Positions 1 through 32,484 of a stretch of 32,484 nucleotides of DNA are shown here, one piece after another. The notes under the pieces were generated by a model. It was not told the DNA's origin, did no database searches, and saw only the letters and a program-made list of their open reading frames with translations. The translations under genes and the position numbers were made by a program. Every line of letters begins with the position of its first letter. Within the stretch, counting starts at the first letter, position 1. The stretch covers positions 1 to 32,484 of the forward strand of contig JAUQQL010000022.1 of assembly GCA_030578315.1 (NCBI GenBank), written 5' to 3'. Source of the DNA: Thermodesulfobacteriota bacterium (lineage in GTDB: Bacteria; Desulfobacterota; Thermodesulfobacteria; Thermodesulfobacteriales; Thermodesulfobacteriaceae).

Positions 1-104
1 TAGAGTACTATTTAATTAGGGTTTCTGTTTTTAAAATTTTTTGTAAAATAATTCTTATAAGGGTCGTAAAACTTTTTATTAAAATTAAGGGAGGATTTTT
101 TTAG

Positions 105-1172
105 ATGAAGAAATATTTTCTTCCTTTTATTTTTTTATTAATTTGTATGGTTTCAGGCTTAGCACTTTTTTATTATTCTTACTATCAAGAAAAGGGATTT
201 ATATTTACTTTTATTGGAGCTTTTTTGGGATTAGCTTTAGGGATTGTTATTCTTCTCTTAGAAGAAAAAATTAGAAAATTACCCTTTTTACAAATTTTAG
301 GTGGCTCCTTAGGACTTGTTTTAGGATTAGGTTTAGCTAAACTTTTATCTTTCTTTTTTGAAATATTTACTCAAGGAGTTTGGCAAGTATTTTTGTACTT
401 AATGAGTATGTTAGGATTAGGATATCTAGGTATGGTTTTAGGAGGTGAAAAAGTTAAAGAAGTTAAAATTGGAGATTTTATAGAGAAATTCACTGAAAAA
501 ATAGCTAAAATTTCTACTCCCATTTCTACAGTTTCTAAAAAGTTAGGAAGTAAAAAAGAAATTTCTAAAATAGTTGATACTAGTGCTATTATTGACGGAA
601 GAATTGTAGAAATTTGCAAAACAGGTTGGTTAGAAGGAGTTATTTTAATTCCTAAAATAGTTTTAGATGAAATTCAGTATCTAGCAGACAGCACAGATCC
701 TTCCAAAAGAAGTAAAGGAAGAAGAGCCTTAGAGCTTTTAAATGAACTTAAAAATATTGAAAAGGTAGAATTTAAAATTGTAGACCAAAACTATAAAGAA
801 CTTTCTAGCACAGATGAGAAACTAATTAAACTATGTAAAGACCTGAACGCCAAGCTTATAACTACGGACTATAACTTAAATAGGCTTTCTCAATTTCAAG
901 GAATTGAGGTTCTCAATATAAATGAATTATTTTTAGCCTTAAGACCTCCTATTTTCCCAGGAGAGAGTTTGAAAATCCAAATCATTAAAGAAGGGAAAGA
1001 AAAAAATCAAGGAGTAGGTTATTTAGAGGATGGAACTATGGTAGTGGTGGAAGGAGGAAAATCCTTTTTAGGAAAGGAAATTGAAGTAGTAGTTTCTCAT
1101 CTTCTTCATTCTCCTACTGGGAGAATAGTCTTTGCTAATCTTAAAGAATTTAAGAAAGTAGGTCAATCTTAA
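105..1172 (+). CDS. Membrane-anchored PIN-TRAM domain protein (YacL-like putative RNase)
   Basis: 355 aa. About four hydrophobic segments fill residues 4-112. A short linker is followed by a PIN nuclease domain (about 155-275) and a TRAM domain (about 282-346). The PIN acidic residues are visible: D158 (VDTSAIIDGR), E189 (VLDEI), D237 (STDEKL) and D255 (TTDYN), the usual metal-binding quartet. TRAM is a small RNA-binding fold, so the likely role is a ribonuclease held at the inner face of the membrane; the substrate is unknown. The start is supported by AGGGAGG at 88-94, ten bases upstream. MutL begins 8 bases after the stop, so the two are probably cotranscribed. No convincing -35/-10 pair is seen in 1-104. 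Domain assignment is confident; cellular function is not established by anything in the sequence. Confidence 0.85.
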   Translation: MKKYFLPFIFLLICMVSGLALFYYSYYQEKGFIFTFIGAFLGLALGIVILLLEEKIRKLPFLQILGGSLGLVLGLGLAKLLSFFFEIFTQGVWQVFLYLMSMLGLGYLGMVLGGEKVKEVKIGDFIEKFTEKIAKISTPISTVSKKLGSKKEISKIVDTSAIIDGRIVEICKTGWLEGVILIPKIVLDEIQYLADSTDPSKRSKGRRALELLNELKNIEKVEFKIVDQNYKELSSTDEKLIKLCKDLNAKLITTDYNLNRLSQFQGIEVLNINELFLALRPPIFPGESLKIQIIKEGKEKNQGVGYLEDGTMVVVEGGKSFLGKEIEVVVSHLLHSPTGRIVFANLKEFKKVGQS

Positions 1173-1180
1173 AGGGTTAA

Positions 1181-2848
1181 ATGCCTAAGATTATTTTTCT
1201 TCCTGAAGAAATAAGATCTAAAATTGCAGCAGGAGAGGTTGTAGAAAGACCAGCTTCTGTAGTTAAAGAACTTATAGAAAATGCTTTAGATGCTAAGGCT
1301 AATTTTATAAAGGTAGAAGTAAAAGGAGGTGGACTTCAAGAAATATCGGTTTACGACGACGGCGAAGGAATGGATCCTGAGGATCTTAAAATTTGTTATA
1401 AACCTCATACAACAAGTAAAATTAAAGAGCTTTCAGATTTGTTTAAAATTACTACTTTTGGCTTCAGAGGTGAAGCTCTTTCAAGTGTTGCTCAGGTATC
1501 TAAATTAAATATTCTAAGCAAAAGAGCTGAAGAACTTATAGCTTATGAGGTAGAAGTTGAATATGGAAAAGAAAAAGCTTTTAAACCTTCAGTTTTATCT
1601 AAAGGAACTCTAGTAAAAGTAAAAAATCTCTTTGGAAATCTTCCAGCAAGAAAGGCTTTCATAAAAAGTCCTAAAAGTGAAAACTTTAAAACCTTAGAAG
1701 TAATTAAAGGGCTTTTTTTGTGTAAACCTGAAGTCAGGTGGGAAGTATTTATAGAGGATAAAAAAGTGCTAACTTGGGAAGGAGGCTCTCTTAAGAGTCT
1801 TTTATCTAAAATTACAGGAATAGAAGAAGAGTACTTTAAAGAGATTTATAAAAGTCTTCCTCCTTATGAAGTTTATCTTGTTTTAACTTCTTCTTCCAAA
1901 ACTTTTAGTCATACTAGATTTTTGTATACCTTGGTTAATCAGCGCTGGATAAAAGACGAACATTTTAATAAAATGCTTTTTTCAGCTTTTAAAACATTTT
2001 ATGGAAATTTAGGATTTCCTGCTGGGATTGTAAAAGTAAAAACTCCACTTCACCTTATAGATGTAAATGTCCATCCTGCTAAATGGGAAATAAGATTTAA
2101 AGACGAAAAGGCTGTTTATCAGGCTCTTGAAACTACTCTGGAAGAATTTTTTTTATCTTCTAAAAAGAGTAATTTTTATACTTTTTCTTCTCTAAGTAAT
2201 AGTAAAATAAAAGAAGATTTAGAAATAGCACCTAAATTTTCCCCCTCTCCACACTTTCCTAAAAAAGAATTTTTAAAAAGTCTTTTTTCTTTAGATAAGG
2301 AAGAATTTTTTTATTTAGGTAAATTTTTAAACACTTACTTTTTAGTAGAACATGAAAAAACTCTTTATATTATAGACCAACATGCTCTTTCTGAAAGAAT
2401 TATTTTTGATGAGCTTAGAGAAAAGATAGCTAAAACTTTCTCTCAAGAACTCTTAGTTCCTATCTTGCTTAAACTTTCCGAAAAAGCCTTACAAAATTTG
2501 GAAGAAAAAGAAACTTTTTTACAAAAAATAGGATTTGAAATTGAAGTTTTAAGTAAAGGAGAAGCTATTTTAAAAAGAGTACCTGCTATTTTAAAAGAAG
2601 ATGTTAAAGAAGTGTTAGAGAAAATTTTGGAAGAGGATTTTACAAATCCTGAAGAATTTAAACTTGGGGTTTTAAAAAAATACGCCTGTCTTCTTGCCCG
2701 TAAAAAGGGAAACTATTTATCTGAGGGAGAAATAAACTTCTTATTAAAAAAATTTTTTGACTTAAAATTAAAAACCTGTCCTCATGGAAGACCTATTTAC
2801 TTCAAATTAACTTCTGATGAGATAGAAACTCGACTTAGAAGAAGATGA
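1181..2848 (+). CDS. mutL: DNA mismatch repair protein MutL
   Basis: 555 aa. The N-terminal GHKL ATPase is clear: IAAGEV (14-20), E33-N34 in the ELIENALDA box, DDGEGM (59-64), TTSK (77-80) and GFRGEAL (94-100). A poor-complexity linker (about 325-370) leads to the C-terminal dimerisation/nicking domain. That domain has DQHA at 399-402 followed by E405, an AC-containing helix near 505, and CPHGRP at 533-538. These mark the endonuclease-type MutL found in bacteria without MutH. The last acidic residue of the DQHA(X)2E(X)4E motif is D410 (E411 follows), a mild deviation. AAAGGG lies five bases before the ATG. The TGA stop overlaps the miaA ATG (ATGA), so translation is coupled. The mutL-miaA pairing is common in bacteria. 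Confidence 0.97.
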   Translation: MPKIIFLPEEIRSKIAAGEVVERPASVVKELIENALDAKANFIKVEVKGGGLQEISVYDDGEGMDPEDLKICYKPHTTSKIKELSDLFKITTFGFRGEALSSVAQVSKLNILSKRAEELIAYEVEVEYGKEKAFKPSVLSKGTLVKVKNLFGNLPARKAFIKSPKSENFKTLEVIKGLFLCKPEVRWEVFIEDKKVLTWEGGSLKSLLSKITGIEEEYFKEIYKSLPPYEVYLVLTSSSKTFSHTRFLYTLVNQRWIKDEHFNKMLFSAFKTFYGNLGFPAGIVKVKTPLHLIDVNVHPAKWEIRFKDEKAVYQALETTLEEFFLSSKKSNFYTFSSLSNSKIKEDLEIAPKFSPSPHFPKKEFLKSLFSLDKEEFFYLGKFLNTYFLVEHEKTLYIIDQHALSERIIFDELREKIAKTFSQELLVPILLKLSEKALQNLEEKETFLQKIGFEIEVLSKGEAILKRVPAILKEDVKEVLEKILEEDFTNPEEFKLGVLKKYACLLARKKGNYLSEGEINFLLKKFFDLKLKTCPHGRPIYFKLTSDEIETRLRRR

Positions 2849-3774
2849 AGAATGCTTCTAAACCTAAAATTTTAGCTATTGTTGGTCCTACTGGTTCTGG
2901 AAAATCAGAATTAGCCCTCTTTTTAGCTGAAAAATTATCCGGAGAAATTATAAATTTTGATTCGGTCCAAGTTTATCAGGAGCTCAATATAGGAACTGCT
3001 AAACCTAAAAAAGAGGATATAGAAAAAGTTCCTCATCATTTATATAGCTTTTTAAAATTAGAAGAAGAGCTAAATGCAGCCAAATTTGTTCAGATTGCTG
3101 ACCAAGTTATCAAGAAAGTTTTAGAACGAAAAAAAGTTCCTATACTGGTAGGAGGAACAGGACTTTACTTAAGAGCTTTAGAATACGGCCTTTTCCCCTT
3201 AGAAATTCCTCAAGATATAAGAGAAAAAGTAAGAAAAAAATGTGAAGAAAATCTTAAAGCTGCTTACGAAGAACTAAAAAAACTTGACCCAATTTATGCT
3301 AAAAAAATAAGCCCTCATGATAAGGTTAGAATAAATAGAGCATTGGAAGTAATTTATACCACCTCTAAACCTTTTTCCTCTTTTCTTGAAGAAAATCCCT
3401 TTTTTAAAAAAGAAAAAAGATATGAACTTTTAAAAATAGGCCTCCATCTTCCGCGCAAAGTCCTTTATGAAAAAATTAACAAAAGGGTACTCAAAATGAT
3501 AAAAGAAGGTTGGATTGAAGAAGTAAAAAATCTTTTAAATAAAGGATATTCTCCTACTTTAAAACCCTTCAAAGCTATTGGATATAAGCACATCATTTCT
3601 TATCTCAAAGCTGAAATTTCTTTGGAAAAAGCTATAGAACTTATTCAAAGAGATACTAGACGCTATGCTAAGCGGCAAATTACTTGGTTTAAAAAAGAAC
3701 CTGATATAATTTGGTTTTCTCCAGAAGAAAAAGAAAAAATTTTAGTTTTTGTAGAAAGTTGGCTAAAAAATTAA
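2845..3774 (+). CDS. miaA: tRNA dimethylallyltransferase MiaA
   Basis: 309 aa, the usual length. The enzyme transfers a dimethylallyl group from DMAPP to N6 of A37, next to the anticodon of tRNAs reading U-starting codons. Visible features are the P-loop GPTGSGKS (14-21), the FDSVQVYQ substrate motif with D38-S39, and IGTAKP (49-54). Further on are [11 protein letters not shown] (about 102-112) and the C-terminal [10 protein letters not shown] and [11 protein letters not shown] boxes. It starts inside the mutL stop codon. Its own stop overlaps the convergent mnmG stop by 4 bp (3771-3774), so the two transcripts must read into each other unless termination occurs within coding sequence. It pairs functionally with MnmG, which modifies the wobble base. 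Confidence 0.97.
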
Positions 3775-5720
3775 GTTTTCTTTTTCAAATAAACTTGTAA
3801 GGCGGATATGGCTGAAGGGGTAACTCCAGGAATTCTTAAAGCTTGTCCTATAGAAGTTGGCTTTATTTTACTAAATTTTTCTCTAACCTCGTTAGAAAGA
3901 CCAGGAACCTCATAATAATTTATATTTTCTGGTATTTTCATGTTTTCAAGTTTTTTAAATTTTTCAACTTCTCTTAACTGTTTTTCTATATATCCACTGT
4001 ACTTTATGTCTACCTCTACTTCCTCTAGCACATCTTTGGGAAATTCTTTTAACTCCGGAATAAACTCAGAAAGTGGTTCAATTTCAACCTCTGGTCTCTT
4101 AAGTAACTCGTAAACTCTAATACTTTCTTTAATAGGAGTTGAACCTATTCTTTGTAAATAACCATTTATCAAGTCTGGAGAAATTTTAACACTTTTCAAA
4201 AATTCCTTAACTCTTTGAATTTTTTCCTTTTTTTCTAAATAAAGGCTCCATCTTTCGTCATCTACTAACCCAATTTTTCTTCCTAATTCAGTAAGTCTTA
4301 AATCAGCATTATTTTCTCTCAAAAGAAGTCTATATTCAGCTCTAGAGGTAAAAATACGATATGGCTCATCAGTTCCTTTGGTTACCAAATCATCAATCAA
4401 AACCCCAATATAAGCTTGCGACCTATCAATAACAATCTGTTCTTCCTCTTTGGCATAAAGTGCTGCATTAATCCCAGCTATAAGTCCCTGAGCTGCAGCT
4501 TCTTCGTATCCTGTAGTTCCGTTTATTTGTCCTGCTAAAAATAAACCTTCTATAAGCTTAGTTTCTAGAGTATGTTTAAGTTGAGTAGGTTGAACATAGT
4601 CATGTTCAATCCCGTAACCGGGTTTTAAAATAACCACATTTTCAAGTCCAGGAATAGTTCGGATAAATTCCCATTGAACCTCTACTGGAAGACTATTTCC
4701 AGTTCCACCCGCATAAACTTCTATAGTATCTAGGCCTTCAGGTTCTAAAAATACCTGATGCCTATTTTTTTCTGGAAATCTGACCACTTTATCTTCAATA
4801 GAAGGACAGTATCTTACACCCTTTCCTTTTATCTTTCCTCCATAAAGGGCAGAACGATGTAAAGAATTTCTTATAATTTCATGAGTTTTTTCCGTAGTAT
4901 AAGTAATAAAACAAGGTACTTGCGGTAAAGAAGGTCTTTTACCTTGGTTTTTAAAAGAAAATAATAGAGGAGGCAAATCCCCCCACAAAATTTCCATCTT
5001 ACTATAATCTATAGTTCTTCCATCAAGCCTAGGACCGGTACCAGTTTTAAATCTTCCCATTTCAAAACCAAGTTCTTTTAAGTTTTCAGCTAAACTATTG
5101 GAAGGAGGGTCCCCTAGTCTTCCTGCAGGAAATTGATTAAATCCTATATGAATTAGTCCGTGAAGAAAAGTTCCAGGAGCTATAACTACAGCTTTAGCTC
5201 CAAATTGCTCTCCAGCTTTAGTTTCAACTCCAATAACTTTTTTATCTTTTACCAAAAGCCTAGTTACTGCAGATTGTTTAACATAAAGATTGGGAGTCCT
5301 TTCTACCACTCTTTTCATTCTTTCTTGATATTTATATCTGTCTGCCTGAGCACGAGTTGCCCTCACAGCTGGACCTTTTCTAGTGTTTAGTTTCCTAAAT
5401 TGAATTCCAGTTTCATCAATAGCTAATGCCATTTCTCCACCGAGAGCATCTATTTCCTTAACTAAATGTCCCTTCCCGATACCCCCAATAGAAGGATTAC
5501 AACTCATAGCCCCTATTTTTTCTAAATTAAGAGTAAGAAGAAGAGTTTTACATCCTAATCTGCTTGAAGCTAAAGAAGCTTCAATTCCTGCATGCCCGGC
5601 TCCAATTACAATTACATCAAAAGATTCTAAAAACTTCATACTTGTTTTTAAAATATAATTATTCTCCAAATTTTTACCAAGAGGGGGAATGCTTTTTAAT
5701 TTAAAAATTAAAAAAAACAT
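3771..5720 (-). CDS. mnmG: tRNA uridine-5-carboxymethylaminomethyl modification enzyme MnmG (GidA)
   Basis: This FAD protein works with MnmE to build cmnm5U at the wobble position of tRNAs. The dinucleotide-binding motif [10 protein letters not shown] and the conserved [14 protein letters not shown] box are present, as is the C-terminal helical region. The start is debatable. The 649-aa frame opens at ATG 5720, preceded six bases upstream by AAGGAAGG, a good ribosome site. An in-frame ATG at 5639 gives 622 aa, the family's normal length, beginning [15 protein letters not shown], but it has no close Shine-Dalgarno sequence. I keep 5720 because of the ribosome site and flag the extra 27 residues. 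A possible promoter lies at 5781-5808 (-). Confidence 0.93.
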
Positions 5721-5780
5721 TATTTACCTTCCTTGACTTTGAAAAGGAAAATCAAAAATTAATCTTTTTTAAAAAGGCTA

Positions 5781-5808
5781 TATATATAAATTCATCACCC
5801 TCAGTCTA
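5781..5808 (-). promoter_or_regulatory. Possible sigma70-type promoter for mnmG
   Basis: On the minus strand TAGACT (5803-5808) lies 16 nt from TATATA (5781-5786), inside the AT run TATATATA. Initiation near 5774 would give a leader of about 54 nt to the upstream mnmG ATG. The -35 matches the consensus only partly. The promoter overlaps back-to-back with the tRNA-Asn promoter on the other strand. Confidence 0.35.
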
Positions 5809-5813
5809 AGCTC

Positions 5814-5841
5814 TTGACAAAAAGCAAAATAAGGTTATTTT
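5814..5841 (+). promoter_or_regulatory. Promoter of tRNA-Asn
   Basis: A perfect TTGACA -35 (5814-5819) is followed after 16 nt by TATTTT (5836-5841). Transcription would start about 8-10 nt before the mature tRNA 5' end at 5858, a typical short leader. The -35 is exact; the -10 is moderate. Confidence 0.65.
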
Positions 5842-5857
5842 TAAAATATAAAAAATT

Positions 5858-5930
5858 TCCCCGGTAGCTCAATAGGCAGAGCGGTGGGCTGTTAACCCAT
5901 AGGCTGCAGGTTCGAGTCCTGCCCGGGGAG
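5858..5930 (+). tRNA. tRNA-Asn (anticodon GTT)
   Basis: This is a 73-nt cloverleaf. The acceptor TCCCCGG pairs with CCGGGGA and the discriminator is G. The D stem is GCTC/GAGC. The anticodon stem GTGGG/CCCAT holds loop CTGTTAA with anticodon GTT at 5891-5893. The T arm is GCAGG-TTCGAGT-CCTGC. The 3' CCA is not encoded: the sequence continues CTTTG after the discriminator. End maturation therefore needs a CCA-adding activity, and a candidate enzyme is encoded at 14542-15999. A T8 run at about 5953-5960 follows with no hairpin other than the tRNA itself. Confidence 0.96.
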
Positions 5931-6066
5931 CTTTGTTTTTAATTTAATATAAGTTTTTTTTCTTTTCAGAAATTTTTTAAAAATTACTCAAAGTTTATAA
6001 ATTCGTGAAAATTTATCTAAAAACAATAAAAATTTCTAATAAATTCTAGTAAAGAGGTTTAAAAGT

Positions 6067-7392
6067 ATGGAAGAATTATCTGTTCGTTCTACTTTAGAAG
6101 TAGAATCTGAAAGTCTTATTAAAGAACTTAAATCACCTATTTATCTTTCTGAGCTTAGAAGAAAAAGCCTTACCGAACTTTATAAAATAGGTGAAGTTTT
6201 GGGAATAGAAAATATTTATAACTTTTACAAAAAATCTGAAATTATATATCAAATTGTGAGCAACTTTCTTTCTAAAGGAGTGGAAGTAATAGCAGAAGGT
6301 GTTTTAGATGTTCTTCAAGAGGGTTTTGGATTTTTAAGATTTAACGATTACAATTATCTTCCAAGCTCAGAAGATATTTATGTGTCTCCTCCTCAAATTA
6401 GAAAGTTTGGACTTAAAACAGGAGATACTATTCTTGGATATATTCGCCAACCCAAAGAAGGAGAAAAATACTTTGCCTTAGCAAAAATTGAAAAAGTAAA
6501 TTATATTTCTCCTGAAATTGTTAGAACAAGAACTCCTTTTGACCATTTAACTCCTATTCATCCAAATAAATGGCTTCGTTTAGAAACCACAAGTGATAAT
6601 TTTTCTACTCGCATTATTGACCTCTTTGTTCCTATAGGAAAAGGACAAAGAGGACTTATTGTAGCACCTCCTAGAACTGGCAAAACTATGCTTTTACAGA
6701 ACATTGCTAACGGAATTGTAAGAAATTATCCAGATATTCATCTTATGATACTTCTAGTAGATGAAAGGCCTGAAGAAGTAACTGAAATGCAGAGAACTGT
6801 TCCACGAGCTGAAATAATCAGTTCTACTTTCGATGAACCACCTCAAAAACACACTCAAGTAGCTGAAATTGTTATTGAGAAAGCAAAAAGGTTGGTAGAA
6901 TGTAAGTACGATGTAGTAATTTTATTAGATAGTTTAACTCGTTTAACCCGAGCTTACAATCTTGTAGTTCCTTCAAGCGGTAAACTACTTTCTGGAGGAA
7001 TTGATGCTAATGCCCTTCATAAGCCTAAAAGATTTTTTGGAGCAGCTAGAAATATAGAAGAAGGGGGAAGTCTTACTATTATAGCTACATGTCTTATTGA
7101 CACTGGAAGCAGAATGGATGAAGTTATTTTTGAAGAGTTTAAAGGAACAGGAAATTTAGAAATTGTTTTAGACAGAAGATTAGCAGATAGAAGAATATGG
7201 CCTGCTATTGATATCCACTTAAGTGGAACTCGAAAAGAAGAACTTCTCCTACCTACTGATATACTTCATAGGGTTTGGCTTTTAAGAAAAGTACTTGCTC
7301 CTTTAAATCCTGTAGAATGTATGGAATTTCTGTTAGAAAAAATGAAAGATACTAAAAATAATGAAGAATTTTTAAGTCAAATGAATCAATAA
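6067..7392 (+). CDS. rho: Transcription termination factor Rho
   Basis: 441 aa. Order: a short N-terminal tail, a Rho_N helical domain (about 26-70; [20 protein letters not shown]), the cold-shock-like RNA-binding domain (about 73-145; GFGFLRF and [13 protein letters not shown]), then the hexameric RecA-type ATPase. Walker A is APPRTGKT (200-207). The R/Q-loop region ([17 protein letters not shown]) and the [31 protein letters not shown] block are intact. There is no large insertion in the RNA-binding domain. AGAGGT lies about eight bases upstream of the ATG. The 136-nt gap after tRNA-Asn contains TATAAA at 5996-6001, but no good -35. A 10-bp hairpin follows the stop. Confidence 0.98.
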
Positions 7393-7410
7393 AGAAGTCT
7401 TTTTAAGAAC

Positions 7411-7435
7411 AAGAGCCCCTCTTAAAGGGGCTCTT
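7411..7435. terminator. Bidirectional intrinsic terminator hairpin between rho and the cytochrome gene
   Basis: AAGAGCCCCT (7411-7420) pairs perfectly with AGGGGCTCTT (7426-7435) around a 5-nt loop: ten base pairs with a GC core in an AT-rich gap between converging genes. The T tracts are short and interrupted on both sides (CAAATTTTATT on +), so efficiency is uncertain. The position, 18 bp after the rho stop and 26 bp past the cytochrome stop, supports the call. Confidence 0.75.
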
Positions 7436-7438
7436 CAA

Positions 7439-7454
7439 ATTTTATTAATAAAAT
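7439..7454. repeat. 16-bp AT palindrome, copy 1 (downstream of cytochrome gene)
   Basis: ATTTTATTAATAAAAT, a perfect inverted repeat, sits 6 bp beyond the cytochrome stop codon. An identical copy lies at 8854-8869 on the other side of the same gene. It could be a protein-binding site, a weak RNA hairpin, or chance in AT-rich DNA. Confidence 0.5.
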
Positions 7455-7460
7455 AAAATA

Positions 7461-8765
7461 TTAATAAGGTTCTTTTAAAGAAAAAGTTATCTTTTTACTT
7501 TCTTTAACAAATAATTGAGAGTATTCAGGATTAGGTTCTCCAAAGGGATGATACCACAGTTCGGCTTCCACTATAAATTCCTGTATTTCTGGCTTACCAT
7601 CTTTAGCAGGTACAAAAATTCTGTATTCTTCTTTCTTTTCTTCTAAAGGATGAAAAGCCCAATCTACAAGGATTCCGGACTTTTCATACGGACCTCTTCC
7701 CATCCTGTCTCCTCTGCCAAGCTGTTGAGGAACAGGCATATAAACTTTACTATCTTTAAAAATTACTTTACCATCAAGAGTTTTAACGGTCACATCCAGG
7801 ACCATCCTGTTAGGAGTAGGTCAACCATCAGGTATAGCATGACCTGTTTTATTTTTAATCTCTATTTGAGTAAAAATTAAAGGTTTAATAACTCTTCCGT
7901 CTCTCCAAAACATAGGCCTAGCATCAAAGTGAAAATCTATAGCCATTTTTTGCATAATCGGATTTTTATAAGCTTGTAAGTTATGTCCTAATTTACTTTC
8001 TCTCATGTGACAGTCTTGACAAGTTTTAGCTCCACCCTTAGCAGCATAAGCCCAAAGATAATAGCCATAAAGTGTAGCACATTGGGATGGTTCATCTAAC
8101 TCAAAATTAGGACCAAGCCCGTGACACTGACCACAGAAAATAGATTCTTTCATCGTTGCCACTTCTTTCATCTTAGGAAACTTGTCAAAAGGATGAGACC
8201 CAGTTTTTGAGCCATATACTGTATCTTTTTGAGGATACCCGTCAACCCACTTATGAATAATAGCATTTCTTTGATGGCAAATCAAACAATTTATATTAAG
8301 AGTTTTGAGTTTCTCTGCTGCTTGTTGTGAAATTTCTTCATCTCCTTCCATAAAATCAATCACTAATTTCATTATTTCTTGAGCTACAGTATCTTCAGCC
8401 TCCTCAAGCTGAGGAAGATGGCACTTAGTACAAAACTTCAAATGCTCAACTTTTATGTCTTTTACATCCTTTACCCCGGAATAAGGAAATCCCTTAAGAC
8501 CAATTTTATAAGAAGTATAAAAAGTAGCTGCTGTCCGTCCACCTGTTCCAAAAATAGAATAAGCATGTACACTTTTTTTCCATTCTTCAGCAATATCTGC
8601 ATGACAAGTTTCACATTCACTTGAATCATACATAGCTATCAATTCATTTATAGTCTTAGCTTTTTTCAATACTTTTTTAGATGATACCTTTTGACCCGAA
8701 GCACTCCAAATTATCAAAGGAACTAACAAAAATAAAAAAAACAAAATTAAAAATTTCCAACGCAT
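7461..8765 (-). CDS. Exported pentahaem c-type cytochrome, putative selenoprotein (in-frame TGA = Sec315)
   Basis: 434 aa if TGA at 7821-7823 is read as selenocysteine. Start: ATG 8765, five bases after AGGAGGT; the GTG at 8771 lies within that ribosome site and is rejected. Residues 1 to about 24 are a signal peptide (RWK then a long hydrophobic run). Five CxxCH haem sites stand at 51-55, 112-116, 160-164, 211-215 and 249-253. The first context (CETCHADIAEEWKKSVHA) resembles the cytochrome c554 superfamily. A haem-free C-terminal beta-rich region begins near 290 and contains TGHAIPDG, then the TGA, then PTPNRMVLDVTV. The frame continues unchanged for 120 codons. The internal ATG (7805) has no ribosome site. 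Likely a periplasmic or surface electron carrier or reductase; partner unknown. Alternatives are a nonsense mutation or a read error. I am confident it is one gene and fairly confident about Sec. I recall Geobacter multihaem Ext cytochromes having similar UGA problems but cannot verify it here. Confidence 0.8.
7797..7809 (-). promoter_or_regulatory. Putative bacterial SECIS hairpin downstream of in-frame UGA
   Basis: On the mRNA, CAGGA-UGG-UCCUG begins 11 nt after the UGA. It is a five-bp stem with a G-containing triloop starting 17 nt after the UGA. In E. coli fdhF the minimal SelB-binding hairpin also starts 11 nt after the UGA and carries GGU in its loop. Outer pairing of GGU before the UGA with ACC near 7786-7788 is possible. 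A competing 4-bp hairpin (UCCU/AGGA) exists, so the fold should be computed. Confidence 0.55.
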
Positions 8766-8798
8766 ATACACCTCCTATCTTAGGAATTAGATAAGTTT

Positions 8799-8827
8799 TA
8801 TATACCTTAAAAAGCCTTGTAAGTCAA
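8799..8827 (-). promoter_or_regulatory. Strong sigma70-type promoter for the cytochrome gene
   Basis: On the minus strand TTGACT (8822-8827) and TATATA (8799-8804) are separated by exactly 17 nt. Initiation near 8792 would give a leader of about 27 nt that includes AGGAGGT. The cytochrome gene is therefore probably transcribed on its own, independently of lon upstream. Confidence 0.75.
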
Positions 8828-8853
8828 ATAAAGATTTTAAATTAAATTTATTG

Positions 8854-8869
8854 ATTTTATTAATAAAAT
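8854..8869. repeat. 16-bp AT palindrome, copy 2 (upstream of cytochrome promoter)
   Basis: ATTTTATTAATAAAAT, identical to 7439-7454. It lies 26 bp upstream of the -35 of the cytochrome promoter and 34 bp past the lon stop. The position suits an activator or repressor site, but it could also be part of the lon mRNA 3' end. Confidence 0.5.
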
Positions 8870-8903
8870 AATAAAAGAAGTTATTTAAAAATTTAATTAA
8901 AAG

Positions 8904-11324
8904 TTAATGCTCTAAAGTTTTAAATTTTTCATTGATTTTGTTTTCTAGGTCTATTAATTGCCACACATCTAAAACAGGAGCTTCTTTAAATAAAGAGTTC
9001 GGGTCTTCTAACAGTAAGGCGATCTTAAGAACTTCATCCATATTTTCTACTAAAACTATTTCTAAACTTCTTAAAATCTTAGGATTTATCTCTTTCAAAT
9101 CTTTTTCGTTTTCTTTAGGAATAATTACAGTTTGAATACCTCCTCTTATAGCAGCCAATAACTTTTCTTTTAATCCTCCTATGGGAAGTACTCTCCCTCT
9201 AAGGGTTATTTCTCCTGTCATAGCTACAGTGTTTTTTACAGGAATTTTAAGTAAAGCAGAAATTATGGCAGTTGCAATAGTGATACCTGCGCTCGGTCCA
9301 TCTTTAGGAATAGCTCCTTCAGGCACATGTACATGAATGTCTACCTTTCTATAAAAGTCCAACGGTAGTCCTAACTGTAAAGCTCTAGACCTTACATAAC
9401 TCATAGCTGCCTGGACAGATTCTTGCATAACCTCTCCAAGTTTGCCAGTAATTTGAAGATTTCCTTTACCCGGCATAATAACTGCTTCAATTTGAAGAAG
9501 TGCTCCACCAGTTTCGGTCCAAGCAAGCCCTGTAGCAATTCCTACTTGTGGTTTTTCTTCAGCAACCCCATATCTGTATCTTGGAACACCCAACAAAGAT
9601 TCCAATTTAGAAATGGTAATTTTAAAAGGTTTAAATCTTTCTACATCTTTAGCAACTTCTTTAGCAATTTTTCTACAAATAGTAGCTATTTCTCTTTCTA
9701 AATTTCTTACACCAGCTTCTTTAGTGTATCTTCTAATAATTTCTAAAATTAATTTATCATTAAGAGGGACCCACTCTGGTTTAAGTCCGTGAGCTTCAAG
9801 CTGTCTGGGAAGTAAGTAATGTTTAGCAATTTCTAACTTTTCTTCCTCAGTATAACCGGGTAGCTCAATAATTTCCATTCTATCAAGAAGAGCAGGAGGT
9901 ATAGTGTATAAAGTATTAGCTGTAGTAATAAAAAGAACTTGTGATAAATCGTATCCTACTTCTAAGTAATGATCTTGAAAAGAATGATTTTGTTCTGGGT
10001 CTAAGACTTCTAATAAGGCAGCAGCCGGATCTCCTCTAAAGTCCATACCTATCTTATCTACCTCATCTAAACAGAATACAGGGTTAATAGTACCTGCTCT
10101 TCTCATTCCCTGTATAATTTTACCTGGAAGAGCTCCTACATAAGTTCTTCTATGACCTCTTATTTCAGCTTCATCTCTTACTCCACCTAAAGAAATCCTA
10201 ACAAATCTTCTCCCAATAGCCTCTGCAATAGACTTAGCTAAAGAAGTTTTTCCTACTCCTGGAGGACCGACAAAACAAAGAATTGGTCCTTTATTTTTCT
10301 TAGTCATTTTCTGAACTGCTAAATGTTCTATAATTCTTTGCTTAGGCTTTTCAAGTCCATAATGTTTTTCATTAAGTAACTTTTCTACCTTAGCTATATC
10401 TATATTGTCTGTAGTTTTTTCATACCAAGGAAGACTAAGTAACCAATCAATGTAGTTTCTAACAACGGTTGCCTCTGCAGACATTGGTGACATAAGAGAT
10501 AATTTTTTAAATTCTCTCCGAACAATTGCTGCTACTTCCTTAGGCATTTTTTTCTTCTTTATTCTCTTTTCCAACTCTGCTAAATCACTTCTTCCATCTT
10601 CTCTTTCACCTAATTCCTTTTGAATAGCTTTCATCTGTTCGTGAAGATAATAATCTCTCTGGGTTTTTTCCATTTGCTTTTTAACTCTTTCTCGAATCCT
10701 AGCTTCAGCTTTAATAATTTCAATTTCTCCTCTCAAAAAATTCAATAAAAACTCCAAACGCTTTTTAGCACTTGTAGTTTCAAGAAGTTTTTGCTTTTGT
10801 TCTAACTTCAAATTTAGTATAGCTGCTACTCGATCAGAAAACTCTGCAGGATCCTCAATCTCTAAAAGATTTTGAACCACCTCTGGATTAACTTTTTTAT
10901 TATACTGGATATACTCTTCCAAAGATTCCTTACATAATTTCAATAAAGCTTTAGTCTCTACATCTGCTTCTACAACTTCTGTTTTAACTTCTACTTCCAC
11001 TAAAAAATATTCAGGATTATTAAAATATCTAACCATTTTAGCTCTACTTACTCCCTCTACTAGAACTTTCAGAGTTCCATCAGGTAGTCTTAAAAGTTGA
11101 ATAATCTTGCAAATAGTTCCTACTTTATATACATCTTCCTCAGACGGATTATCTATTTTAGCATCTTTTTGAGCAGAAAGAAAAATAAATTTATCTCCAG
11201 AATATGCCTTTTCAACAGAAAAAATACTTTTACTTCTGCCAATAAAAAGAGGAACAGCTGTATTGGGAAAAACTACAATCTCTCTTAAAGGCAAAAGAGG
11301 TAAAATTTTAAGTTCTTCTGTCAT
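8904..11324 (-). CDS. lon: ATP-dependent protease La (Lon)
   Basis: 806 aa, full length. The N-terminal substrate-binding domain (about 8-205) is followed by a coiled-coil stretch (about 200-275). The AAA+ module has Walker A GPPGVGKT at 353-360 and Walker B (VFCLDEVDK). The C-terminal serine protease domain has the Ser-Lys dyad: S678 in DGPSAG and K719 in GGLKEK, matching E. coli S679/K722. Lon degrades unfolded and selected regulatory proteins in the cytoplasm. The gene starts 7 bp after the clpX stop, and its ribosome site (GAGGGA) lies inside the last clpX codons, so translation is probably coupled. No terminator hairpin with a T run is evident after the stop. Confidence 0.98.
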
Positions 11325-11331
11325 GATTTGT

Positions 11332-12591
11332 TTATCCCTCCCGCGCTTTTTTATTATTAAAAATTAAGATTGGTCTCTCTTTTTTCAAGACAACTTCTTC
11401 AGTTACTATACATTCCCTTACATCCTTTAAAGAGGGAATTTCATACATTACTTCTATCATAACCTCTTCTATAATAGACCTCAAAGCACGGGCTCCTGTT
11501 TTTCTTCTATTAGCTTCTTCTGCTATAGCTCTCAATGCCCCTTCAGTAAATTTAAGTTCTATTCCCTCTATCTCAAATAATTTTTGATATTGTTTAACTA
11601 TAGAATTCTTAGGTTCAACTAAAATCCTAACCAAATCCTCTACAGTGAGCTCATCTAAAGTTGCTACTACAGGAAGCCTTCCCACAAACTCGGGAATTAA
11701 TCCATATTTAATTAAATCTTCTGGTTGAACTTTGGAAAGAATCTCTCCCATGGTTAAGTCTTTTACACTTTTAACTTCTGCTCCGAAACCTATAGATCCT
11801 TTTCCTAATCTTCTTTTTATTATTTCCTCTAGTCCAACAAAGGCTCCCCCGCAAATAAATAAAATATTGGTAGTGTCCATACGAATATATTCTTGTTGAG
11901 GATGCTTTCTTCCTCCTTTGGGAGGAATATTAGCTATAGTTCCTTCTAAAATTTTTAATAGTGCCTGTTGAACCCCTTCTCCTGAAACATCTCGAGTAAT
12001 GGAAGGACTTTCACTTTTTCTTGCAATTTTGTCTATTTCATCAATATAAACTATACCTTTTTGAGCTAGTTCTAGGTCAAAGTTAGCAGCTTGTAAGAGA
12101 TATAAAAGAATATTTTCCACATCTTCTCCTACATAACCTGCCTCAGTTAAAGGGGTAGCATCTGCGATAGTAAAAGGAACTCTCAAAAACTTAGCTAAAG
12201 TTTGTGCTAAAAGGGTTTTCCCGCTTCCCGTAGGTCCAATAAGAAGAATGTTAGTTTTTTGAATTTCTACATCCTTAAACTTGCTTTTTTTTAATTTCTC
12301 GTATTCTATTCTTTTATAATGATTATATACGGCTACAGAAAGAATTTTTTTAGCTTTCTCTTGCCCTATTACATATTGATCTAAGTAAGCTTTAATTTCT
12401 GCTGGTTTAGGAATTTCAGAAAACTCTTCTTCAGAAAGATTAAGTCTCCCATATTCCTCTTCTAGTATTTCGTTACACAGCTCTACACATTCATTACAAA
12501 TGTAAGCAGAAGACCCTGCAATAAGTTTTTTTACTTCACTTTGAGTTCTTCCACAAAAAGAACACCGTGGTTCATCGTTTCTTTTCTTCAT
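11332..12591 (-). CDS. clpX: ATP-dependent Clp protease ATP-binding subunit ClpX
   Basis: 419 aa from ATG 12591, which shares one base with the clpP TGA (TGATG). A GTG at 12594 is also in frame but sits closer to the AGGGTGG ribosome site. The N-terminal zinc-binding domain has Cys10, 13, 32 and 35. The AAA+ core has Walker A GPTGSGKT at 119-126, Walker B with IDEIDKIA, and sensor regions. The pore-loop GYVGED motif is present ([11 protein letters not shown]). ClpX unfolds substrates and feeds them into the ClpP barrel encoded just upstream. Confidence 0.98.
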
Positions 12592-13187
12592 CACTTACCA
12601 CCCTCTCTTTTGATTAAAATTTTATCTATTAATCCGTATTCTTGAGCTTCTTTAGCAGACATATAAAAATCCCTCTCTGTATCCTGTCTAATTTTTTCCT
12701 TAGGTTGACCCGTGTGTTTAGCCAAAATCTCGTTTAGAACCTCTCTCAGTCTTAAAATCTCCTTAGCTTGTATTTCTACTTCAGTAGCCTGTCCCTGAAA
12801 GGCTCCTATAGGTTGATGAAGCATTATTCTTGAATTTGCAAGAGCATATCTTTTACCAGGAGTCCCTGCAGCAAGAAGTACCGCAGCCATACTCGCTGCC
12901 TGCCCTACACATATAGTACAAATGTCCGGTTTAATATACTGCATAGTATCATAAATAGCTAAACCAGCTGTTACCAATCCTCCAGGAGAATTAATATAAA
13001 GCATTATGTCCTTGTCAGGGTCTTCAGCCTCTAAAAAAAGAAGTTGAGCTATAACTAAATTAGCTACATACTCGTCTATGGTCGTTCCTAAAAATATAAT
13101 TCTTTCTTTTAAAAGCCGTGAATAAATATCAAAAGCTCTTTCTCCTCGCCCTGTTTGTTCTATTACTATAGGTACATAATAGCCCAC
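12591..13187 (-). CDS. clpP: ATP-dependent Clp protease proteolytic subunit ClpP
   Basis: 198 aa with a GTG start at 13187. This start gives the family N-terminus ([24 protein letters not shown]) and lies 1 bp after the tig stop. GGGGAG about seven bases upstream serves as ribosome site. The frame is open to an ATG at 13223 inside tig, but that would add 12 unconserved residues. The catalytic triad is visible: Ser99 in GQAASMAA, His124 in MLHQP and Asp173 in ERDFYMSA. It forms the double-heptamer proteolytic chamber for ClpX. Length matches the Gram-positive type (no long propeptide). Confidence 0.96.
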
Positions 13188-13188
13188 C

Positions 13189-14481
13189 TTAACTCTCCCC
13201 TCCTTTATAAATAGGCTTAGCATTTTCCATCAAAAAACGTAAAGTTTTTTCCGCCAACTTCTTAGGTAAGATATTAAAATAAACAATATTTCTAGCTTCA
13301 TTTAACGAAATTTTAAGCCCTTCAGAAATCATCTTTATTTCCTTTTCTATTTCTTCTTGAGGAATTTCAATTCTTTCAACCTCAGCAATTCTTTCTAAAA
13401 GAAGCTCTTCTTTTGCTTGTCTTTCCGCTACAGGCCAAAGCCTTTCCTTAAGTTTTTCTATAGGAATATTTAACTTTTCAAAACTAAATCCATCTTTCTC
13501 TAAAGTCTCTTTAACCCTATTTACTAATTGATGAAACTTCAACTCTACTAATCTATTAGGTACTTTAATTTCAACTTTTTCTAAAATCTTTCCTAAAAGT
13601 CTTTCTTTAAAAGCACTTTCTACTTTAATTTTTTTATTTTCCATTAATCTAGTTTTTATTCTGTTTCTTAAATCTTCCACACTCTCAAATCCCAAATTTA
13701 AACTTTTCAAAAATTCGTCAGTCAGTTCCTTAATTTCTCGTCTGTAAACTTCTTTAATCTCTATTTCATACCTAACTTTTTTTCCCGCAAGTAAAGGATT
13801 TAGACCATCTGAAGGATATTCAACTTCTACACTTAACCTTTCTCCCTTTTTTCTCCCCATAAGTTCTTTTTCTACTTTGTCGTTAAATTCTCCAGTACCT
13901 ATGTCTATAAATAAAGCTTCGGCTGAATGCCCAGGAATGGGATTTTCTCCTTCAAAGGCTTCAAATTTTATCACCCCTACATACCTTTCTTGAATAGGTT
14001 CCTCCTCCCCTACCTCTTTAAGTTCTGAAAAAGAATAAACAAATTCTTTTAAAAGTTTTTCTACTTCTTCATCTCTTACTTCCTCACTTTCTTTTTCTAC
14101 TTCTATTCCTAAGTAATCCTCTCTTTTAAGCTCAATAACGGGTCTTATCTCCACCAAAACCGAATAATTAAAAGATTCACCTTCCTTAAGTTCTCCATAC
14201 TCTTCAAGCTTAGGAGTTAAAAGTGGCTCAAGTTGAATATCTTTAATAACTTTAGGTAAAGTTCTTTCAATAATTCTCTCTATACTTCTCTCTTCAATTT
14301 CCTCTTTAAAAAGCTTCTTAATCAAATACACAGGAGCTTTACCTTCTCTAAAACCTTTTATTTTGGTTCTTTTTTTAAAGTCCTTAGTAACTTCTTCTAA
14401 AACCTTGTGTACCTCCTCATAAGGAACCTCAATTTTTAATAACTTTTCAACTTCGCTAAGGTCTTGAACCTCTACCCTCAT
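13189..14481 (-). CDS. tig: Trigger factor (ribosome-associated chaperone)
   Basis: 430 aa, full three-domain length. The N-terminal ribosome-binding domain carries the signature GFREGKAP (about residues 43-50), which contacts L23 (rplW) at the tunnel exit. A peptidyl-prolyl isomerase domain occupies about 150-245 ([11 protein letters not shown] to [10 protein letters not shown]). The rest is the alpha-helical substrate cradle. AGGGAG lies eight bases upstream of the ATG. The 60-bp gap after the preceding gene shows no good promoter. The tig-clpP-clpX-lon order is conserved widely and couples nascent-chain folding to degradation. Confidence 0.97.
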
Positions 14482-14541
14482 TTCTTACACTCCCTTTTTC
14501 TTTTTAACCTTACCTTAAATTTTCAATTTTACAACTTAAAC

Positions 14542-15999
14542 TCAAACTTTTAAAAATTCTTTATACTTCTCTTTTATATACTTCAAAATTTCTTCCTTAG
14601 TAACTAACTTCCTTTCCATTTGAATAACTTCAACCTCTTGCAAAATTTCTTTAAAAATAGGACCCGGTTTAAAGCCTAAAGCTATCAAATCGTCTCCTGT
14701 AACCAATCTTTTTTTTACAATTTCTTTTTCAAAATCTTTTTTAAATAAAAATAATTCTCTAAAAAAAGTTTTCAAACGTTCTTCGTAATCCTTTTCTTTA
14801 TCAGGACCTTTAGAAGCTAAAGAATCAGCCATACATACTATAAACAATTCTTTAAGATAAGGAACATCCTTAATTAAATTTCTTTTAGCTCTTGTTGTGA
14901 GTCTACCTTCTTCTTTTTCATTTAATAAATGGAAAGGCCTCATGTGATTTTTAATAAGATTAGCAATTTTGTTTATAAGTGTTTTTTTTAATTTTAATAC
15001 TTCTGCCCTTCTTTTAAAAAGTTCTGCAGAAACTTTTTCGTGTCCGTAAAAAGTAATCCTATCACTTATCTTAAAAGTATAAGCTTTTCCTAAATCATGA
15101 AAAAAAGAAGCTAATTTAACAGAAATAATAAACTCTTCTTCTTCAAATTCAGAATTTTTAGAAATCTCAAGATAAGTTTCAGGACTTCTTAAAATTTCTT
15201 CTGACCACTTTAAAGTCTCTAAAAGATGTCCATAAACATCTAAATGGTGAAAAGTAGGTTGAGGAACTCCTTTACAAGGATTAAATTCAGGAAAAATTTC
15301 TTCTAAAACACCATCTTCTTCCATTAAAAGAAAAGTTTTATAAGTGCTAAAAGAAGTCAAAATATAATTAAGTTCAGTTAATATTCTTTCTGAAGCGCAA
15401 AAGTGAAGTTTTTTTCTGTGTTTTTTAAATAAGTTCCTGGTTTTTTCTTCTATTTTTCCAAAATTTTGTGCAAAGAATCTATAACCTCGTAAAATTCTTA
15501 AAGGGTCTTCAAGAAGGTTCTTTTCTCCCAGTATTCTTATTTTCTTTTCTTTTAAATCTTTTAGTCCGTTAAAAGGGTCTATTATGATAAACTTTCCCTC
15601 AAATAAACTTTTAATAGGTATAGCCATAGCATTAAAAGTAAAATCTCGAGCTCCTAAATCTTCTTCTAAACTTTTTCCTTTAAAATTAGCAAAATCAAGA
15701 AAAAAGTGACCTTTAGTAAGTCTGAAAACTCCCCACTCCCGAGCTAAGGGAACTAAGTAAAAACTTAAGTAGTGATGAGCAAAAAAAACTAGAGAACCTA
15801 CATCTTCTTTAATTATCAAATCAAGGTCGTTAATCTTTCTATTAAAAAAAAGATCTCTTACTGCACCACCTACTAAAAAAAAATCTTCTCTTTCTTTAAA
15901 CTTACGTAAAAAAGAAATTAACCTTTCTTTTTCGTAAGAAAATAGTTCAAGAAGAGTCCAAAAACGAACCCTTAAAGAAGACTCCAGCTCATAAACCAT
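14542..15999 (-). CDS. Class II tRNA nucleotidyltransferase (CCA-adding type) with C-terminal HD domain
   Basis: 485 aa from ATG 15999; a TTG at 16005 is also in frame, and neither has a clear Shine-Dalgarno sequence. The poly(A) polymerase/CCA head domain has GGAVRD (44-49), the metal-binding DLDL (58-61) and ARDFTFNAMAI. The EDPLRILRGYRF neck motif follows. A later HD phosphohydrolase-type region shows HLDVYGH and FFHDLGKA plus further histidines. It most likely repairs or adds the tRNA 3' CCA. This fits the tRNA-Asn gene at 5858, which lacks CCA. Some thermophiles split CC- and A-addition between two enzymes, and this sequence alone does not decide which version it is. It sits 36 bp after rplQ, an unusual link to the ribosomal operon. 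Confidence 0.85.
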   Translation of the reverse strand: MVYELESSLRVRFWTLLELFSYEKERLISFLRKFKEREDFFLVGGAVRDLFFNRKINDLDLIIKEDVGSLVFFAHHYLSFYLVPLAREWGVFRLTKGHFFLDFANFKGKSLEEDLGARDFTFNAMAIPIKSLFEGKFIIIDPFNGLKDLKEKKIRILGEKNLLEDPLRILRGYRFFAQNFGKIEEKTRNLFKKHRKKLHFCASERILTELNYILTSFSTYKTFLLMEEDGVLEEIFPEFNPCKGVPQPTFHHLDVYGHLLETLKWSEEILRSPETYLEISKNSEFEEEEFIISVKLASFFHDLGKAYTFKISDRITFYGHEKVSAELFKRRAEVLKLKKTLINKIANLIKNHMRPFHLLNEKEEGRLTTRAKRNLIKDVPYLKELFIVCMADSLASKGPDKEKDYEERLKTFFRELFLFKKDFEKEIVKKRLVTGDDLIALGFKPGPIFKEILQEVEVIQMERKLVTKEEILKYIKEKYKEFLKV

Positions 16000-16041
16000 G
16001 CTCAAAAAGATTCACGGTAAAGATAATTTTTTGTTAAAATT

Positions 16042-16563
16042 TTAATTCTCTTTAGAGACTTCTTGAGAAGAAACTTCAGACTTTTGTTCCTCTGTTTTCT
16101 TTTCTTCCGCTTCGCTCTTAGCTGTTAATTCCTTCTTTTTTATTTCAATAAATTCTGCTATTTTTTTAAGCCTATCTTTTTTAGATTTCGAAACTTTAAA
16201 AGAAAGCTTTTCTTCTACTAATTCTACAATAGCCATCTGAGACGCGTCTCCTTTCCGAGGACCTATTTTTATAATGCGAGTATAACCACCTGGTCTATCC
16301 AAATATTTTTCTCTTAATTCACTAAAAAGTTTTTTAACTACGCTTTTATCTCTAATAAAACCTAAAGCCCTTCGGCGAGAAGCTAAATCCCCTTTTTTAG
16401 CAAGAGTTATCATTTTATCAGCCACTCTTCTAAGTTCCTTAGCTTTAGCTAAAGTAGTAGTAATTCTCCCATGTTTAAAAAGGTCTGTAACCATATTTCT
16501 TAAAAGTGCTATTCTGTGTTCAGTAGTAGAAACTAACTTTCTACTTACCTTTCTATGTCTCAT
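16042..16563 (-). CDS. rplQ: 50S ribosomal protein L17, long form
   Basis: 173 aa, with the L17 core at residues 1 to about 115 (MRHRKVSRKL, STTEHRIALLRNMVTDL, GRITTTLAKAKELR). The remaining 55 or so residues form a Lys/Glu-rich, Ser-rich tail not found in the 127-aa E. coli protein. AAAGGAG precedes the ATG. L17 lies near the peptide tunnel exit on the 50S surface. Last gene of the alpha-type cluster, 12 bp after rpoA. Confidence 0.97.
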   Translation of the reverse strand: MRHRKVSRKLVSTTEHRIALLRNMVTDLFKHGRITTTLAKAKELRRVADKMITLAKKGDLASRRRALGFIRDKSVVKKLFSELREKYLDRPGGYTRIIKIGPRKGDASQMAIVELVEEKLSFKVSKSKKDRLKKIAEFIEIKKKELTAKSEAEEKKTEEQKSEVSSQEVSKEN

Positions 16564-16575
16564 CTTTGTTCTCCT

Positions 16576-17538
16576 TTACTTAGGTGGTTTCCAGTTAATT
16601 TGGGTCATACCAAGTTTCAGATTATATTTAGCAAGCTTTTCCATAATTTCGTCTAAAGATTTTTTACCAAAACTTCTCAATTTTAAAAGTTCATTTTCAG
16701 TTTTTTGTACTAATTCTCCTATATAATTAATATTTGCTGCCTTTAAACAATTGTATGCCCTTCCAGAAAGTTCTAACTCTTCTATAGGAAGATTTAAATA
16801 ATTTTGAAGGTCACTAGTTTCGCTAGAAAGTAAATTTAAAGAGATTGTTTCCCCTTCTAAAAATACCATAAATTGTTCTATTAAAATTTTAGTAGCTAAG
16901 GTGAGTGCCGATTTTGGGTCTATCGTTCCATCGGTCCATATTTCTAAATTTAAACTATCATAATCGCTACTTTTACCAACTCTTGCAGGATTTACCGTAA
17001 AGTTTACTCTAGTAATCGGAGAAAAAATTCCATCTACTAAAATAACTCCAATTTCGTTGTTTTTACTATATTCTGCTGGAGCATAACCCCTTCCCTTTTC
17101 TACTTTAAGTTCCATTACCAGTTTGCCATCTTTAGTTAAAGTTGCTATGTGATGTTCTGGATTTACCACTTCTCCTTTATTTTTTACCTGGATATCTCCT
17201 GCTTTTACCTCACCTTCTCCAGTCTTTTCTAGTCTAAAAATAAAAGGCCCTTCATCTTTAAGTTTAAATCTTACTCCTTTTAAATTCAAAATAATTTCAG
17301 GAACATCTTCAATAACCCCTGGAAGACTAGTAAACTCATGAGGTGCTCCTTCTATTTTTACTTCTGTAATAGCGTATCCAGGAATTGAAGAAAGTAAGAC
17401 CCTTCTTAAAGCATTACCTATGGTTATCCCGTAGCCCCTTTCTAAAGGTTCAATAATAAATCTACCATAATAAGGAAAATTACTATCTTTATGAATTTTT
17501 ATTTCTTTAGGTTTAATTAATTGCACTTCTTTTTTCAT
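16576..17538 (-). CDS. rpoA: DNA-directed RNA polymerase subunit alpha
   Basis: 320 aa. The N-terminal domain used for assembly (about 1-230) contains the [19 protein letters not shown] helix. A flexible linker leads to the C-terminal DNA- and activator-binding domain (about 250-310; [32 protein letters not shown]). Both domains are full length. The ATG follows GAGGA by ten bases. The 46-bp gap after rpsD contains only a weak 5-bp hairpin. Confidence 0.99.
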
Positions 17539-17584
17539 AGGTTTTTAGTCCTCTTTTATTTTTTCTTTCTTGAAAGTTTTTTAA

Positions 17585-18217
17585 TTATCTAGAATAAAAT
17601 TCGATAATATAACTTTCTTTTATAGGCATGGTAATATCTTCACGAGCAGGTAAACTTTTTACTTTCCCTCTAAAGTTTTCTGAATCAAGTTCTAACCACG
17701 AAGGAATTCCTCTTCTTATTACAGTTTCTAAGTTTTCCTGAATTTGAGGATTGCTTCTATACTTCTCTCTAAGTTCAATCACATCTCCTTGTTTCACTAG
17801 ATAAGATGGAATGTCTACTTTTTTTCCGTTAACCATAAAAAATCCATGATTTACCATTTGCCTAGCTTGAGCTCTTGAATTAGCAAAACCTAATCTATAA
17901 ACCACATTATCTAATCTTCTTTCTAATAACTGTAAAAGATTATGACCTGATTGACCATGAATCTTAGTAGCCATTTCATAGTATTTTCGCATTTGTTTTT
18001 CCGAAATTCCGTACATTCTTTTAACTTTTTGTTTTTCCCTTAAACGAATACCGTAGTCTGAAAGTTTTACCCTTAACTGCTGAGGACCGTGCTGTCCAGG
18101 AGGATAACTTCTTCTCTCAAAAGCACACTTGTCGGTATAACATCTTTCTCCCTTTAAAAACAACTTCATACCTTCTCTTCTACATAATCTACATCTCGGT
18201 CCTGTATACCTTGCCAC
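17585..18217 (-). CDS. rpsD: 30S ribosomal protein S4, zinc-binding form
   Basis: 210 aa, GTG start nine bases after AGGAGGT. Cys9, Cys12, Cys26 and Cys31 form the zinc site of the C+ type of S4. The S4 RNA-binding domain is at about 98-160 ([26 protein letters not shown]). It is a primary 16S rRNA binder of the 30S body and, in several bacteria, the autorepressor of this operon; no S4 operator could be recognised here. Confidence 0.98.
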
Positions 18218-18247
18218 CTTGTAAAACCTCCTTTTTTATTTTAAGTT

Positions 18248-18628
18248 TTAGACTCTTCTTTTTTTAGGAGGGCGACAACCGTCATGAGGAATAGGAGTTA
18301 TATCTTTAATAAGAGTTACTTTTAACCCGGAACCTTGCAAGGCTCTAAGTGCAGCTTCTCTCCCAGGTCCAGGTCCTTTTATATAAACCCATACCTCTTT
18401 AAGTCCATAAGCCTGAGCTTTTTTAATTGCAGACTGCATAGCTAATTGAGCTGCAAAAGGAGTTCCTTTCCTAGTTCCTTTAAAACCCTCTGTTCCCCCA
18501 CTTGCCCAAGCTAAAGTATTTCCTTGACGATCAGTAATTGTAATAATAGTATTATTAAAAGTAGCATGAATATGAACAATACCCTCAGTTACTGTTTTTT
18601 TTACTTTCTTTTTCTTAGGTTTCGGCAC
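18248..18628 (-). CDS. rpsK: 30S ribosomal protein S11
   Basis: 126 aa, GTG start (GTG CCG AAA) preceded by GGAGGG. Family boxes are intact: [43 protein letters not shown]-like and the C-terminal [19 protein letters not shown]11 lines the 30S platform near the E site. It lies 17 bp after rpsM. Confidence 0.99.
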
Positions 18629-18645
18629 TTTTTAAACCCTCCATC

Positions 18646-19017
18646 CTATTTCTTCTTTCTTCTCAAAGATCCAGGTCTAGGACCTTTATGAGTCCGTGCG
18701 TTTGACCTCGTTCTTTGGCCCCTTACAGGAAGACCCATTCTATGTCTTAGTCCTCGATAACAACCTATATCAATTAGTCTTTTAATATTCTGTCTCACTT
18801 CTTTCCTTAAATCTCCCTCCACTTTATATTCCTTTTCCACAATCTGTCTGATCCGATTAAGTTCATCTTCAGTTAAATCTTTAACCTTTTTAAACCAGTC
18901 TACTCCAGCTTTAGTTAAGATTACTTGAGCCAAAGTCCTTCCAATTCCGTAAATATAAGTTAAAGCTATTTCCACTGGTTTCTTTTCTGGAATGTCAACG
19001 CCTGCAATCTTTGGCAT
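18646..19017 (-). CDS. rpsM: 30S ribosomal protein S13
   Basis: 123 aa starting [13 protein letters not shown], with a helix-two-turn-helix ([14 protein letters not shown]) and the C-terminal [25 protein letters not shown] extension that contacts P-site tRNA. AAGGAGG lies seven bases before the ATG. S13 forms bridges to L5 on the 50S subunit, whose gene (rplE) is in this same cluster. Confidence 0.99.
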
Positions 19018-19030
19018 TCCTACACCCTCC

Positions 19031-19144
19031 TTATCCTTGCCTCTGTTTATGCTTAGGAATTTCGCAAATCACCCTTACTACTCCTTTTCTCCTTATAATT
19101 TTGCATTTTCTACACCTCTTTTTAACAGAAGGGCTTACTTTCAT
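19031..19144 (-). CDS. rpmJ: 50S ribosomal protein L36 (zinc form)
   Basis: 37 aa, found by translating the gap between infA and rpsM. It begins [14 protein letters not shown] and ends PKHKQRQG. Cys11, Cys14, Cys27 and His32 supply the CCCH zinc site. The ATG overlaps the infA TGA (ATGA), so translation is coupled, and rpsM follows 13 bp after its stop. It is too short for most ORF cut-offs and easily missed, but the infA-rpmJ-rpsM order is conserved. Confidence 0.98.
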
Positions 19145-19395
19145 TTCTTTTCGCCTCCTTTTTCATACTCTTTTTTAGAACCTCTAAAAACAATTCTTCC
19201 TCTGGTTAAATCATAAGGAGACAACTCTACCGTTACCGTATCTCCTAACAAAATTCTAATATAATACATCCTCATCTTTCCTGAAATATGAGCTAAAATC
19301 TTATTCCCGGTTTCTAATTCAACTCTAAACATAGCATTAGGTAAAACTTCCACTACTTTTCCTTCCAATAAAATTACATCTTCCTTTTTAGCCAT
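19141..19395 (-). CDS. infA: Translation initiation factor IF-1
   Basis: 84 aa from ATG 19395 ([14 protein letters not shown]). A TTG at 19404 would add three residues. It is a single OB-fold (S1-like) protein with typical [18 protein letters not shown] and LTRGRIV boxes. It occupies the 30S A site during initiation. A 12-residue Lys/Glu/Gly tail extends beyond the usual 72-residue end. The Shine-Dalgarno sequence is weak (GAGAG close to the ATG), and the ATG lies 5 bp after the map stop, so reinitiation is likely. Confidence 0.96.
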
Positions 19396-19400
19396 AACTC

Positions 19401-20159
19401 TCAAACCACAGACAAAATTTCTGGACCGTTAGGTGTAATAACTATGGAGTGCTCAAAATGAGCTGATAAGCTTCTGTCCTTCGTTACAGCAGTCCAACCA
19501 TCTTCCAAAATTTGTACTTCGTAACTTCCTGCTGAAACCATAGGTTCAATAGCCAATACCATACCTACTTCCAATCTTAGACCTCTACCAGGTTTACCAT
19601 AATTGGGAACTTCTGGAGGTTCATGTAAATTTCGCCCTATCCCATGCCCAACAAAAGCTCTAATTACATTATAACCAAATTTCTCTACATAACTTTGAAT
19701 GGCAAAAGATATATCCCCAATCTTGTTTCCTAGACGAGCTTTTTCAATTCCTTTATATAAAGCTTCTTCCGTAACCTTTAACAATTTATTAGCCTCTTCA
19801 GAAATTTTTCCTACTCCTACAGTTAAAGCTGCATCTCCTACATAACCTTCGTAAATCACTCCAAAGTCAAAACTTACAATGTCTCCTTCATTCAAAATTC
19901 TATCTTTCCTAGGCATTCCATGAACTATCTCCTCATTTAAAGAAACACAAAGTGCATAAGGATAACCTCTATAACCTTTAAAAGCCGGTTTAACTTTTTT
20001 CTTTTCACAAAGCTTTAAAGCTATCTCTTCAAACTCATAAGTACTCATGCCAGGTTTTACAGCTTCTTTTAAATATAAAAGAATTTCCATTACTATTTTA
20101 TTAGCTTTTCTTAAAATTTCTATCTCCCAAGGACTTTTTAATATAGGCTTAGCTTTCAA
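19401..20159 (-). CDS. map: Methionine aminopeptidase, type I
   Basis: 252 aa from a TTG start 12 bp after adk; no ATG or GTG is available upstream in frame. It removes N-terminal Met from nascent proteins using two metal ions. The ligands can be read: Asp in SFDFGV, Asp in GDAALT, His in FVGHGIG, Glu in AIEPM and Glu in HFEHSIVI. There is no N-terminal zinc finger. Placement between adk and infA is the common order in many phyla. It joins secY, adk and infA in the ribosomal transcript. Confidence 0.97.
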
Positions 20160-20171
20160 AAAGCTAAAATC

Positions 20172-20822
20172 CTATTTTTCGTGTTGCAAAATCTTAAGAA
20201 GTTGTTGGGTTATCTCCTCTATAGTTTTACTTCCATCTACTTCAAAAAGAACCTCTTTCTTTTTATAGTAATCTAAAAGTGGAGCTGTAGCTTCATGATA
20301 AACCTTAAGTCTATTTCTTACGGTTTCCTCATTATCATCAGGCCTTTGATAAAGTTCCCCGCCACAAACATCACACTTACCTTCTTCCTTAGGAGGTTTA
20401 AACTTAATATGATACATCATTCCACATTTTTTACAAGTCCTTCTTCCAGTAAGTCTAATCACTAATTCTTCGTCAGGAACAATCAAAGCCAAAACATATT
20501 CAATTTTTTTACCCATTTCCTCCAGTATCTTATCTAAAGCTTCAGCTTGAGCTACTGTTCTAGGAAAACCGTCAAGAATAAAACCCTTCTGAGCATCCGG
20601 CTGAGAAAGTCTTTCTTTTACCATACTTAAGATAATTTCATCAGGAACTAATTGACCCTTTTCCATATACTCTTTAGCCTTCATCCCAAGTTCTGTTCCC
20701 TTAGCTACATTTTCTCTTAACATGTCTCCAGTTGAAATCTGAGGTATATTAAATTTTTCTATTAAAACCTTAGCCTGTGTACCTTTACCTGCTCCAGGGG
20801 GACCTAAAAATATTATATTCAT
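20172..20822 (-). CDS. adk: Adenylate kinase, zinc-LID long form
   Basis: 216 aa. It interconverts ATP, AMP and ADP. The P-loop GPPGAGKGT is at 7-15, the AMP-binding STGDMLR at 30-36 and DGFPRT at 84-89. The LID domain carries Cys130, Cys133, Cys150 and Cys153, the four-cysteine zinc site common in Gram-positives and thermophiles. AAGGAGGT precedes the ATG by four bases, 18 bp after secY. Confidence 0.99.
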   Translation of the reverse strand: MNIIFLGPPGAGKGTQAKVLIEKFNIPQISTGDMLRENVAKGTELGMKAKEYMEKGQLVPDEIILSMVKERLSQPDAQKGFILDGFPRTVAQAEALDKILEEMGKKIEYVLALIVPDEELVIRLTGRRTCKKCGMMYHIKFKPPKEEGKCDVCGGELYQRPDDNEETVRNRLKVYHEATAPLLDYYKKKEVLFEVDGSKTIEEITQQLLKILQHEK

Positions 20823-20840
20823 AAAACACCTCCTTTTTAT

Positions 20841-22151
20841 TTATTTCACTTTTATTTTACTGTGTTTTATAAAAGATTCATACTGTTTAGTAAGCAAATG
20901 AGCTTCTATTTGGCCCATAATATCCATAGCCACACCCACTACAATTAAAAGTGAAGTACCACCAAAATAAAAAGGAAGATTAAATTGATATATCAAAAAA
21001 CTGGGAAGAACACAAATAAAAACTAAATACAAGGCTCCAAGAAGAGTAATTCTCATTAAAACCCTATCTAAAAATTCCTCAGTAGCTCTACCAGGTCTTA
21101 TCCCTGGGATAAATCCCCCCCATTTTTTTAAGTTATCAGCTACTTCTTTAGGATTAAAAACTACTGCAGTATAAAAATAGCTAAAAAATACAATTAAAAC
21201 TGCAAATAAAAATTCATACACCCAAGCTCCAGGTCTTAAAAAGTTAGATACTATCTGAAAATAAACTATAGGAACAAAACTTGCTAAAGTAGCTGGAAAC
21301 ATTAATACCGAAGAAGCGAAAATAGGTGGTATAACCCCAGAAGTGTTAACCTTAAGTGGAAGATAAGTTGTATGCCCTCCCATAATTTGTCTTCCAACTT
21401 GACGTCTTGCATAATGAATAGGAATTCTTCTCTGAGCTAACTCCATAAAACAAGTAAAAGCTAATACAGCAAATAGTATAACCAAAATAAAAAGCAAACT
21501 AATTATAGAAAATTCTCCTGTTTGAACAAATTTAAAAGTATTAGAAATAGCTGGAAAAATTCCAGCCACAATACCTGCAAAAATTATCATAGAAATACCA
21601 TTTCCTATACCGTGTTCGGTCATCTGTTCGCCTAACCAAACCAAAAACAAAGTTCCAGCAGTAAGAGTTATCATAGTGGTGATTCTAAAAACCCATCCAG
21701 GCTCATTTACAATTGGAATACCTGTTGGAGAAGTCATTCTTTCGAGACCTACGGCTATACCAAATCCTTGAACCAAACAAATAAGAACCGTTAAATAGCG
21801 AGTGTAGTACGCTATCTTTCTCTTTCCCTCAGGTCCTTCCTTATAATATTCTTTTATTTGAGGAAAAACTACAGTCATAAGTTGTAAAATAATAGAAGCA
21901 CTTATATAAGGCATAACTCCTAAAGCACATATAGAAAATCTTCTCAAAGCTCCTCCTGAAAAAATATCCAAAAAACCAAAAAGTGTTCCACCAGCCTTTT
22001 GAAATAAACTCAAAAAAGCTTCTCCATTTATTCCTGGAGTTGGAATGTGAACAGCAAACCTATAAATAGCCAATCCTAAAAATAAATAAAAAATTCTTCT
22101 TTTTAACTCCGGAATATTAGCTAGATTTAAAAGGGCATCTTTTCCATTCAT
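20841..22151 (-). CDS. secY: Protein translocase subunit SecY
   Basis: 436 aa with the pattern of about ten transmembrane helices. It forms the channel for protein export and membrane insertion. Recognisable regions are AVHIPTPGIN (first periplasmic loop), the plug-region LFGFLDIFSGGALRRFSI, the cytosolic loop with RRIPIHYARRQVGR, VIPPIFASS, and the C-terminal GG.FIPGIRPG.ATEEFL.RVL. The cytochrome signal peptide in this window would be a Sec client. The ATG lies one base after the rplO stop. Confidence 0.99.
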   Translation of the reverse strand: MNGKDALLNLANIPELKRRIFYLFLGLAIYRFAVHIPTPGINGEAFLSLFQKAGGTLFGFLDIFSGGALRRFSICALGVMPYISASIILQLMTVVFPQIKEYYKEGPEGKRKIAYYTRYLTVLICLVQGFGIAVGLERMTSPTGIPIVNEPGWVFRITTMITLTAGTLFLVWLGEQMTEHGIGNGISMIIFAGIVAGIFPAISNTFKFVQTGEFSIISLLFILVILFAVLAFTCFMELAQRRIPIHYARRQVGRQIMGGHTTYLPLKVNTSGVIPPIFASSVLMFPATLASFVPIVYFQIVSNFLRPGAWVYEFLFAVLIVFFSYFYTAVVFNPKEVADNLKKWGGFIPGIRPGRATEEFLDRVLMRITLLGALYLVFICVLPSFLIYQFNLPFYFGGTSLLIVVGVAMDIMGQIEAHLLTKQYESFIKHSKIKVK

Positions 22152-22152
22152 T

Positions 22153-22611
22153 TTATTTCAAAATCTCCACTTTACCTCCAGCTTTTTCTACTTTTTCCCG
22201 AGCATTATTTGAAATAGCATGAACTCTTAAAGTTAAAGGAAAGCTTATTTCCCCATCCCCTAAAATTTTAACCAATTTTTTACTCTTTTTTATCAATCCT
22301 TTTTTAACTAAACTTTCATAATCTACTACTTCTCCTGGAGAAAATTTCTTAACTAGAGCTTTTAGATTTACTATAGCATATTCAACTTTGAAGGGATTTC
22401 TAAACCCTCTTTTAGGAATTCTTCTAATTAAAGGAGTTTGCCCTCCCTCAAAATAAGGAGCTATATCCACACCCTTTCTCGCCTTCTGTCCTTTATGCCC
22501 TCTACAAGATGTTTTCCCATGGCCAGAACCATGCCCTCTTCCTACTCTCTTTTCTTTATGTTTAGAACCAGGATGTGGCTTTAAATTTCCTAAATTCATT
22601 AATTCACTCAT
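22153..22611 (-). CDS. rplO: 50S ribosomal protein L15
   Basis: 152 aa. The N-terminal basic arm (LGNLKPHPGSKHKEKRVGRG and HGKTSCRGHKGQ) and the C-terminal globular part (VHAISNNAREKVEKAGG) are typical. The ATG follows GGAGG by six bases and overlaps the end of rpmD by 8 bp. L15 organises 23S rRNA in the core of the large subunit. Confidence 0.98.
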   Translation of the reverse strand: MSELMNLGNLKPHPGSKHKEKRVGRGHGSGHGKTSCRGHKGQKARKGVDIAPYFEGGQTPLIRRIPKRGFRNPFKVEYAIVNLKALVKKFSPGEVVDYESLVKKGLIKKSKKLVKILGDGEISFPLTLRVHAISNNAREKVEKAGGKVEILK

Positions 22612-22789
22612 GAATTTCCTCCACCTTAATTAAGTGCTTTACATGCTCTAACATTCCTCTTATAGAAGGGGTTTCTTCTCTTATTACAGTTTGTCCAATT
22701 TTTTTCAATCCCAAACCTTTTAAAATTTCTCTGTGTTTTGGTTTCCAACCATATTTACTACGAACTAAAGTAATTCGCAGTTTTTTCAT
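22604..22789 (-). CDS. rpmD: 50S ribosomal protein L30
   Basis: 61 aa ([20 protein letters not shown]), the short bacterial form. The ATG overlaps the rpsE stop (ATGA) and the stop overlaps rplO, so rpsE-rpmD-rplO are chained by overlapping ends. It sits on the 50S surface near 5S rRNA. Confidence 0.97.
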
Positions 22790-23289
22790 GCCGCCCTCTC
22801 CTTAATAAATTCTTCCACAGTTTTTCCTCTTTTCTTAGCTACATACTCTAAACTCTGTAAGCTAGTTAAAGCCTTAAAAGTTGCCTTTATCACATTATGA
22901 GGATTGGTACTCCCTATACACTTACTTACAATATCTTTAATACCTACAGCTTCCATTATAGCACGAACTGTACCCCCAGCAATAACACCTGTTCCAGGTT
23001 TAGCAGGTTTTAAAAGAATTCGGGTAGCACCAAAATCAGCTATAATTTCATGAGGAATAGTTCCTTTAGTTATAGGAACTTCTACCATATTCTTTTTAGC
23101 TTTTTCAATAGCTTTTCTAATAGCTTCTGGAACTTCAGGAGCCTTTCCTAAAGCAAAACCTACTTTACCTTGCCCATTGCCTACTACTACCAAAGCAGAA
23201 AATCTTAACTTTTTACCCCCCTTGGTTACTTTGGTAACCCTATTTATCATTATAATTTTTTCAATTAAACTTTCTCCTACTTGAGCCAA
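22786..23289 (-). CDS. rpsE: 30S ribosomal protein S5
   Basis: 167 aa with a TTG start at 23289, five bases after a perfect AAGGAGGT. An ATG at 23294 abuts that ribosome site and is out of frame, ending after five codons. The double-stranded-RNA-binding-like N-terminal domain ([25 protein letters not shown]) and the C-terminal fold ([33 protein letters not shown]) are complete. S5 takes part in decoding accuracy and mRNA entry. Confidence 0.97.
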
Positions 23290-23304
23290 CTCATACCTCC
23301 TTTA

Positions 23305-23685
23305 TTAAAATTCTAAACCTTGAGCTCGAGCTGCATCAGCTAAGGCCTTGATTCTTCCGTGATACTTAAAACCTCCCCGGTCAAAACATACTTTTTTAAT
23401 GCCTTTTTCCAAAGCTTTTTTAGCTATCAATTCCCCTACAACTTTAGCAATATCAGTTTTAGTTCCACCTTCTTTTTTAATTTCGTTAATTTTATCTCTT
23501 ATTTCTTTAGACAAAGAAGAAGCTGCAACTAAAGTATGTCCTATAGTATCATCTATAATTTGAGCATAAATATGCTTACAACTCTTATAAACACTAAGCC
23601 TTGGTCTTTCCGGGGTCCCAAAAATTTTTTTTCTTATTCTTTTCTTTCTTCTTAATCTAGCATGTACTTTCTTTTCCGGTCTCAT
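23305..23685 (-). CDS. rplR: 50S ribosomal protein L18
   Basis: 126 aa with a basic N-terminal arm ([21 protein letters not shown]) and the 5S rRNA-binding body ending [20 protein letters not shown]. Together with L5 (rplE) it carries 5S rRNA into the large subunit. AGGAG precedes the ATG by seven bases. Confidence 0.98.
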
Positions 23686-23703
23686 AATTTATCTCCTATT
23701 AAC

Positions 23704-24288
23704 CTACTTTTTACCACCTTTACCAGTCTTTCCTGCTTTCCTATAAACCACTTCATTAGCATACCTAATTCCTTTACCTTTATAAGGCTCAACCGGTCTT
23801 AAAGCTCTTATATTAGCAGCTGTCTGACCTACAAGTTCCTTATCAATTCCTTCCAAAATAACTCTTACCTGAACATCCCCTGTTCCCCTCTCAACTCTTG
23901 CAGAAACTCCCGGAGGTAAAGAAAAGTTTATAGGATGAGAATATCCTAAACTAAAATTTATAACATTACCTTTTAACTCAGCTCTATATCCAAGTCCTAC
24001 TATTTCTAAAACTTCAGTAAAACCCTGAGAAACCCCTATAACCATATTGTTAATCAAAGCACGAGCAAGACCCTGAAAAGCCTTAGCTTTATTTTTTAAC
24101 TTTTTATGAACTTGCTCGTAAGTTACAGTGATAATATTATCCTCAACGTTAACTTTCACTAAAGGGGGTATTTTCTTTTCTAATTTACCTTTAGGACCTT
24201 CTACTAAGACCTTCCCATCCTTTATTTCTACTTTAACCCCGGGAGGTAAAATTATAGGTTTTTTTCCTACCCGCGAAAACTCTCCCAT
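23704..24288 (-). CDS. rplF: 50S ribosomal protein L6
   Basis: 194 aa, about 17 more than E. coli, mainly from a basic C-terminus (KAGKTGKGGKK). Two duplicated L6 folds are present: SRVGKKPI...VKVEIKDGKVLVEGPKGKL, then GLGYRAELKGN and the signature RPVEPYKGKGIRYANEVV. It lies near the GTPase centre contacted by EF-Tu, whose gene is at the far right of the window. AGGGGTGAG precedes the ATG. Confidence 0.98.
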   Translation of the reverse strand: MGEFSRVGKKPIILPPGVKVEIKDGKVLVEGPKGKLEKKIPPLVKVNVEDNIITVTYEQVHKKLKNKAKAFQGLARALINNMVIGVSQGFTEVLEIVGLGYRAELKGNVINFSLGYSHPINFSLPPGVSARVERGTGDVQVRVILEGIDKELVGQTAANIRALRPVEPYKGKGIRYANEVVYRKAGKTGKGGKK

Positions 24289-24300
24289 TTTCTCACCCCT

Positions 24301-24696
24301 TTACCAAATCTCACAAATAACCTCACCACCTATTCTACGCTTTCTAGCTTCGTGGTCTGTCATAATACCCTGAGAAGTAGAAACTATAGCTATTCCCAGC
24401 CCATTCATTACCCTTGGTAAATCCTTGTAACCCATATAAATTCTTCTACCAGGTTTACTAACTCTTTTAACCCCAGTAATAACTGGCTTCTTGTTTTCAT
24501 CATATTTTAGAATTATCTGAATCTTTCCTTGAGGCTTTTCATCTATATAGTGAAAATCTTCAATATAACCTTCTTCTTTCAAAACCTTAAGAATTGCTAA
24601 TTTTAATTTAGAAGCTGACACCACAACCATTTTATGGCGAGCAAATAAAGCATTTTTTATTCTTATCAACATGTCCGCAATAGGGTCCGTCATCAT
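24301..24696 (-). CDS. rpsH: 30S ribosomal protein S8
   Basis: 131 aa. Two adjacent ATG codons occur (24696, 24693); the first is nine bases after AGGAGGT and is preferred. Family features are DPIADMLIRIKNA, KPGRRIYMGYKDLP and the C-terminal VSTSQGIMTDHEARKRRIGG. S8 is a primary binder of 16S rRNA helix 21. In E. coli it also represses the spc operon; no such mRNA site could be recognised here. Confidence 0.98.
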   Translation of the reverse strand: MMTDPIADMLIRIKNALFARHKMVVVSASKLKLAILKVLKEEGYIEDFHYIDEKPQGKIQIILKYDENKKPVITGVKRVSKPGRRIYMGYKDLPRVMNGLGIAIVSTSQGIMTDHEARKRRIGGEVICEIW

Positions 24697-24712
24697 AAAA
24701 CTTTTACCTCCT

Positions 24713-24898
24713 TTACCAACTTGCCTTTCTAACCCCAGGTATTTTACCCTCCGAGGCTAAAACCCTAAAGCACATTCTACAAAGACCAAATCTTCTAATG
24801 TAGCCCCTTGGTCTTCCACAAACAGAACACCTGTTTCTTTTTCTAACTTTAAATTTAGGTTCTTTCTTAGCTTTTTCTAACTGAGCTTTTCTCGGCAT
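24713..24898 (-). CDS. rpsN: 30S ribosomal protein S14, type Z (zinc form)
   Basis: 61 aa, the short zinc-binding type. Cys24, Cys27, Cys40 and Cys43 flank [12 protein letters not shown], and the C-terminal [11 protein letters not shown] is standard. The longer zinc-free form of 89-101 aa is absent from the window. AGGAGGT precedes the ATG. S14 joins the 30S head near S3 and S10. Confidence 0.98.
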
Positions 24899-24906
24899 AT
24901 AGTACC

Positions 24907-25446
24907 TTACCTCCTAAAGGGTAATCCCATAAGTTTTAATAATTCATAAGCCTCCTTGTCACTTTTAGCTGTGGTTACTATAGTTACACTCATTCCCTTA
25001 ATCTTGTCCACTTTTGCAGAATCTACCTCGGGAAAAATAGTATGATCACTAATACCTAAGGTATAATTCCCCCGCCCATCAAAACCGGATTTAGAAAGAC
25101 CTTTGAAATCTTTTACTCGAGGTAAAGCTACATGAATCAATCTAGCCAAAAAGTCATACATTCTATTTCTCCTTAAAGTAACAGCAACCCCTATAGGCAT
25201 TCCTTTTCTTAACTTAAAAGTAGCAATAGATTTTCTAGCTTTACAAATTTTAGGTTTTTGACCAGTAATTTGTGCTAACTCTATTAAAGCCTGGTCTATA
25301 ATTTTAGGATTGGCAACAGCCTCACCCAAACCCATATTAACACAAATTTTTTCTATTTTAGGAACTTCTAAAAAATTCTTATATCCAAACTTCTCCTTTA
25401 ATTTAGGAGCTACTTCTTTTAAGTAATACTCCTTTAGCCAGCTCAT
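24907..25446 (-). CDS. rplE: 50S ribosomal protein L5
   Basis: 179 aa. Typical boxes are [52 protein letters not shown] and [15 protein letters not shown]5 binds 5S rRNA and contacts S13 across the subunit interface. AAGGAG lies six bases before the ATG; the gap to rplX is 3 bp. Confidence 0.98.
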
Positions 25447-25449
25447 TTC

Positions 25450-25818
25450 TTACTCCTTAGCCTCAAAAATTTCGCCACACTTCTTACAAACCCTTACCTT
25501 GCTTCCATCCTCTAAAATCTTTTTAGCCACTTTTACCCCTCTTTTACATTTAGTACAGTATAACATCAAATTAGATACATGAATGGGAGCAGGTTTTTCT
25601 ATAATTCCTCCACTACTACGAGGGCTAGGTTTCATGTGTTTCTTTACAAGGTTTACTCCTTCTACTATAGCTCTTCCCTTCCTAGGAAATACCTGTAACA
25701 CCTTACCAATTTTACCCTTATCTTTTCCTGCAATAACTACCACTGTATCATTTTTTCTAATATGAAGCTTTACTTCGTGAGGTTTAGGCAATCTCTTACT
25801 AGTTCCCCTTCTAATCAT
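25450..25818 (-). CDS. rplX: 50S ribosomal protein L24, with C-terminal zinc ribbon
   Basis: 122 aa. The KOW motif (DTVVVIAGKDKGKIGKVL, about 24-41) initiates 23S rRNA folding. The C-terminal part carries Cys88, Cys91, Cys111 and Cys114, a two-CxxC zinc ribbon that the E. coli protein lacks but many bacteria keep. AAGGAGAGG precedes the ATG. It is near the tunnel exit in the assembled subunit. Confidence 0.97.
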   Translation of the reverse strand: MIRRGTSKRLPKPHEVKLHIRKNDTVVVIAGKDKGKIGKVLQVFPRKGRAIVEGVNLVKKHMKPSPRSSGGIIEKPAPIHVSNLMLYCTKCKRGVKVAKKILEDGSKVRVCKKCGEIFEAKE

Positions 25819-25830
25819 AAACCTCTCCTT

Positions 25831-26199
25831 TTACAAAACTTCAGGAGCTAAGGAAATAATTTTCATAAATCCCTTAGCTCTAAGCTCCCTAGCTACAGGA
25901 CCAAATATACGCGTTCCAATAGGTTCTTTATATTGATTTATCAGTACAGCTGCATTTTCATCAAATCTTATAGAACTACCGTCACTTCTTAAAACTTCTT
26001 TTTTAGTTCTTACTATAACTGCTCTTACCACATCTCCTGTCTTTACTTTAGAATTAGGCAAAGCTTCTTTAACAGAAGCTACAATAATATCTCCCACCGT
26101 TCCATATCTTCTTCCAGAACCCCCCAATACTCTAATACACATCAGACTTTTAGCTCCCGAATTATCTGCTACATTTAAATAAGTTTGCTGTTGAATCAT
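25831..26199 (-). CDS. rplN: 50S ribosomal protein L14
   Basis: 122 aa, the standard length, beginning [17 protein letters not shown]. It has [32 protein letters not shown]-type core elements and the ENAAVLINQ and [13 protein letters not shown] boxes. AAAGGAGGT lies upstream. An out-of-frame ATG nearer that site is not used, because its frame does not match the family. L14 contacts 16S rRNA in intersubunit bridges. Confidence 0.98.
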
Positions 26200-26227
26200 A
26201 AATCATACCACCTCCTTTAGCTTACCA

Positions 26228-26506
26228 TTACAATTCTTCCACTTCTCCTTCTTCTAATCTTTTGCCTCTTTCTAAAATTTCCTTAACTCTCCATCTCTTT
26301 CTACGAGAAAGAGGTCTAGTTTCTTCAATTAAAACTTTATCTCCTATTTTACATTCATTTTTTTCATCGTGAGCCATATACTTTTTTCTTCTTTTAATAT
26401 ATTTTCCATATAAAGGATGCTTAACCAAAGTTTCTACCATTACCACTACAGTTTTATCCATTTTGTCACTTACTACAGTTCCTATAAATTCCTTTCTTTT
26501 ACCCAT
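26228..26506 (-). CDS. rpsQ: 30S ribosomal protein S17
   Basis: 92 aa. It is an OB-fold protein: [38 protein letters not shown] and [23 protein letters not shown] short Glu-rich tail follows residue 80. AAGGGGA lies upstream of the ATG. It binds the 5' domain of 16S rRNA. Confidence 0.98.
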
Positions 26507-26519
26507 AAAATTCCCCTTT

Positions 26520-26717
26520 TTATTTAAGATTAAGTTCTTTTTCTCTGATTATAGTTAAAACCCTCGCTATATCCCTCTTTACTTGTCTTATTCTCATAGG
26601 ATTTTCTAAACGATGAATAGATTTCTGAAATCTTAAATTAAAAAGTTCTTCCCTTAATTTTATTAATTTTTCTTTTAGTTCCGGTATAGAAAGTTCTCTT
26701 AATTCGCGAGCTTTCAT
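26520..26717 (-). CDS. rpmC: 50S ribosomal protein L29
   Basis: 65 aa from ATG 26717 ([14 protein letters not shown]), preceded by GGGAGG. The frame is open upstream to a GTG, but those extra codons lie inside rplP and are not conserved. The ATG overlaps the rplP TGA (ATGA). It has a two-helix hairpin with [28 protein letters not shown]29 stands beside L23 at the tunnel exit, where trigger factor docks. Confidence 0.98.
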
Positions 26718-27133
26718 AAAATTTCCTCCCGAGTCACTATCTTGCACTTAAAGGGAAGTTTGCTAGCTGCTAATTTTAAAGCTTCACGAGCTACCTCTTC
26801 AGAAACACCTGCTATTTCGTAAATAATATTTCCAGGTTTCACCACAGCTACCCACCCTTCTACTGCTCCTTTACCTTTACCCATACGAGTTTCTGCAGGT
26901 TTTTTGGTAATAGGTTTGTCAGGAAAAACCCTAATCCAAAGTTTAGCACCCTTTTTGGCAGTTCTTACAATAGCTACTCTACCAGCTTCTAACTGCTGAG
27001 CTGTAAGCCAACCTCCCTCTAAAACTTTAAGTCCATAATCTCCAAATTCTAAAGTATAACCTCGTGATGCTTTTCCTCTTACCCTTCCTTTTTGCTGCTT
27101 TCTGTATTTAGTTTTTTTAGGTTGAAGAAGCAT
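26714..27133 (-). CDS. rplP: 50S ribosomal protein L16
   Basis: 139 aa. Standard boxes are [16 protein letters not shown], the arginine-containing loop [19 protein letters not shown] and a C-terminal [18 protein letters not shown]16 helps shape the A-site tRNA path. The gap to rpsC is 14 bp and the stop overlaps rpmC. Confidence 0.98.
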
Positions 27134-27147
27134 AATCCCTCACCCCT

Positions 27148-27810
27148 TTAAATTACTATTCTTTCTTGTCCTTCTTTTTCAGGTAATACCTCTCCTTTAA
27201 AAATCCAAACCTTTACCCCTATAGTTCCGTATTTAGTCACAGCAGTAGCAAAACCGTAATCTATATCTGCTCTCAAAGTAGAAAGAGGAACTCTTCCCAC
27301 TCTATACCATTCACTTCTTGCAATTTCTGCCCCTCCAAGCCTACCAGAACACTGAACTTTTACCCCCTGAGCCCCAAATCTCATAACTAAAGTTACTGCC
27401 CTTTTCATTGCTCTTCTAAAAGAAATTCTCCTTTCTATTTGCATAGCTATATTTTCTGCCACTAACTGAGCTTCTAGCTCTGGTCTTCTTACCTCCTCCA
27501 CTAAAACCTCTATCTCCCTATCTTGAATTCTCTTTGAAAGTTCCTGTTTAATTTTTTCTATTTCAGCTCCCTTTTTCCCTATCACAATTCCCGGTCTTGC
27601 TGAATGAATAATTACTCTGACTCTATTAGAAGCCCTCTCTATCTCAATTCTTGAAATTCCAGCATGATAGTACTTTTCTTTTAAAAATTTTCTAATTAAA
27701 TAATCCTGATATACATACTTAGGAAATTCACTAGGTTTAGCAACCCATCTAGAATCCCAAGTTCTAGTAATACCTATTCTCAATCCAATAGGATTTACTT
27801 TTTGCCCCAA
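27148..27810 (-). CDS. rpsC: 30S ribosomal protein S3
   Basis: 220 aa with a TTG start (27810) that gives the family N-terminus [12 protein letters not shown], preceded by GGGGGT. No ATG or GTG start fits. The KH domain (about 60-110) has [17 protein letters not shown]. The C-terminal domain has [35 protein letters not shown]3 forms part of the mRNA entry tunnel helicase. Confidence 0.97.
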
Positions 27811-27813
27811 AGT

Positions 27814-28167
27814 TTACCCCCTTCTTCTTTTTTCTCTCCTTTCTTCTACTACCACAGTAATGTGACTCATTCTTCTCAAAATTCTACTTGCTCTACCCCA
27901 AGCCCTAGGCCAGATTCTTTTTAGCCTCGGACCCTCATTTACATAAGCTTCAACAACATAAAGTTTATCCACATCCATACCTAAATTGTTCTCTGCATTA
28001 GCTATCGCACTTTCTAAAACTTTCTTTATTATACGAGCTGCTTTTTTGGGAGTAAAATTTAATATATTTAAAGCTTCATCTACTTTTTTTCCTCTTATAA
28101 GATCTATTACCAACCGAGCTTTATAGGGAGAAATTAAAACATACTTAGCTGTAGCTTTAGCCTTCAT
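27814..28167 (-). CDS. rplV: 50S ribosomal protein L22
   Basis: 117 aa. Family boxes are [39 protein letters not shown] and the tunnel-lining hairpin [19 protein letters not shown]. The extended loop tip reaches the narrow part of the exit tunnel opposite L4. AGGAG precedes the ATG. Confidence 0.98.
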
Positions 28168-28178
28168 CTTTCTTTCTC

Positions 28179-28469
28179 CTATTTTTTCTTTACACCTTTT
28201 ACTCTTCCTTTATCAGCAGGATGACCTTTATAAGTTCTGGTAGGAGCAAACTCACCTAACTTGTGACCTACCATATTTTCGGTAACATAAACAGGAATAA
28301 ATTTATGTCCATTATGAACCGCAAAAGTCAATCCTACCATCTCTGGAATTATAGTAGAACGCCTGCTCCAAGTTTTTATAGGTCTTTTATCTCCTGTCTC
28401 CCTGGCTTTCATAACTTTTTTTAATAATTTTTCATCTACAAAAGGACCTTTCTTCTTTGAACGCGGCAT
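28179..28469 (-). CDS. rpsS: 30S ribosomal protein S19
   Basis: 96 aa. [40 protein letters not shown] and [17 protein letters not shown] are diagnostic. It lies in the 30S head with S13. AAGGGGGG lies just upstream of the ATG. It starts 11 bp after rplB. Confidence 0.99.
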
Positions 28470-28480
28470 TTAATCCCCCC

Positions 28481-29305
28481 TTAGCTCTTCCTACGAGCTA
28501 TAATAAACTTATCCGAAGATTTCTTTTTTCTAGTCTTTTTACCTTTACACAACCAGCCCCATGGAGAACAGGGATGTCTTCCTCCGTGTGACCTTCCTTC
28601 TCCACCTCCAAGAGGATGATCCACAGGATTCATAGCTACTCCCCTTACATGAGGACGCCTTCCTAACCATCTACTTCTTCCTGCTTTTCCTAAAATTATA
28701 TTTTCCCACTCTAAATTACCTACCTGTCCAATAGTAGCCTTGCATTTCCCGTGAACTTTCCTAATTTCTCCTGAAGGAAGTCTTAAAATTACATAATCCT
28801 CTTCCTTACCCAAAATCTGCGCAAAAGTTCCAGCAGAACGAGCAAGTTGTCCACCCTTACCAGGTCTTAACTCCACATTGTGCACCATCGTTCCTACAGG
28901 AATGTTCTTCAAAGGCAAAGCATTTCCAACTTTTATTTCCACATTCTCTCCAGATATCACTACATCTCCAACTTTTAAACCAAGCGGAGCTATAATATAT
29001 CTTTTTTCCCCGTCAGCATACTGAAGTAACGCTATATTAGCAGATCTGTTAGGATCATATTCCAGAGCTACTACCTTAGCAGGAATGTTATCCTTGTCTC
29101 TCTTAAAATCTATGATTCTATAAAGCCTCTTATGTCCACCGCCTCTGAACCGAATAGTTATTCTTCCATAGTTATTTCTACCACCAGACTTCTTTAAAGG
29201 AACTACCAGACTCTTTTCAGGTTTTTTCTTAGAAAGTTCAGAATTAACCAAATAAGTTTGAAATCTTCTTCCAGGAGAAGTAGGTTTACATTTTTTTATC
29301 GGCAT
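28481..29305 (-). CDS. rplB: 50S ribosomal protein L2
   Basis: 274 aa, full length. The RNA-binding OB domain and SH3-like domain are intact, including the [23 protein letters not shown] segment near the peptidyl transferase centre and its conserved His. The C-terminal part reads [19 protein letters not shown], where most bacteria have a PWGxPTKG segment. The two cysteines and missing PT look like a lineage-specific variation. AAAGGGGTG precedes the ATG. Confidence 0.98.
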
Positions 29306-29321
29306 TTTAACACCCCTTTAA

Positions 29322-29612
29322 TTAAACTGTTTCAAAAAATTCTATAGTTTGACCCTCGGCTAACCTTACAATAGCTTTTTTTCTTAAAGAAGTTCTTCCA
29401 GGATTTCTTAAACTTCCCTTAGGCTTTCCCTTAACTCTTATAGTTTGAACTTTTTCTACCTTCACCTTAAAAAGCTCTTCCACAGCTTTTTTAATTTCTA
29501 TCTTATTAGCCGAAGGGTCTACCCAAAAACATACCTGATTATTCTTCTCTTTAAGAAGCATAGACTTTTCTGTAAAAATAGGAGCTAATATAATAGTTCT
29601 ATGGTCTCTCAT
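29322..29612 (-). CDS. rplW: 50S ribosomal protein L23
   Basis: 96 aa. The N-terminal [10 protein letters not shown] box contains Glu15, equivalent in position to the E. coli L23 glutamate that docks trigger factor. Later come the loop with [25 protein letters not shown] and a C-terminal strand. The ATG lies inside the end of rplD (14-bp overlap) with AGAGGAG upstream. L23 is the tunnel-exit landing site for trigger factor and SRP. Confidence 0.98.
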
Positions 29613-30252
29613 TTTTATCTCCTCTGGTTAAACGCTCTTCAATTTTTTCTATAGCGGTATGCTCTAAAATTAAATGGTCGTGATTTAAAATATCATAAAC
29701 ATTTAAACCTTCAACTGCCAAAACTTTAACTTTAGGTAAGTTACTAACACTTTTTTCTAAAATTTTATTTCTTTGAGGAACTACAATTAAAGCCGACCTT
29801 ACTCCAAGTTTATCTAAAAACTCTTTTAAAACTTTAGTTTTGGGAGTACTTTCCACTGGAAAACCCTCAGCTACTATAACTCTATCTGCTAAAGCTCTTG
29901 AAGAAAGAGCCATTTTCAGTCCCAATCTTCTTACTTTTTTATTAAGTTTAAACTCGTAACTTCTCGGTTTGGGACCGTGAACCACTCCGCCTCCTACCCA
30001 TTGAGGAGCCCTTATAGAACCCTGTCTAGCTCTACCTGTATGTTTTTGAGGCCAAGGTTTCCTCCCTCCTCCTCTTACCTCTCCTCTGGTTTTAGTACAA
30101 GCTGTTCCAGCTCTCCACCTCGCCATTTGCCACCTAACTATTTCATGTAAAATTCCCTCCTTAGGAGGGATACCAAAAATATGAGAAGGCAATTCCACTT
30201 CTCCTATTATTTGTGCTTTACTATCTACTAACTGACTTTTAATACATTCCAT
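29599..30252 (-). CDS. rplD: 50S ribosomal protein L4
   Basis: 217 aa. The long tunnel-reaching loop is present ([27 protein letters not shown]), followed by [24 protein letters not shown]. The C-terminal region of [13 protein letters not shown] type overlaps rplW by 14 bp. AAAGGAG lies upstream of the ATG. In E. coli L4 also regulates the S10 operon; no recognisable leader is within the window because tuf immediately precedes rpsJ. Confidence 0.98.
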
Positions 30253-30266
30253 TTTTGCAACTCCTT

Positions 30267-30902
30267 TTATTTAAAGTAAACCATTACATATCCATTATTC
30301 CAACCAGGAACAGCTCCCTTTACTAAAAGTAAATTTTTTTCAGTTATTATATCTACTATGCTTAAATTTTTAATAGTTACTGTCTCATTACCATAATGTC
30401 CAGCCATTTTTTTTCCTTTTATTACCCTTCCTGGAAAAGTGTTAGCTCCACTTGAACCCCTTTTCCTATGTACCTGCTTTGCTCCATGACTCATAGGTTG
30501 TCTTTGAAAATTCCATCTCTTTATAGTCCCTGTAAAACCTCTTCCTTTACTCTTTCCCGTAACATCTATCTTCATACCTTTTTCCAGAGGTAAATCTTTT
30601 AAAGTTATAAACTGTCCAGGCTTAAATTCTTCAGGATTTTGAACTCTAAACTCTTTTAAAATGTAAAACCCTGTATCTAAATTAGCTTTTAAAAAATGCC
30701 CTATTTCAGGCAAAGTGCACTTATTCAACTTTTTAGGATGAAAACCAAGTTGTACTGCATTGTAACCATCTTTTTCCACGGTCTTTACTTGCACAACTGC
30801 GCAAGGACCAACCTCCAAAACAGTTACCGGGACCACATTTCCATTTTCATCAAAAACTCTAGTCATTCCCAGTTTTTTTCCAATTAAGCCTTCTAACTTC
30901 AT
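30267..30902 (-). CDS. rplC: 50S ribosomal protein L3
   Basis: 211 aa from ATG 30902 (KLEGLIGKKLGMTRVFDENG), eight bases after GGGGAG. A GTG at 30911 overlaps that ribosome site and is rejected. The central loop GKSKGRGFTGTIKRWNF and the HGAKQVHRKRGSSGANTFPGRV segment, which extends towards the peptidyl transferase centre, are complete. A primary 23S assembly protein. Confidence 0.98.
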   Translation of the reverse strand: MKLEGLIGKKLGMTRVFDENGNVVPVTVLEVGPCAVVQVKTVEKDGYNAVQLGFHPKKLNKCTLPEIGHFLKANLDTGFYILKEFRVQNPEEFKPGQFITLKDLPLEKGMKIDVTGKSKGRGFTGTIKRWNFQRQPMSHGAKQVHRKRGSSGANTFPGRVIKGKKMAGHYGNETVTIKNLSIVDIITEKNLLLVKGAVPGWNNGYVMVYFK

Positions 30903-30916
30903 GGGAATCACTCCCC

Positions 30917-31228
30917 TTATATTTTTATTTCTACTTCTACACCTGCAGGTAGTTCAAGCTGGGTTAAGGCATCAATAGTTTGCTGTGTAGGTTCTAAAAT
31001 TTCAACTAATCTTTTGTGAACCCTTATTTCAAATTGTTCTCTAGAGTTCTTATCAATATGAGGAGATCTTAAAATGGTCCACCTGCTAATCTTAGTAGGT
31101 AAAGGTATAGGACCTACCACTTTAGCACCTGTTTCCTTTACTGTGTTTACAATATCTATAACTGACTTGTCTAAAATTCTGTGGTCAAAACTTTTTAACT
31201 TAATCCTAATTTTCTGAGCAGGTATCAT
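30917..31228 (-). CDS. rpsJ: 30S ribosomal protein S10 (NusE)
   Basis: 103 aa from ATG 31228 ([19 protein letters not shown]), equal in length to E. coli S10. Upstream GTG codons at 31246 and 31243 overlap the ribosome-site region and are rejected. GGAGAGGG precedes the ATG by four bases. It also has [34 protein letters not shown]-type family features. S10 works in the 30S head and as NusE in transcription antitermination and transcription-translation coupling. First ribosomal gene after tuf, 21 bp from its stop. Confidence 0.98.
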
Positions 31229-31249
31229 TTTAACCCTCTCCACCACCTT

Positions 31250-32449
31250 TTATTCTAAAATTTTAGTAACTACACCGGCTCCTACAGTTCTGCCACCTTC
31301 TCTAATGGCAAATCTTAAACCCTCCTCCAAAGCCACCGGCTTTATCAACTCAACCTCAAGCTCCACATTATCTCCAGGCATCACCATCTCCACACCCTCA
31401 GGTAACTTAACCACTCCAGTAACATCCGTAGTCCTAAAATAAAACTGAGGCCTATATCCAGTAAAAAAAGGCGTATGCCTACCACCCTCCTCCTTCCTCA
31501 ACACATATACCTCTGCCTTAAACTTCGTATGCGGCTTTATACTCCCAGGCCTAGCTAATACCTGACCCCTCTCCACATCATCCTTACCTACCCCCCTTAA
31601 CAACACCCCTATGTTGTCACCAGGTAATGCCTCATCCAAAATCTTCCTAAACATCTCAATACTTGTAGCAACCGTCTTTATCGTAGGCCTAAGCCCAACT
31701 ACCTCAACCTCCTCACCAGGCTTCAACACCCCCCTCTCAACCTTGCCCGTAACCACCGTACCACGACCACTTATACTAAAAACATCCTCTATCGGCATAA
31801 GAAAAGGCTTGTCCACATCCCTCACAGGCTCAGGTATATAATCATCCATAGCCCTCACTAACTCCCATATACTCTTGCACCACTCACAATCCTCCTTACC
31901 ACACCCACACTCAAGAGCCTTAAGCGCACTCCCCCTAACCACCGGCACATCATCCCCAGGAAATCCATACTTGCTAAGTAACTCCCTAACCTCTAACTCC
32001 ACTAAATCCAATAACTCAGGATCATCTACCATGTCTACCTTGTTCATATAAACTATAATATAAGGCACATTAACCTGCCTTGCCAACAACACATGCTCCC
32101 TCGTCTGAGGCATAGGACCATCCGTAGCCGCAACCACCAACACCGCACCATCCATCTGAGCCGCCCCAGTTATCATGTTCTTAATATAGTCCGCATGCCC
32201 AGGACAGTCTATATGAGCATAATGCCTCTTCTCACTCTCATACTCCACATGAGCAAGCTGAATAGTTATACCCCTCGCCTTCTCCTCAGGTGCCTTGTCT
32301 ATCTCCTCAAACGGAACCCACCTCGCTAAACCCCTGGTAGATAAAACCCTAGTTATAGCACTCGTTAGTGTAGTCTTACCATGGTCTATATGCCCTATCG
32401 TCCCTACATTCAAATGAGGCTTCTTCCTCTCAAACTTCTGCTTCGCCAT
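31250..32449 (-). CDS. tuf: Elongation factor Tu
   Basis: 399 aa, complete. GTPase motifs are GHIDHGKT (19-26), the effector [12 protein letters not shown] region with the switch Thr (62), DCPGH (81-85), NKVD (136-139) and SAL (174-176). Domains 2 and 3 are full length, ending VVTKILE. EF-Tu delivers aminoacyl-tRNA to the ribosome. Two oddities are visible. The G+C of most of the gene is near 50%, with GAG/AAG/AGG/ATA codons, against near 30% and GAA/AAA/AGA in neighbours. And a cysteine cluster lies at residues 181, 183, 188 and 191 where many EF-Tus have a short acidic loop. GGGAGG and AAGGTGAG lie upstream of the ATG. The gene heads the ribosomal cluster, so fusA and rpsL may lie beyond the edge (inference). 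Confidence 0.98.
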
Positions 32450-32484
32450 CTCACCTTTCCTCCCTTAAAAATTTAAAAACCCTT

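Follow-up and report, generated by a model that had tools for sequence, protein, structure and literature searches.

A lone extKL gene in Thermodesulfobacteriaceae, split in annotation by an in-frame UGA, very probably encodes one pentahaem cytochrome selenoprotein

The window, which is the whole stretch of 32,484 nucleotides analyzed here (contig JAUQQL010000022.1 of assembly GCA_030578315.1), carries extKL as a lone gene, with lon upstream of it and rho facing it in convergent orientation (Table 1). Translation of the minus strand showed a single frame of 435 codons from ATG to TAA, in which the sole internal stop was a TGA at 7823-7821. This codon is residue 315 and lies within the stretch TGHAIPDG-U-PTPNRM, and the protein contains five CXXCH motifs upstream of it. 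An earlier note on this DNA had read two minus-strand frames as one continuous frame across the TGA, and the translation agreed; the long open stretch that the note described after the TGA was also found, but its length was 119 sense codons and not 120. At the 33.8% G+C of the window, the chance of 119 stop-free codons was about 1e-4 under a simple base-composition model. The start ATG at 8765 has an AGGAGG at good spacing. For the downstream ATG at 7805, which falls inside the SECIS-like hairpin described below, no spaced Shine-Dalgarno site was seen by inspection of the window sequence, in keeping with the note's statement that the second frame has no ribosome site of its own. The note had also stated that TGA is a normal stop elsewhere in the window, and this was borne out by five other ORFs that end in TGA, namely mutL (1181-2848), clpP (12591-13223), cca (14542-16005), infA (19141-19404), and map (19401-20159), named as in that note. 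By inspection, the N-terminus of the extKL protein is hydrophobic and resembles a signal sequence. The only RNA gene detected in the window by ARAGORN and Rfam (gathering threshold) was a tRNA-Asn (GTT) at 5858-5931.

Table 1. Features of the extKL locus, in window coordinates
Feature	Position	Strand	Basis
rho, convergent neighbour	6067..7392	+	context
Terminator-like hairpin between convergent rho and extKL	7411..7435		consensus scan only
extKL (probable selenoprotein, a c-type cytochrome with five haems; 434 residues counting UGA as Sec; TAA stop)	7461..8765	-	translation, NF040886, relatives, PDB alignment
SECIS-like hairpin (stem of 7 bp, loop of 8 nt; base of stem 14 nt past the UGA)	7785..7806	-	pair count, codon resampling
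In-frame UGA, probable Sec315	7821..7823	-	translation, relatives, PDB alignment
Haem motif 5, CQDCH, residues 249-253	8007..8021	-	translation, alignment
Haem motif 4, CGQCH, residues 211-215	8121..8135	-	translation, alignment
Haem motif 3, CLICH, residues 160-164	8274..8288	-	translation, alignment
Haem motif 2, CTKCH, residues 112-116	8418..8432	-	translation, alignment
Haem motif 1, CETCH, residues 51-55	8601..8615	-	translation, alignment
AGGAGG ribosome-binding site for ATG at 8765	8771..8776	-	sequence inspection
lon, upstream neighbour	8904..11324	-	context

The read-through protein was compared with curated families and with solved structures. It matched the NCBIfam model NF040886, "multiheme c-type cytochrome (seleno)protein ExtKL", with 547.6 bits (cut-off 250). 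The halves taken alone scored 422.3 bits (N-terminal) and 99.8 bits (C-terminal), and their matches met at profile positions 314 and 316, so that position 315, the site of the UGA, lay between them. In the PDB, phmmer matched the protein to 9wt8, "Multiheme cytochrome c selenoprotein (MccSep)" (E 7e-143), and to its U325A mutant 9wt9 (E 4e-143); opposite Sec315, the sequence of 9wt8 has the non-standard residue X and that of 9wt9 has alanine. Given the NF040886 match and the MccSep structures, this kind of protein is known, curated, and structurally solved, and NF040886 is among the selenoprotein families listed in the relevant part of PMC13188914. What is new here is only one more member of an already catalogued family, together with its lone genomic setting. 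The AlphaFold model, made with Cys for Sec and without haem, had a pLDDT of 91.3 and a pTM of 0.85 over the whole length, and its C-terminal part was rich in strands. Foldseek was run against a PDB copy with releases through 8 April 2026, and the nearest solved fold among the matches listed was the penta-haem cytochrome c552 5ze8 (TMq 0.57, E 1.5e-14, 18% identity); 9wt8 was absent from the best 50 matches listed. Our literature search found no paper on MccSep, no paper joining selenoprotein, multiheme cytochrome c and selenite, and, for selenoproteins in Thermodesulfobacterium, only one unrelated review.

The selenocysteine machinery was investigated in the genome from which the window comes, a check that the earlier note had proposed, and selA, selB, selD, and a tRNA-Sec gene were all present. 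The scores were 615 bits for selA (cut-off 268), 382 bits for selB (cut-off 242), 337 bits for selD (cut-off 125), and 86 bits for the tRNA-Sec with anticodon TCA (gathering threshold 47). The Rfam tRNA-Sec family also matches ordinary tRNAs, with 19 matches in this genome and matches in 14 of 14 control genomes; therefore, the assignment rests on the anticodon reported by ARAGORN, which called tRNA-SeC (tca) at C52:5309 and identified the second Rfam hit above the cut-off as a tRNA-Ser. Two further in-frame TGA codons were found in this genome, one in SelD (RAAGUASKLP) and one in the formate dehydrogenase alpha subunit (ARIUHSPTVAAL), at loci L017 and L113. We take both to be classical Sec positions, and these two proteins are probably selenoproteins as well. 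Across the genus, selA exceeded the cut-off in 13 of 14 genomes, and the one exception is 70% complete.

Next, we analyzed the residue at the site in relatives. ExtKL was over the cut-off in 40 of 395 genomes of the phylum and in 15 of 30 genomes of the family, a set that overlaps the phylum set; named records among the relatives were Thermodesulfobacteriaceae and Caldimicrobium MAGs. In the 60 sequences that span the site, counting the window, the residue was TGA in 54, Cys in 4, Ile in 1, and Val in 1, so that 58 in all have Sec or Cys; this count omits L039_y, a fragment with no residue there, and L068, a broken copy, and includes L066 once. The relatives all come from the phylum of the window, and their shared ancestry means that they cannot be counted as independent events. 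The earlier note had proposed aligning relatives at this position, and the result fits its reading of a selenocysteine. The data from alignment A1 (56 of these sequences; L050, L062, L066, L068, L083, and L039_y were left out, and the window itself stood for its copy L001) showed that G, H, P, and D of the GHxxPD motif, and the C, C, and H columns of all five CXXCH motifs, were invariant, and that the Sec/Cys column was at least 90% conserved. The invariant His is His309, and Sec315 follows six residues after it; the earlier note had suggested that Sec315, beside this His, could be a haem ligand or an active-site residue. No stop interrupts the site in the Cys, Ile, and Val forms (L050, L051, L039, and L064), and the Ile and the Val belong to two paralogues. 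At L051 (2938-5641) the Ile form adjoins a Cys form, and at L039 the Val form is next to a second copy, which the end of the contig truncates. In L066, from the same family as the window, a TAA interrupts a Cys-type paralogue between the first and second haem motifs, suggesting a broken copy or an error of assembly. A second in-frame TGA was seen at residue 76 of the trimmed copy in L093; it is not conserved, the nearest relatives L049 and L083 having Gly there, and it is probably an error or a mark of a decaying copy. The natural Cys, Ile, and Val forms offer material for testing the role of Sec beside the haem chain.

The RNA downstream of the UGA was examined using alignment A2, which consists of the 54 TGA rows. 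The Sec genes share the sequence GTGGTCCTGGA-GTGACCGC after the TGA. Pairing in the stem was found in 88.6% of 378 cells, and it fell to 18.8-65.9% when the partner was slid by 1-3 columns. Double changes occurred in 14 cells, against 4.3 in shuffles (0 of 500 shuffles reached 14), and in 4 of the 7 stem pairs, against 2.0 in shuffles (10 of 500 reached 4), although the tool warns that related sequences can exceed the shuffles of this test. In codon resampling, in which the protein was held fixed and either the window's codon usage or uniform codons were applied to all species, the observed mean of 6.2 of 7 pairs compared with 5.22 (window usage; maximum 5.65 in 300 draws) and 4.82 (uniform). 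When only the window sequence was resampled, draws that folded as stably as the original made up 0.08% (window usage) or 0.9% (uniform), and 17% or 7%, respectively, also reached 7 pairs. The four non-Sec sequences counted, of six (all but L050 and L066), had 2, 4, 4, and 3 hairpin pairs. Fewer than 6 pairs were found in 8 of the 54 Sec sequences; when six of these deviating sequences were refolded, two used a hairpin that lies further upstream, and the register was shifted in four. When the window's own 56-nt RNA was folded without constraint, another hairpin was preferred and no unusual stability was seen (z -0.35), and RNAalifold over all 54 sequences predicted no pair; it recovered the stem only with the six deviating sequences left out or in 7 family members. 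Thus, the case for the hairpin is built on the directed pair count and the codon resampling, and the covariation supports a SECIS-like stem. The bSECIS limits stated in the relevant part of PMC13188914 are a loop of 3-9 nt, a distance of 16-37 nt from the UGA, a G in the first two loop positions, and an MFE of -7.5 or below. The loop position of the hairpin fits these limits, the G is present only if an extra inner C-G pair is formed (loop UGGAU), and the 22-nt hairpin piece, at -7.4 kcal/mol, is just short of the energy limit. This conserved SECIS-like hairpin provides a further means of testing the role of Sec in ExtKL.

These data agree with the earlier note's proposal of a candidate selenocysteine cytochrome, with the curated family and solved structures, both named as selenoproteins, pointing the same way as the genome and the relatives. 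We estimate a probability of about 95% that the gene encodes ExtKL/MccSep with UGA315 read as selenocysteine. A nonsense mutation or sequencing error that splits an ordinary cytochrome is the least credible alternative. It would agree with the lack of ExtKL above the cut-off in 11 of 14 genomes of the genus, which makes ExtKL dispensable there, but the TGA recurs at the same codon in 54 of the 60 sequences, the window copy has no other lesion, the hairpin carries double changes, and the genome has the Sec machinery. Genuine termination at the UGA, with ExtK and ExtL as two separate functional proteins, is hardly more plausible. The annotation treats them as two genes in Geobacter, according to the part of PMC6148476 concerned with them, and one small pentahaem cytochrome (sPHC) of a cable bacterium has a two-gene structure in the account given in PMC11976967. 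However, the Cys, Ile, and Val forms are uninterrupted, the second part has no spaced ribosome site that we could see, and the solved MccSep chain covers both parts. The relatives led us to reject the pseudogene, sequencing-error, and two-protein readings alike. The gene split by gene callers is thus very probably one selenoprotein, and what is known of the genetic code is unchanged by this case.

The position of the gene was examined in a set of fetched loci, which covers part of the family copies over the cut-off. Four of these loci, L078, L079, L030, and L080, belong to two other genera of the family and had the order lon-extKL-rho, and in L081, from the same genus as the window, lon-extKL was followed by the contig end. 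ExtKL was over the cut-off in 3 of the 14 genomes of the genus. Ten loci around rho were fetched from genomes of the genus that have no ExtKL: lon and rho lay tail to tail within about 65 bases in 5 of them, lon was about 1.07 kb from rho with no ExtKL match between them in one (L106), and no lon was present in the fetched flank in 4. The simplest reading is descent of ExtKL within the family and loss in most of the genus, and the data place ExtKL of Thermodesulfobacteriaceae in a lone lon-extKL-rho locus.

We propose that SelB and tRNA-Sec would decode UGA315 as selenocysteine, steered by the hairpin just downstream, and that ExtKL would be exported and act outside the inner membrane. Its five haems may pass electrons to or from Sec315, which would be a redox-active residue, most likely in the reduction of an oxyanion, for example selenite, or in a related terminal electron-transfer step. 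In bacteria, Sec is retained chiefly at catalytic redox sites, and this and the Sec or Cys found in 58 of the 60 sequences lead us to favour, with some reserve, a catalytic Sec315. The main rival is that ExtKL is only an electron relay in which Sec tunes stability or the haem environment without catalysis; the replacement of Sec by Ile and Val in two paralogues and the Ala opposite it in c552, the nearest solved non-Sec homologue, speak for such a relay, which we nevertheless regard as improbable. We consider a terminal reduction that depends on Sec and draws its electrons from the haem chain the most likely function. Selenite itself is a putative substrate, and a doubtful one. In the sections of PMC5877670 that treat ExtKL, it is a 5-haem protein with a putative Sec and a candidate for selenite reduction, Geobacter without the neighbouring porin ExtI is impaired in selenite/tellurite reduction, and higher ExtKL abundance with Fe(III) is cited. 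Its location differs between sources, being periplasmic in the relevant part of PMC6148476 and in the outer and cytoplasmic membranes in a proteome study cited by PMC5877670. Deletion of the whole extHIJKL cluster lowered Fe(III) citrate reduction to 66% of wild type (PMC6148476, same part), and an ExtKL homologue, listed among 7-8-haem cytochromes, is described as highly expressed in syntrophic sulfate reducers in a passage of PMC10553843. Porin_O_P gave one weak match in the window's genome (24.2 bits against a cut-off of 20.9), and a NapC-type domain also gave one match (28.7 bits against 24.1); both lie on other contigs. As a tentative suggestion, ExtKL of Thermodesulfobacteriaceae might work alone, with no outer-membrane conduit next to it, as a haem reductase that depends on Sec, the Sec facing an open-site haem. 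If this were true, the members of the genus that have ExtKL (3 of 14 genomes) would be species that encounter a certain oxyanion or some other acceptor.

Among known systems, the sPHC proteins of cable bacteria are similar by description. They are called ExtKL-like from structural models in PMC11976967 and, in its passage on them, are classed from models as potentially catalytic with a pentacoordinated haem; the main text of that source has no occurrence of the word seleno-. The penta-haem cytochrome c552 of Thermochromatium tepidum (5ze8) resembles the window protein in fold, and its PHAMPTG aligns with GHAIPDG, but it has Ala at the Sec position. MccSep (9wt8, 9wta, and 9wtb; Ala-bearing U325A forms 9wt9 and 9wtc) aligned over window residues 34-428, leaving residues 1-33 and 429-434 outside the alignment, with the Sec column matched within GHSIPDG-x-PTPNR. 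The split gene extK/extL of Geobacter was described in 2018 (PMC5877670 and PMC6148476, in their parts on this gene), with a TGA for a predicted Sec separating ExtK from ExtL (PMC6148476). The window protein is like ExtKL of Geobacter sulfurreducens (GSU2937-GSU2936) in its five haems and in the UGA/Sec that splits the annotated gene, as given in the same parts of these two sources. However, the ext gene-cluster context, which is typical of Geobacter and outside the family model, is absent at the window locus: in Geobacter, ExtKL lies within extHIJKLMNOPQS with the porin ExtI and the rhodanese-like ExtH (PMC5877670, section on the cluster), whereas here it stands alone between lon and rho.
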